From: Oceanicoccus sp. KOV_DT_Chl
Lineage (GTDB): Bacteria; Pseudomonadota; Gammaproteobacteria; Pseudomonadales; Dasaniaceae
Assembly (NCBI RefSeq): GCF_900120175.1
Contig: NZ_FQLF01000007.1
Location: 1-64,000, forward strand
Direction of reading: 5' to 3'
DNA length: 64,000 nucleotides
The notes beneath the pieces were generated by a model that was not told where the DNA came from, made no database searches, and saw only the letters and a program-made list of their open reading frames with translations. Each line of letters opens with the position of its first letter. Position 1 is the first letter of the stretch. Made by a program: the position numbers and the translations under genes. Positions 1 to 64,000 of the stretch are shown piece after piece.

Positions 1-1206
1 ATTCATGCCGCCGATGCTACGGGCGAGCGGTTCTGAAACCCTCAGCCAACAAGCCTTGGCGGCTGCCAACATTCACATCTATACCAGCGTGTCGCTATTG
101 ATTTAGTCATGCAACAGCAACGCTGTCATGGTGCTTATGTGCTGGATAGGAACTCGGATCATGTCGACCTTTTCCAGGCCAAATTTGTGGTGCTTGCCAC
201 TGGCGGCGCCAGTAAAGCTTACCTTTATACAAGCAATCCCGATGGCGCCAGCGGTGACGGCATAGCGATGGCCTGGCGGGCCGGTTGTCGGGTCGCCAAT
301 ATGGAATTCAATCAATTCCACCCTACTTGCCTGTATCACCCACAGGCAAAAATCATTTTTGATTACTGAAGCCATCCGCGGTGAAGGCGGCAAGCTATTA
401 CTGCCAAACGGCGAGCGATTTATGCACCGTTTTGATAAACGGGGCGAGTTAGCCCCGCGCGATATCGTAGCCCGCGCCATCGATCATGAGATGAAACGAC
501 TAGGTAGCGATTGTGTTTATCTCGATATTAGCCATAAATCGCCTGACTTTTTGCTACACCATTTCCCCACCGTTAAAGCTCGTTGTCTGGAGCTAGGTAT
601 CGATATTACTCGCGACCCCATCCCAGTGGTACCCGCTGCGCACTATACCTGCGGCGGGGTTATGGTAGACATTCATGGCCGCACCGATATCGACAATCTC
701 TACGCTATTGGCGAAACCTCCTTCACCGGGCTGCATGGTGCCAACCGCATGGCCAGTAACTCACTCCTTGAATGTATGGTTTACGGCCGCTCAGCAGCCA
801 ACCATATCGTTGCGAACTTCGAGCAAGCCCCCGCGCCTCGCAGCGCTGCAGACTGGGATGAATCACAAGTCACCGACTCTGACGAAGATGTAGTCATCTC
901 ACACAACTGGGATGAGCTGCGTCGATTTATGTGGGATTACGTGGGAATTGTTCGCACGGACAAACGCCTGGAACGTGCTCTACGCCGCGCCGAGTTACTG
1001 CAGCAGGAAATTAACGAATACTATCGCAATTACAAAGTTTCTAACGATTTAATTGAGTTGCGAAACCTGGCAAAGGTAGCTGAATTGATCATCCGCTCCG
1101 CCATATCCAGAAAAGAAAGCCGCGCCTGCATTACACATTGGACTACCCGGAAACCCTAGCGACCTCCAGCGATACCATCCTGATCCCCACCACCTCTATT
1201 AAATAA
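1..1206 (+). CDS. nadB: L-aspartate oxidase NadB (5' partial, several frameshifts)
   Basis: FAD-dependent oxidation of L-aspartate to iminoaspartate, first step of de novo NAD synthesis; cytoplasmic. The window opens inside the gene (HAADATG region). Family motifs are clear: [43 protein letters not shown], then in another frame [46 protein letters not shown] and [15 protein letters not shown]. The frame changes near 30-36, 92-94, 344-358 and 1126. Restoring them carries the protein to a stop at 1204-1206 with a normal NadB tail (LHYTLDYPE). Most breaks look like one missing base, the third like one extra A. Placement next to ygfX/sdhE/ygfZ matches Pseudomonas. Four or more breaks in 1.2 kb could mean real decay, but the intact protein similarity favours base-call errors near a contig end. 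Confidence 0.88.
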
Positions 1207-1645
1207 TAGTATCCCTATACACCGGGTAATGTCTGAGCATAACACGCAACTGCCGGAGTTGTTGTTTAGCTGCACTCTCAGGCCACAGTATCAAGCTGCA
1301 TTTTGAGCCATCACCGATTGCACAAAAGTTCATCACCACCAAGCTGCGCCACACCGTTGCCTGATAAAGGTCAGCCAGTACCGTCTTGTCACCAGTAATA
1401 AGCTGCCAGCATTGATCACGATAAACCAACTGTCCTACTTTCTTTGTGCTAAAAAAGCTGCGCAGGCAAATACCTATAACTAAAAGTGAGACAGATAAAA
1501 ACTGCAGCGAATCTAACGGCAAATAATAAAGCGACAGCAACACACTAAAACACAGCAGAAACAAATACATCAACAGATAGCGAGAGGGGTAAAAATGGAG
1601 AGTAAATGGAGCTACTTTCATCGGGCCATCCATAGCCTTAAACAT
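1199..1645 (-). CDS. ygfX: YgfX-like small membrane protein
   Basis: 148 residues. Two hydrophobic segments sit near residues 20-58, followed by a soluble C-terminal half with a conserved-looking VWRSLVVMNF / SLILWPES pattern, as in the YgfX (CptA) family usually encoded directly after sdhE. The E. coli homologue was reported as a cytoskeleton-affecting toxin partner of SdhE; that role is not established here. It follows sdhE on the same strand after 25 nt, and its 3' end overlaps the end of convergent nadB by about 8 nt. The first ATG (1645) is preceded by a TGAG motif that lies inside a small hairpin (1650-1666). ATG 1621 is an alternative start. The family call rests on context plus topology. 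Confidence 0.7.
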   Translation of the reverse strand: MFKAMDGPMKVAPFTLHFYPSRYLLMYLFLLCFSVLLSLYYLPLDSLQFLSVSLLVIGICLRSFFSTKKVGQLVYRDQCWQLITGDKTVLADLYQATVWRSLVVMNFCAIGDGSKCSLILWPESAAKQQLRQLRVMLRHYPVYRDTII

Positions 1646-1649
1646 TCTA

Positions 1650-1666
1650 CTCAGGAGTTACCTGAG
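1650..1666 (-). repeat. Small hairpin between sdhE and ygfX
   Basis: Perfect 6-bp inverted repeat CTCAGG / CCTGAG with a 5-nt loop. It lies between the sdhE stop and the first ygfX ATG, and its 3' arm holds the only Shine-Dalgarno-like bases for that ATG. It could couple ygfX translation to sdhE translation. There is no T-run, so it is not a terminator. Confidence 0.4.
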
Positions 1667-1670
1667 AGAT

Positions 1671-1934
1671 TTAGATTTTATTAGCACTGCGAGCATATTC
1701 AATAATCAATTTGATAATCGCTGCATCATCCGGATCAGTGGGGACTTGCCGGCCCAGGCACCAGACAAATAAATCGTTATCTTCACCTTCAAGCAAATTA
1801 ATATACCGACGTTTATCCTGATCATTTAAACCCCGAAATTGGTTTTCGACAAAAGGCACCAATATCAAATCCAACTCTAGCATTCCCCGGCGGCTAGCCC
1901 AGCGAATCCGTTTATAGTCATTCTCGTCAATCAT
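1671..1934 (-). CDS. sdhE: FAD assembly factor SdhE
   Basis: 87 residues from ATG 1934; the open frame extends four codons further to a TTG at 1946. SdhE promotes covalent attachment of FAD to SdhA. The diagnostic RRGMLELD motif (family RGxxE) lies near residue 15, followed by LLEGEDNDLFVWCLG. The ATG start gives the usual family N-terminus (MIDENDYKRIRWASRRGM) with GAG upstream. The gene is distant from the sdhCDAB operon at 37-40 kb and sits next to nadB, another flavoprotein gene. ygfX follows in the same transcription unit. Confidence 0.9.
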   Translation of the reverse strand: MIDENDYKRIRWASRRGMLELDLILVPFVENQFRGLNDQDKRRYINLLEGEDNDLFVWCLGRQVPTDPDDAAIIKLIIEYARSANKI

Positions 1935-2101
1935 TAAATTGCTCAATTCATTTATCCAAGCTGCGAATTATAACGACAAAGAACCCATGCGCCTATGGTC
2001 AATCTTGCTATCGCCCGGATAAAACTACTGACAGGTGTCCACTCAAGCCCTACTATTAGCGGTAAATATCAACGCATTTTTTGCCACAATAGATAATCGA
2101 C

Positions 2102-3135
2102 ATGAGCTCAAACCAACAACTTCTCTCTTTGTTAGATTCACTGGGGATGTCATTAGACCAACACCACCACTGTCACAGCAACAGTACTGACAGCGTATTG
2201 GCTGAGAATTTTATCAGCCCACTCACCCACTATGGGCTACTGGCAATAGCAGGCCCTGAAAGTAGTAAGTTTTTGCAGGGCCAAACCACCTGCGATGTCT
2301 CCAACGTTACTGACACTAGCAGCTGTAGCGGTGCCTTCTGCTCACCCAAAGGCCGCCTGCTTAGTAGCTTCCACTTAGCCAGAACCAGCCGGAGCGGCAC
2401 TTGCTTCGAATGCATTATTCCATCGTGGAGAGTAGCAAAACCGTGCTCGGCAAATACATCGTTTTTTCCAAGGCCGAGCAGCAGATTGTCAGTGAAGAAC
2501 ACTTAATCATTGGTCTTTACGGGCCTGGCGCACGCAAAAATATTGCGCAATGTTTTGGCCAATCATTTAGCGATAAAAATCAGTGCCTGCAAACTGAACA
2601 CGGGCTGGCGGTCCAGCTTGATGACGACGGCCTGATGTTTGAATGCTGGTTATCACTGGCGTCAGCTTTAGTGCTCTGGCCACAACTGAGCCAGGGTTTA
2701 GCCACTAAAGGCTCTCATCACTGGCAGAGGCTAACCATCCAACAAGGCATAGCCGACATCAGCAGCGAAACTGTCGACCTGTTTATTCCGCAAATGCTGA
2801 ATTACCAAACCACAGGTGCAATCAGTTTTACCAAGGGCTGCTATACCGGCCAAGAGGTCGTCGCCCGCATGCAATACAAAGGTAAGCTCAAGCGACGCCT
2901 TTATCGCATTGGTTTTGACTATCCCAGCGACCAGACGCTACCAGCAGCGGCATCTGAACTCTATAGCGACGGTGAGCAAAGCATCGGTAATTTAGTGAAT
3001 ACGGTGGCAATAGGGCCAGGACAGTGCGAGGCTCTAGCCATCATCACCAATGATGCGGTCGAAAAAAATCAGGTGTTTGTCGGCGCTTCACGCCATCCCG
3101 TACAGATTCTTTCGCTACCTTATGCTATAACTTAA
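2102..3135 (+). CDS. ygfZ: YgfZ/GcvT-like folate-binding protein (frameshifted)
   Basis: Tetrahydrofolate-binding protein needed for maintenance of some Fe-S enzymes such as MiaB. The signature K-G-C-Y-x-G-Q-E is present as FTKGCYTGQEVVARM near 2830-2870, with the family's FLQGQTTCDV and FCSPKGRLL segments upstream. The reading frame changes by minus one near 2379-2380: adding one C to the CC there joins FHLA to QNQPERHLLRMHYSIVES and restores about 345 residues. Divergent from sdhE, as in Pseudomonas. Probably a base-call error rather than a real break. Confidence 0.85.
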
Positions 3136-3188
3136 TTCGATATTATTTTAGTAAGCAGCATCCGCTACCGATTGACTTAGGACTCTTC

Positions 3189-4025
3189 ATGAACGAACAA
3201 ATACTGCAAATCAAAAACGAGATTATTCAGGCCATAGAAAATGATCAGTTGACCCTGCCCACGCTGCCCGAAGTGGCGTTACAAGTTCGCGAAGCTGCCT
3301 CCGATGAAAACATCGACATCCAAAAATTATCCAATGTCATTACCAATGATGCGGCCCTGACGGCACGTATTATCAAAGTAGCCAATAGCCCGCTATTACG
3401 TGCGGCCCGTGAGATTGAAGACTTAAAAATGGCAGTCAGCCGTCTGGGCATCGATTACACCGCAAACTTAGCTACCGGCTTGGCCATGGAGCAAATGTTT
3501 CAAGCGACCTCGGACATCATTGATGAAAAAATGCGCGAAGTGTGGACCCGCAGCACCGAAGTTGCCGGTATCAGCCATGTACTCGCCCGTCACTACACCA
3601 AATTAAAGCCAGATCAAGCGACCTTGGGAGGACTAGTCCATAAAATAGGCGTACTGCCAGTACTGACCTATGCCGAAGACAATCGTAAATTATTAAAAGA
3701 TGTCGCCCTACTGGATCAGCTGATTGAAGCGGCTTATCCAGAGATTGGCAGTAAAATATTAGCGGCTTGGGATTTTCCCGATGTATTGCGCTTGGTCCCC
3801 GAAGAGCACATTCACTTTGATCGCGTCGTCCCCACTGTGGATTATGCGGATGTCATTATGGTGGCCAACCTACAAAGCTACATTGGTACAGATCACCCGC
3901 TGACACAGATGGACTGGAGCAACATCTCAGCCTTTGAGCGCCTAGGCCTATCGCACGAAGTGAACGCCCATGAGGCGGAGGATTTGTCTGAAGACATGGA
4001 AGCGGCAATGGCATTTTTGCAATAA
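3189..4025 (+). CDS. HDOD domain protein
   Basis: 278 residues. An HDOD domain spans most of the protein: LPTLPEVALQVREAASD at the start, then ITNDAALTARIIKVANSP and a long helical tail. HDOD proteins are HD-related domains lacking the catalytic His-Asp pair and usually act in signalling or regulation. No second domain (EAL, GGDEF, kinase) is attached, so no specific function can be given. The start at 3189 has AGGA nine bases upstream. A strong terminator follows. Confidence 0.85.
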   Translation: MNEQILQIKNEIIQAIENDQLTLPTLPEVALQVREAASDENIDIQKLSNVITNDAALTARIIKVANSPLLRAAREIEDLKMAVSRLGIDYTANLATGLAMEQMFQATSDIIDEKMREVWTRSTEVAGISHVLARHYTKLKPDQATLGGLVHKIGVLPVLTYAEDNRKLLKDVALLDQLIEAAYPEIGSKILAAWDFPDVLRLVPEEHIHFDRVVPTVDYADVIMVANLQSYIGTDHPLTQMDWSNISAFERLGLSHEVNAHEAEDLSEDMEAAMAFLQ

Positions 4026-4053
4026 CACCATTGGCACACAGTGCAACTACAAT

Positions 4054-4081
4054 AAAAAGGGTCGAATCTTCGGCCCTTTTT
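4054..4081. terminator. Bidirectional Rho-independent terminator
   Basis: A-rich left arm plus GGGTCGAA paired with TTCGGCCC and five T residues. It lies between the convergent HDOD gene and ung and has A/T tracts on both sides, so it can serve both strands. Confidence 0.85.
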
Positions 4082-4110
4082 ATTGTTCGATAGATCGCCA
4101 GCTCAACCGC

Positions 4111-4806
4111 TTATACCTGCCAACTAATCGCACTACGGCCACTCTTCAGCAAAAAAACATTGGCCTGGGAAAAGTGCCTGCATCCTAAAAAACCACGATG
4201 GGCAGATAATGGTGATGGATGCGGTGCGGTTAATACCAGATGCTTTTCCTGATCTATAAAGCGCCCTTTACTTTGTGCGTGACTGCCCCAAAGCAGAAAA
4301 ACCAAACCTTCGCGTCGCTCATTTAGCTGCGAAATGACCTGGTCAGTAAATTGCTCCCAGCCCCGCTTCTGGTGAGAGCCCGCTTGACCCGCCGCCACTG
4401 TCAATGTTGCATTTAGCAGCAGTACGCCCTGATCGGCCCACGTCTGTAAACAGCCATGGGAGGGCATGGGTAACTGCAAGTCTGCGGCTAACTCCTTAAC
4501 GATATTACGCAGCGATGGCGGAATGCGTACACCCGCGGGTACTGAAAAGCTCAAACCGTGCGCCTGCTCAGGGCCATGGTAAGGATCCTGCCCCAGAATC
4601 ACTAATTTAACATCGGTAAAACCGGTGCTGTTAAACGCGTTAAACCAATCCTTTTCAGCAGGGTAAATCGTTCTCCCTGCTGCTTTTTCCGCCAATAAGA
4701 ACGCTTGCAACTGCTGCATGTAAGGTTGATTAAATTCTTGTTCCAGCACTGCTGCCCAAGATTCATCCAGCTGACATGAAGGTATTTTTTTAAAAGGCTT
4801 AATCAT
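4111..4806 (-). CDS. ung: Uracil-DNA glycosylase
   Basis: 231 residues, the usual family 1 UDG length. It excises uracil from DNA to start base-excision repair. The water-activating loop GQDPYHG (Asp74) and the C-terminal [10 protein letters not shown] loop (His196) are intact, as are LLLNATLTV and [11 protein letters not shown]. Divergent from the globin gene downstream. Complete, with no anomaly. Confidence 0.97.
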
Positions 4807-4896
4807 AAGCGTTGATCTGAATCATTAACTTTTCATCTGCTTTACGGGAGGATAAACTTACTCACATTGCGTCATAAATACCACTGGAAACCTTTA

Positions 4897-5327
4897 ATGT
4901 CAGCACAAACGCCTTACCAAATCCTTGGCGAAGACGGTATCCGTCAATTAGCCGATGCCTTTTACGATGTCATGGACGAACAACCGCAAGCAGAGACCAT
5001 CCGCCATATGCATGCGGCCAATCTGGACCTCATTAAACAAAAATTATGTGAATACCTTACCGGCTGGATGGGCGGCCCCCCGTATACTCGGAAAAATATG
5101 GCACTGTTTGCCTGACTGACCCACACAAACCTTATCCGATTGGCCCTGACGAAAGAGATCAGTGGCTACTGTGTATGGATAAAGCGCTGGAGCGCATCAA
5201 TGCCAGCGAAGAACTCATTAACATGCTCAAAGATCCCATGTATCGAATCGCTGATACCATCCGCAACCGCGACACATCTGAACCCATTGAACAGGCTCCA
5301 AATCAAATCCCGCTAACTAACTTGTAA
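4897..5327 (+). CDS. Group II truncated haemoglobin (frameshifted)
   Basis: Small haem protein of the trHbO-type group. ATG 4897 starts MSAQTPYQILGEDGIRQL, and the conserved LTGWMGGPP is reached just before the break. Adding one C to the six-C run at 5076-5081 continues as VYSEKYGTVCLTDPH...PIGPDERDQWLLCMDKAL and stops at 5327, giving about 143 residues. The SEKYG and ERDQWL blocks are typical of group II globins. As written, the ORF ends early at 5115. A clear homopolymer deletion, probably an error. Possible roles are oxygen or NO handling; the sequence does not decide. Confidence 0.82.
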
Positions 5328-5373
5328 TCTACAACGCTGCAGAGGTGGTCTGCCCCACCTCTTACAGTAAAAT

Positions 5374-5850
5374 CTAATCAAGTAACTCTGCAAGCACAGC
5401 CAACACATCTTCATGGTGAGTTTTGGTTTTAAATTTATCCATTACTTTTAACAGCTTGCCGTTTTTGCCAATAATAAATGTGGTACGAATCAAGCCCATG
5501 AACTCTCTACCCATAAATTTCTTCATCCCCCAGCAACCATACTTTTCAGCGATGGCATGATCTTCATCAGACAATAAGGTGAAATTAAGATTTTGTTTAT
5601 CAATGAATCTTGGCAAGCGCTCCACTGCATCAGGACTCACACCTAGCACGACAGTATCAAGTTTATCAAAAGCCTTTTTATTATCACGAATACCGCAGGC
5701 TTGAACCGTACAACCGGGTGTCATTGCTTTTGGGTAGAAATACAGCACAACATTTTTTTTACCTTTAAACTCTTTCAAACTAACTTTATTGCCGCCCTGA
5801 TCCAATAAGGTAAATGCGGGGGCCAGATTGCCTACTTTAGGGTGCGCCAC
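5374..5850 (-). CDS. bcp: Thioredoxin-dependent peroxiredoxin BCP
   Basis: 158 residues. Reduces hydroperoxides using thioredoxin. Peroxidatic Cys47 and resolving Cys52 occur in MTPGCTVQACGIRD, the E. coli BCP arrangement, followed by NFTLLSDEDH. Single gene, convergent with the globin and upstream of nothing obvious. Complete. Confidence 0.94.
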   Translation of the reverse strand: MAHPKVGNLAPAFTLLDQGGNKVSLKEFKGKKNVVLYFYPKAMTPGCTVQACGIRDNKKAFDKLDTVVLGVSPDAVERLPRFIDKQNLNFTLLSDEDHAIAEKYGCWGMKKFMGREFMGLIRTTFIIGKNGKLLKVMDKFKTKTHHEDVLAVLAELLD

Positions 5851-5905
5851 GGATGGACTCCTTCTCTTAATGATTAATCGTGTTAAAAATCAAATCACCA
5901 GCTAC

Positions 5906-7330
5906 TTAGCTGGCATCATCGTCTTCGTCAGCATTTTCTACTATCTCATCACTGCCTAGTAAACCGGATGTCATAGTGTTAGGCAGTGATTTTTTTACTT
6001 TTGCGCCGAGGCTTTTCAATTTTTCAGCGCTGGTAACCAAGTTACCTCGACCACTACTGAGTTTTGACACGGCATCTTGCTGTGCCTTACCGGCTTTTTG
6101 AATATAGTCAGCGACCTTATCCAAATCACCTACAAACCCGACAAACTTGTCATACATCGCGCCGGCCTGCCGTGCAATTTCTTCGGCATTTTTGTTTTGC
6201 CGCTCATAACGCCAAATACTCTGGATAGTCCTAAGTGTCGCCAATAACGTGGTGGGGCCAACCACAATGATATTTTTTTCGTAAGCTTCGCGAAACATCG
6301 CCTGATCGTGTTCGAATGCTGCCATAAAAGCCGATTCGATCGGGATAAAAATCAGCACAAAGTCCAATGTGCGCAAGCCCTCAAGCCCTTCATAATTTTT
6401 AATGCTAAGGCCTTTGATATGCGCACGCACGGAGGCCACATGGTCTTTTAAGGCCTGCTGCCGATTGGACTCATCAGGGTCATTGCAATATCGCTCATAG
6501 TGAACAAGCGATACTTTGGAATCGATGATCAGGTCTTTGTTTTCTGGCAAGCGGATAATGACATCGGGCTGACTTCTACCCTGATCAGCCTTGAAACTGA
6601 CTTGTGTGTCGTACTCCCGCCCTTTATGCAAACCCGACTCTTCCAGCACGCGCTCGAGAATGACCTCCCCCCAATTACCCTGCGCCTTGTTATCCCCTTT
6701 AAGGGCATTGGTCAGATTTAAGGCATCAGCGCTCATTTGCTGGTTCAGTTCTTTTAATTGATCCAGTTTGGCAGCTAGCGTTACCCGTTCTTTGCTGTCC
6801 TTATCATAGACATCTTCAACTTTGCTTTTAAAATCTTTGAGCTGCTCCCGCAGCGGGGTTAGTGCGGTATCCAATGTGGTCTTGCTGTGATGATTAAAGC
6901 GTTCGGTTTTCTCTTCAAAAATGCGATTGGCCAGCAATTCAAAGTCACGATTTAGTTGCTGACGCGTTTCCTCCAACGTTTTAAGGCTTTCAGCTGCTCG
7001 TACGCGTTGCTGTTCCAGCTCGGTTTGCAAAGATGCTTTGGTCGCCGCTTCCTGCCGTAGTTGTTGTTGTAAATCCGCAATCACCTGCTCACGTTGCTGC
7101 AGGTAACTTTCCGCTTTAGCAAGCTGTTCGCCCATCCCTTGCTGCTGCGTTTCCAGCACTAGTTTATGATTCTGGACTGCAACTAATTGCTGCTTAAGCT
7201 CAGCCAGCTCCCCCTCCAGCGCCTGCTGTTGCGGGGATTGCATATCGGCCTTGCTACGAAACAAAAAAGCACCCACAGCAAAGGCTATGATGGCGGTTAA
7301 TGCAGCAATGATGATAAAAGAAGTTTCCAC
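5906..7330 (-). CDS. rmuC: DNA recombination protein RmuC
   Basis: 474 residues starting at GTG 7330. An N-terminal membrane anchor (residues 4-24) is followed by a long coiled coil (about 30-200, rich in QQ/EL) and the RmuC nuclease-like core (GNWGEVILERVLEESGL, PDVIIRLPENKDLIIDSKVSL, FVLIFIPIESAF). The family limits inversion recombination in E. coli; the biochemical activity is not firmly known. The acidic tail DEDDDAS is common. Confidence 0.93.
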   Translation of the reverse strand: METSFIIIAALTAIIAFAVGAFLFRSKADMQSPQQQALEGELAELKQQLVAVQNHKLVLETQQQGMGEQLAKAESYLQQREQVIADLQQQLRQEAATKASLQTELEQQRVRAAESLKTLEETRQQLNRDFELLANRIFEEKTERFNHHSKTTLDTALTPLREQLKDFKSKVEDVYDKDSKERVTLAAKLDQLKELNQQMSADALNLTNALKGDNKAQGNWGEVILERVLEESGLHKGREYDTQVSFKADQGRSQPDVIIRLPENKDLIIDSKVSLVHYERYCNDPDESNRQQALKDHVASVRAHIKGLSIKNYEGLEGLRTLDFVLIFIPIESAFMAAFEHDQAMFREAYEKNIIVVGPTTLLATLRTIQSIWRYERQNKNAEEIARQAGAMYDKFVGFVGDLDKVADYIQKAGKAQQDAVSKLSSGRGNLVTSAEKLKSLGAKVKKSLPNTMTSGLLGSDEIVENADEDDDAS

Positions 7331-7503
7331 GCAAACAGCCTGTCTGTTATTTTTCGCCTATTGTATGCGTCCTTGGCAGAGACACCAAATACAAGATAAA
7401 ATTTCTTTTCTCTACCGTAAGCAGCCGTTAGACTAGCGCCAAAGTAAATCTAATAGTGAACAATAATCCGGCTATATAATTGCTCAAAATGAATTAGATA
7501 CCC

Positions 7504-7923
7504 ATGCTCGAAAATTCATCAACCCTACTCGATCCCGAGATCGACAAAAATATTCGCCAGCTTTGTGAGCAGGGTTACCTGCATTTTGATCAAGGTGACA
7601 CCAAAGCGGCTATCCGTACTTTTTATTCTGCCTGGACCCTGCTGCCCAAGCCTCAAACTGAGTGGGAGCAAGCTGGCTGGATATTGACCGCTTTAGGTGA
7701 TGCCTATTTTGCCAAAGGGGATTTCAATAGCGGACGTGAAGCCCTTAGTTCAGCGCTACATTGCCCAAAAGCTGCAGGAAACCCGGTCATTCATTTGCGT
7801 CTTGGACAATGTGAATTTGAACTAGGCGCGCTCGATAACGCGCAGCAACAATTCGAACTGGTCAAACAAAATGGCGGTAATCAGTTATTTGCCCAAGTAG
7901 ACCCAAAATATCTGCTAAAATAA
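7504..7923 (+). CDS. Tetratricopeptide repeat protein
   Basis: 139 residues with about three TPR-like helical hairpins (GYLHFDQGDTKAAIRTFYSA, ALGDAYFAKGDFNSGREALS, RLGQCEFELGALDNAQQQFE). No signal peptide, so probably a cytoplasmic protein-protein interaction module. The next gene starts 48 nt later on the same strand and may be co-transcribed. No specific function assigned. Confidence 0.78.
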   Translation: MLENSSTLLDPEIDKNIRQLCEQGYLHFDQGDTKAAIRTFYSAWTLLPKPQTEWEQAGWILTALGDAYFAKGDFNSGREALSSALHCPKAAGNPVIHLRLGQCEFELGALDNAQQQFELVKQNGGNQLFAQVDPKYLLK

Positions 7924-7971
7924 TGGCCAGCACTTTTTCAGTTACGCTTTTTATACTCTCGGAGTTGCTTG

Positions 7972-8340
7972 ATGTTTATTGAAGTTAAAAAGAATCCACA
8001 GGTGTATGTCCAACATAAAGATATGGACAACCAGTATCTCGCCCCGGTAACCAGTAACTTTCGGATAAATTTGGGGTTTATTGCCGAGGTATCGACTTAT
8101 ACGATCAAAGAGGTAAAAGCCAAGAAAACCCTGGATGGTCTGGATTTCGAACTCCCCATCAATACCCGGGTTATTCACCTTGAAATGAGCTACACCCACT
8201 CCACCCACAAGGCTGGTATTGGTACTGCACATGAACATACGGTCAACGAGCGTTATTTTTATAAGCTGGTATTTTTGCCCGAAGCTGAAGATGAGTTTTT
8301 AAGAATTCGTAATATCATCGATCGCCAAACCCTGTCATAA
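7972..8340 (+). CDS. Conserved-looking hypothetical protein
   Basis: 122 residues from ATG 7972, which has GGAG seven bases upstream; a TTG immediately before is an alternative. The composition is that of a normal soluble protein with beta-rich stretches (FRINLGFIAEVSTYTIKEV, RVIHLEMSY) and a His-rich patch (THSTHKAGIGTAHEHTVNE). No family recognised. Terminator directly downstream, and probably in one unit with the TPR gene. Confidence 0.65.
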   Translation: MFIEVKKNPQVYVQHKDMDNQYLAPVTSNFRINLGFIAEVSTYTIKEVKAKKTLDGLDFELPINTRVIHLEMSYTHSTHKAGIGTAHEHTVNERYFYKLVFLPEAEDEFLRIRNIIDRQTLS

Positions 8341-8365
8341 CTATCATCACTATTTAACAATCACT

Positions 8366-8400
8366 ATAAAAAAACCGCATTCATAACGCGGTTTTTTATA
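8366..8400. terminator. Rho-independent terminator
   Basis: AAAAAACCGC pairs with GCGGTTTTTT around a short loop. It separates the convergent hypothetical gene (+) and Nudix gene (-) and can work on both strands. Confidence 0.85.
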
Positions 8401-8426
8401 GCAATGAATAGTTAAATCACTGCGAT

Positions 8427-8972
8427 CTATTTATGGTGCCAAATAGGTTCTACTTCTGACATTCGCACAGGGAATATGTCTTTTCGTCTATCATCAAACC
8501 ATTCTTTCAGAGCATCTGTTACCACCGGAAAAGCAATTTCATCCCACGGAATATCCTGCTCAGCAAACAACTGTACTTCAAGACTCTCCTGACCAGCAGC
8601 AAACGCTCCGCCGGCCAGATCAGCGCGAAAAAAGATATACACCTGATTGATATAGGGCAGGTCAAACAAACGATACAACACGGCGTTGACCGGCTTCGCA
8701 CTCGCTTCTTCCCATGTTTCCCTCAACGCACCAGCTAATGTGGTTTCACCATTTTCCATAAAACCCGCTGGCACAGTCCAAAAACCTTTACGCGGCTCTA
8801 TCGCCCGGCGACATAATAATACCTTGTCACCTTCCACCGGAATAGTTCCAACAATGATACGAGGATTTTGATAATGAATAGCTTCGCAGTTATCGCAGAC
8901 ATAACGTAAACGATCATCTCCTTCCGGAATTTTTTTGCTGACCGCATGTCCACAATCGCTGCAAAATTTCAT
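8427..8972 (-). CDS. Nudix hydrolase with N-terminal zinc ribbon
   Basis: 181 residues. Zinc ribbon Cys4-Cys7 / Cys26-Cys29, then a complete Nudix box GFMENGETTLAGALRETWEEA (G-x5-E-x7-RE-x-x-EE). Such proteins hydrolyse nucleoside diphosphates linked to another group. The layout resembles NudC-type NADH pyrophosphatases but is shorter and lacks a full NudC N-terminal domain, so the substrate is undecided (NADH, ADP-ribose or similar). Confidence 0.88.
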   Translation of the reverse strand: MKFCSDCGHAVSKKIPEGDDRLRYVCDNCEAIHYQNPRIIVGTIPVEGDKVLLCRRAIEPRKGFWTVPAGFMENGETTLAGALRETWEEASAKPVNAVLYRLFDLPYINQVYIFFRADLAGGAFAAGQESLEVQLFAEQDIPWDEIAFPVVTDALKEWFDDRRKDIFPVRMSEVEPIWHHK

Positions 8973-8998
8973 TTCAATCCTTTTTAAAGTAATACGTT

Positions 8999-9475
8999 TT
9001 AACGCAACTCGCGATAAGCACCAGCATTAAATAATAGCGGCTGCTTATTAGTATTCACTTCCATGTCTGTCACTTCACCGACTATGATCACATGATCACC
9101 GCCAGGGTAACGTGCCCAGATATTACACTCAAAACTGGTCACTACACCGCGAACGATCGGGCTACCCGATTTGCCTATACGAAAATGCTCCGGGGCTAAT
9201 ACATGGTCGCCCTTTTTCGCATAGAGATTAGACAAACCCTGCTGATCGCTGGCTAAAATATTAACCGCAAATTTATCCGCCTTCTCAAACGCAGGAATAC
9301 ATTCCGAATTATTTTGCAGGCTCCAAAGTACCAATGCGGGATCCAGTGACACTGAAGCAAAAGAATTTACTGTCATACCAAATGGGGCATAGCCTTCAGG
9401 GTTAGTAGTGATAACACAGACACCGGTAGCAAAATTACCCAGCGCATTGCGGAACTCGCGACTATCAAGACTCAT
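8999..9475 (-). CDS. Flavin reductase family protein
   Basis: 158 residues, the length of HpaC/RutF-type FMN-binding split-barrel reductases. Motifs: FATGVCVITT, FGMTVNSFASVSLDPALVLWSL, FAVNILA, and GDHVIIVGEV near the end. It would reduce free flavin with NAD(P)H for a partner monooxygenase, but no monooxygenase is adjacent. It lies upstream of the Nudix gene on the same strand with a 26-nt gap, so the two may be co-transcribed. Confidence 0.88.
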   Translation of the reverse strand: MSLDSREFRNALGNFATGVCVITTNPEGYAPFGMTVNSFASVSLDPALVLWSLQNNSECIPAFEKADKFAVNILASDQQGLSNLYAKKGDHVLAPEHFRIGKSGSPIVRGVVTSFECNIWARYPGGDHVIIVGEVTDMEVNTNKQPLLFNAGAYRELR

Positions 9476-9633
9476 AAAGCGTCCTTAATGTTTAGTTTAT
9501 ATTCGGGGGTCAATACAGCCGGGCATTATACACCGACATCGACTAATTAAAATAAACCCACAGCTAATTCAACGCAGTGTAGTGCAGCACCTTGGGAAGA
9601 TCATACCCTATATAGGCTAGACTAAAAGCTTGA

Positions 9634-10089
9634 CTACTTCCAACGCTCAGCCGCCGCCGCATCAGAAATACGCGCATCAACCCAGTGTTCACCATTAGGG
9701 CCTAATTCTTTTTTCCAAAAGGGCGCCCGAGTCTTCAAATAATCCATAATAAACTCACAGGCGGCAAAAGCATCACCACGATGCATACTGCTCACCGCAA
9801 CCAGCACAATTTGATCACCGGCTGCGAGCTTGCCCACCCGATGAATAACCCTTGCGCCGATAATTTTCCAACGGACTGCGGCTTGCTGAATAGTTTCATC
9901 AATACTACGCTCGGTCATACCGGCGTAATGCTCCAACTCCATCGTGGCTACTTGCTGGCCCTCATTGACATCACGAACCACGCCGACAAAACTGGCAACA
10001 GCACCGACCTGGCCATTTTGTTGTTGCAACAAATTTACCTCATGGCTTAAATCAAAGTCTTGCGGTTGCACACTGATATAACTATCCAT
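9634..10089 (-). CDS. moaE: Molybdopterin synthase catalytic subunit MoaE
   Basis: 151 residues. With MoaD it converts precursor Z (cPMP) to molybdopterin. Motifs include VGAVASFVGVVRD, LEHYAGMTE, HRVGKL, SMHRGDAFAACEFIMDYLKTRAPFWKKE (the active-site Lys in the WKKE region) and the C-terminal WVDAR. Last gene of moaC-moaD-moaE, 5 nt after moaD. Confidence 0.95.
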   Translation of the reverse strand: MDSYISVQPQDFDLSHEVNLLQQQNGQVGAVASFVGVVRDVNEGQQVATMELEHYAGMTERSIDETIQQAAVRWKIIGARVIHRVGKLAAGDQIVLVAVSSMHRGDAFAACEFIMDYLKTRAPFWKKELGPNGEHWVDARISDAAAAERWK

Positions 10090-10094
10090 ACTTT

Positions 10095-10355
10095 TTAGCC
10101 GCCCGTCACTGGAGGGAAAAACGCAACTTCATCGTCATCACTTAGCACATGCCCCGTTTTTACTACTTGTTGATTGACCGCTTTAACGACATTATCAGCT
10201 AATAATACCTCTGCCCAATACGGTTCATTTGTTGTCACCAACTGTTGCAGTAAATCATCTATCGTCATTGTGGCAGAGCTAAGTGGCAAACTTAATTGAT
10301 CAACCCCTAACTGCTCACGAATTCTGGCAAAAAATAAAATAGTTAACATGGCCAT
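10095..10355 (-). CDS. moaD: Molybdopterin synthase sulfur carrier MoaD
   Basis: 86 residues, ubiquitin-like, ending in the required Gly-Gly (FFPPVTGG) that becomes a thiocarboxylate. The ATG at 10355 directly follows the moaC TAA; a second in-frame ATG lies at 10349. The tight packing points to translational coupling with moaC. Confidence 0.94.
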   Translation of the reverse strand: MAMLTILFFARIREQLGVDQLSLPLSSATMTIDDLLQQLVTTNEPYWAEVLLADNVVKAVNQQVVKTGHVLSDDDEVAFFPPVTGG

Positions 10356-10850
10356 TTACCCCTGCGACAGAACTGATGACGCTTGCCACAAGCCCGACTT
10401 GCCACCAGACTTTTCTAACAAACTAATATTGCCGATAGTCATGCCCTTATCCACCGCCTTGCACATATCATAAATGGTTAATGCCGCCACTGAAGCCGCG
10501 GTTAATGCTTCCATCTCGACTCCTGTTTGACCTGCCAGTTTACAGCTAGCCTGAATGACCACCCGATTATTAGCCTCATCGGCTTGCAGCTCGACTTTAA
10601 TGGACGACAACATCAAGGGGTGACACAAAGGAATTAGCTCTGAACATTTCTTGGCTGCCTGCACACCGGCAATTCTGGCAACGGCAAAGACATCCCCTTT
10701 TTTATGGCCGCCTTCAATAATCAGCCGCAACGTAGACGGTAGCATGGTAATGGTGGCTTCCGCCGTTGCTTGTCGCTGAGTCACGGCTTTATCAGTAACA
10801 TCCACCATTTGTGCCTGACCGGCTTCATTCAGATGGGTTAGTTGGCTCAT
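10356..10850 (-). CDS. moaC: Cyclic pyranopterin monophosphate synthase MoaC
   Basis: 164 residues from ATG 10850, preceded by AGGAAA; the open frame extends to a GTG at 10880 with no better ribosome site. It converts the MoaA product to cPMP. Motifs: [64 protein letters not shown]. moaA and moaB are not in this window. Confidence 0.95.
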
Positions 10851-10913
10851 AGTCGTTTTCCTGAAAGTGATATTCGGCACGCCGTATTAAGCGATATTGT
10901 ATAAAAGTCCAGC

Positions 10914-12086
10914 TCATCGTGCCCGCGGTTTTTGCAACACTTCCGTTGGCGCACAATAAGCTAAAATTAAAGCGACCAGACAGACCATCGCAGCGGCATA
11001 AAAAGTTAATTCGGCACTGATATCCCACACCCAGCCACTCAGAACGGCGCCCACAGCACCGCCAGCACCAAAACTCAGCCCGCTATACAAAGCCATGCCC
11101 TGCCCCTCCAAGCCGCCCTTAAAGGTTCTACGGACCATCTCTACAGCGAAAGCATGAAAACTCCCAAAGGTGGCAGCATGTAAACACTGGGAAACAATCA
11201 ACACCGGCCAGCTATCGACAAACGCAGCAATTAATAACCAGCGAATCACCGAGAGCAATAAGCTAGCCAGCATAATGAGACGTAAACTAAAACGATTCAG
11301 CAAGCGATGCATAAAGATAAACACGACGACTTCTGCCAGGACACCCAATGACCACAGTAGTCCGGTAATACTGCGGCTGTATCCATGATCTTCCAAATAC
11401 ACGCTGAAAAACGTGTAATAAGGCCCATGCGATACCTGCAATAAAAAGCAGCTAACCAGGAAAGCAATAACCGCGGGCTGTTTCAGCACAGATGTTAACA
11501 ATGGTGTGGACTGATGGTTGCTAGTCAGAGGCTTTTTTTCGTCTACCAATAAGCTACTTAGCCAAATCCCCAGTAGTAACAGCACAATAACCCAGGGCAA
11601 AACGGTGACGGCATACCAATCAAAGTAAAACCCCAGCAACGCCACCGCCACAATAAACCCAACAGAACCCCATAAGCGAATTTGGCTGTAGCGTTGATAG
11701 CGGCCATTTAAATGTGACAATGTTGCGACTTCGAATTGCGCCAGTACTGCATTCCAAAAAAAACTATAGCCCGCAATCACTAAGGCAAGCCACCAAAAAC
11801 TTTGGTTAATAAAAATACCCAGAAAAATAATTAATGCGGCCAGCGAACCGCCGCGAATAATTGCCATACGACGGCCGGTCACATCAGCCAACCAGCCCCA
11901 TAAATTAGGCGCAATAATTTTGGTGGCCATCATAATACCGGCTAGATAACCAATATCAGTAGCATTAAAACCCAGGTCCTGAAGATACAGCGGCCAGAAC
12001 GGCAGCCACGCACCCAGCAAAGCAAAATAGAAAAAATAGAAACTGGACAGCCGCCAGTAAGGTACTGACGAGGAACTGCTAAACAT
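10914..12086 (-). CDS. MFS transporter, HcaT/PA1682-like
   Basis: 390 residues with about 12 hydrophobic segments. The MFS_1-like N-terminus (SFYFFYFALLGAWLPFWPLY) and GWLADVTGRR loop resemble HcaT-type metabolite transporters. It begins 13 nt after aroC on the same strand, the same arrangement as in Pseudomonas. Substrate unknown; the family name 3-phenylpropionate permease should not be taken literally. Confidence 0.85.
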   Translation of the reverse strand: MFSSSSSVPYWRLSSFYFFYFALLGAWLPFWPLYLQDLGFNATDIGYLAGIMMATKIIAPNLWGWLADVTGRRMAIIRGGSLAALIIFLGIFINQSFWWLALVIAGYSFFWNAVLAQFEVATLSHLNGRYQRYSQIRLWGSVGFIVAVALLGFYFDWYAVTVLPWVIVLLLLGIWLSSLLVDEKKPLTSNHQSTPLLTSVLKQPAVIAFLVSCFLLQVSHGPYYTFFSVYLEDHGYSRSITGLLWSLGVLAEVVVFIFMHRLLNRFSLRLIMLASLLLSVIRWLLIAAFVDSWPVLIVSQCLHAATFGSFHAFAVEMVRRTFKGGLEGQGMALYSGLSFGAGGAVGAVLSGWVWDISAELTFYAAAMVCLVALILAYCAPTEVLQKPRAR

Positions 12087-12099
12087 TGTCAGTTAAAAC

Positions 12100-13197
12100 C
12101 TAATCGATGCTCGCGGGAATAACCGGTGTTGCACATTGCACATCCGCATTTTGGCCGCGATGACGCAGAAAGTGATCCATCAAGATAATCGCCAACATGG
12201 CTTCGGCAATCGGTGTCGCTCTAATACCGACACAAGGGTCATGGCGACCCGTAGTGATCACGTCAGTTGAATTACCATCAACATCGATAGTCTCGCCGGG
12301 AATTAACATGCTCGAAGTCGGCTTCAAAGCCAAATGCACTACAATATCCTGACCACTGGAAATCCCTCCCAGGACACCACCAGCGTTATTAGATTTGAAA
12401 CCCTGTGGCGTCAACTCATCGCGGTGCTCGCTACCAATCGCATCCACACAATCAAAGCCGGCACCTATTTCAACCCCTTTAACCGCATTAATCCCCATCA
12501 TGGCATGGGCTATCTCCGCATCCAGGCGATCAAAGACAGGCTCGCCTAAGCCGGGTTTAACCCCTGTTGCCACCACAGTAATTTTAGCGCCCACAGAATC
12601 ACCACTTTTGCGTAGCGCATTCATATACTCTTCCATCGCTGGGACTTTATCCTGATCGGGGCAGAAAAAAGGGTTGGTTTCAACCACACTCCAATCAACC
12701 GTCTCGGCCTTGATTGGCCCTAACTGTGAGAGATAACCGCGAATTTCAATTCCCTGCTGCGCTAAATATTTTTTCGCTATGGCTCCGGCCGCTACCCGCA
12801 TTGCGGTTTCACGCGCGGAAGATCGGCCGCCGCCACGATAATCGCGAATTCCGTATTTATGCGCATAGGTGTAATCGGCATGCATAGGCCGAAAACGGTC
12901 CATAATTTTTGAGTAATCTTTGGAACGCTGGTCAGTGTTTTCTATCAATAAGCCAATCGAGGTGCCGGTGGTTTTACCTTCAAACACACCGGATAAAATT
13001 TGTACTTCATCAGCCTCGCGGCGTTGGGTAGTAAACCGGGAGGTACCTGGTTTTCTGCGATCAAGATCGCGCTGCAAATCCAGTTCCGAAATATCTAAAC
13101 CCGGAGGGCAACCATCAACTATACAGCCTAATGCTTTGCCATGACTTTCGCCAAAGCTGGTGACAGTGAATAATTTGCCTATGGTATTGCCGGACAT
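12100..13197 (-). CDS. aroC: Chorismate synthase
   Basis: 365 residues. FMN-dependent last step of the shikimate pathway (EPSP to chorismate). Signatures: [18 protein letters not shown] at the start, [16 protein letters not shown] and [12 protein letters not shown]. It lies 106 nt after prmB and is followed closely by the MFS gene and moaCDE, so prmB-aroC-MFS-moaCDE may form one long minus-strand unit. Confidence 0.97.
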
Positions 13198-13303
13198 GTA
13201 AATACTCTCAAAATATAAATAAATTTTCAGGATTGGCGGCGATTATACGGCATATCAGCCCAAGGGTCAGAGCTTTAATACCGGCCTATCGCTATTGCCT
13301 GGC

Positions 13304-14224
13304 CTATTCGCTAAAAAACGATTGATACTGCAGCAGTTCATCTCTGGTCATCACGAAAACCCCATGACCACCACGTTCAAATTCTAACCAGGTAAACGCT
13401 ACATCAGGGAAAGCCTGTTCTAACGCAATACAGCTATTACCCACCTCAACCACTAACAGCCCATCAGCACTTAAATACGCTGCGGCCTCTCGCAATATCT
13501 GGCGGCATAAATCCAGACCATCTTCACCTGATCCCAGCGCCATCGCAGGTTCGTGCTGATATTCTGCCGGCATTGCGGCCAAATCCTCTACATCCACATA
13601 GGGTGGATTGCTGACAATCAAATCGTAAACCTGACCACCCAACTGAGCAAAAACGTCAGACTGGATCGCCGTTACCCGATGATTAAGTTCGTAGCGACTA
13701 ATATTACTCTCCGCAACTACAAGCGCATCCGCAGATAAATCAGCCAAATCAATGCTCGCTTCTTCAAAATAATGCGCGCAGGCAATACCTATACAACCGC
13801 TTCCGGTGCATAAATCCAAAATGCGATTAAGCGGCCTTCCCGACACCCAGGGCTCAAAACCCTGCTCCGTTAACTCTGCTATCGGCGAACGCGGAATCAA
13901 CACTCGCTCATCAACGTTAAATGCCAGCCCGGCATACCATGCCACGCCGGTGATATATGGCACCGGAATACGCTCCTCTACACGCCGCTTAATCAACCCC
14001 AGCACCTGCTGACGTTCGATGAGCGTAAGCTGCGCATCCAGTAGATTCGCCTCGCTGCCCATGGGTACTGCTACGCTGTACAACACCAATTGCAGCGCCT
14101 CATCCAGGGCATTATCAGTACCGTGGCCATAATAGATTCCAGCTCGGGTAAATTCCGACACTGCCCAGCGAATATAATCGCGCAGCGTGGTTAATTGTTC
14201 AGTGAGTTCATTGGGTGAAGCCAT
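13304..14224 (-). CDS. prmB: Ribosomal protein uL3 glutamine methyltransferase PrmB
   Basis: 306 residues. SAM-dependent N5-methylation of a glutamine in ribosomal protein L3. Motif I ILDLCTGSGCIGIACA and the Gln-methyltransferase signature VSNPPYVD are present, with EYQHEPAMALGSGEDGLDL typical of PrmB. Proximity to aroC supports PrmB over PrmC. Confidence 0.93.
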   Translation of the reverse strand: MASPNELTEQLTTLRDYIRWAVSEFTRAGIYYGHGTDNALDEALQLVLYSVAVPMGSEANLLDAQLTLIERQQVLGLIKRRVEERIPVPYITGVAWYAGLAFNVDERVLIPRSPIAELTEQGFEPWVSGRPLNRILDLCTGSGCIGIACAHYFEEASIDLADLSADALVVAESNISRYELNHRVTAIQSDVFAQLGGQVYDLIVSNPPYVDVEDLAAMPAEYQHEPAMALGSGEDGLDLCRQILREAAAYLSADGLLVVEVGNSCIALEQAFPDVAFTWLEFERGGHGVFVMTRDELLQYQSFFSE

Positions 14225-14434
14225 AATGATTTTTTAGCCATATGAATACTGTGGCTAATATCCTCTGTAAATAGACTAAGTATATGATTAATAATATTTT
14301 AACCTGCCTATGATCCAATTAAATACCGTCCACGTACTTTATTTTAAATAGACTGATCTGGTACTATCGCTGCCTCACAGCCTGTCCTTCCAAGCTCAGC
14401 CTACTCAAAAGCGATTAAATTAACAGGAACTGCC

Positions 14435-15037
14435 GTGGCCCAACCTATCAAGCAAGACTCAATAGAAACCCCTGCGTCCACCATCGAGAAAATGGAACAA
14501 TCCTTTGCCACTATTATTGATGGCGTAGGTGAAGACCTAACACGCGATGGTCTTTTAGACACGCCTAAGCGCGCAGCAAAGGCGATGCAGTTTTTAACGC
14601 GTGGCTATCAGCAAAGTGTAGAAGAAGTCGTCAACGGTGCGTTATTTGAATCAGACGCCAATGAAATGGTATTGGTTTCCAATATTGAGCTTTATTCGAT
14701 GTGTGAACATCACATGCTGCCTTTCATCGGCAAATGTCATGTCGGCTATATCCCCAATGGCAAGGTGTTAGGCCTATCTAAAATTGCTCGCATTGTTGAT
14801 GTATTTGCCCGGCGTCTACAGATACAGGAAAATCTCACTTCCCAAATAGCACAATCAATTATGGATATTACTGGCGCGGAAGGGGTGGGTGTCATTATTG
14901 AAGCGAAACATATGTGCATGATGATGCGCGGCGTGGAAAAACAGAATTCGCAAATGCGGACGTCATCACTCCTTGGTTCTTTTCGTAGTGATGAAAAAAC
15001 GCGCCATGAGTTTTTAGCGCTGGTCAGACCGCGTTAG
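14435..15037 (+). CDS. folE: GTP cyclohydrolase I
   Basis: 200 residues, type IA. Converts GTP to dihydroneopterin triphosphate at the entry to folate synthesis. Zinc-binding [16 protein letters not shown] and the later [17 protein letters not shown] are intact. The start is GTG 14435 with AGGAA eight bases upstream; no closer ATG fits. Divergent from prmB across about 210 bp. Confidence 0.96.
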
Positions 15038-15061
15038 CTATGCCGGGTTATTTAACTGATT

Positions 15062-15514
15062 TCAGCTCAGCGCACTACTGTCATACAGCAAGTGCGCGGA
15101 TAAATCCCCCAGCAAATCCACATACATTTCTCGACGACTAAACCGCCACTCCCCTGCAACCTTCTTAAACTCATCGCGATAGCGACCGCTAATAATTACC
15201 TGTAGCGGTAAATTTTCGGTAGCTTGTAGCACCGAATAATAGGCTCGTGATGTTGCCGTCAGACCATCCGCTGCAACTTCAATAATAACATTGGTGGTAA
15301 CATGCTTGGTTTTTGGGTTAGCAGTATCAGCATAAAGCCGCGTTGATTGCTGATACATTTTTAATACTTCATCATAGCCTGCACGACGGCTGTTCATTGC
15401 CGGGGCTACAATTTCTGCATCACGAAATAATTCAGCAACCGTTTCCAACTCACCGGCATCAATCGCTTCTGCATAACGATAAATCAGATTTTCAATATGA
15501 CGGCTATCATCCAT
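15062..15514 (-). CDS. SnoaL/NTF2-like protein
   Basis: 150 residues with the N-terminal helix (IENLIYRYAEAIDAGELETVAELF) and cone-shaped beta pattern of the SnoaL-4/NTF2-like fold (VTTNVIIEVAADGLTATSRAYYSV, WRFSRREM). The fold hosts isomerases, dehydratases and binding proteins, so no reaction can be assigned. It follows the SDR gene on the same strand after 22 nt (corrected SDR stop). Confidence 0.75.
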   Translation of the reverse strand: MDDSRHIENLIYRYAEAIDAGELETVAELFRDAEIVAPAMNSRRAGYDEVLKMYQQSTRLYADTANPKTKHVTTNVIIEVAADGLTATSRAYYSVLQATENLPLQVIISGRYRDEFKKVAGEWRFSRREMYVDLLGDLSAHLLYDSSALS

Positions 15515-15536
15515 AGCAGTATTCCTTCTTACATTA

Positions 15537-16381
15537 TTATTCGGCGGGAAAATCCACTGCCAGTGTGGTCGCTTCCCAAGTAGCTAATTGTTCAAGCTGC
15601 GCCTCCAGTTTTTCACGATAACTCGCCAACACGCCGCCCCCAATAACAACTGTGGCGGCGGCGTCACCATCGTTGCCAACATCAAAAAAGTTTGCGCCGC
15701 GCGCACCGGGTCACCCGGTTGCTTGCCATCATAAGCGGCAATCATGTCAATCCGACTGGCTACCTGCTGCTGGTAATCAGCAATCGTGTTTTGTGTACGC
15801 TGCATCGATCGCCCGGACCAATCTGTACGAAACGCACCAGCCTGCACTGAACTGACAAAGATGTTAAAGGGCGCCACCTCTTTCCCTAGCGCTTCCATCA
15901 TTCCTTCCATCGCGTATTTGGACGCGCTGTAATAACCGGTACCCGGATTCGCCATAATCCCGGCCTGTGAAGAATTATTAATAATACGACCACTGCGTTG
16001 CTTGCGCATATACGGCAACACTGCTTTAGTCAGCACAAGTGCACCGAAAAAATTGGCTTCGAACATTGCCCGCACTTGATCGTCCTCGCCCTCTTCAATC
16101 GCTCCTACATAACCATAACCCGCATTATTCACCAGCACATCGATTCGACCGAAATGTTCCAAAGTTGCTGCCACTGCCGCATGAATTTGTTGGCTATCCG
16201 TAACGTCTAACGCCACGGCAATGCTGCGCTGAGGATAACGTTGACAAATATCTTCTATCGCCGTGGTGTTTCTGGCCGTCACTACCACGCGAGCACCGGC
16301 CGCCAATGCCGCCAACACAATCTCACGACCAAAACCACTAGAGCACCCTGTCACCAACCATACCTGTTCACTAAGCTCCAT
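15537..16381 (-). CDS. SDR family oxidoreductase (C-terminal frameshift)
   Basis: Classical short-chain dehydrogenase: TGCSSGFGREI nucleotide-binding glycine motif, NNAGYGYVG, and catalytic Tyr-Lys in YYSASKYAMEG. Start ATG 16381 has a GGGGGA ribosome site; an upstream in-frame ATG (16396) has none. As written the protein ends at 15584 with an unusual tail. Adding one G to the five-G run (15637-15641 on the plus strand) instead gives GGVLASYREKLEAQLEQLATWE and a stop at 15537, the expected SDR ending. Substrate unknown; linked to DUF1214-like and SnoaL genes. Confidence 0.85.
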
Positions 16382-16396
16382 ATAGTCCCCCTTCAA

Positions 16397-17635
16397 TTAA
16401 GCCAAACGCCATTGGTAGCTTGCAGCCCGCGCGACCAACTGCTGCTGCCGTTGTTCAAGAGTAAAAACAGGCTGACCAGCCCTTTCATTATTAAATTCGG
16501 TGATAGTCAACAAGCGCGACTTAACCCCTAAACTCTCACCGGCCTGATCATTGACAAACTCCGCCCAGCGAAGCGTTAAAATACCTTCAGTCATATCACT
16601 GGGATCTAACCAATTGGCTACACCTGGATCATGCAAAGCCAGCACGAACTGATAACTACCATCAGCATTTGCTATCGATTGCGCCTGATTTAAACAGCCA
16701 TTGCGCTCAACAATTTCATTGCTGGTGCCCCACAAATTGGTAATTGGCGCAATAAAATACTCTGCTCCCCCCATGTCAATATCCAGCACAATAACGTGAT
16801 CATGACTTGGCAATACAAAATGCCCCATTATATAAACCTGATTTCGCAACGCACCGTCAGTATCACGATCAATTGTAAAACTGAAATCATTAGGCGCTCT
16901 ATTCATTGCCTGGTTATTCCAGCGGGTAGTATTGGTTGCCCACTTCTGCATATACTCGGATGCTAACTGGATATCCTGTTGACGGCTGCGAGGTTCACGC
17001 TCCGCTGCGCCTACACGCTCCACCCGGAGTTCGTTCGGGCGGTCCAGTTGCCAATCGGCAATGACATCGCGAATATAAAATTCATGGGCAGTGTGATCGG
17101 TCTGGATATGGTTAGGGCGACTACCCGCTTCATCAGCATCAACGGTAATAGTAAAAAAACCGTCAGCATCTACTACCAGATCTTTACCTGATAACAAACC
17201 GACGGTGCGCATATCTTTATCCCAAAGGGTAAAATAATTTTCCAGCAATCGCCGCTTGGCAACGCGGCCATGAATTTGATAACGATGATCACCACTGATC
17301 GGAATCACTCGATAAACGCTATCAGGATTATCAATACCCCAACGTGAACCGGGAATTTGTATCTCATCCAAAGCATGCGCTAATCGGGTGATAGTGATCA
17401 CTTTAGGATAGAGCGGATCCTGATTAAGCGCCCATATCACTGCGGCAAACATCACTTCCTCAAACGCAGCGTCAAAACAGGAAGCTGCCACCGCCGATGG
17501 TTTGGCTAAATCCAGCCAATAGTCATGTACTTGCTGGCGTACCTTAATCAGCTCAGGTGTATTAAATAATTCCACCGCATAGCGCTCATGCTGGCGTTGC
17601 TGCTCTGTATTAATTGGATTATTAGCTACCGACAT
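16397..17635 (-). CDS. DUF1214-like protein
   Basis: About 412 residues from ATG 17635 (AAAGG upstream; the frame extends to 17668). The N-terminal half is alpha-helical. The C-terminal half has the beta-rich look of DUF1214-type proteins and ends in a basic TLEQRQQQLVARAASYQWRL tail that I associate with actinobacterial and sphingomonad family members near SDR genes. No signal peptide. It sits 15 nt before the SDR, so they are probably co-transcribed. The molecular role is not known. Confidence 0.6.
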   Translation of the reverse strand: MSVANNPINTEQQRQHERYAVELFNTPELIKVRQQVHDYWLDLAKPSAVAASCFDAAFEEVMFAAVIWALNQDPLYPKVITITRLAHALDEIQIPGSRWGIDNPDSVYRVIPISGDHRYQIHGRVAKRRLLENYFTLWDKDMRTVGLLSGKDLVVDADGFFTITVDADEAGSRPNHIQTDHTAHEFYIRDVIADWQLDRPNELRVERVGAAEREPRSRQQDIQLASEYMQKWATNTTRWNNQAMNRAPNDFSFTIDRDTDGALRNQVYIMGHFVLPSHDHVIVLDIDMGGAEYFIAPITNLWGTSNEIVERNGCLNQAQSIANADGSYQFVLALHDPGVANWLDPSDMTEGILTLRWAEFVNDQAGESLGVKSRLLTITEFNNERAGQPVFTLEQRQQQLVARAASYQWRLA

Positions 17636-17733
17636 AGATAAACCTTTTATTATTTTTGCTGTTACCATATGCAGCCAATATTAAAACAGTTAACCGCGAT
17701 TTCAATTGATAATAACAAGGTGACAAATTGTTA

Positions 17734-19067
17734 ATGCCACAGTCTAATTCTGAATACCCTCAACCGAGCCAGTCCTGGTACTTACTGGCAATTTTATTTC
17801 TGGCATATACTTTATCCTTTATTGACCGACAGATTATTACGCTGTTAGTCGCGCCGATAAGAGCTGACCTTGGCATTAGTGATTTTGAATTTAGCCTACT
17901 GCACGGTTTTGCCTTCGCCATCTTTTTTGCTCTGCTAGGCCTGCCAATAGGGCGCATGGCAGATAAACATAACCGCCGCAATATTATCGCCGCAGGTATA
18001 TTGGTATGGAGTGTTATGACAGCGCTATGCGGTCTGGCGAAAAATTTCAGCCATTTATTTATTGCCCGGATGGGCGTCGGCGTTGGTGAAGCAACCTTAA
18101 TGCCATCTGCTTATTCCATGCTGAGTGACGCCTTTCCACCAGACAAGCTTACTAAAGCCATCGCTATTTTTAGTCTCGGCGGACCATTGGGAACCGGCAT
18201 AGCGTTAATTTTAGGAGGCGCCATCATTAACCTGATTGCCGATGCGGGCGAACTATCATTATTTGGCTGGCTCACCCTTAAACCATGGCAAAGTGCTTTT
18301 TTGATTGTCGGCATTCCAGGTATTCTCGTTGCAGCTATCATGCTCTCAGTTATCGAACCCAAACGACAAGGATTACTCATCCAACAACAAGAAACTTCGC
18401 TTGAAATCCCCATTAAACAAGTACTACACTTTTTTTTACAACACAAAGCTACCTATGGCGTGTTATTTATAGTTACCGCTTTTATGACGGCATTAAATGC
18501 CGGCTACCTGATGTGGTATCCCACTTTTTTAGTTCGCAACTTTCAGCAGCCTATTGCTGAAGCGGGTCAAAGTTTTGGTTTGTTGTTTATGGTTTTTGGC
18601 ACGGCAGGAATATTTGCGGGCAGCAATCTGGCGACGTTTTTCAATAACAAAGGCTATGAAGATGCCAACATGCGGGTGATGGCAATTGCTACCAGCCTGG
18701 CATTGATACCATTTGTACTAAGTCCGTTAATGCCAACCATTGCAGGCGCCATGATAATGATGGCAATGGCAATCACCGCGACTCAAATGCTGGCCGCAGT
18801 GTGCGTTGCCTCCATTCAATTAATAACCCCAACCAAATGCGAGGACAAGCATCAGCCATCTTTATTTTAGGTGTTAATTTAATTGGTTTTGGCTTGGGGC
18901 CCAGCATCATCGCTTTTTTTACTGACTTTATCTTTAGCGATGACTTTGCACTACCCTACTCAATGGCAATGACGGCATTATTAATCGTACCGCCGAGCAT
19001 GATCGCTTTCTGGCGCTGTTTAGGTGCCTATCGATTACACTTGTCCGAGTCCAACCAATGGCGCTAG
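17734..19067 (+). CDS. MFS transporter, spinster-like (frameshifted)
   Basis: About 12 membrane segments. It carries the FIDRQIITLLVAPIRADLGISD N-terminus (shortened here), GRMADKHNRRNIIAAG loop and RMGVGVGEATLMPSAYS of spinster-type MFS permeases common near catabolic genes. The frame shifts at the CCCC run 18827-18830; one more C gives ITPNQMRGQASAIFILGVN and a stop at 19067. Start ATG 17734, or TTG 17728 which is closer to the AAGGTG site. Divergent from the DUF1214-like/SDR/SnoaL unit, so it may import that pathway's substrate (inference). Confidence 0.85.
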
Positions 19068-19101
19068 ACAAGCGCTTTACTGAATACAATGCAAGTTATG
19101 A

Positions 19102-19956
19102 TCACTGATCATGTTTAACAAAAAATTCAGCGGCAATGCCGGCAATTTCAACGGCCTGCTGTTCCATGTGAAAATGATGACTACCATCCAGCATTTGAAT
19201 ATTTAATTGTTTATAGCTGTGTGCATAATCAATAAAACCCTGGCTAGCCCCCAAGCCGGCACGTGCAATTAATAATAAATTGGGTATAACCAATGCATCA
19301 ACTATCGCCTGATTATGTGCAGCAGTCATTTTAACAACCGAGGCGGTAGTTAACCGGGGATCCGTGGTCCAGCCATATCCACCATCAACGGTCTGGATAC
19401 CTCGTTCGACTATAGGTCTTGCAGTAGACTCTGGCATCATCGCCGCTTTGGCGCGAGCACTCACAGCCTGATCAACAGACTCATACAACGGCATTTTTTT
19501 TGTTCGCGCTCGACGTTGCTCGCGTAAGAAACTGCCCATTTGCCTGGCCGTATCAACGGCTTTTACTGGCTCAGGTAAAACTGCATCTAACATCATTAAT
19601 GAGTGAACACGCTCAGGCATTGCAGCAGTCAGTAACATCGACATAATAGCGCCGCGGGAGTGACCTAGCAGATGAAATTTTTGCCAGCCCATGGCATCAG
19701 CAATAGCCAAAATATCCAATAAATCATCCCATATATTGTAAGTGGCCTGTAGGGATTTATGATCGCTGCGGCCATGACCGGCCATATCCATCGCAATAAT
19801 ATGACATTGATCAAGCAACGGCGCCAGTCGATCAAAACTTGCCGCATTATCCAACCAGCCATGACAGGCAATCACTTTTATGGGTGCCGCTGGCTGCCAC
19901 TCTTTAGCGGTCAGCTGGTAACCATTAACATGAAATTTTCGTTCGATTGCAGACAT
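19102..19956 (-). CDS. Alpha/beta hydrolase
   Basis: 284 residues. HGWLDNAASFDRL oxyanion region, MAGHGRSDHK, nucleophile Ser100 in LLGHSRGA, and a late DGSHHFHME holding the probable catalytic His. Substrate unknown. The ATG overlaps the sixA stop by one base (TGATG), so translation is coupled. The gpsA-sixA-hydrolase order is also seen in pseudomonads. Confidence 0.9.
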   Translation of the reverse strand: MSAIERKFHVNGYQLTAKEWQPAAPIKVIACHGWLDNAASFDRLAPLLDQCHIIAMDMAGHGRSDHKSLQATYNIWDDLLDILAIADAMGWQKFHLLGHSRGAIMSMLLTAAMPERVHSLMMLDAVLPEPVKAVDTARQMGSFLREQRRARTKKMPLYESVDQAVSARAKAAMMPESTARPIVERGIQTVDGGYGWTTDPRLTTASVVKMTAAHNQAIVDALVIPNLLLIARAGLGASQGFIDYAHSYKQLNIQMLDGSHHFHMEQQAVEIAGIAAEFFVKHDQ

Positions 19957-20435
19957 CAGTAACTGACATCAAAAGTGGGCGCATGACGCAACCATAGCAA
20001 ATCACAACAACCTGGCAGTGGCGACTCACACCGCAATAACGCCATTGATGCCGGAGCCATTGCCGAACCTGCGTGGGGCGTGCTATCCACCAGCGTGCCA
20101 ATCAATGCACTAACCAAGGGCTGATGACTTACCAGTAATAAATTTTTCACCGATGCCTTTTGTAAATGATCAATAACTGTAACAGGATGATTATCGGGCG
20201 TAATAAAATCCTGAACTATTTGCGGCACCTGATTAAAAGCTTGCATCACTCGCTCTGTCGTTTGCCGAGTGCGAAGATAGGGGCTAAGCCAAACCAAATC
20301 AGGGCAAAAATTCTCAGTCAAAAGACATTGTCCCGCTTGCCCTGCCTGCCAGAGACCATTCTCGGTTAATGGCCTCTGGGTATCACTGGGCGCGTTCATA
20401 CTCGCTTCGCCGTGACGCATAATTAAAATATTCAT
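19956..20435 (-). CDS. sixA: Phosphohistidine phosphatase SixA
   Basis: 159 residues of the histidine phosphatase superfamily: catalytic RHG (His8) in ILIMRHGEA, LSPYLRTRQT, and the second His in LLVSHQPLV. SixA dephosphorylates phosphohistidine on HPt or nitrogen-PTS proteins in E. coli. Second gene of gpsA-sixA-hydrolase. Confidence 0.9.
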   Translation of the reverse strand: MNILIMRHGEASMNAPSDTQRPLTENGLWQAGQAGQCLLTENFCPDLVWLSPYLRTRQTTERVMQAFNQVPQIVQDFITPDNHPVTVIDHLQKASVKNLLLVSHQPLVSALIGTLVDSTPHAGSAMAPASMALLRCESPLPGCCDLLWLRHAPTFDVSY

Positions 20436-20451
20436 AGTATCGTCAAACCTT

Positions 20452-20479
20452 TATTAGCCAACACGTATTAGCCAACACG
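20452..20479. repeat. 14-bp exact tandem duplication
   Basis: The unit TATTAGCCAACACG occurs twice in a row between gpsA and sixA. It lies in the 54-bp gap just upstream of sixA. No function is evident; it is probably replication slippage. Confidence 0.9.
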
Positions 20480-20489
20480 GAGCCGCGAA

Positions 20490-21506
20490 TTATTTGACTG
20501 CAAACTCTACATCGCGGCTTTGCTCCGCAAACATTAATCCACCAATAACTTCTTCAATCGATTTGGCGTTATAAATAATATCGTAAAGTCCATTCACCAA
20601 CGGCATATAGATACTCAAGTCCTCAGCCTGCTGCTTAAGTAATTTGAGGGTATTAACGCCTTCTGCAACCTGACCCAGCTCAGCTACAATTTGTTCCAGA
20701 TTTTTTCCCTGACCCAGCTCATAACCAACACGGTAATTACGACTCAAGGGGGACATACAGGTTGCGATTAAGTCCCCTACCCCGGACAAACCCAAAAACG
20801 TCATCGGATCAGCCCCTTTTTGCACAGCGAAGCGACTCATCTCTGCCAGGCTTCGGGTCATCAGCATACTGATCGTGTTCTGCCCCGTTCCCATCGCCGC
20901 GGCAAGGCCTGCGATAATGGCATAGACATTTTTTAATGCACCGCCTAACTCAACACCAAAAACATCGGTACTGGCATAAACACGAAAGGTACCGCTATGC
21001 AGTAATGATTGTACGGTTTCTTTTAACGCTTCATTTTTACTGGCAATGACTGTGGCAGTAATTTGATTAGCGGCAATCTCTTTAGCCAAGTTTGGCCCAC
21101 TTAGAACGCCAATTCGGGCCTGTGAAATTTCTTCCGCTAACACCTGACTCATCAATTTAAAACCATCAGGCTCAATACCTTTGGTGGTACTCACCACAAT
21201 AATATCGTTAGCCAGATGCGAACTCAGTTCGCGAGCAACCTGACGGGAAGAGTGGCTGGGTACCGCCATAAAAATAATATCGCAGCCAGCAACCGCAGCA
21301 ATTAAATCATCGGTTGCATGCAATAAAGGATTCAAGGCATAGCCGGGTAAGTAATCAGAATTCACATGATCGCGATTGATTTCATCCGCACGCTTGGCAT
21401 TACGCAACCACAGGTTAACCCGATGATTGTTATTGGCCATGATATTGGCAATGACAGTGCCGAAACTTCCGCCGCCTAAGACGGCTATCTGGTGGCGCTG
21501 GCTCAT
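20490..21506 (-). CDS. gpsA: Glycerol-3-phosphate dehydrogenase [NAD(P)+]
   Basis: 338 residues. Reduces dihydroxyacetone phosphate to sn-glycerol-3-phosphate for phospholipid synthesis. Nucleotide loop LGGGSFGTVIANI, FMAVPSHS, catalytic region GVELGGALKNVYAIIAG and LSGVGDLIATCMSPLSRN are intact. Complete. Confidence 0.97.
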   Translation of the reverse strand: MSQRHQIAVLGGGSFGTVIANIMANNNHRVNLWLRNAKRADEINRDHVNSDYLPGYALNPLLHATDDLIAAVAGCDIIFMAVPSHSSRQVARELSSHLANDIIVVSTTKGIEPDGFKLMSQVLAEEISQARIGVLSGPNLAKEIAANQITATVIASKNEALKETVQSLLHSGTFRVYASTDVFGVELGGALKNVYAIIAGLAAAMGTGQNTISMLMTRSLAEMSRFAVQKGADPMTFLGLSGVGDLIATCMSPLSRNYRVGYELGQGKNLEQIVAELGQVAEGVNTLKLLKQQAEDLSIYMPLVNGLYDIIYNAKSIEEVIGGLMFAEQSRDVEFAVK

Positions 21507-21643
21507 AAATATAGCCCTGATATTATTAATGGATTAAGGACTGAACTAGTGTAAAGGAGACTAGCACGATGAGCCACCACAAAACCACCTGCCCTACGGA
21601 GTAACCTAATACACCGCAGAACAGATAGTGGAGTACTCGCTTG

Positions 21644-23572
21644 TTAGTGACTTAATTCAAGCAATAACTTATTCAAGCGATGTACATAGGCTGCTGGGTC
21701 TTCAAGTTGACCACCTTCAGCAAGGGTTGATTGATCAAACAGGATTTCAACCAAATCGGCAAAACGATCTTCATCACTTTCATGATCCAACTTCTGCACC
21801 AGTGAATGCTCAGGGTTAAGCTCAAAAATCGGCTTACTCTCGGGTATTGATTGACCGGCTTGTTCCAGGATACGACGCATTTGTGCACCCATATCAGCTT
21901 CGCCAACCACCAGACACGCTGGCGAGTCAGTTAAACGATTGGTGACGCGCACCTCTTCAACTTTTGCTTCCAGGATTTTTTTAACCCGCTCAACCAAATC
22001 CTTGTTATCGGTTTCCAGTTTTTCCTTTTCTTTTTTATCCGCTTCGTCTTCCAGTGCGCCCAGATCCAAAGCTCCTTTACCTACATCCTGAAACTGCTTG
22101 CCGTCAAAGTCCATCAAGTGACCCATTAACCACTCATCAACACGATCAAACAAGACTAAAACTTCGATGCCTTTCTTACGGAATACCTCAAGGTGTGGGC
22201 TCTTATTACCCGTAGTAAAGTTTTCAGCAGCCACATAAAAGATTTTCTCCTGCCCTTCTTTCATGCGACTTACATAATCTTCCAACGACTGATCCTGCAC
22301 CTCACTATTTGTGTGGGTAGAAGCAAAACGGAATAGCTTGGCAATCTTTTCTTTGTTGGAGAAGTCTTCCGAGGGGCCTTCTTTTAATACCTGACCAAAC
22401 TCATTCCAGAACGATTGATACTGCTCTGGCTCATTTTTTGCCATTTTAGCCAGCATATCCAATACCCGCTTGGTCAGTGCTGATTTCATTGACTCAACAG
22501 CAGGGTCTTGTTGTAAAATTTCGCGAGAAACATTCAACGACAAGTCATTGGAATCGACGACACCTTTAATAAACCGCAGATATAAAGGCAAGAACTGCTC
22601 AGCGTCATCCATAATAAAAGTGCGCTGCACATACAATTTTAAACCGCGCGAAGCATCGCGATTCCACATATCAAAAGGCGCTTTTTTAGGCACGTATAGC
22701 AAGCTGTTATATTCCAACTTACCTTCAACTTTATTGTGGCTCCAGGTTAACGGCGCCTCAAAATCATGGGAAACATGCTTATAAAATTCGTTGTATTCAT
22801 CATCAGACACCTCACTGCGCGAACGAGTCCACAATGCAGTGGCATCATTAATCGTTTCAAATTCTGGCTCTGTAGGTTTTTCAACAGCTTTTGGTTTACC
22901 TTCTTCGTCATACTCTGGCGTAATTTCTTTTTCCATCATTACCGGCAGTGAAATATGATCGGAATATTTTTTCACGACAGAGCGAATACGCCAACTGTCA
23001 GCGAAATCCAGGCTATCGTCACGCAGATGCAAAACGATAGTGGTACCACGGGTTTCTTTCTCAATAGGCTCTACACTAAAGTCTGCTTCACCGGTGGATT
23101 CCCAGTGCACACCTTCAGTTTTATCCAGGCCCGCACGGCGAGTCAGCACTTCAACGCGATCTGCAACAATAAAAGCTGAATAAAAACCTACACCAAACTG
23201 GCCAATTAATTGTGAATCTTTCTTCTGGTCGCCGCTCAGCTTGCTCATAAATTCGGCGGTACCCGACTTGGCGATGGTGCCTAAATGAGAGATCACATCA
23301 TCTTTGGACATACCTACACCATTATCGGCAATGGTGATGGTCTTGGCGTCCTTATCAAAAGTGATGGTAATTTTTAACTCGGAGTCATTTTCATACAAAC
23401 TACCGTCAGAAAGTGCTTCAAAACGTAATTTGTCAGCTGCGTCTGACGCATTGGAAATCAACTCCCGCAGGAATATCTCTTTGTTGCTGTATAGCGAATG
23501 GATCATTAACTGAAGCAGTTGCTTGGCTTCAGTTTGAAAGCCCATAGTTTCTTTCGCAGTGGCTGTGGTCAT
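21644..23572 (-). CDS. htpG: Chaperone protein HtpG (Hsp90)
   Basis: 642 residues from ATG 23572, which has GGAG eight bases upstream; six more in-frame codons upstream are not needed. ATP-binding motifs [33 protein letters not shown] and [15 protein letters not shown] mark the N-terminal GHKL domain. The middle and dimerisation domains are full length. Cytosolic chaperone. Complete. Confidence 0.97.
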
Positions 23573-23761
23573 TAGTCTAGCTCCTACCATCGTACTTTTT
23601 AGTTCTGGGTTTGATGTTCATTAACACTCAGGCGCATTATGGCCAGAAGATTAACTGCATATGGGGGTTAACAACGAGAATTCAAGGGCATTTAGCCTAA
23701 CAACTGCGTACAATACGCGGTCTTAGTGAATAACTGATAATCGCCGCAAAACTACTAGCCA

Positions 23762-24625
23762 ATGCAATTCCAGCCACCTGAACAAAATTTCATCAAAGGC
23801 ATTAGCCTTGGCATCATGACGGTGGCAATAGGCAGCTGCGTGGGCGCCATCGGTAAGCACCTCACCACCCTTGTTGATATTTCGGCCATTGTATTATTTC
23901 AGTATCTCATTTGTTTTCTGTTCACCTTGCCATGGATCATCAAGCACGGCCCTACAGCATTAACAACAGCCCACCCATGGCAGCATATTATTCGCGGCGT
24001 CAGTGGCTGCCTGTGCTTTTATACCTATTACGTCGCACTTAAATATATTCCGCTGGTTGACGCGTCATTACTTCGCAATACCGCACCATTAGTGGTGCCC
24101 TTAATTTTGTTTATAGGCTTTCATGCAGCTATCCCTAAAGTTCGCTGGCTACCCTTAATAATCGGATTTATTGGTATTGCCGTTATTTTACGCCCCGCTC
24201 AACAGGGTTTGAGCTTATGGCATTTAGTTGGATTCTCGTCTGGCGTTGGTTTGGCAATATCCATGGTATTTACCCGTGTACTGGCGCAGCATGAACCTGA
24301 GAGCCGTATTCTGTTTTATTATTTTTTCATCTCACTGTTATTTGTCGTACCTTTTTTTGCTTTTAACTACGCGCCGATACCAATGGCAGCTCTACCCTGG
24401 TTAATTCTGGTAGGAGTCGCCATGTATTTTACTTTTATTTTATATACCCGTGCCTACGCCTATGTAAACGCGTCGGTAGTGGCGCCAACCAGTTATTTCG
24501 CGGTGGTTTTTGCCGGTATTCTCGACTGGATTTTTTGGGATCACTTCCCCGATATCTGGACGTTAGTCGGCATCACGCTGGTAATACTAGGCGGTCTACT
24601 GCTACTCCGGCTAGGCGATAAATAA
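23762..24625 (+). CDS. DMT family transporter (EamA type)
   Basis: 287 residues with ten hydrophobic segments in two EamA repeats (VSGCLCFYTYYVALKYIPL; later YTRAYAYVNASVVAPTSYF). Drug/metabolite transporter superfamily; substrate unknown. The start at 23762 lacks a clear Shine-Dalgarno. hopJ follows after 13 nt. Confidence 0.88.
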   Translation: MQFQPPEQNFIKGISLGIMTVAIGSCVGAIGKHLTTLVDISAIVLFQYLICFLFTLPWIIKHGPTALTTAHPWQHIIRGVSGCLCFYTYYVALKYIPLVDASLLRNTAPLVVPLILFIGFHAAIPKVRWLPLIIGFIGIAVILRPAQQGLSLWHLVGFSSGVGLAISMVFTRVLAQHEPESRILFYYFFISLLFVVPFFAFNYAPIPMAALPWLILVGVAMYFTFILYTRAYAYVNASVVAPTSYFAVVFAGILDWIFWDHFPDIWTLVGITLVILGGLLLLRLGDK

Positions 24626-24638
24626 ACGAGAGGACCCA

Positions 24639-24998
24639 ATGAGCATCGAACACTTTCTAAAACAATTACAGCAACACCCGGATAGCATAGAATTTGATCA
24701 AACGATGAATGTTATTGGCCAGCATTTCGACTATTCACCCAGTCGCTTTACTAATGGCCCAACAGTAATCAATGAGGCCGGGACCAACGAAGGCTCCTGC
24801 AAAATATTCGCCTTTGCCCAACTGATGAATCTGGATCAGAGCAGCACTCTGGCCTGCTTTGGTAAATTCTATCGGGAAGAAGTATTACAACAACCAAACG
24901 CTGATAATCACGGTAATATCCGCGCATTTATGCAATATGGATGGGAAGGTATACATTTTCATACGACAGTACTCACGCCAGTCCAGGCTGCGTTTTAA
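24639..24998 (+). CDS. HopJ-family protein
   Basis: 119 residues, full length for the HopJ family (INEAGTNEGSCKIFAFAQLMNL, TLACFGKFYREEVL, NIRAFMQYGWEGI). The family was named after a proposed type III effector but is widespread in non-pathogenic gammaproteobacteria, so the effector name is unlikely to describe its role here. GAGAGGA ribosome site; coupled to the DMT gene. Confidence 0.85.
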   Translation: MSIEHFLKQLQQHPDSIEFDQTMNVIGQHFDYSPSRFTNGPTVINEAGTNEGSCKIFAFAQLMNLDQSSTLACFGKFYREEVLQQPNADNHGNIRAFMQYGWEGIHFHTTVLTPVQAAF

Positions 24999-25349
24999 AC
25001 AAATTGTATACCCGACCTTACGACGACTACACTTTAGATCCATCTAAAGCTTTTTGACTGTACAAGAATCCAGCATGAGTACATATATTTATGCCACTCA
25101 CAGAGGCTGTAATACCCAACAATCTAACGCCAAAGAAAACACTATACCCCCCTATATTTCATAGGGTATATTGAGCGACACGACTAGCAACAATAAAACT
25201 CTAGTCAAAGGCAGCTCATTCGGTGAATCACTCGCGCCTCCGCCACCTTATTTCTTAATCATGACATCAATGCTGAAGCCATATTAAATCAGCAAACAAA
25301 GGACCCGGTTAGCTCAGGCTGACCCTTAAAATATACGATAGGACAAATC
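24999..25349. other. Intergenic region without a gene
   Basis: About 350 bp. No convincing ORF in either strand. Contains an imperfect inverted repeat at 25143-25170 (TATACCC...TAT / ATAGGGTATA, with extra C residues in the left arm) and presumably the promoter for the downstream secreted-protein genes. Confidence 0.5.
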
Positions 25350-25520
25350 ATGTCGTTAATATTATCACTGCTGATAGCCGTAATGATCGGAGTCTACTCA
25401 TCTGCGGCTATCGCCAATGAACTGCCACCCGAAACATGCCATTCCGCGCCCTTAAATTACCAAGTCGCTGCAGTAAACGCTGCCAAGCCCAACTTACACA
25501 AAAAATCCAAGCGGCTTTAG
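25350..25520 (+). CDS. Small secreted protein (putative)
   Basis: 56 residues, too short for most ORF filters. ATG 25350 is preceded by AGGACAAATC. The N-terminus MSLILSLLIAVMIGVYSSAAIA is a good signal peptide, followed by NELPPETCHSAPLNYQ. The end as written is Lys-rich. A one-base shift in the A-run near 25498-25503 would instead give KIQAALGRAKFLK and a stop near 25543, which reads more like a natural ending, and this window has many such deletions. It lies upstream of two secreted DUF1254 genes. No family recognised. Confidence 0.5.
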   Translation: MSLILSLLIAVMIGVYSSAAIANELPPETCHSAPLNYQVAAVNAAKPNLHKKSKRL

Positions 25521-25604
25521 GTCGAGCTAAATTTTTAAAATAGTGTCAATCAGCTCTAACAAGATAGCTTAATCGAGATCACCACTTCACAAAGGATGTT
25601 TATC

Positions 25605-27064
25605 ATGAAAGTACTTGGCAAGTTAACGATCAACACGACAATATTGATTGCGACGCTCTGCATAATCGCCTCCGCTCAGGCCGCACCTAAATTGGAAGAA
25701 GTCGCGGAACGCTCTTATCTCTATGGGCTGCAGCAGGCTATTTTCTATGGGCAACGCTGGATCTACACCCAGAACAACGTCAAAGACAACGAAATTTATT
25801 CCGGTATAAACCGGATTTTCTGGGTACGCAAGCAAATCACTCCCGACTTTCCGGTAGTGACACCGAATGCGACTACGCTGTATGGCTCAGGTTTTCTAGA
25901 TTTAGAGGCAGGACCAGTCGTTATTGAAGTACCCGAAATTACTGATCGCTACTTTAGTGTCCAAGTGATGGACCAATATGGCATTTTTCGCATGATCGTG
26001 GGCTCACCTTTCAATGGCACCAGTGCGAGAAAATATATTCTGGTACCGCCCGGTTATGACAAGAACCTTCCTGCGAGTTTCCCTACTACCGATATCGTCC
26101 AATGGCAATCCAAGACCGCCTATATCGTAGTCCGCATGGCCGTTGAAACCGGCACGGATAAAGAAATTAAAACCATTAACCACCTTCAGGATCAAGTTAC
26201 TACCACACCGTTAGCCCAATGGATCGCCAACGATTACAAGGGTTGGCACAGGCAGATACCAAAATACAACCTGGCAAATACATTATCCCCAAAGACTTGC
26301 CCGCCTATGCCATGGGGCAAGTGGACAAACAAACCGCTCAGCAATACTTCACACTGCTAAACATCATCCTCAACGACCCGACCATGACGCTATTACCCGA
26401 CTCCGCACTGGAAGCTGAAATGTTAACGCAGCTTAAGGCCGTTAATATTGGCAAAGGTCTTAACTTTGATTGGTCAAAACTCTCCTCCAAACAACAAGCA
26501 GCGCTGGAAAACGGTTTCAAGGCTGGCTTTAACAGTGTACGCACCACCCTCAAAACCAATCTGATCAATATGAATGGCTGGGGCTCAGTTCGTAACGCCG
26601 GTGGCTTTGAAACACGCTGGATGGATCGCGCCGTTATTGCAGATGCCGCGTGGGCAGCACCAGATAAAAATATCTCCCATGCTGGTGCATTTCTATTCAC
26701 TGATGCCGATGGCAATCCACTGAATGGCAAAAACAAGTACACAATGACTTTTGATATGAATGACCTGCCGCCGGTCACCCAATTCTGGTCAATCCCCCTG
26801 TACGACGCCAACGGTTACTTTGTCGCTAATGAAATCAATCGTTACACCATTAACAGCTTTATGCTGAAAGCCGGTGATTTGGTGGTCAAGGATGACAAGC
26901 TGGTTGTTTACATCCAGAAGGACAAGCCAACGGATCCCGATCAAGCCAAAAACTGGCTGCCAGCACCAGCTGATGGCATGCGTTTTACCGCTCGTTTTTA
27001 CGGACCCTATACACCGTTAACCAACGGCAGCTACAACATGCCTAAAGCCATCAAAGTAAAGTAA
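25605..27064 (+). CDS. Secreted DUF1254/DUF1214 protein 1 (frameshifted)
   Basis: About 486 residues after repair. Start ATG 25605 with AAGGA eight bases upstream; the earlier ATG 25596 is too close to it. Signal peptide ends near ASAQA. DUF1254 part: ERSYLYGLQQAIFYGQRWIY, PNATTLYGSGFLDLEAGPV, DRYFSVQVMDQYG. DUF1214 part: NLINMNGWGS, YTMTFDMNDLPPVTQFWSIP, LYDANGYFVANEINRYT. The frame shifts at GGG 26240-26242; one more G gives YKGLAQADTKIQPGKY. Periplasmic; function unknown. Confidence 0.85.
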
Positions 27065-27122
27065 CCATAATCTGATAACAACTTATAGGTTTAACAATGA
27101 ATCAAACACTCAGAGGATTACA

Positions 27123-28632
27123 ATGAATATAGCAAATTCGTTCACCGCTATCCTGACAACAGCTGGTATAGCTTTATCGAGTTTCTCGATTGCCAATGCA
27201 GAGGTTAGCCAAAAAACACTTGACTCGATTTCTATTGCCGACAAACTCGAAACGCCCATCGGAAACCTTGAATTTTTTGATGGTGTCCCGACTGACGCCA
27301 CTATAAATAAACTCTATGACAACCTCGATCGCTCACGGGGACTGGGCGTCTATCTTGATAATATGGGCGGTGTATCTATCAACGCCGTACTTGACGGTCT
27401 TAGCGCAGCGGGGGCCAATGCAAGTAATAAGGTTGCTTTGTTCGAGCAATTAATGGATTCGCAAACGCTGGTAGTGACCGCCAATACCTCGACGTTATAC
27501 GCCTACGCAGGCACTGACCTCGGCAATGACGGGCCAACAGTTATTGAAGTCCCCCCTGGCATGCTGGGTTTCCTCGATGACGGTTGGCAGCGATTCGTCG
27601 GCAATATTGGCGTTACCGGCCCGGATAAAGGCAAAGGCGGAAAGTATTTGGTGCTCCCCCCGGCTATGACGGCAAAGTACCCAGTGGCTATTTTTTACTT
27701 AAACCTAAAACCCATCGTAACTTTCTGTTTCTGCGCGGCTCCATCAAAAAGGGGCTTGAACCTGCAGTGGCTAACATCAAGTCCGGGCTTAAAATTTATC
27801 CGCTGAAAGACGCAGCTAAACCCAAAGCCACTGAATTTATCAATGTCTCTGGGAAAGCTTTCAATACCGTTTTTCCCAATGACCTGGCTTATTTTGAAAT
27901 TCTCAATGAAATGATTCAACGCGAACCACTGGATGCAATTGAGCCAGAAATGCGGGGGGCGATTGCCGCCATTGGTATCGTCAAAGGGCAGGCTTTTAAA
28001 CCCGATGCGAGAATGAAACAACTGCTAATAGAGGCAGGCACACTAGGCAACGCCACCTCGCGCGCAATCACCGTGCAACCGCGCTTTGACGGTGTCGCCA
28101 TCTACCCGATACTGACAGCGGTTGGACTATGGCCTACGCCAACAAAAACACCTCCTTCGAAGCAGACGGCGCGATGAATCTAAACGCAAGAACGCTGTTC
28201 TACTTTAACGCCGGTGGCGTGACGCCTGCAATGGCTGTGACTACGGCAGGAGCAGGCTCTGATTATGCATTGGCTTATCTTGATGCAAACAAAAAACCTT
28301 TCGATGGTGGCAAGACTTACAAACTCCATCTGCCGCCAAATGTTCCCGTTAACAATTTTTGGGCTGTAACTTTGTACGACACACAAACACGGTCACAGCT
28401 TCAAACCAGCCAACAGTTCCCAACCGTAGGCAGCCTCACGGAAGGCATGAAAAAAAACCAGGACGGCTCCTACGATGTATTTTTCGGACCCAAAGCGCCT
28501 GATGGAAAAACAGGTAATTGGCTAGCAACAATGCCCGGTAAGAGCTGGTTTATGATTCTAAGAATGTACGGCCCATTAGAACCATGGATCAATAAAAGCT
28601 GGCGGCCTAGTGAAATCGAACAGGTTAAATAG
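27123..28632 (+). CDS. Secreted DUF1254/DUF1214 protein 2 (two frameshifts)
   Basis: Paralogue of the preceding gene, about 503 residues after repair. ATG 27123 with AGAGGA upstream; signal peptide ends near SIANA. N-terminal DUF1254: NTSTLYAYAGTDLGNDGPTVIEVPP (shown in parts), DGWQRFVGNIG. C-terminal DUF1214: FYFNAGGVTPAMAV, LPPNVPVNNFWAVTLYD, MPGKSWFMILRMYGP. Breaks: the six-C run at 27656-27661 (one more C gives PPGYDGKVPSGYFLLKPKTH) and GG at 28124-28125 (one more G gives VGTMAYANKNTS). 58 nt after protein 1, probably the same transcript. Confidence 0.85.
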
Positions 28633-28663
28633 CCCAAGTGTTTAACGCATAACTTGTATAAAC

Positions 28664-28691
28664 AAAAAAGGATGCCGAGGCATCCTTTTTT
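28664..28691. terminator. Bidirectional Rho-independent terminator
   Basis: AAAAAAGGATGCC paired with GGCATCCTTTTTT around a very short loop. It lies between the convergent DUF1254 gene 2 and sucD. Confidence 0.9.
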
Positions 28692-28709
28692 GTGCTATTT
28701 CAACAGTAC

Positions 28710-29581
28710 TTACCAACCAGTGATCTCACTTAAGGCTTCACCGATATCTGCCAGACTGCGAACGGTCTTAACACCCGCATCTTGCAGCGCAGCGAACTTC
28801 TCATCAGCAGTACCTTTACCACCCGAGATAATCGCCCCGCGTGCCCCATACGCTTACCAGCAGGTGCAGTAACACCAGCAATGTAAGACACAACAGGCTT
28901 GGTTACGTTGGCTTTGATGTAAGCCGCTGCTTCTTCTTCAGCAGTACCACCGATTTCACCGATCATCACAATCGCTTCAGTCGCTGGATCGTTCTGGAAC
29001 ATTTCCAAAATATCGATAAAGTTAGAACCAGGAATTGGGTCGCCACCAATACCAACACAAGTAGACTGACCAAAACCGGCATCAGTCGTTTGCTTAACGG
29101 CTTCATAAGTCAAAGTACCAGAACGAGATACGATACCGACTTTGCCAGGCAAGTGAATGTGACCAGGCATAATACCGATTTTACATTCTCCAGGAGTGAT
29201 AACACCTGGGCAGTTAGGTCCGATCAAACGCACACCTAGCTGATCGCACTTCACTTTACACTCCAGCATATCCAACGTTGGAATACCTTCAGTGATACAT
29301 ACGATCAATTTAATGCCGCCATTGGCCGCTTCTAAAATAGAATCTTTACAGAAAGGCGCAGGTACATAGATAACTGAGGCTTCAGCACCAGTCGCTGCAA
29401 CAGCGTCAGCAACGGTGTTAAATACCGGCAGGCCTAAATGCTCTTGTCCACCTTTGCCTGGCGTAACACCACCAACCATTTTAGTACCATAAGCAATGGC
29501 TTGTTCTGAATGAAAAGTACCCTGAGAACCAGTAAAACCCTGACAGATGACTTTAGTATCTTTGTTAATTAGGATGCTCAT
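28710..29581 (-). CDS. sucD: Succinyl-CoA ligase alpha subunit (frameshifted)
   Basis: Forms succinate and NTP from succinyl-CoA with SucC. CoA-binding [24 protein letters not shown], and the phosphohistidine site GKRMGHAG are present. Directly after that His the frame breaks: at CCCC 28835-28838 (plus strand) one base is missing. Restoring it gives [20 protein letters not shown] and the normal ending [14 protein letters not shown] with stop at 28710. The written frame ends in an unrelated basic tail at 28730. In a gene of the central TCA cycle this is best explained as an error. Start ATG overlaps the sucC stop (TAATG). Confidence 0.93.
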
Positions 29582-30747
29582 TATTTGCCCTCCGCTGCTT
29601 TAACCACTGCATCGGCAGCTTCTTTCAAGCTGTTGGCAGCAATAATGTTCAAACCACTTTCAGCCAACAATTTTGAGCCCAGCTCAGCGTTGTTACCTTC
29701 CAGACGAACAACCACAGGGACTTCAACGCCCACTTCACCAACAGCACCGATGATACCCTCAGCGATTAGATCACAGCGGACAATACCACCGAAGATATTA
29801 ACCAAAACGGCTTGTACAGTATCGTCAGACAGGATAATTTTAAACGCTTCTGATACGCGCTCTTTAGTGGCACCGCCACCCACATCCAGGAAGTTAGCAG
29901 GCTGGCCACCGTGTAACTTAACGATATCCATAGTACCCATCGCCAAGCCTGCACCGTTAACCATGCAGCCAATGTTGCCGTCTAGCGCAACATAGTTGAG
30001 CTCCCACTTAGCCGCTTGTGCTTCACGTGCATCTTCCTGCGAAGGATCGTGCATTTCTTTTAGCTTGGGCTGACGGTACATCGCATTGCTGTCAACGCCT
30101 AATTTAGCGTCCAGACAGTGCAAATTACCTTCGTCAGTAATGACCAGCGGGTTGATTTCAATCAACGCCAGATCCAGGTCCTGAAACAATTTGGCCAAGC
30201 CCATAAAGATAGTCACAAACTGTTTGATCTGAACGCCTTGCAGACCCAGTTTAAAAGCCAACTCGCGACCTTGATATGGCTGGGCGCCCGTCAATGGGTC
30301 GATTTCAGCTTTAAGAATTTTTTCAGGGGTCTCTTCCGCTACTTTTTCAATTTCCACACCACCTTCGGTAGATGCCATGAAAACAATACGGCGAGAAGAA
30401 CGATCAACCACAGCACCCAGATACAATTCCTGATCGATGTCAGTACAAGACTCAACAAGAATTTTAGAAACTGGTTGGCCATTTTCGTCAGTCTGGTAGG
30501 TCACCAGATTTTTACCCAACCATTGTTGCGCAAAGGCTTTGATTTCGTCTTTGCTCGATACCAGCTTAACACCGCCCGCTTTACCGCGGCCGCCAGCGTG
30601 GACCTGAGCTTTAACTACCCACTTATCGCCGCCAATTTGATCAGCAGCTTGGGCTGCTTCCTCGGGTGTATCACAGGCATAGCCCTTTGACACAGGTAAC
30701 CCATACTCAGCAAACAATTGTTTACCCTGATACTCGTGAAGGTTCAT
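29581..30747 (-). CDS. sucC: Succinyl-CoA ligase beta subunit
   Basis: 388 residues, the standard length. ATP-grasp domain at the N-terminus ([36 protein letters not shown]), then [26 protein letters not shown] and [10 protein letters not shown]. Complete. Translationally coupled to sucD. Confidence 0.97.
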
Positions 30748-31058
30748 GTTGATTTACCATCTTGGTCTGTGAATTCAAGTTGGCTGCCGCACTAATAACA
30801 AGCGGCTAACCACTGTTTCGAATTAGGGCAAAAACCTGAAATTGCTTGAGAAGCTTAGCGCCCTAAATTCGGTGGCGTATTCTCCCGAATTTCACGCTCA
30901 ACCGCAAATAAAAATGTAGAAGTTTCAGTAAATTAAGATTATAAGCCACAAAAGACAGCTGACATGGCCGCAAATGCAATACGGGGCGAACCATAATGAC
31001 CCACCCCGCACTATTTCGATGCTCAAATGAAAAATGAACTGATTAAATTATAAGCACA
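30748..31058. other. Intergenic region between lpdA and sucC
   Basis: 311 bp with no ORF. It may hold a separate promoter for sucCD. A short inverted repeat CGGGG...CCCCG (about 30983-31008) has no T-run and is not a convincing terminator. Confidence 0.45.
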
Positions 31059-32504
<1,446 letters not shown>

Positions 32505-32582
32505 CTAATAAAATTTTGAAACAGCGCCTTGCGAAATTCACCCGGCGTAATATTTGCGATTGCAGGACTTACCCGAAGACCA

Positions 32583-33785
32583 TTAAATTTCTAACAAAAT
32601 TCGCGCGGGATCTTCCAGCAAATCTTTAATGGTTACCAAAAACTGCACCGCTTCTTTACCGTCAATAAGACGGTGATCATACGACAATGCCAAATACATC
32701 ATCGGCAATATTTTCACTTCGCCATTCACCGCCATTGGCCGATCCTGGATTTTATGCATGCCCAGAATTGCTGTTTGTGGTGGATTAATAATTGGCGTAG
32801 ACATCAGTGAACCAAACACGCCGCCATTGGTAATAGTAAACGTTCCGCCTTGCATATCATCAAGCGATAATTTGCCATCACGCGCACGCAGACCAAAATC
32901 GCGAATAGTATTCTCGACGGTTGCCAAGCCCATATTATCAACATCGCGTAATACAGGAACAACTAACCCCTTGTCAGATGAGACTGCCACACCCACATCC
33001 TGATAACCATGATAAACCACATCATCACCATCAATTGATGCATTCACTGCAGGGTAACGCTTTAACGCCTCACAGGCTGCTTTTACAAAAAACCCCATAA
33101 AGCCAAGACGGACACCATTATGGGTTTTTTCAAATAAATCTTTATATTGACTACGCAATGTCATTACCGGCTCCATATTGACCTCATTAAATGTGGTCAA
33201 CATAGCGGTATTTTGGGTGGCATCTAACAACCGTTCAGCAATACGCTTACGCAAACGCGTCATAGGTACACGTTTTTCAATTTTTTCGCCGGCATCGAGC
33301 ACAACCACCGGCGCAGCTACCACAGCTTTTGACACTGGCGCGACGACTGGGGCACTGGCCAAATGAGCCATCACATCTTCTTTGGTAACCAAGCCACCTT
33401 TACCGGTACCAACAACTGCCGCAGGCTCAACTTTATTTTCTTCGATCATCTTTCTTGCAGCTGGGCTAAGTTTTAAATCACTGGTAATTGGCTGAGGTTG
33501 AGCCGCAGTAACGGGCTGCTCAACAACAGCTGCCACAGTACCTGCCTCACCAGCGGCAAAAAGGCCTATCAACTCATTACTTAAAACCGTTTCGCCTTCG
33601 GCTTTAATAATTTCACTAATCACACCATCGGCTGGCGCGACAATCTCCAGCACAACTTTATCCGTTTCAATGTCAACAATCAGCTCATCGCGAGACACCG
33701 CCTCACCAGGCTTTTTGTGCCATGTCGCTACAGTGCCATCGGCAATGGACTCAGGAAATGCTGGCGCTTTAATATCAATGGTCAT
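32583..33785 (-). CDS. sucB: 2-oxoglutarate dehydrogenase E2 (dihydrolipoyl succinyltransferase)
   Basis: 400 residues. Lipoyl domain at residues 1-75 with the lipoylated Lys43 in [10 protein letters not shown]; Ala/Pro/Val-rich linker; peripheral-subunit-binding domain near 105-140 ([19 protein letters not shown]); catalytic domain ending in [13 protein letters not shown] with the active-site His. Complete, 35 nt after sucA. Confidence 0.97.
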
Positions 33786-33820
33786 GTTCTTTCCTTTTAT
33801 AAAATCTATCGCTAAAAATG

Positions 33821-36661
33821 TTATTGGACGCTAAAGCCTAGGGCATCGGCAATGACTTTTTCCTGTTGGGCGACATGCAATGCCATATAACCCGCTGCCG
33901 GCGAAGCTGATGCATCGCGGCCCGCATACTCCAAATATAAACTGGAATTATGGACATTAATGACTCGACGCATATGGTGCTGACTGGAGTACCAAGCGCC
34001 CTGATTCATCGGCTCTTCCTGACACCAGACAATCTCGGTTAAATTCGCATAAGGCGCTAACACGGCTTGCAACTCTTGTTCTGGAAATGGGTACAGCTGC
34101 TCCAGTCGAATAATTGCCACATGATTCATTTCCCGTTCACGACGTACTTCGCGTAAATCGTAATAAACTTTACCGCTGCACATGACGACTCGGGTTATTT
34201 GCTCTGCAGGTAACTCATCTGATTCAGGCAACACATTATAGAATTGACCATCAGCCAGATCCTCCAATGTGGAAACAGCATCTTTATGACGCAACAAACT
34301 TTTTGGTGACATCACGATTAATGGTTTGCGCAATGGCCGTAACGCTTGACGCCGCAACATATGAAACACCTGGGCCGGCGTTGTTGGCACGCAAACCTGA
34401 ATATTATGCTCAGCACACAATTGTAAATAACGCTCTAACCGCGCCGACGAGTGCTCTGGACCCTGCCCTTCATATCCATGCGGCAACAACATAGTTAAAC
34501 CACATAAACGCTGCCACTTATGCTCACCGCTGGCAATAAACTGATCGATAACCACTTGTGCACCATTAGCAAAATCACCAAACTGCGCCTCCCAAATCAC
34601 TAACACATTCGGCATAGTGGTTGCGTAACCATATTCAAAAGCCAACACGGCTTCTTCTGACAGCAACGAGTCGTGAATAGTAAATCTGGGCTGACCTTCA
34701 GCAATATGTTGCAGCGGCACATAGATGCTTGCATCTTTTTGGTTGTGCAATACGGCGTGCCGGTGCGAGAACGTACCACGACCCACATCCTGCCCTGTTA
34801 AGCGGACCGGGTTGCCCGCATCAAGTATCGTGGCGTACGCTAATGTTTCAGCGTAACCCCAGTTGATCGGTGTTGCACCGGCGGTCATTTTATTGCGGTC
34901 TTCGTAAATTTTGGAAACCTGACGCTGAATAGGAAACCCTTCAGGAATGGTATTAATATTGGTGGCGATTTCCTGTAATTTCTTTAAATCAATGCGGGTA
35001 TCAACGGTACAACTATTGTCATGACCAAGATACGGTGCCCAATCCACAAACAGTTTTTCATTCGGCTCATGGACTAAACACTTGGCAACATGAGCGCCGC
35101 TTTCTACTGCCTTGCGATAATTATCGATCAACTCACTATCAAACTCTTGCGTTACCACACCACCGGCAATCAAATGGTCGGCGTAAAGATCGCGAGTGGT
35201 ACGCTGCACTTTAATTTGTTCATACATTAACGGCTGTGTACCGGATGGCTCATCCGCTTCATTGTGACCACGACGGCGGTAGCAAACCAGATCGATAACC
35301 ACGTCTTTATTGAATTCCTGACGATAATCCACCGCCAACTGACTGACAAACAATACCGCTTCAGGATCATCTCCATTCACATGAAAGATCGGTGCCTGTA
35401 CCATTTTTGCAATATCAGTACAGTATTCAGTAGAACGGGAATCTTCTCGTTTACTGGTAGTGAAGCCCACCTGATTATTGATCACCACATGAATAGTGCC
35501 ACCGGTTTTGTAGGCACGAGTTTGTGACATTTGGAAAGTTTCCATGACCACACCTTGGCCAGCAAAAGCAGCATCACCGTGCAAAATAATTGGCACTACT
35601 TTTTTGCCAACAGGATCTTCGCGACGATCTTGCCTGGCCCGCACCGAGCCCTCAACTACTGGCGCGCCGATCTCCAAATGCGACGGGTTAAATGCCAATG
35701 CCAAATGCACTTCACCGCCCGGAGTGGAAACTGTTGATGAAAATCCTTGGTGGTATTTCACATCCGCCGAACCGGTATAGGCCGCTCGACCTTCAAACTC
35801 ATCAAATAATTCAGAAGGGTTTTTACCCAACACATTGATCAACACATTGAGTCGGCCGCGGTGCGCCATGCTAATAACAATTTCTTTAGCCTTATAGGAA
35901 CCGGTGCGCTGAATTAACTCATCCATCATTGGAATCAGACTTTCGCCACCTTCCAAACCAAAGCGCTTCACGCCTGGGTACTTTGAGCCTAACAATTTAC
36001 CTAAGCCTTCTGCCGCAGTAAGACGCTCAAGCAAATGGATCCGAACATCTTTGCCATAGTTTGGTTTGGAGCGAACACTCTCCATGCGCTGCTGAATCCA
36101 CTGCCGCTCTTCGGTTGCGACAATGTGCATAAACTCTGCGCCTACCGAGCCACAGTAAGTTTGATTGAGCGATTCGACAATTTCACTTAAGCTGGCCTGA
36201 TCTTTACCAATGAATAAACTACCCGTCTGAAAATGGGTGTCCAGATCAGCCGCAGACAGCTGATGGTAATGCAAATCCAAATCCGGAACTGGCGGACGAA
36301 CATGCAAATCCAATGGATCAAGGTCGGCTTGTTGGTGACCGCGCTGCCGATAAGCACTACACAATTGAATAACGCTAACCTGTTTACGCTCATGTTCAGT
36401 AACACTGCTGTCGCCGCCGAGTGACTGGTGTTTGATACGCGCTTTAGCGAGCTGGGCGAATTGATCACGCACAGTAGAATGCGGAATATCCTGACGGACA
36501 TTACCATTGACCTGAGGTAGTTTTTCGAAGTAGGTGCGCCACTCTTCTGGCACATCATTAGGATTGAGCAAATAGGTTTCGTAGAGCTCTTCTACATAGG
36601 CGGCATTGCCACCGGAAATATGGGAGCTACCCCATAACACTTCCATTGAGCTTTCTTGCAT
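33821..36661 (-). CDS. sucA: 2-oxoglutarate dehydrogenase E1
   Basis: 946 residues from ATG 36661, which has GAGG eight bases upstream and gives the family N-terminus [19 protein letters not shown]; the frame extends 11 codons further without need. ThDP-dependent decarboxylation of 2-oxoglutarate. [47 protein letters not shown] and [18 protein letters not shown] are present. Complete. Confidence 0.97.
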
Positions 36662-36860
36662 TTTGTCAGCCTCGATAACACGTGCCACTGACAACGGGTT
36701 AATTCCCTGTCAGCAGACCTTTCGCGGGTAACGTAAAGGCCCATTAACGTGTTGGATATAGCAGTTAAATAAAAAGCACCGGTAAGGGCCAGTGCCATAT
36801 CCGTATTTGAACTTTGTAATCATCTAAACAAAGTGTTATTCAAATAGACGGAAATCAGCA

Positions 36861-36885
36861 TAAGTGTAGTTGAATCCTACACTTA
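36861..36885. repeat. Perfect 9-bp inverted repeat upstream of sucA
   Basis: TAAGTGTAG, 7-nt spacer, CTACACTTA. About 200 bp upstream of sucA and just downstream of the sdhB terminator. No T-run, so a regulatory-protein operator or leader hairpin is more likely than a terminator. Confidence 0.5.
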
Positions 36886-36901
36886 CGCTGCATTCCTAAA
36901 T

Positions 36902-36928
36902 AAAAAACCAGGCTTTTGGCCGTTTTTT
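36902..36928 (-). terminator. Probable terminator after sdhB
   Basis: On the minus strand an A-run and CGGC pair imperfectly with GCCTGG followed by six T residues. It lies about 50 bp past the sdhB stop. The stem contains a bulge, so termination may be partial. Confidence 0.55.
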
Positions 36929-36975
36929 ATTGCTTCTCGCCATCAGGGCAGATAGCGGGAAGTTGGGGGTTTAGC

Positions 36976-37683
36976 CTACGTGGCAGTGCTTAATAGCATA
37001 TTGCGAATATGCCCGATTGCCTTGGTAGGGTTCAAGCCCTTAGGGCATACACTCACGCAGTTTTGAATGCCATGACAGCGAAAGACACTAAAGGGGTCAT
37101 CCAGTTCGGCTAAGCGCTGCTCAGTGGCTGTATCACGACTGTCCGCCAAAAAGCGGTAAGCCTGCAATAAACCAGAGGGACCAATAAACCGATCGGGATT
37201 CCACCAGAACGACGGGCAAGCAGTAGAGCAACAGGCGCAGAGAATACACTCGTAAAGACCATCCAGCTTTTCGCGCTCTGCTGGAGACTGTAACCGCTCA
37301 ATGGCGGGTGCTGGAGTATCATTGATCAGATAAGGCTTAACCTTTTCATATTGCTTGTAGAACAAGCTCATATCAACAACCAGGTCGCGGATCACTGGCA
37401 AGCCGGGCAATGGGCGCAGTACCAGTTGATTACCGCCCTTCATCGCTTCAGATAGCGGCATAATACAAGCCAAACCATTTTTGCCGTTGATGTTCATGCC
37501 ATCTGAGCCACAAACACCTTCGCGACAAGAACGACGGTAAACTACAGTGGTATCCTGAGCCTTAATCAGCTCCAGCACATCCAATACCATCAGATCCTTA
37601 CCACCGGTATCAACCTCGACGTCTTGCATGTAAGGCTCGGCATCGGTTTCCGGGTTATAACGATAAATACTTACTTTCAACAT
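36976..37683 (-). CDS. sdhB: Succinate dehydrogenase iron-sulfur subunit
   Basis: 235 residues. Three clusters are recognisable: 2Fe-2S (CREGVCGSDGMNINGKNGLAC region), 4Fe-4S (CILCACCSTACPS) and 3Fe-4S (CHGIQNCVSVCPKG). Transfers electrons from SdhA FAD to quinone at SdhC/D. Complete; last gene of sdhCDAB. Confidence 0.97.
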   Translation of the reverse strand: MLKVSIYRYNPETDAEPYMQDVEVDTGGKDLMVLDVLELIKAQDTTVVYRRSCREGVCGSDGMNINGKNGLACIMPLSEAMKGGNQLVLRPLPGLPVIRDLVVDMSLFYKQYEKVKPYLINDTPAPAIERLQSPAEREKLDGLYECILCACCSTACPSFWWNPDRFIGPSGLLQAYRFLADSRDTATEQRLAELDDPFSVFRCHGIQNCVSVCPKGLNPTKAIGHIRNMLLSTAT

Positions 37684-37703
37684 TATTTTCTATCCCCTTA
37701 ACC

Positions 37704-39473
37704 TTAATAGGTACGCACTTTAGGCTGAAATGTGTCGACCGTTTTAGGCTTAAAGTTAACCGCACGCTTGCCTACGCTTTTATCGACCGGAAAGTAAATC
37801 GAATGGCATAACCAATTCTCGTCATCACGATCTTCAAAATCTTCACGGGCATGCGCACCACGACTTTCTTTGCGCTCTTCAGCAGCAATGGCCGTTGCTT
37901 CAGCAACCTCAAACAGGTTGTGCAATTCCAACGCTTCGATGCGTGCAGTATTGTATGCATTACTTTTATCTTCAAGGTAAGCATTTTCAATACGTGGGCG
38001 CAACTCAGCAAGCTTCTTAATACCTTCTTGCATAAAGTCACCTCGACGGAATACGCCAAAGTGATTCTGCATAATGTTTTGCAACTCTGCGCGCAACGCG
38101 GCAACACTTTCGCCACCCGTGGTATTATTCAACGCGGTTAAACGGGATGCGGCTGCTTCAATTTCTGCATCGGTAGCATCTTTCATTTCAATACCGGCAC
38201 GTAATGACTTCTCAATATGCAATCCGGAAGCACGACCAAAGACCACCAAATCCAACAGTGAGTTACCACCCAAACGGTTGGCACCATGAACAGAAACACA
38301 TGCCACTTCGCCGCAAGCATAAAGTCCGTTAATGACTTTATCGTTGCCTTCCGCATCGACCGTTAGCGCCTGACCATTAATATTAGTGGGAATACCACCC
38401 ATCATATAATGACAAGTAGGAACTACTGGCACTGGCTCTTTAACAGGATCAGCGTGAGCAAAGGTACGTGACAGCTCACAAATGCCCGGCAAACGGCTTT
38501 CCAACACCTCTTCACCCAAATGATCGAGCTTCAAGTAAACGTGATCACCATTGGGCCCACAGCCACGACCTTCAATAATTTCCAGCGTCATCGAACGCGC
38601 TACCACATCGCGACCCGCCAAATCTTTTGCGTTTGGTGCATAACGCTCCATAAAACGCTCGCCATCTTTATTCACCAGATAGCCACCTTCACCACGACAA
38701 CCTTCGGTTACCAGTACACCTGCACCCGCAATACCAGTGGGGTGAAACTGCCACATTTCTATATCCTGAACTGGCACACCGGCACGCAAGGCCATACCGA
38801 TGCCGTCACCGGTGTTGATGTGAGCATTGGTGGTAGACGCATAAATACGCCCAGCGCCGCCAGTCGCTAAAACAGTCGCTTTCGATTTGATATGAACGAC
38901 TTCACCGGTCTCAATACAAATAGCAATAACACCAGTGACATCACCGTCCTCGTTTTTAACCAGGTCTGTTGCATACCACTCGTTAAAGAAAACCGTTTCG
39001 TTCTTCAAATTGCCCTGATACAGGGTGTGCAATAAGGCATGGCCAGTACGGTCTGCTGCTGCACAAGTACGGGCCGCTTGACCGCCCTCACCAAAATTTT
39101 TCGACTGGCCACCAAAGGGGCGCTGATAAATACGACCCTCTTCAGTACGTGAAAACGGCAGACCCATGTGATCCAATTCAAACACCGCTTCAGGACCGAC
39201 ATTACACATATACTCAATCGCATCCTGGTCACCGATATAATCAGAACCTTTCACCGTGTCATACATATGCCAACGCCAATCGTCATTGGGGTCATCACTA
39301 GCGATTGCACAAGTAATACCACCTTGCGCAGATACCGTATGAGAACGTGTTGGGAATACTTTCGAGATAACTGCTGTTTTATAACCCGACTGGGACAATT
39401 GCAATGCCGCGCGCATACCTGCACCGCCACCGCCGACGATTACACCGTCAAAAGAAATAGTTCTAATAGTCAT
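37704..39473 (-). CDS. sdhA: Succinate dehydrogenase flavoprotein subunit
   Basis: 589 residues. FAD loop [13 protein letters not shown], covalent-FAD His45 in [33 protein letters not shown] and [17 protein letters not shown]. Its flavinylation factor SdhE is encoded at 1.7 kb. Complete. Confidence 0.97.
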
Positions 39474-39479
39474 TCTTAC

Positions 39480-39866
39480 TTAACCCCACAGAATCTGGAT
39501 GCCCCAGACAACATATGTGAAAAGGACAATCGCGCTGGCGGCTTGAAAAGCCCAACGCAGCACATTAGCTTTAGCACCTACAGCAGGCCCTAATTTAATT
39601 GTCAAAACATGCTTAACCAGATAATCGGTAGAAACACACCACAAACCAATCCATGCATGGGCTGCTACAGACAGAATTGCCGCCACACTAAATACCTTCA
39701 TCCAGGTTTGGTCAAACAAACCCTTCCAAGCTGCATAGTCTGGAGAACACCACAATAAAACCACAGCAATAACAATGGTGTATGCCAGCAAAATTACACC
39801 GGAAACTCGCTGTACCACCCAATCAGATAAACCACTACGGCCAAAATTTGTTACTTGCGTTACCAT
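39480..39866 (-). CDS. sdhD: Succinate dehydrogenase membrane anchor SdhD
   Basis: 128 residues with three membrane helices. WVVQRVSGVILLAYT, then AHAWIGLWCVSTDYL, which holds the haem/quinone-site residues. Overlaps the sdhC end by 7 nt. Confidence 0.93.
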   Translation of the reverse strand: MVTQVTNFGRSGLSDWVVQRVSGVILLAYTIVIAVVLLWCSPDYAAWKGLFDQTWMKVFSVAAILSVAAHAWIGLWCVSTDYLVKHVLTIKLGPAVGAKANVLRWAFQAASAIVLFTYVVWGIQILWG

Positions 39867-40234
39867 ATCAGCGCCCCCACCATAATAATTAAGACAGCCG
39901 AAATGCCGAATACCATCTTGGCCATGGAAATGCCGCCTTCAAGTGTCTCACCAAACCCCATGTCCATGATCAAGTGTTTCACGCCAGCCACACTGTGATA
40001 GATCAACGCAGCGAGTACACCCCACACAATTAATTTGAAGAAAACCGAATCTCCCAGCGACATAACGGCATTAAAGCCCTCTTCGCTAGCCAGGGATTCG
40101 TCCAGGAGCCAAAGCAGAATGGCAGCACCAGCAACTAAAATCACACCGGAAATACGGTGAGTAATAGAAGCAAGCGCAGGTAATGGCAGATCAATAGTGC
40201 CAAGATCTAGATTTACAGGTCGTTTATCAGTCAC
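39860..40234 (-). CDS. sdhC: Succinate dehydrogenase cytochrome b556 subunit SdhC
   Basis: 124 residues, three membrane helices. RPVNLDLGTIDLPLPALAS, SITHRISGVIL and the haem-ligand segment YHSVAGVKHLIMDMG. First gene of the sdh operon. Confidence 0.95.
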   Translation of the reverse strand: MTDKRPVNLDLGTIDLPLPALASITHRISGVILVAGAAILLWLLDESLASEEGFNAVMSLGDSVFFKLIVWGVLAALIYHSVAGVKHLIMDMGFGETLEGGISMAKMVFGISAVLIIMVGALIW

Positions 40235-40411
40235 GGTTTTATCACACTTGTCGGGCTGTCACTTTTATACTTTCAATAACAAGAAAAAAGCCACAGCAGT
40301 TAAGGTCAGAGAAACAGTTTGATTGCAGTCGCATAGCTGCCAAATCAATTGAGAAAGAGCAAAAACCCTATATCTACGAAAGACTTAGCAACGACTTTAA
40401 ATTCGCGGCGA

Positions 40412-40440
40412 ATTATAGGCACATAGATTAGGAAATACAA
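40412..40440 (-). promoter_or_regulatory. Candidate sdhC promoter
   Basis: On the minus strand a perfect TATAAT (plus positions 40412-40417) lies 17 bp downstream of a weak TTGTAT -35. It predicts a leader of about 170 nt before sdhC. Confidence 0.4.
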
Positions 40441-40667
40441 ACGATACAACTAATACACCGATGCTAAATCCGATAAATCCGGCGACTCACTTTAAACTCC
40501 TAAGCGCGCCCCAAAACGAAGCCCTGTGCACCAAATTCAAGCCGCATAACAGGGACACACAATCACTTTACCGGCCCCCAATCCAAACTATTTCAAACGG
40601 GCCCAAATCCAATAGTCATTTACCCGGATTAGCTCTTAATTTACTGATCCCAAAGGGAAACTCACCA

Positions 40668-40695
40668 TTGACAAATTGCGGCAAAACTCTATAGT
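40668..40695 (+). promoter_or_regulatory. Candidate gltA promoter
   Basis: Consensus TTGACA (40668-40673), 16-bp spacer, TATAGT (40690-40695). It predicts a leader of about 130 nt before the gltA ATG. Confidence 0.6.
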
Positions 40696-40829
40696 TGGTG
40701 CCCTTCGGCTAGCAATTAACATAGAAAACGCTACAAAAAGCCCACTATGTACAACGCCAATATGCAGAACAAGTAGCAACCGCATAATCGCTACCCTCTC
40801 GATTTAAAAACTACGTTTAGGAGCACTAC

Positions 40830-42116
40830 ATGTCCGACAAGAAAGCGACTCTGACCATACCCGGCAAAGACGCCATAGACCTCCCGATTTACTCCGGCAC
40901 TATCGGCCCCGATGTGGTTGATGTAGGCGCACTCACCGGACAGGGCATGTTTACGTATGACCCAGGCTTTGTATCCACAGCGGCCTGCGAATCCAAAATT
41001 ACTTATATTGATGGCGGCAAAGGCGTGCTACTTCACGCTGGCTACCCCATCAAGCAACTCGCTGAAGAATCCGACTTCCTGGAAACCTGCTGGCTACTCT
41101 GGCACGGCGAATTACCCACCGCTGCCGAAAAAGAAGAATTCGTTAATCGCATCACCATCCATACCATGGTGCATGATCAAATGAACTCTTTCTTCAAAGG
41201 CTTCCGTCGTGATGCCCACCCAATGGCCATTCTCTGTGGCGTGGTTGGCGCACTATCTGCCTTCTACCACGACTCACTGGATATCAATAACGAAAAACAT
41301 CGCAACATTTCCGCGATTAGACTGATCGCAAAAATGCCGACACTAGCAGCCATGGCTTTCAAGTATTCGACTGGCCAGCCTTTTGTTTACCCCCGCAATG
41401 ACCTTAACTACGCTGAAAACTTTCTCAACATGATGTTTTCTACCCCTTGCGAAGAATACAAAATTAGCCCAACCCTATCTAAAGCCATGGATAAAATCTT
41501 TATCCTGCACGCTGACCACGAGCAAAACGCCTCAACGTCGACAGTACGCTTGGCAGGTTCAACCGGCACTAATCCCTTCGCCGCTATTGCTGCCGGTATT
41601 TCTGCTCTATGGGGCCCTTCTCATGGCGGCGCCAACGAAGCGGTATTAACCATGCTGGAAGAAATTGGGGACGTTTCACGTATTGATGAATTCGTTGCCA
41701 AAGCCAAAGACAAAAATGACCCATTCCGCTTAATGGGTTTTGGCCACCGCGTTTACAAAAACTTTGACCCACGCGCCAAAGTAATGAAAGAAACCGCCGA
41801 TGAAGTGTTGGCTGAACTCGGCCTGGAAAATGATCCACTATTAGCGATCGCCAAGCGCCTGGAACAAATTGCACTTGAAGATGAATACTTCATCGAGAAA
41901 AAACTCTACCCCAACGTAGACTTCTACTCCGGCATCATCCTCAAAGCCATGGGTATTCCAACCAGTATGTTTACAGTTATTTTCGTACTGGGTCGCACCC
42001 CTGGCTGGATTGCGCACTGGAATGAAATGATTAGTAACCCGTATAAGATTGGCCGTCCGCGTCAGCTGTATACTGGACCTACTGAGCGGAATTTTGTAGA
42101 AATTAGCAAGCGATAG
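40830..42116 (+). CDS. gltA: Citrate synthase (type II)
   Basis: 428 residues, typical of hexameric NADH-regulated gammaproteobacterial GltA. Catalytic His in [19 protein letters not shown], second His in [13 protein letters not shown] and Asp in [14 protein letters not shown] seven bases before the ATG. Divergent from sdhCDAB. Complete. Confidence 0.97.
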
Positions 42117-42177
42117 AAGACAACGCCTTTTATCTAAAAATCACTTACGCTTTGTTAATTACACCATGCAAACACAT

Positions 42178-42207
42178 AAAACGGGCTTTATTTAAAGCCC
42201 GTTTTTT
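42178..42207 (+). terminator. Rho-independent terminator of gltA
   Basis: ACGGGCTTT pairs with AAAGCCCGT around a 4-nt loop, followed by TTTTT. Sits 60 bp after the gltA stop. Confidence 0.9.
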
Positions 42208-42502
42208 ATATCTTTAAAATTTCTCATCAGCAAAAATAGCACCCCATAAAAACCCAGCCCCCACTCGACTACTCTAGACCCGCCTGGGCAAACCCTCAAA
42301 AAGAATCATCTACTTCCCAGTGAAAAATATCCCCCCCCAGCTAGAGAATCATTAGATATAACACCAAGCCAACACGATCAACCCAAGTACAAGTCATTTT
42401 ACTCAATATACAGCCACAAAAAAGGCCCCGCATAGTTAATGCAGAGCCTTCTGGATTAAATCATCAATAACTCGATATCGATGATTTAAACATCCAACAA
42501 CA
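42208..42502. other. Intergenic region between gltA and TonB receptor
   Basis: About 295 bp between convergent genes. No ORF; holds the TonB-receptor terminator at 42418-42450. Confidence 0.5.
42418..42450 (-). terminator. Terminator of TonB receptor gene
   Basis: On the minus strand AAGGCTCTGCAT pairs with ATGCGGGGCCTT (two internal mismatches), followed by six T residues. Confidence 0.65.
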
Positions 42503-45264
42503 TTAGAAGTTATATTTTATTGTTGTACCAAAAGTTGCCGGAGCGCCATAGCTAACAATATATTTATTAAATAACGCCAGAGTAAAAGTTCCTGAGACAT
42601 ACTCTTTATCAAATATATTCTTACCCCAAACAGTCACTTCCCAAGGACCTGAAAATACATTCAGATTCGCATTCCAAATAGTACGAGATGGAATGTAGGC
42701 TTGATTTAACAAGTCAACCCACTGACGAGACTGATAATTACCATCCAAGCGAAAACTAACATCCCAATCGCCAACCATCGTATTGTAGTTTACACCCCAG
42801 TTATATTGCTGTTTAGACACCTTGGAAAGATCATTGCCACCAATGTCATCATTACCACAAAGCTCACCAGGATCTATATAGGAGTTAAAGTTACCACCAA
42901 TAGATGACCCATCCGCATTTCTATCATCCTTAAGATGTTGCTCAGTACACTCAAAATGATAATACCGTTTTGCGGCATCATACTTCACACCATCTTTATA
43001 TCTAGGATTGGTATACGCGGCACCAAAATCAATTTCCCAGCTATCATTAATAATAAACCGGCCGTCAATCTCCATACCATAGTTTTCAACATCACCAATA
43101 TTTGCTTGAGCAGTATTGGCATTTGGGCTCTGGAAACCACCATCTGTAATTGGCGCCTGACCACCAACAAGATCCGTCCAATCAATAAGATAAACCGCGG
43201 CATTCAACTGTAAAAAACCATCTAATAGCGTATTTTTACTTCCAATTTCATAGGTCCAGTTTTCTTCAGCATTAAAAGTAGATTGCCGGCGAACAGAGGT
43301 ATTATTAAAACCACCGGCTTTCAAGCCGTTAGCCGCATAAGCATAAATAAAATTATCTTCTGTGATACGCCAATCGATATTTACCTTGGGGGTAAAATAA
43401 TAGAAATTACGCTGATCCTCTGAAGGAATACAGTTAGGGTTATCATTATCACTAGGCGCACAAACCGATGAATCAATCTCAATCAAGCCAGTAACTGAGC
43501 CAAAACCTGAAGCAGTTTCACCTGCGCGAATAGCCAGATCATCGCTAAAACGCTCAACCGACTTATCTTCTTTGGTATAACGCCCTTCCACCAAAATAGT
43601 GACATCCGAAGTAATATCATATTGAATTGAAGCAAAAGCTGACGTTATTTTATCATCGTAATGCGTCCAATTTCCTTTGTTACCACTCCAAACATTAGCA
43701 AAGATGTCATAAATACCCACCTTCTCAACCTGATTTAACGGAGATAAATAGTTCAACTCATTGATGGGCACATAACAAGCCTCAGTCGGATCCTGATCCT
43801 GATCTAGCAAGCGATCCGGAGTAGTACAAATAGGCGCATAGTTGGTGCGATCATATTGCTCATCATCAACTCGTGAATAAAAACCACCAAAATTAACTTG
43901 TAAAGCTTCACTAGCCGCCCACTCAAAACGCACTTCATGGGACTCAGTAAATAACTCGATAATTGGTCGTGAACTCACGCCATTAGTTTGCATATAAGCA
44001 TCAGCTCGATCCGAACCATCATTATTCAAGTCAACAAGGTTCGAACCAAATAAAACATCCCTATCAGCTGGCCCCTGCTGAATACCATCGTGATTGATAT
44101 AGCCATAGTTATATTTTGCAGACCATACATCATTAATATCCCAGGCAAAGCCCAAGGAATAGATTTCAGTTTGAGCCTTAAAACCAAAGCCCCTTGGATC
44201 ACTCTGACCCAAAACACGCGGATCTTCAGCCGTTTGACCGGCCCCGTAACCCCAATCTAACACTGGATCGCCATTAGCATCGATGGAGCCCACCCACGCC
44301 CCCTGACCAGGATCCAGAGGAATACGCCCCCTCCACAAAGTATTACCCTTACTCAAAGAAAACGGTCCACCCTGATCATAAGAGAGTGTCGAAAGAGTCA
44401 CTTCATTAAAGTTCATATCACTAAAGGGAGTCGCCTGGAATTTTGCCACTTCGCGAACACCATTAATAATATATACCGGCTGGCTCTCCCGCTTAAGGTC
44501 AGTATTGTAATAACCCAAGTCAACTTGCATGCCATCTGATGGCAACCAGGTTAGACCGAAGTTGTAGGTTAGATCCTCACGCCCACCAAGCATCCCATCT
44601 TTACCACCATCACTGAATCCAGCAGGGTCTATTGTCGCATTGGGGTGTGCATTTTTAGTATGACCATCATATTCACTACTACCGATGGTGAATCGCCCCA
44701 GTAAAACCCCTCAGCCAATGGGCCGGTTACTGAGTACTTAAAATCTTCCCTGCCGTCCTCACCCAGTGTTGTCGAAAAATACGCCTCAAGCTCTTCTTGC
44801 GGTTTTTTAGTGACATAGTTAATCGCGCCAGCAAATGCATTTCGGCCATAAAGAGAGTTTTGCGGCCCCTTTACAACCTCGATACGCTCCATATCAACCA
44901 TGCCCATGTTCGCCATGCTTTGACGTGATAAATAAATACCATCAAGAAACACCGCGACGTTTTGAACCCGATCCTGCAAAAAACCCTGACGTAAGCCACG
45001 AATAGTTGGACTCTCCTGATAACCAGAACTAGATCCACCACTGTAGGTTAAGCCAACGGTGCCACCAGCAACATCTTCGAGATTGACAAAATCACGACGC
45101 TCCATCTGCTCCGCACTAAAAGGGGTGATTGCTAAAGGAACTTCTTGCAGTGATTCTGCCGATTTTCGGGCAGTAACGACAACCTCTTCAATTTGCGCAT
45201 AGGTTGGCATAGCTATGAATCCTGATAAAACCAAACCCATAGATAAAATTTTATTGTTAGACAT
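42503..45264 (-). CDS. TonB-dependent outer-membrane receptor (frameshifted)
   Basis: About 920 residues after repair. Start ATG 45264 gives a signal peptide ending MPTYA; upstream codons of the open frame are not needed. The TonB box region IEEVVVTARKSAESLQEVP is followed by the plug (TIRGLRQGFLQDRVQNVAVFLDG in parts, VKGPQNSLYGRNAFAGAINYV). The beta-barrel runs to a terminal aromatic (IKYNF). The frame breaks at AAAA 44703-44706 (plus strand); one more base gives EGFLLGRFTIGSSEYD. The ligand cannot be told from sequence. Neighbours are a calcium-repeat lipoprotein and an AraC-type regulator. Confidence 0.9.
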
Positions 45265-45403
45265 TAATCCACCCCAAATGGTACTAATTTTGTATTCAAT
45301 ATGAATGCACTTTATCCAGAATATAAACCAGGTATCGCGCACAAAAATTATTATTGTAAAAACCAAATGATTGGGACAGCCATTGCTAGCCGTCCCCTAA
45401 TGA

Positions 45404-47487
45404 TTACTGCGGCTCAAAAGTTAAATAATATTTGCCACTAACTGAATTATTTGAAATATAGGTAATTAACAAATCACCCCCAATTAGCTCAACAGAAACC
45501 CGGTAGGTTTGCGGGCCTGTTGCAGTAAGGGTACCCGCAGGAATCAAATCATTACTTGCACCAGATGACAAACAACTCTGGAACACACCACCAGAAGTGG
45601 ATCCAAGACCTAAAGGATCTGTAAAGTTCTCGGTACAAACAACATTACTAATGACCAACGTATCGGCGGACACATTAGCAACCCAATCTGCCAGATAGTC
45701 CGCATTAACAGCATAATTACTTGCAGTAACCGCTGCAGCAACATGTATATCGATAGCACCGGTAAATACATTGCCATTAGTTGTTACAAGGCCACCAACC
45801 ACATCCACTGCACCATCAGCTCTTGGGGCAAGAGTGTTCTCACTCTCAAAGGAGGTTAATACATAACAGGTACCTGCTGTACTTTCATAGCCACCACAAT
45901 TTAACGATATACTCGCATCAAACGGGTAATCATCATCACCACCATTTGGAAAGTTTTGATCCACAGGGATTCCATTCGTTACAACGCCATTAGTCGCACC
46001 GTCACCGTCAATATCAGGATCACAAACATCCCCTAAATCATCGCCATCAAGATCGTCATTTTGGCCGTTAAAATTTGCAACAGCGATACAGTTATCTGAG
46101 ATATCCGCTATGCCATCTTCATCCAGGTCAGCCAAGCAACCAAATACAACTTTATCCTGTTCTGAAACTGAATCATCAAAACATACACTGTTAATACCAG
46201 CGTCTCCATCGTCATAATCTATGCCGAGGTTAATGGCGTAGCTATCAGCAGCCAACAAGGCACAAAAGCCATCACCATCACTATCAACCGACCCATAAGT
46301 AAAATTGGTGCCTGAATCCAAATCACACATGTCACCGTTATTGCCAACACCGTCGCTATCAGAATCCGCCCACTCTGAGCTATCAAAAATAAATAGATCT
46401 TCGCCATCACAAAACGCATCGGCATCAGAATTAATTTGTTCGTTAATATTACTCGGGCAAGCATCTTCGCTATCAATTACCCCATCACCATCTGAGTCCA
46501 AGCCGGGTATAACAACCCTAAGTGATGAAATTGTTAAACTATTATCAACGACAGTATTCGGTGAAAGAGAACCAGCCTCCAGGATTAGAAGTTGCTTGAT
46601 GTCGCCTATGCTGGTGCTAGCGCCAGGCACCAGTAAGTTATTAGGGTTTTGAGTTACCACCGCCCTTATATCAGCAATACCCTGTAGCGCAGTCAATGTC
46701 CTGCCAGGCGTTGAGCCATTAATATCGCCATCGGATAGATCGGCCGCCAAATCAATGAGCAATTGCCTGGAGTTAGTGCTGCCACCCTGATCACCAAGAT
46801 CAACGATTATGGCGGAAAAGGCCTCTAATGCGACTCGGTAGTTAAATGTATCAATCTGACCGGCACTACCATCAAAAATTGGCGATGTAGTGAAAATATC
46901 CAAATCGTCGCCAAGCAAGCCAAAGCCGAAACTGGCCTTAAGAGAAGTAACTGCGCGATCGATAGCACTACTAGCGCCCTCACCGTCTCCAAGCAGCTCT
47001 TCAATTGTCACATCGCCATCGTTATTGGCATCAGCAATCTCAACAGCGATATCCAAAGCAAAGGTCGTTAACGGCGTTGCAAAAACCTGACTACCTGAAA
47101 CAAATACATCAGCGGGTACAATGGTTCTGAGAGGAGATATCAGCGGCGCACTACCTGATGTTAAGTCAGTACCACCACTCACCTCCATAAGGAAAGCACT
47201 ATCCAATCTGCGTGAATTGATAGTGATACCTGAAAGCCGGGCCTGATCAGTGGTTGTACCGGAAGCAATCAAGTCACCCTTCAACTCTGGATGGGAAGTA
47301 TCTATTAGGTATATGTCAACCAATGCATCTGCTAAAGGCCCCTTAACAGCCGCCCATTAATAACTACCTCATCAGGATCCTCTTGAATAGGGTCAGCACT
47401 ATCGCTTGACCCCCCACTACAGGCCGACAAAATGGAAACCATCATCGACACAATTAGGCCAAGAAGCACTCTACGGAGATTGAACAT
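45404..47487 (-). CDS. Calcium-repeat (thrombospondin type 3-like) lipoprotein (frameshifted)
   Basis: About 695 residues after repair. ATG 47487; lipobox LSAC follows a hydrophobic signal, so it is a lipid-anchored surface or periplasmic protein. A frame break at CCC 47353-47355 (plus strand): one more base gives NGAAVKGPLADALVDIYLID, resembling a carboxypeptidase-regulatory-like start. Mid-protein: an EF-hand-like DANNDGDVTIEEL, then several Asp-rich type 3 repeats (DSDGDGVIDSEDACP, DLDEDGIADISDNC, DPDIDGDG) around 45950-46500, probably binding calcium. The C-terminal about 150 residues resemble the CTERM protein at 55.6 kb. It lies upstream of the TonB receptor, 140 nt apart. Confidence 0.8.
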
Positions 47488-47902
47488 GACTACCCACCAT
47501 ATTACTTATAATTTGAATTATTCGACCAAGTTAACATAATGTTATAACAATTAACATAAGGAGCCGATATTTTATTTAATACTACCCACAGGCACTATTT
47601 TGCCCTCTATTACCACAAAATTGCGACAAGCCAACAAGGCAAAAATAAACACAAAATAGAGACACGCGTCACATAAAATGAGCGCTAAAAGAACCTGCAA
47701 GAACGCAAACAAATCGCAAATGAACGAGTGAGCAAACACGTCGGAAGGCCTGACGATCCTGGCAGCGGGCGCTGCCCCAAATATCACTTAAGCATGCGAG
47801 TAAATGCCCCAACCTCAGCTTAGGGAATGCCAACGCCTATAGAGGCATAATCGCTACAGGGACACGAGCTGCATACAAGCAGCGTGATCGGAACGTTTTA
47901 AC
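47488..47902. other. Intergenic region with putative operator
   Basis: 415 bp between the AraC-type regulator and the lipoprotein. No credible gene (the frame at 47572-47787 lacks a ribosome site and family). Contains the direct repeat listed at 47531-47559. Confidence 0.5.
47531..47559. promoter_or_regulatory. Direct repeat / palindrome upstream of the lipoprotein, possible AraC-type operator
   Basis: TTAACATAA occurs at 47531-47539 and again at 47551-47559, exactly 20 bp apart (two helical turns), the spacing AraC-family dimers often use. The first copy also forms the palindrome TAACAT-A-ATGTTA (47532-47544). It lies 44-72 bp upstream of the lipoprotein ATG. Binding by the adjacent regulator is inference. 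Confidence 0.4.
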
Positions 47903-48972
47903 TTACGATGGATGGACTGCTTTTTTAACTGCCTTCCTATATTCCGAAGGCGTAACAGAGGAATATCTCTTAAACATCAAATTAAACGACGACTTTGAAT
48001 TAAAACCCGAATCAAGAGCAATATCTAATAGCGACTGGTTACTAAACTCGGCAAGCGACATCAAACGTTTAGCTTCTTTAACTCTTGCACGATTAATATA
48101 TTCTGAAAAACTAATACCATAATGATCGTTAATAATTTCTGACAAGTATCTTGGTGAGGTACCCAAATCAAGAGCCAGCTGCTTTACTGTTATTGCAGGG
48201 TTAAGAAATGGCTTGAACTCGAGCACATAAGCTTCGAGCTTCGCCGCCCTCCCCTATCAGCATTAATACCACTTAAAACATCCTTATCTTTAATATCAAT
48301 TAAAAGCTTAGCCTCATCGTCATCAAAGTCAGGAATGTTTCCAGACGACTTCAAGCCAATAAATACAAAAAAACCAAACAACACACTTGTCACAAATGCA
48401 AATATAAAATCAAATATGTAGGTGACATCCGCATCTACATAGGTTGCAACAACAATTCGGATAGTCTGAAATAAAACAATAGCTGAAATGATGTGGACCG
48501 CCCTATACAACCCTACAACCACCTGCGGCAAGGCAGTAGCACGATTGACTTCGGTCAACTTACGGTAATTATTCAGCCTACTATAGCAGGCGAACACATA
48601 GGCAATCAGGACAATACAGCTGGCCAAACCAATTTCAGCAATACCGATATAGCCTAAATACTTAAGTGTAAATATTAAAACAAAAGGTAATAAATGCGCG
48701 AGATGCCTAAGCCTGTATTTAAACCCCTGCTGCAGTAATTCCTGAATAGTAAAAAAAAACAAAAAACCATAAAGAAAGTTAAATGTGACACTATAATCGA
48801 CTAACTCAGGCGCTATAACATCCCTCATACCTCTCATACCAGCATGTATGGCATTACAGAAAAAGAAGGCAGCCAAAGCATAACTACGCTTTAAAGAAAG
48901 TACGAACAACCCCAGTAAAAGACTGAAGCCAGACAAAAGAAATAGAAATAAGTAAACGGGTATAAACGACAT
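47903..48972 (-). CDS. Membrane-anchored AraC-family regulator (frameshifted)
   Basis: About 356 residues after repair. N-terminal half has about seven hydrophobic helices (residues 1-210), the 7TM-type sensor seen in a subset of AraC regulators. C-terminal half is an AraC DNA-binding domain: AITVKQLALDLGTSPRYLSEII and LDIALDSGFNSKSSFNLMFKRY. The frame breaks at CCC 48247-48249 (plus strand); one more base gives DRGGAAKLEAYVLEF. It is upstream of the lipoprotein and TonB receptor on the same strand and probably regulates them (inference). Confidence 0.85.
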
Positions 48973-49299
48973 TTATAATTATTTGGACATTAGTTGAATG
49001 AAGATTCTTACATGAATTCCATCAATTAGCAGTAAGTACTATTACCGGCCATACAATCAAGAACACTATTAAGACAGCCGTCACACTGCCATCACGGCAA
49101 TATTGTGACGGAAAAACACCAAGCAAAACGCCTATAAATTGACACCAAGCCAGCCCAAATAAATTAATTATCATAAAAGCGTCCAGCATCGCGATCTTGG
49201 TCGATTCATATCTATCAAATGATAATAATGTGTCGCTACAAAGACCCATAAATAACAGAAACAGAATGGGGCCCAATAATAAATTTGGAGATTCAAGCA
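48973..49299. other. Divergent intergenic region
   Basis: 327 bp between the divergent regulator and secreted hydrolase. A 99-codon hydrophobic frame on the minus strand (49022-49321) crosses it but lacks supporting evidence. Presumably contains both promoters. Confidence 0.45.
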
Positions 49300-51054
49300 A
49301 TGAAAAAGTTTTCCATATCACCGTGGATCGCTGCTGCGGCCACCATCATCTTCAGTACAAACAGCCATGCATTATGGCCGGACACGACTGGCGTCGGCGT
49401 TTGTAATTTTTCAAACCCGTATGCAGGCACGAGCGACTGTATCGTTTACTCAGGGGACAACTGGGACGCTACGACAGCGGCAAATGATTGCGCCACTTTA
49501 TTTTCAGCTAGCTATACCTACTCTTTCTCCCTTGGAGGCACTTGCAACCTGCCCAATGAGGCCGCCGTATGTGTTGAAGATAGCGCAACAGCTGACGAAA
49601 AAATAAACATCAACTCTGAAGATCTTAATAAAGACGAATCCCAATGTAATACATTGTCTGGCGTATGCGCCGCCATCATTAAGGGCGACTACTATCCAAC
49701 ACCCGGAGGAATATGTGATACGGAACCAGAACCTACTCCCTGCGAAGAATTGGGCCTTGAAACTGAAGCCTGCGTAGCTCTGGAAGACACAAGCGAGGTG
49801 GACGTTACCGAGGACACTGACTACATAAGCTTTATGCCGCTAGGCAACAGAGGCGACTCAAACTTTATTTTTATTCCTGGCGCTTCGATATTACCGGAAG
49901 CCTATGCACCTTTAGCTCAGGAGCTCGCAAAGAATGGTATTCATACCACCATCCTTGTAAACCAAGACCCCGCCCCCATCCAGGCTATTATGAATTTACC
50001 TGAAAATGGCGCAGTACAAAACTGGCTTATTGGCGGACATAGCCTTGGCGGTGTTGCAGCTTCAAAATACATCCTTGATAATCCTGGTACCATTTCCGGC
50101 CTTGCACTACTGGCCAGCTTTCCTGATGTGGTAGACGACCTTAGCTCAGAAGCCATCCAGGTTGTGTCTGTTTATGCAGAAAATGACTTATTGGCAACCC
50201 CAGCAGAAGTAACCGGTGCAGCCGCTCAACTTCCTGCCGGTAAAACAATTTTTGCCGAAGTTCGCGGCGGTAACCATGCTAACTTTGGGCACTATGGGGA
50301 CCAAGGAGGAGACGGTGTCGCAGATATTCCGAAATACAAGCAACTTGAACTTACCTCCGCTTCAATTAGACACCTTGCAGCACGTGTAGCAGCCAACTCA
50401 ACAAACACATTGCATCCATACGCATTCCTGATGGATAAGATGACCAATATAACAGGCTGTAAATGGACTCAGCATAACGCTGCAAGCTACACCATGGGCC
50501 AAATATTGAATGATACCGCTGTTGAGTATACCGACTCTTTAAGTAGCTTTGTGTCTTCTCAGCCAACTCTAACCCCAGGCGGCTCAACACAGTTTCAGGT
50601 GAAAAGCTATATTGGACAAAGCGGAAACGCAACTGACTTAGATCTTCCACCAATTGTTGACGGCAGCATTCAATGCAAAGGGATCACTCAGGATCGAGTT
50701 ATTGATGAACTTCAAATACAACCTTTCAAAGAGCAAGGCCAATGTAAAGACATGCACATGTTTACCGCCTATTATGCAACGTTTTTACTAGGTGACGATG
50801 CAAACTTCCTGTCATGGACGTTCAACTTTACAGACGACCTTCAGTTTTCAACAGGCCCTGACTTCATCATTGATCCCACGGCAGTCCCAACAGTTGACAT
50901 AGACGATGCCACCCGAACGGTAACAATCACAGCACCCGCATTCTTTGCGGAGAACAACCCTGAACTTTACGGCGCTGCAGCAGGACGACAGTACTGCAAG
51001 ACGCTAAGTTTTGAAAAAATGTTCATGCTATTAAGATACCTGTCTAATAACTAG
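49300..51054 (+). CDS. Secreted cysteine-rich alpha/beta hydrolase
   Basis: 584 residues from ATG 49300, with GGAG nine bases upstream. Signal peptide ends near TNSHA. Three parts: a Cys-rich N-terminal region (about 30-160), an alpha/beta hydrolase core of the abhydrolase_5 type with FIPGASILPEAYAPLAQELA, nucleophile Ser248 in GGHSLGG, Asp in VYAENDLLATP and His in GGNHANFGHYG, and a C-terminal region of about 200 residues that I do not recognise. Intact triad suggests an extracellular or periplasmic esterase or lipase; substrate unknown. Divergent from the membrane AraC regulator. Confidence 0.82.
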   Translation: MKKFSISPWIAAAATIIFSTNSHALWPDTTGVGVCNFSNPYAGTSDCIVYSGDNWDATTAANDCATLFSASYTYSFSLGGTCNLPNEAAVCVEDSATADEKININSEDLNKDESQCNTLSGVCAAIIKGDYYPTPGGICDTEPEPTPCEELGLETEACVALEDTSEVDVTEDTDYISFMPLGNRGDSNFIFIPGASILPEAYAPLAQELAKNGIHTTILVNQDPAPIQAIMNLPENGAVQNWLIGGHSLGGVAASKYILDNPGTISGLALLASFPDVVDDLSSEAIQVVSVYAENDLLATPAEVTGAAAQLPAGKTIFAEVRGGNHANFGHYGDQGGDGVADIPKYKQLELTSASIRHLAARVAANSTNTLHPYAFLMDKMTNITGCKWTQHNAASYTMGQILNDTAVEYTDSLSSFVSSQPTLTPGGSTQFQVKSYIGQSGNATDLDLPPIVDGSIQCKGITQDRVIDELQIQPFKEQGQCKDMHMFTAYYATFLLGDDANFLSWTFNFTDDLQFSTGPDFIIDPTAVPTVDIDDATRTVTITAPAFFAENNPELYGAAAGRQYCKTLSFEKMFMLLRYLSNN

Positions 51055-51074
51055 CATCTATAAAAAACCACAAC

Positions 51075-51112
51075 AAACCGCCAGAATGGATCAGCAACTG
51101 GCGGTTTTTTTA
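51075..51112 (+). terminator. Rho-independent terminator of the hydrolase
   Basis: AACCGCCAG pairs with CTGGCGGTT, followed by seven T residues. Confidence 0.9.
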
Positions 51113-51394
51113 TCCCATATTTTTAGCCATTTTATCAAGCTAGAACTAACAATCATTCAACAGCTTGCAGCAGGATATTTTCCAGAAACAAAAAAGAAGG
51201 AGGGGTACTGGATAAGAAATAAATACTGATAATATTTAGCCCTGCAAGGAAGGAGGATGGACAGCCCCTATTTGATGAGAAAATCACTTTCCGGATATTA
51301 CATACACTCTATTCTTAGCCACTTAGAAAAGAACACTGCATAGCATAACAACCCCACTCTATCGCATTAGTTGCAACAATATCTCTTCAACTAA
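51113..51394. other. Intergenic region, no gene seen
   Basis: About 280 bp between convergent genes. Two purine-rich AGGAGG stretches occur but are not followed by a credible reading frame. Confidence 0.5.
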
Positions 51395-53245
51395 CTATAC
51401 TAATTTTCGCACCCAAAATTTATAGCATGCACCAAACATGCCTGGGTTTCTTTGTTCGAAATGATGCCAATTTTCCAGCGAAGTAGCATTGGGATCTGAA
51501 GGAAAAGCGCGCAAATATTCAGCCTTTTTAGCAGGAGGCACATCAAGCAGCCCAAGAAATTCTAATTGATACTTTTCAAGCAGTGCTTTGACTTCTAATA
51601 GATCATATTGAAATTCATTTTCATGAAAAATCAAATCCCTTACATCAGACGTACTCCAAAAAGCAGAACCCGGTGATGATATTTTTTTTACCGGGTGCTG
51701 ATCATCAAGACTAAAAACAGCCTCCCGGCACGCCCTCATGCCCTCAAGAGTAGATGAAAAACCTTCTGACTTTATGAACTGCCAACTATCCCTGACTGCT
51801 TCTCGCGCAAACTTACTATAGAGACCTAGCATAAGAAAACCGTTAGGTTTAACAACCGAAAGTAAATTTTGAAGCCCAAGGTCAGGATCGCTGACATGAT
51901 GCAAAACACCGAAGCACTCCACGTAATCAAACTGCCTATTAAATTTTGAAAGCTCAAGGATATTGTAATTGATAAATTCAATCGCCCTGTTTCCTTCCTC
52001 ACCAGCCTTACGGACAGCGTAAGCCAGGCTCGATGCCGACAAATCAATAGCCGTAATCGAGCTATGATTAAATCTTTTTTCGCACAAATCAGCCTGCAAA
52101 CCTGTTCCACAACCAGCGATTAATATTGACGGTTTTGATACATTGACATCCCCTACTATCTCAACATGAGGGAAATGAACTTTTAAAAACTTTTTAACTG
52201 ACACCTGGTTATATTCGGTAACTGTCTTCCACCGTGGAAAAGGTAACTCTTCGTACTGCTCTTTTACCGCCTTGGTGACCTCATCATCAATATCGTCAAG
52301 CGCGCCAATCTCTTGCTTAATTCGAATTTCCTCTAATGGATCCAAGACCTGATCCTTAACAAGAGAAACCCAATGAACCTCTTCGTCCGCCCCGAGCAAT
52401 TTGACTAGCTCCATAGAAAAATCATACTTAAATAAAGGCTGGTAAGAAGCCAACAATGCAACCACCACCCAATCAACAGTTCCTTCCGACAACCCTCCCT
52501 TAATTTTTTGCTCCAGCCGAACTAATGCCTCACGCTCTCTTATTGATTCTCCATAGATATACTCATTAATAAAATTCTGCTCTGTTAACGCAGAAATAAA
52601 TAACGTCATATCAGCAAGATCAGCCGAGCCTTTATCATCAACATACAGCAACAAGGATCGCCGCAATGATGTCAACACTGTTTCAAGCAAACGATTCGGC
52701 ACAGCGGTGCTCTTAATCAATGAAAGAAATAATGGATCAGATAAAACCACACCAAATTTCTTGCTTTCAAAAATCTGCCTTACTAACTCTTCCTCTTTTG
52801 AAGCAGAGGCCATAGCATCGAAAACAGGCCTAAAGCCAGGCTTCTGGATTATTTGTGCTACTGCACCTACAGCTAACGGGCGATGATTTATATACTTTGT
52901 CTTAAAGCACTGCAGGTACATTTCTTCTAACTGAGGTATATAACGATCAAACTGAATACTTTCAATAACCGTTGAAAACAGGCTATAACTTTGGGCATGA
53001 TCCGGCATGAAATGCATAGCCTTATGCAAGCATGCAAGCGTTTCTGATACCTTACCATTAGCAAAATATATGTTTGCCATACCAAAATACGGCAAGCCAT
53101 TCTCAGGGTCTATCTTTTGCGCCAGTGTAAATGCATTCATTGCACCGTTGATATCCCCTGAACGAGCAAGGGAATTACCTATCTCATATTGCTTGGTGGA
53201 TTTTGCTGACTTCTTCTTTTTCTGGATGCTTTTTCTTTTATTCAT
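51395..53245 (-). CDS. TPR protein with C-terminal SAM methyltransferase
   Basis: 616 residues. Basic N-terminus, TPR units at about 18-95 (YEIGNSLARSGDINGAMNAFTLAQ, YFGMANIYFANGKVSETLACL in parts), a helical middle, then a class I methyltransferase at about 365-530: motif I SILIAGCGTGLQADLC, ITAIDLSASSLAYA, and YVECFGVLHHVSDP. Substrate unknown. 50 nt after the TPR-sulfotransferase on the same strand, so the pair probably forms an operon. Confidence 0.85.
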   Translation of the reverse strand: MNKRKSIQKKKKSAKSTKQYEIGNSLARSGDINGAMNAFTLAQKIDPENGLPYFGMANIYFANGKVSETLACLHKAMHFMPDHAQSYSLFSTVIESIQFDRYIPQLEEMYLQCFKTKYINHRPLAVGAVAQIIQKPGFRPVFDAMASASKEEELVRQIFESKKFGVVLSDPLFLSLIKSTAVPNRLLETVLTSLRRSLLLYVDDKGSADLADMTLFISALTEQNFINEYIYGESIREREALVRLEQKIKGGLSEGTVDWVVVALLASYQPLFKYDFSMELVKLLGADEEVHWVSLVKDQVLDPLEEIRIKQEIGALDDIDDEVTKAVKEQYEELPFPRWKTVTEYNQVSVKKFLKVHFPHVEIVGDVNVSKPSILIAGCGTGLQADLCEKRFNHSSITAIDLSASSLAYAVRKAGEEGNRAIEFINYNILELSKFNRQFDYVECFGVLHHVSDPDLGLQNLLSVVKPNGFLMLGLYSKFAREAVRDSWQFIKSEGFSSTLEGMRACREAVFSLDDQHPVKKISSPGSAFWSTSDVRDLIFHENEFQYDLLEVKALLEKYQLEFLGLLDVPPAKKAEYLRAFPSDPNATSLENWHHFEQRNPGMFGACYKFWVRKLV

Positions 53246-53295
53246 TGTTTAATCACAGCTCAATTTTTATCAAAAAAATACTCACAGGACTGCTT

Positions 53296-54840
53296 CTACT
53301 GCGAAAAAGCCTGCAATAAAGGCTGAATGTGATTAGCAAAAGGCTTCCACCCCTCAACTGCACCCTTATAGATAGGAGACCTTACTTGCAAAGAGCTATT
53401 TGTTCTGACATCACGCAACGACAAATGCGGTGTCAAACAAGCACTTTCAAACTTAAGGCCACAGAAGTTTAATAGCGCCCTAACCTCCTCCTCAGTATTT
53501 TCTATTAGCGCTTCATACTCGACATCATAAATTTTATAGGGTAATACGTTATGCCAATGTTTCATCAAGTTATTATACAAGGCATAGAAAGCTGCTAATT
53601 CCTCGAGATTATTGCTATAGGGGTAATGACCTGCAAAGCTTGTTTTATAAATAGAAAAACAAGTATCTACAGGGTTACGAGCCACATGGATAAATTTTGA
53701 ATTAGGTAGAATGATTTTGATTAAACCAAGCCACATAAAATTATTCGGCATTTTGTCAACAATATATATTTCTGCTGGATTTTTGTTATACGCCCTGGAC
53801 TTATCAATATAAAGATTCCCCAAGGCCTTAATAGTCTCTGCATCAAGCTCCCGAACCCCCTCACATATAGGCTTTCCTGAGAGCTTTTCAATACCGCTTA
53901 CAACACTTCCCATTACACCCATTTCACCGCCAGAACACACATCAGAATGACACGACAATATTTGCTCTACCAACGTTGAACCTGACCGGGGTAAACCGAC
54001 AATAAAAATGGGGCCAATGCCCGCCTCCCCCGCCCCTTGTCTCTGTGAAATAAAGTCAGTAGTAAAAGTCTGCGCTATCCGCCCAAACAGCGCTTCATGC
54101 GCAGCAACACTATAATCAGGCGACATACTGCGAAGCATATTGTTAGCATCACTAAAATACGAAAAGGCTTTATCGTACTCTTTTACATCGCTAAAAACTT
54201 TGCCGAGCGCAAACCCTAACAAATAGCGATCAGGCGCTTTAAACGCATCACTGTTATACAACTGTTCCATTACCGAAACCTGCTCGCCAATTTCTTCATG
54301 ACGGCGAATATTGGCTAACAAATAATAACAAGCAGCAAATTGCGGATTTATGTCCAGGGCACGTTCTGCATATTCTTTCGCCTCTACAAACTGACCTAAC
54401 GATTGCAAATTTACCGCAATCATATAGCACGCTTGCGCACTTCCAGGGTCGATCAAATAAGCTTTCTGGAAACAACGCAGCGAATCTTCAGTAAATTGGT
54501 AGGCAAAAAACTTTTGTCCTAATGCTTCCAGTGCCTCCTTATTACCTTCTTCCAATGCTTCGACTTGCTCAAGATAAAAAAACATCTCGTCGACATTCGC
54601 TAACTCGTAGGCAATTTCTGCAACTTTTAGTCGACTATTAATATGCTTCGTATCTAGCTCAGCTGTTTTCTTCATATACACCAAAGCATTAGCCAAATCA
54701 CCCAGCATGATACAACAATGGCCCGCCTGATAATGAACCTGGGCATTCTCAGGCTTCTCGTGTAGAACTTGCTTGATCAGACGGAGAGCCTCATCGTACC
54801 GCTTCGCAGACATCATTGACCCAATCATCTGTTCTTTCAT
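53296..54840 (-). CDS. TPR protein with C-terminal sulfotransferase
   Basis: 514 residues. TPR units fill about residues 1-250. Then a sulfotransferase domain: 5'-phosphosulfate-binding loop IFIVGLPRSGSTLVEQIL and 3'-phosphate motif FIHVARNPVDTCFSIYKT. It transfers sulfate from PAPS to an unknown acceptor. GTGAGGA ribosome site before the ATG. First gene of a two-gene unit with the TPR-methyltransferase. Confidence 0.88.
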   Translation of the reverse strand: MKEQMIGSMMSAKRYDEALRLIKQVLHEKPENAQVHYQAGHCCIMLGDLANALVYMKKTAELDTKHINSRLKVAEIAYELANVDEMFFYLEQVEALEEGNKEALEALGQKFFAYQFTEDSLRCFQKAYLIDPGSAQACYMIAVNLQSLGQFVEAKEYAERALDINPQFAACYYLLANIRRHEEIGEQVSVMEQLYNSDAFKAPDRYLLGFALGKVFSDVKEYDKAFSYFSDANNMLRSMSPDYSVAAHEALFGRIAQTFTTDFISQRQGAGEAGIGPIFIVGLPRSGSTLVEQILSCHSDVCSGGEMGVMGSVVSGIEKLSGKPICEGVRELDAETIKALGNLYIDKSRAYNKNPAEIYIVDKMPNNFMWLGLIKIILPNSKFIHVARNPVDTCFSIYKTSFAGHYPYSNNLEELAAFYALYNNLMKHWHNVLPYKIYDVEYEALIENTEEEVRALLNFCGLKFESACLTPHLSLRDVRTNSSLQVRSPIYKGAVEGWKPFANHIQPLLQAFSQ

Positions 54841-55582
54841 TCTAAATCCTCACGTCTTTCCCAACGAATAATATCTTTAAAAAAATAACCACCAACCAAC
54901 CTAAAAGTAAATCCAGAGAAGAAGCACAGATGCGCCACCCACCCCATTGCTGTTGTATATAGGCAAAACTATAACTGAATTGCTCTAACGGTACTCACAA
55001 ACCTCACCAATACGTATTCTAAATATTCCTCCTGACACTTCAACGTGTAAAGATCTAGAATATTTCTCAGTATTTGTCCCGACTCATTGTCGGTGGGGGG
55101 TATTTTTCATCGCTATCACTTGCCTCGCTACCAAACTTCCCAAAAGTGCATTCACAGCTGATAAATAACTAAGTTATCAGCAAAATACCGCCAGCCTATA
55201 AACATAATGGTTAAAGCGAAAAAACATCTCCGGATAACACCATGTAATTGTTAGCAGCCTCATGACAGCCAACCATGATAGCTCAAAAATTTGCGACAAC
55301 TTTATCGTCCTGGTTTGAAATTTTGATATAACTCAACGGAAGCACCAACCTGGAATAAAGAAAATATTTCCTGGAAAACACTTCGGCACTATTACGGCAA
55401 ACCAAGCGCATAGAAAAAGGAAAAACCGATTTAACTATTGAAGCAGCTGACAAACCCTCACTCAGCGTAGCGGGAAGGAATAAATCGAGACCATGATAAT
55501 AGCCAGCACATTATTATTCTTGAGTACCTTCTCTTTAATATCATGACTCATAACAAACCACTTATAGGCACAAAACCCAGAC
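54841..55582. other. Long intergenic region, no gene seen
   Basis: About 740 bp, AT-rich. No ORF with a ribosome site on either strand. One small inverted repeat, CCGAC-TCATT-GTCGG (55079-55093). It presumably contains the promoter for the sulfotransferase-methyltransferase unit. Confidence 0.5.
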
Positions 55583-55612
55583 AAAAAAAACGCGAGCCCA
55601 AGGCTCGCGTTT
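55583..55612 (-). terminator. Terminator of the CTERM protein gene
   Basis: CGCGAGCC pairs with GGCTCGCG around a 3-nt loop, extended by A-T pairs; on the minus strand it is followed by eight T residues. Confidence 0.9.
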
Positions 55613-55642
55613 CTCGATTAACAACCCGAAGGTCGCAATCAA

Positions 55643-56194
55643 TTAAGCACGCTTACGACCGATACCAGCCAAACCAACAAGAGCTGAACCGAACAACCAT
55701 GCAGCTGCAGGTACTGGTACTTCAGATACTGGACCACCAACAGCCTGGAAGTTGAAGGAGTATACATTTGCTACTGCGCTACCTGGCTCAGGAGAAGTAA
55801 CAGTGAAGTTAGTTGAACCTGGGCCTGCATCGTTAGTAGTTGCATAAACTTGCTCAAGCATGAAAGTAGTACATGCGCCAAACACGTCACCTGGGTTATT
55901 AGTACAGCTACGGTTAGAAACAGTCAAAGCACCAGTGATCATGCTTAATGACCAGTCTGCAGTGTAATCAAAGTTTGTTACGTTAGTAACTGAACTGATT
56001 GCAACAGAACCAGACAATACGAAAGTATCCAAGTCAAGCTGTAGTGAACCTGAATCAGGAGAGCCGCCCAAGCTACCAGGAACTGGCTGGAACTGGTTCG
56101 CTACAAATGAATCAGTCAGGATGAATGGAACGTAGTCCGCTTGAGCGGCAACAGATGCACCTACTAATGCTGTGGCTAATGCTAATTTTTTCAT
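55643..56194 (-). CDS. VPxPA-CTERM sorting-domain protein
   Basis: 183 residues. Signal peptide (MKKLALATALVGASVAAQA), a Ser/Thr/Asn-rich beta-type body, and a C-terminal sorting signal: VPVPAAAWLFGSALVG, then a short helix and a basic GRKRA tail. This is the VPxPA (PEP-CTERM-type) anchor recognised by exosortase in bacteria making exopolysaccharide; no exosortase is in the window. The ADWxxxxxxxxLxxSNxxCTxN stretch resembles the end of the 45.4 kb lipoprotein. The leader looks like a c-di-GMP-I riboswitch and the Shine-Dalgarno is in a hairpin. Confidence 0.88.
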   Translation of the reverse strand: MKKLALATALVGASVAAQADYVPFILTDSFVANQFQPVPGSLGGSPDSGSLQLDLDTFVLSGSVAISSVTNVTNFDYTADWSLSMITGALTVSNRSCTNNPGDVFGACTTFMLEQVYATTNDAGPGSTNFTVTSPEPGSAVANVYSFNFQAVGGPVSEVPVPAAAWLFGSALVGLAGIGRKRA

Positions 56195-56202
56195 AATACT
56201 AT

Positions 56203-56222
56203 CCTCGAGGGTTTACTCGAAG
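56203..56222 (-). promoter_or_regulatory. Shine-Dalgarno-sequestering hairpin
   Basis: On the minus strand CTTCGAG and CTCGAGG form a 7-bp stem with a 6-nt loop. The GAGG ribosome site, eight bases before the CTERM ATG, is inside the 3' arm. It lies directly after the riboswitch-like element and is a candidate expression platform. Confidence 0.6.
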
Positions 56223-56330
56223 GGTGACCGGCTATCTTGATCGCTTCCTTGTAAACTAACTTCCATTATTACTGGATTAAGACCCTTGGCTTTCCGTCCC
56301 CACCTCACGATGAGTTTGGCTTTTTCCGTC
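56223..56330 (-). ncRNA. Putative c-di-GMP-I (GEMM) riboswitch
   Basis: Minus-strand leader 29 nt upstream of the CTERM gene. Core features match GEMM-I: GCCAAAC; a hairpin CTCATC-GTGA-GGTGGG with a GNRA tetraloop (56299-56314); immediately GACGGAAAGCC (56288-56298), one base different from the usual GACGCAAAGCC; GGGTCT; and the distal GATAGCCGG (56223-56236 region). Outer GACGG and CCGGTC can close a short P1. The second hairpin is longer than usual. Identified by eye; a covariance-model search would settle it. Fits c-di-GMP control of a matrix/surface protein. Confidence 0.75.
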
Positions 56331-57289
56331 TTGTTTTATTGTTTAAGGTTTTATTATTAAGCGACATAACTTTCGTCGCACCGTCTTTCTAAGACATGAA
56401 TTAATAGTCAATATTGGTGCCAATAAATAATTTATTTTTAAATATCAATAGGTTACAGGCAAACCTATCAATAATCGGACTGCTAAAGAACGACATGTAA
56501 TGACTTATGTCAAAAATATCGTCGTCCATAAACATAATGACCTATCAATAGGACATAACCACTGCAAATTAGTACCCACCAAATGTTACACCCGTATCAA
56601 AAAAAGTACCGACACCCCCTCACAAGGAACATTACACTTAGGAAGCAAAATTTATTGATAACAATGCAATATACTGATTATCCAAATAATTATCAGCATA
56701 TAATATGAAATATTTTTTCACCCCTGCCTGCTAAATTTACCCTGCCTACCGGTTTAAATTACTGCCCCAAAAAATACACTAAACTATTGATTTATATAAC
56801 TTAAAAATAAAAATAACCCGCCTTATAGCGCCGAATTCAGTTCAAGTAATTACACCAGTCATTCAAAAACCGATATTAACTTCCTATGCCCAAGCGTCAA
56901 CCTGTATATATGATACTAACTCTGGACAGTAATCAGTCAATATTCCCGTAAATCATAAGCAAACCCAGCAGTGTTAAATAATCCGACACATTCGACAGGT
57001 CGGCATTAATTTTCGCACTATCTTGGCGCAAAAATTACGAGACGACAATGCGAACTACCACGGAAATCTATATGCCGCTGATTTATATAGGTTTTTTTAA
57101 ATTAGAAAGGAAATCTATTCCAGCAATAATTTACACCCTGACTACAGTAGCACCAGCTCAACGTTTACTACTCGCACCCGATCCCATAGATTTGCCATTT
57201 TCGCTCGTGTTTAGCCTCTTTCTGGTCTATACAAAAAGACACAATAAATTTTCAACACGCCCTGCCCCCCCACCATATAGGAGAAAGCA
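56331..57289. other. Long AT-rich intergenic region
   Basis: About 960 bp between divergent CTERM and ThDP-enzyme genes. No credible gene; the frame at 57048-57293 has no ribosome site or family resemblance. It holds a possible sigma-54 site or palindrome (56407-56425), and GGAGA six bases before the next ATG. Confidence 0.5.
56407..56425 (-). promoter_or_regulatory. Sigma-54-like site or palindromic operator upstream of the riboswitch
   Basis: On the minus strand TTGGCAC-CAATA-TTGAC matches the -24/-12 layout, with a full -24 and TTG at the right spacing but GA in place of the -12 GC. The same bases form the perfect palindrome TATTGG-TG-CCAATA (56412-56425), so a regulator site is an equal possibility. 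It would start transcription about 65 nt before the aptamer. Confidence 0.35.
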
Positions 57290-58926
57290 ATGAAAGCATC
57301 TGACCTTTTCGTAAAGGCTCTAGAAGCAGAAGGAGTTGAATACATCTTTGGTATTCCTGGCGAAGAAAACCTGGACATGCTTGAGTCGTTACGCCATTCA
57401 TCAATCAAGCTAATCCTGACTCGTCATGAACAAGCCGCCGGCTTTATGGCGGCAACTTATGGCCGTTTGACAGGAAAAGCCGGTGTCTGCATGTCTACAC
57501 TGGGACCAGGGCGACAAATTTCGTTACCGCTGCAGCGTATGCACAACTAGGTGCTATGCCGATGCTAATGATTACCGGACAAAAACCGGTCAAATCAAGC
57601 AAGCAAGGCCAGTTCCAAATTGTCGATGTGGTCGACATGATGGGACCACTGACCAAATTTACCCACCAGATCGTCAGTAGCGACAATATTCCCTCCAAAG
57701 TACGTGAAGCGTTTCGGCTTGCTGAAGAAGAGCGCCCTGGCGCTACACATCTGGAATTACCCGAAGACATTGCTGATGAAGACAGCAATACCGCGCTGGT
57801 TAATATCAGCACACATCGCCGCCCAATTGCCGAAGAAAAAGGTGTGCGCCACGCCGTAGAAATGATTGAAAAATCTATTCAGCCGTTAATTCTGGTTGGC
57901 GCTGGCGCCAACAGAAAATTACCAAGCAAGATGCTCACGGAATTTGTTGCTAAAACCGGCATCCCCTTTGTCACTACTCAAATGGGTAAAGGTGTTATCG
58001 ATGAAACCAGTGAACTGTTTTTAGGTAACACGACCTTGTCAGACGGTGACTTCGTCCATCGCGCGATTAATGCAGCAGATTTGATTATCAATGTGGGGCA
58101 CGATGTGGTTGAAAAACCGCCGTTCTTTATGCATGAACTCAGCAAAGTGATTCATGTGAATTTTAATTCCGCCCAAGTCGACCCCGTCTATTTCCCGCAA
58201 GTCGAAGTGTTAGGTGATATTGCTAATAGCATCTGGCAGATGAAAGAGCGCATCACCGCGCAACAGCACTGGAACTTTAATTACTTCATGGAAGTAAAAT
58301 CACATATGGATGCCCACATCCTGGAAGGCGCTGATGACGACCGCTGGCCCGTTTACCCACAACGTCTGGTGGCTGATGTTCGAGCAGCCATGCCCGATGA
58401 CGGCATCATCGCTTTGGATAATGGTGTCTATAAAATATGGTTTGCCCGTAACTATCGCGCCAAAAAACCCAATACCGTGCTACTGGATAACGCGCTGGCG
58501 ACTATGGGGGCCGGCTTGCCTTCAGCCATGGCCGCGCATCTAGTCTCTCCAAATAAAGCGGTTACCGCTATCTGTGGTGATGGCGGCTTTATGATGAATT
58601 CTCAGGAAATGGAAACTGCGGTGCGTTTAAACATGCACCTCACCATCATCATTCTGCGTGATGATGCTTACGGTATGATCAAGTGGAAACAGGCCAATAT
58701 GAACTTTGATAACTACGGTCTGGACTACGGCAACCCCGATTTTGTTAAGTATGCAGAAAGCTATGGCGCAAAAGGCTACCGCATAGAAAAAACAGAAGAT
58801 TTATTGCCATTGCTTAAGGCCTGCCAAGCTGAACATGGCGTGCATTTAATTGATGTCCCTGTTGATTATTCTGAGAATGATCGCATTCTCAATGACGAGA
58901 TCAGAGAACTTAGTAAGCGCATTTAA
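57290..58926 (+). CDS. Acetolactate synthase-like ThDP enzyme (frameshifted)
   Basis: About 546 residues after repair. The N-terminal half has the catalytic Glu in LTRHEQAAGFMAATYGRLTG; the C-terminal half the ThDP motif GDGGFMMNSQEMETAVRLN. The frame breaks at GGG 57509-57511; one more G gives LGPGATNFVTAAAYAQLGAM, the standard family sequence. No small (ACT) subunit is adjacent, so it is likely a stand-alone AlsS-like or other 2-oxoacid decarboxylase rather than biosynthetic IlvB. The aldehyde dehydrogenase 31 nt downstream suggests a joint pathway. Confidence 0.85.
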
Positions 58927-58957
58927 GCGACCACTCATTTAAAAACGGGACATCATT

Positions 58958-60388
58958 ATGTTACAAACGCAATACCCCTACTACTTAGCCAACAAGGCAG
59001 TACAGGCCAATAATGATCTTGATGTGACTGATAAATATACGGGTGAAGTGGCGACTCAGGTAGCAATGGCTGATGCCGCCACCATTGATCAAGCAATTGC
59101 TGCCGCAGTAGATGCCACCGAAGCGATGGCCAAATTTCCTCCTTACGAACGTCAAAATGTGCTTAACCATTGCGTTAAACGTTTTGAAGAACGCTTTGAA
59201 GAAATGGCAATGGCACTGTGTATAGAGGCCGGCAAGCCGATCAAGGACGCCAGGGGTGAAGTATCGCGCCTGATTGATACCTTCAAAATTGCCGCCGAAG
59301 AAGCCGTTCGTATTGGCGGTGAAGTACTCAACCTTGAAATCGCCCCCAGAGCCAAAGGCTATCAAGGTATGTACAAGCGCGTACCTATTGGTCCCTGTTC
59401 TTTTATTTCTCCTTTTAACTTTCCGCTAAACCTGGCCGCTCATAAGGTCGCCCCTGCAATTGCTGCCGGCTGCCCCTTCGTGCTGAAACCAGCAAGTCGT
59501 ACGCCGATTGGCGCTTTAATGATCGGCGAAATACTGGCAGAAACCAATTTACCGATTGGTGCATTTTCAATTTTACCCTGTCATCGCGATGGCGCCGATT
59601 TGTTCACCGTTGATGATCGCTTTAAATTATTAAGCTTTACGGGTTCACCGGATGTAGGCTGGGATTTAAAAGCCAGAGCTGGCAAAAAACCGGTGGTATT
59701 AGAGCTGGGAGGCAATGCCGCCTGTATTGTCGACCACGATACGGACCTGGATGACGCCGTGGAGCGAATTATTTTTGGTTCATTTTATCAATCGGGGCAA
59801 AGCTGTATCGGTGTGCAACGGATCATGATTCACAGCTCACTGTACGATGAATTCAAGCAACGCTTTGTCAAAGCCACCAAAGCATTGGTAATGGGCGACC
59901 CCAAAGATGAAACCACCTTTATCGGGCCAATGATTTCAGAAAGCGAGGCGAGACGACTCGATAGCTGGGTGCAGGAAGCAAGCGCCCAGGGAGCCACTAT
60001 TCTTTGCGGCGGCCAGCGAGACGGCGCCATGCTGGAAGCGACGGTATTGGAAAACGTGCCATCAGATTGCAACATCAATACCAAAGAAGCGTTTGGCCCA
60101 GTCGTTGTACTATCGGTATTTGATGAATTTGATCAGGCACTTGCTGCCGTGAATGATAGTGATTTTGGTCTTCAAGCTGGAATTTTCACCCGTGACATCT
60201 ACAAAGCCTATAAAGCCTGGGACACACTTGATGTAGGTGGTGTTGTCATCGGCGACGTTCCCTCCTGGCGGGTCGATAATATGCCCTACGGCGGCGTTAA
60301 AGACAGCGGCGTTGGCCGCGAAGGCATCCGCTATGCCATTGAAGATATGACGGAGATTCGTCTGATGGTGCTGCGCACACCACAATGA
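58958..60388 (+). CDS. Aldehyde dehydrogenase family protein
   Basis: 476 residues. NAD(P)-dependent aldehyde oxidation. SFTGSPDVGWDLKARAG, active Glu in VLELGGNAACIV, active Cys in QSGQSCIGVQR, and FGPVVVLSVF are present. The SPFNFPLNLAAHKVAPAIAAG region is standard. It may oxidise an aldehyde produced by the upstream ThDP enzyme (inference). Confidence 0.93.
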   Translation: MLQTQYPYYLANKAVQANNDLDVTDKYTGEVATQVAMADAATIDQAIAAAVDATEAMAKFPPYERQNVLNHCVKRFEERFEEMAMALCIEAGKPIKDARGEVSRLIDTFKIAAEEAVRIGGEVLNLEIAPRAKGYQGMYKRVPIGPCSFISPFNFPLNLAAHKVAPAIAAGCPFVLKPASRTPIGALMIGEILAETNLPIGAFSILPCHRDGADLFTVDDRFKLLSFTGSPDVGWDLKARAGKKPVVLELGGNAACIVDHDTDLDDAVERIIFGSFYQSGQSCIGVQRIMIHSSLYDEFKQRFVKATKALVMGDPKDETTFIGPMISESEARRLDSWVQEASAQGATILCGGQRDGAMLEATVLENVPSDCNINTKEAFGPVVVLSVFDEFDQALAAVNDSDFGLQAGIFTRDIYKAYKAWDTLDVGGVVIGDVPSWRVDNMPYGGVKDSGVGREGIRYAIEDMTEIRLMVLRTPQ

Positions 60389-60407
60389 AAAAATGTCATC
60401 TTTAAAC

Positions 60408-60440
60408 AAAAAAAGAGAAGCCAATGGCTTCTCTTTTTTT
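60408..60440. terminator. Bidirectional Rho-independent terminator
   Basis: AAAAAAAGAGAAGCC pairs with GGCTTCTCTTTTTTT around AAT. Separates the convergent aldehyde dehydrogenase and GGDEF-EAL genes. Confidence 0.92.
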
Positions 60441-60476
60441 ATCTGTACAGTAAACGATGTAACTCGAATAAAGCCA

Positions 60477-62767
60477 TCAGCCCTGATGCGTTTTCAACGC
60501 TGTTACATTTTCGGGTAGAACTGGATCCGTATTTCCCCTGACAACATCAGCTGAAGGCTTGGCGATGAAAAAACCTTGTGCATAATCAATACCGTAGCTT
60601 TTAAGCAAATCATAGGTTTCCTGATCACCAACATATTCTGCCACCACTTTTTTACCACAGGCCTTGGCAATGTCCACCATCGATTTAACCAGAGCGCGAT
60701 CAATTTTATCTTCCAATATCCGCTCAACAAACTCACCTTCAATTTTCACATATTCTACCGGCATATTTTTCAAATACGAAAACGAACTAAAGCCGGAACC
60801 AAAATCATCCACTGCAAACTGGAAGCCATAAGACTGCAAGCGAACCATTTTCTGCGAAGCATTATAGATATTACCCACTGCGGCCCGCTCGGTTAGTTCA
60901 AACACTACTTGAGAGGCATCTATATCATATTCATTAAATGTTCTAACGACACGATTTACAAAATCAGGGTCTACCAACAGCTGCCCCGAAAGGTTGACAT
61001 AAAACCGAACTCGGCGACCTTCATTATTCAACGCTTCCAACGCCTTCATACTGTGCCTGATTACCCAGTAGTCGATTTCGGTAGCTAATCCAAAGCGTTC
61101 GGCTACTGGAATAAATAAGTTAGGCGGTACCAATTCACCCTCTTCGCCTATCATCCGCAGCAGCGCCTCATAACTAGGGATACCGCCTTCTTCTACTCCG
61201 ACAATAGGCTGGTAATGCAGCACAAATTTATCATTAGCCAACGCTTCAGCAATACGATGTGACCAACCAATATCCAATTTATTTTCATCATTGGCTTGCG
61301 CCTCATACAAATGAAAACGATTTCGGCCTTGCGATTTGGCGTTATAACAAGCCATATCTGCGTTAGAGAAAGCCTCTTCAGCACTTTGCTTATCTGCTTC
61401 TATCAAGGCCGCACCCACTGAGCAATAAATATTAAACGTCTTACCTTGCTCGATAAACAAAAAATCATACATAGATTTAACGATAGAGTTAGCAATTTCA
61501 ATTGCGCCCGACTTATCAACTGATTTAGCCAATACCGCAAATTCATCACCACCTAATCGACAAACCACATCATCCGTCCGCATACGCTTTTTTAACAGCT
61601 CAGCAATTTGTACCAGCAAGCGATCGCCAGATGCATGACCTAACGTGTCATTAACATATTTAAATTGATCCAAATCGATAAAGAATAACGCGCTTTTATC
61701 CTTTTCTTTAACAACTCGCTGCTTCTCTTGCTCTAATAAATTATTAAAACTACGCTTATTTATTAAACCGGTTAAGGCATCGTAATCTGCCAATCGGCGT
61801 AACTCTGCATCGCGGCCTTTAATCGCATTAATCGTGGCATTTAACGCATTGCTAATTGCGACGATTTCTTCATCGCCATTTTTACTGACCCAAACATCAG
61901 TATCACCTTGAGCCAGACGATTTAATGGTTCACGTAAATCAAGTAGTGGTTTTAGCGCATTGGTAGTTAACTGACGACCAATCACAGCTGCTATACAAAA
62001 CAATATTGCGAAGAAAAAACTGCCCTTGATAATATTGTCCACCAAATGACTTTGGTGTGAACTAAAATCAAGACCCATATCAATATAGCCGATGACTTCC
62101 ACGCTCTCAGCAGCAGAGTCATCCATATCAAAATCCAGCATTTCATCCGCGCGCATTGACACAATCGAGACCGGCGCAATCATTCGCATCAACGAATGCT
62201 GCACAGTAATCACATTGCTTATAGCGCGGCCATTTTTTAGCTCGGTACGGGTAAAATCATCAAAGACACTCTTATTAAAGACAGGCACATCAAGGTCAGC
62301 TGAAGAGGATGCAATATATTCAGCCAGCACACCAACGCCATCAGCTTTATAAAACTTTAAATAGGATACTTCCGAATAATTATTAATGTAATTTTCTATT
62401 GCAGTAAATTCATTGATATCTTGTGACACATAAAGCGGAGTACTGAGTTCGTCCAGTTTATTCATCCATTGCCCAGCTTGCTGTTCAAAAGTATTTTGAA
62501 TGGCATTGCTGGAAATGATCCAGAATCCGGTTACCGCCATGATATACACCAGCACCCCCAACTTAACAACAACAATTGGAAGCGGCGCACCAAACTACCT
62601 GATTTCTTTCGTCCATGCCTACGTGTCAACAGCTCTGACTGTCGTAATCGGCTGCCAAATTGCGCCCACTTCATTTCAATACAGCCAACTAAATCCTGTA
62701 GGCTTTCTTTAACTTGAAGTCGCAATTTTTCTGACATTATTTGTAATTTCTTATACGTCACTTTCAT
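60477..62767 (-). CDS. Membrane GGDEF-EAL protein (frameshifted near the N-terminus)
   Basis: About 763 residues after repair. Short basic cytoplasmic N-terminus, TM1 (VLVYIMAVTGFWIIS), periplasmic sensor of about 150 residues, TM2 (GSFFFAILFCIAAVIG), HAMP-like linker, GGDEF domain with intact LGGDEFAVL, and EAL domain with YEALLRM, FELTE, VDDFGSG and VKIEGEF. The late AE-x-V-E motif reads AEYVGDQE (Glu to Gly). The frame breaks near 62578; one more C gives RRFPIVVVKLGVLVY. Start ATG 62767 or ATG 62737. It could make and/or degrade c-di-GMP. 25 nt after the substrate-binding lipoprotein gene. Confidence 0.88.
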
Positions 62768-62792
62768 TCAATCCGTTTAATTGCCCCGGCAT

Positions 62793-63809
62793 CTACAGGG
62801 CTAAATTTAGCTGTTCCACAGCTCGTTGATTTATTTCGATTACTGCTTTTTCTAATAATCTAAATGAAGGCCCGGTTGTCGATAGCTGTACAATAGCCTG
62901 CTGAGCAATATCGTCTGGATCTGCACCCACGTACATTAAACCGCCATACTTCAGTAACTGCTGATTAAAGAGTGCGACCTGCTTGCCCTGCTTGACACTG
63001 ATACTCATGAAGTCCTTCATCGTGCGACGACTTAAAATGCGATGATCCGGCAATAGCCAATAGCCCTGCACCTCTTCATTTAACTGCTTTAATTCATACA
63101 GCATTTCTTTATCATTGGCGGCCTCTCGGTGTAAAACCTCAATATCAAAACGCTGCCCAGCCAATTTAATCTGTGCAATAGTCTGTTCATTTTGCGGGCC
63201 GGTAATAATGCCGACATGAGTCAAGTTTGGCGCTAACGTTTTCCATGTCGAAAACAATTGATCCGCATCAGGCACCATACTCACACCTGAAAACCCTGCC
63301 TCCAACAAGCCTTCCTGCTGATGATTAAAGACTTGCGCAAATACTCGATGTCTATCCTCAAGGTCTACTGCCCAACGGGCGGCTGCAGCACCAATTAGCA
63401 ACACTTGCTGATGCTTTGAGTTTTTCAAGCGATTAATTTCTGACGCTTGGGGCGCTGGGGAAGACAGCTCAAAGACTTCACTTTCGCCTGCAAACCTCTG
63501 GGCGACCGCATTGGCAATTTGCTGGTAATTTTCATTGCCCTTAATCAACACTATGGCCAACGATTGTGGCTTTGGCTGCTGAGTCGGCACCACGCTTTGC
63601 GGCAGCGGCTCCGAAGTTGGCGAGACTTTAACCGGCGGCTTTACCATTACCACCACCTCATTCGTACTAACGGAATCAGTAGCGGTCTTCATGGGCTCAT
63701 CACGCACCTCAATCGCACTACAACCCTGCAACAATACCAGCAGCAACGCACCTAATTGCAACGATCGTTTAGACCATACCCCTGCATTATACCCAGCTTG
63801 TACAAGCAA
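62793..63809 (-). CDS. ABC-type substrate-binding lipoprotein
   Basis: 338 residues as read from TTG 63809; no good ATG, so the start is uncertain. Hydrophobic LQLGALLLVLLQGC is a lipoprotein signal. The rest fits the ABC substrate-binding family of COG2984 type (IVLIKGNENYQQIANAV, QVLLIGAAAARWAV, GVSMVPDADQLFSTWKTLAPNL, GLMYVGADPDDIAQQA). No permease or ATPase is adjacent; instead a GGDEF-EAL membrane protein follows. It may act as a periplasmic ligand sensor for that protein (inference). Confidence 0.75.
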   Translation of the reverse strand: MLVQAGYNAGVWSKRSLQLGALLLVLLQGCSAIEVRDEPMKTATDSVSTNEVVVMVKPPVKVSPTSEPLPQSVVPTQQPKPQSLAIVLIKGNENYQQIANAVAQRFAGESEVFELSSPAPQASEINRLKNSKHQQVLLIGAAAARWAVDLEDRHRVFAQVFNHQQEGLLEAGFSGVSMVPDADQLFSTWKTLAPNLTHVGIITGPQNEQTIAQIKLAGQRFDIEVLHREAANDKEMLYELKQLNEEVQGYWLLPDHRILSRRTMKDFMSISVKQGKQVALFNQQLLKYGGLMYVGADPDDIAQQAIVQLSTTGPSFRLLEKAVIEINQRAVEQLNLAL

Positions 63810-64000
63810 CTCTCAGCACCCCGAAACAACAATTAATTGACTAATCAGGCCGGAATTATAGCCAATAAACTGTCGGAACTGTGATGCGAATCACGGTAAT
63901 AATAAGGGTCCGATATACGAATAATTTATAAATAAATCAATAAATTAAATAAAAAGTCATTAGCGTATTTAGATACACCGCGATGCGACAAGGAGTTGTC
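63810..64000. other. Intergenic sequence at window end
   Basis: 191 bp, AT-rich at 63915-63960. No ORF; presumably the promoter region of the lipoprotein gene and whatever lies beyond the window. Confidence 0.5.

Follow-up and report, generated by a model that had tools for sequence, protein, structure and literature searches.

A complete c-di-GMP-I riboswitch aptamer was found upstream of a gene encoding a 183-aa VPxPA/PEP-CTERM surface protein, in a window of 64,000 nt (the whole stretch of DNA that was analysed). Computation also identified the sorting tag of this protein, exosortases in the genome, recurrence of the riboswitch and gene pairing, promoter-like motifs upstream of the aptamer, and an overlap of two helices in the leader. 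We consider it likely that the leader acts as a c-di-GMP-I ON switch on a transcript made from a PrsR-activated sigma-54 promoter, and that an exosortase sorts the PEP-CTERM protein so produced. The original prediction placed a c-di-GMP-I riboswitch before a protein of the exosortase-sorted type. It was supported by the match of the aptamer to RF01051, by a borderline TIGR03370 tag, by the presence of XrtD among the encoded exosortases, and by recurrence of the pairing at six of seven sites.

The whole window was compared with Rfam 15 using cmscan, and c-di-GMP-I (RF01051) was the sole match above gathering score. The match (56330-56220, minus strand) covered model positions 1-87 completely, with an E-value of 2.4e-6.

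56220..56330, minus strand: c-di-GMP-I riboswitch aptamer (RF01051, 48.2 bits, gathering score 35; RF03167, 53.1 bits, gathering score 59)

The GEMM-I covariance model, which had been named beforehand as the check to run on this leader, thus gave a significant match, and the predicted coordinates proved correct to within three bases. The predicted elements were recovered in the predicted order, namely a GNRA-capped hairpin (CUCAUC-GUGA-GGUGGG), then the junction GACGGAAAGCC, then the distal element GATAGCCGG. Matches to SNORA19 and sraA in the window were far under threshold, and the sraA match overlaps the terminator-like hairpin given below. An RNA model, R1, retained just 10 base pairs and gained little over RF01051. 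Searched against the whole genome at E up to 1, it returned seven matches, six of them at known PEP-linked sites, of which five had served to train it, and a weak seventh.

The open reading frame starts 25 nt past the aptamer match, and the following elements were located on it and directly behind it.

55643..56194, minus strand: VPxPA/PEP-CTERM surface protein gene, 183 aa (ORF; TIGR03370)
55646..55720, minus strand: C-terminal sorting tag VPVPAAAWLFGSALVGLAGIGRKRA (TIGR03370; tail comparison)
55585..55615, minus strand: intrinsic terminator-like hairpin directly 3' of the gene (14-bp stem and U-run, -21.3 kcal/mol, z -5.08)

The translation has an N-terminal signal peptide (judged by eye), a Pro-x-Pro motif, a hydrophobic stretch and a basic end, the sorting tail reading VPVPA...GRKRA. 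The protein lies at the edge of the VPLPA-CTERM model TIGR03370, with 25.5 bits in the genome search and 21.8 bits in a whole-protein scan, for a cut-off of 25.35. Its sister proteins scored 23.3 to 26.9 and, besides TIGR03370, no NCBIfam model reached cut-off in the whole-protein scan. Since a strong hairpin and a run of U lie just behind the stop codon, the riboswitch transcript is probably monocistronic, and the unit formed by riboswitch and gene probably consists of one gene. A pattern scan for terminators listed none, the hairpin at 55585..55615 included.

Two exosortases are encoded in the genome. The first is XrtD (572.5 bits, cut-off 400), in surroundings of exopolysaccharide-type genes (by eye), with a PrsT-like lipoprotein nearby that scored 295.1 bits, under the cut-off of 312.2. 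The second matched TIGR02602 with 128.2 bits (cut-off 105.55). Its top score among four families was for exosortase A (TIGR03109, 189.3 bits); because this is under the cut-off of 208, it is named "XrtA-like" only. The 183-aa protein would be sorted by an exosortase once made. PrsK (382.1 bits, cut-off 300) and PrsR (516.0 bits, cut-off 502.6) are encoded as well, prsR being split over two frames in the assembly. In the window the riboswitch stands before a sorting substrate and not before the sorting enzyme, and so would link c-di-GMP to the material that is sorted. A GGDEF-EAL gene lies near the unit.

60477-62561: GGDEF-EAL protein, 4.1 kb from the PEP-CTERM unit

Folding of the leader revealed two helices that share bases at the 3' end of the aptamer.

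56219..56223, minus strand: P1 3' strand CCUUC, common to P1 and the Shine-Dalgarno hairpin (folding)
56203..56222, minus strand: hairpin CUUCGAG/CUCGAGG enclosing the Shine-Dalgarno GAGG (56206-56203)

Folded within 37 nt, the hairpin of the window has a minimum free energy of -9.1 kcal/mol (z -2.39; 3 of 200 shuffles were equally good). In P1, 4 of 5 pairs form, with a C-U mismatch. When P1 was forced, the unpaired probability of the Shine-Dalgarno sequence rose from 0.03 to 0.50. At the six closest loci of the genus, the window among them, the Shine-Dalgarno GAGG lies inside a hairpin of 7-9 bp whose 5' arm starts within or beside the P1 3' strand CCUU(C), and its access in the free fold is 0.00-0.05. 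At five of these six, access rose from 0.02-0.05 to 0.24-0.53 with P1 forced (0.49 at L002, 0.50 in the window, 0.53 at L006, 0.44 at L057 and 0.24 at L059). Against dinucleotide shuffles, the platform hairpins of the six loci had z values of -1.8 to -3.7. Because the 5' arm of the Shine-Dalgarno hairpin overlaps the P1 3' strand, a translational ON switch is favoured in the window, and is the most likely mode of action of the leader. Without c-di-GMP, the P1 3' strand CCUUC would pair into the 7-bp hairpin and the Shine-Dalgarno sequence would be hidden. With c-di-GMP bound, P1 would close, the hairpin would be deprived of that arm, and ribosomes could start.

A genuine riboswitch could also work in the opposite direction, or keep its Shine-Dalgarno hairpin in both states, in which case c-di-GMP would lower expression or barely alter it. 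Some loci fit this reading: at L002, L057 and L007, P1 and the hairpin overlap by as little as one or two bases, access with P1 forced was just 0.07 at L007 (1879k), and it dropped from 0.30 to 0.02 at L053 (the G002 site), where the hairpin had a z of -2.3. Wherever the leader carries CCUUCUCGAG, the overlap amounts to one or two bases, so small that a 5-bp hairpin could persist. Against this stand the window, L006 and L059, where the overlap is larger and access increases, and the studied Vc1-gbpA element, whose expression goes up with c-di-GMP according to the available text of PMC4744006. An OFF switch or an unresponsive hairpin is unlikely, although the strongest competitor of the ON switch. 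Among the more distant loci, access with P1 forced rose at L047, which is G005 2940k (0.27 to 0.56), and hardly changed at L003, which is G000 195k (0.61 to 0.67), and at these two the platform hairpins were no better than shuffles. For the six remaining PEP-linked sites in relatives, the folds computed were free folds.

The pairing is not confined to the window. Seven c-di-GMP-I sites were found in this genome, six above cut-off and one scoring 33.1, and a PEP-CTERM gene lies downstream at six of the seven, the sub-cut-off site among them. At the 1244k site the gene start is about 150 nt away; the seventh site, C7:134041, precedes a gene for a 165-aa protein. The probability of at least six of seven by chance is about 1e-11, given the 45 similar proteins found and an assumed total of 4,200 genes, a value that overstates the case, the sites being partly paralogous. 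Across 57 genomes (this one and 56 relatives), 23 sites were detected in 12 genomes. A PEP-CTERM gene was downstream at 15 of them, spread over 7 genomes; the remaining eight comprised four before other complete genes and four before genes whose C-terminus lies beyond the stretch.

Two broader samples were inspected. In the class-wide sample, sites occurred in 67 of 369 genomes, and all 115 sites outside this genome were read. The first gene was PEP-like at 7 of 75 sites versus 1 of 129 background ORFs (Fisher test, p 0.004), after 40 sites with no callable complete ORF had been dropped and with the whole-locus ORFs of 30 loci included in the background. Under a stricter rule 6 of 115 were PEP-like, and three more were recognised by eye (L270, L276 and L280). 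An exact-pattern scan of named genomes gave at least 123 sites, with titles for 80 of 116 loci. Among the matches listed, PEP-like proteins made up 16 of 75 first genes versus 10 of 603 other ORFs (p 2e-10), and the genomes concerned included Marinobacter, Glaciecola, Methylicorpusculum, Desulfobacula, Desulfamplus and Geobacter. A looser tail rule, which selected 19 of 123 of the matches listed, was set aside on account of false matches. The pairing is dominant in this genus and a minority elsewhere. With six of the seven sites of this genome before such genes, the window aptamer is part of a regulon, through which c-di-GMP probably turns on several surface proteins in a direct manner.

The association might instead reflect hitchhiking, that is, a single unit copied within the genus with no functional link between riboswitch and gene. 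The proteins of the window, 1074k, 1879k, G005 3793k and G002 do align across most of their length. Those of 195k, 1244k, 2214k and G005 2940k, in contrast, match the window protein over the C-terminal 28-64 residues only, and the pairing is also present in Marinobacter, Glaciecola, Desulfobacula, Geobacter and others among the matches listed. It occurs in Methylophaga nitratireducenticrescens GP59 too, where four of seven c-di-GMP riboswitches adjoin VPLPA/PEP-CTERM genes (available text of PMC12530212). Hitchhiking is thereby rendered quite improbable. The Methylophaga case also bears on the earlier view that the pairing was not known as a standard one: it was already in print for that organism.

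Vc2 numbering was assigned to these aptamers provisionally, by mapping them onto a Vc2 sequence, and we took "GGC" to denote positions 20, 47 and 92, which is our own interpretation. Positions 20 and 47 were G and A in the window and in the other 14 PEP-linked aptamers of the relatives (15 of 15); the systematic reading covered these two positions. The c-di-GMP contacts in Vc2 are G20, A47 and C92, as given in the available text of PMC4744006. That the aptamer is a variant class with another ligand, of the c-di-GMP-I-GGC or c-AMP-GMP type, is the least probable reading: RF03167 (GGC) outscores RF01051 (53.1 versus 48.2 bits), but stays under its own gathering score of 59, and positions 20 and 47, in this provisional numbering, are the G and A of the Vc2 contacts (PMC4744006, available text).

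Several observations were made on other aptamers in the course of this work. Position 20 is apparently A, c-AMP-GMP-like, at L052 (G025:C150:19382-19456, where the reading is uncertain) and at L045 (G041:C22:760-844). A swap to C21-G46 was considered as a PEP-specific subtype, being present in 15 of 15 PEP-linked aptamers of the relatives versus G21-C46 in 7 of 8 others. It was ruled out, because among the matches listed many Desulfobacterota and Campylobacterota carry C21-G46, mostly before other genes, and because at L274 the aptamer before a PEP-CTERM gene is of the G21-C46 form; the swap is accordingly taken as ordinary covariation. Tandem cores of the C21-G46 type were seen among the matches listed in 3, 4 and 2 copies at L100, L104 and L107, records of Desulfobulbaceae, Desulfosudis and Desulfoluna, respectively. 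One genome of the class, G221, has eleven c-di-GMP-I sites, none flagged PEP-like, some first genes lying beyond the stretch. At L055 (G028:C11:466068), a c-di-GMP-I site is followed by a PEP-CTERM gene and then by a gene that looks exosortase-like by eye, an order that would bring the sorting enzyme itself close to the switch.

Upstream of the aptamer lie promoter-like motifs. According to the available text of PMC1569441, 99 of 167 proteobacterial PEP-CTERM genes are preceded by a 17-nt motif 1 with TTTACA at its end, then a spacer of 32-92, then a sigma-54 box with GG and GC. In the window the order is CGACGATATTTTTGACA, 85 nt, TGGCACCAATATTGA, 77 nt, aptamer.

56508..56524, minus strand: motif-1-like sequence CGACGATATTTTTGACA, putative site of PrsR, a sigma-54 activator
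56408..56422, minus strand: sigma-54-like promoter box TGGCACCAATATTGA, in which TTGA replaces TTGC

When the 250 nt were shuffled 500 times by mononucleotide, a box as good as TGGCACCAATATTGA arose once. Over the whole window, boxes with up to 2 mismatches are not commoner than chance (33 observed versus 45.7 expected). The -12 element is TTGA in the window, and TTGA or TTGT, not TTGC, at 5 of the 6 closest loci. A scan for sigma-70 promoters gave 4 promoter-like sites versus 5.3 by chance. Among the relatives, the PrsR/sigma-54 motif pair (up to 3 mismatches in total) was present at 10 of 15 PEP-linked sites versus 0 of 8 other riboswitch sites, where the motif-1 consensus had been written from 8 of the 15, window included, and the pair was present at 3 of the 7 unused sites. 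At the same threshold it was not found at 195k, 1244k and G004 19689.

In the named genomes, where none of the loci had entered the consensus, the pair was found among the matches listed at 6 of 17 PEP-linked loci versus 1 of 96 others (p 3e-5). The 17 are the 16 called PEP-like by rule plus L075, and an upstream stretch of 300 nt was available for 113 of 116 loci. Three of the six loci with the pair belong to named Marinobacter, one to Glaciecola sp. 33A, and two are further loci among the matches listed. In Marinobacter, all three boxes end 27-29 nt short of a point 10 nt upstream of GCCAAAC. The sole non-PEP locus with the pair among the matches listed, L078, has downstream an 856-aa protein that is dockerin-like by eye. 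At the PEP-linked Desulfobacterota loci among the matches listed, the pair is largely absent. These motifs suggest that transcription probably comes from an upstream PrsR-activated sigma-54 promoter. Such a promoter would transcribe the leader, and expression of the PEP-CTERM gene would then need PrsK/PrsR activation plus high c-di-GMP.

The riboswitch-linked proteins also differ from other tagged proteins of the same genome. VPLPA-CTERM matches above cut-off number 27, made up of 6 riboswitch first genes, the second gene at 2214k and 20 others. No Rfam match was found at these 20 at E up to 0.1. The tail GR[KR]R ends 6 of 6 riboswitch-linked proteins versus 2 of 20 others (Fisher test, p 1.2e-4), a difference that was noticed first and tested afterwards. 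The PrsR/sigma-54 pair (up to 3 mismatches) precedes 4 of 6 riboswitch-linked genes versus 1 of the 20 others. The coexistence of two tail types with two exosortases points to two sorting lines, with substrates assigned by inference. We tentatively propose, as a possibility somewhat less likely than not, a sub-regulon under a two-input gate, in which PrsK/PrsR and sigma-54 would control transcription and a c-di-GMP-I riboswitch close to the transcript start would control translation. GR[KR]R proteins would be handled by the XrtA-like enzyme, and KRKK-type VPLPA proteins, which have no riboswitch and in nearly all cases no promoter motif, by XrtD. The composite leader is also present in Marinobacter and Glaciecola; on this reading, c-di-GMP would determine directly which of the sorted matrix proteins appear on a biofilm cell. 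Where a genome has two exosortases, the tail classes suggest, besides, how substrates could be assigned to each. A weak R1 match (L321 611-702, minus strand; 16.2 bits, E 0.0085) lies directly before a VPLPA-CTERM gene that has no Rfam match, and is possibly a decayed leader.

Neighbouring genes were inspected at the long loci of the genus. A TPR-sulfotransferase gene adjoins the PEP-CTERM gene in the window, and similar genes occur at other riboswitch loci.

53296..54840, minus strand: TPR-sulfotransferase gene adjoining the PEP-CTERM gene
L295 10391-13500: TPR-sulfotransferase gene
L296 10672-12360: TPR-sulfotransferase gene
L299 9326-10879: TPR-sulfotransferase gene

This arrangement was seen at 4 of 9 long genus loci (window, G000 1879k, G005 4351k and G005 3793k). 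Because the genome has 15 Sulfotransfer_3 matches, no function is claimed for these neighbours. At three riboswitch loci (L301, L298 and L303; sites 195k, 2214k and G005 2940k), genes for a TonB-dependent receptor and for a large protein, either with PKD or Pfam-less, come after the PEP-CTERM gene. A TonB-dependent receptor in the window (42503-45366, minus strand) has its plug and its barrel on separate ORFs that differ in frame, and a similar split occurs at L295 13847-16425; these are either assembly indels or pseudogenes. An acetolactate-synthase-like gene (by eye; 57290-58926, plus strand) likewise consists of two ORFs, with a 5-base gap and a frame change.

PEP-CTERM proteins have been tied to matrix production by gene content, and few direct signals to them are described in the literature consulted. 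A riboswitch before the sorted proteins themselves provides a direct and testable connection between c-di-GMP, which signals attachment, and the sorted surface; the combination of promoter and riboswitch offers a simple reporter for testing it. The parts are known (riboswitch, promoter type and sorting tag), and they are combined here in a partly class-specific arrangement that was not found described. The available text of PMC10599522, a paper that mentions both PEP-CTERM and riboswitches, does not report the pairing of riboswitch and PEP-CTERM gene, and queries of the open-access literature, made with no sigma-54 term, returned no description of a composite gate of promoter plus riboswitch.

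The closest parallel is Methylophaga GP59, in which c-di-GMP riboswitches flank PEP-CTERM/VPLPA-CTERM genes as they do here. The available text of PMC12530212 gives transcript levels only, with no anatomy, expression platform or promoter, whereas the present case adds the 6 of 7 recurrence, the overlap of P1 with the Shine-Dalgarno hairpin, the PrsR/sigma-54 pair and the tail class. Vc1, upstream of gbpA in Vibrio cholerae, is likewise a c-di-GMP-I element, and it increases the production of an attachment protein that is secreted. This target, however, binds chitin, and the available text of PMC4744006 describes neither its sorting by an exosortase nor a PrsR/sigma-54 promoter. In Clostridioides difficile, c-di-GMP riboswitches decide which sorted proteins are displayed (CD2831/CD3246, SrtB and PPEP-1), but there a type II riboswitch acts on the substrates, a Gram-positive sortase does the sorting, and a type I riboswitch acts on the protease (available text of PMC7865049). 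Finally, the PrsK/PrsR/sigma-54 control of PEP-CTERM genes resembles the present unit in its single-gene operons and long upstream regions and, as far as the putative elements of the window go, in motif 1, spacer and box; no riboswitch is described in the available text of PMC1569441, whereas here an aptamer lies between a putative promoter of that type and the gene.
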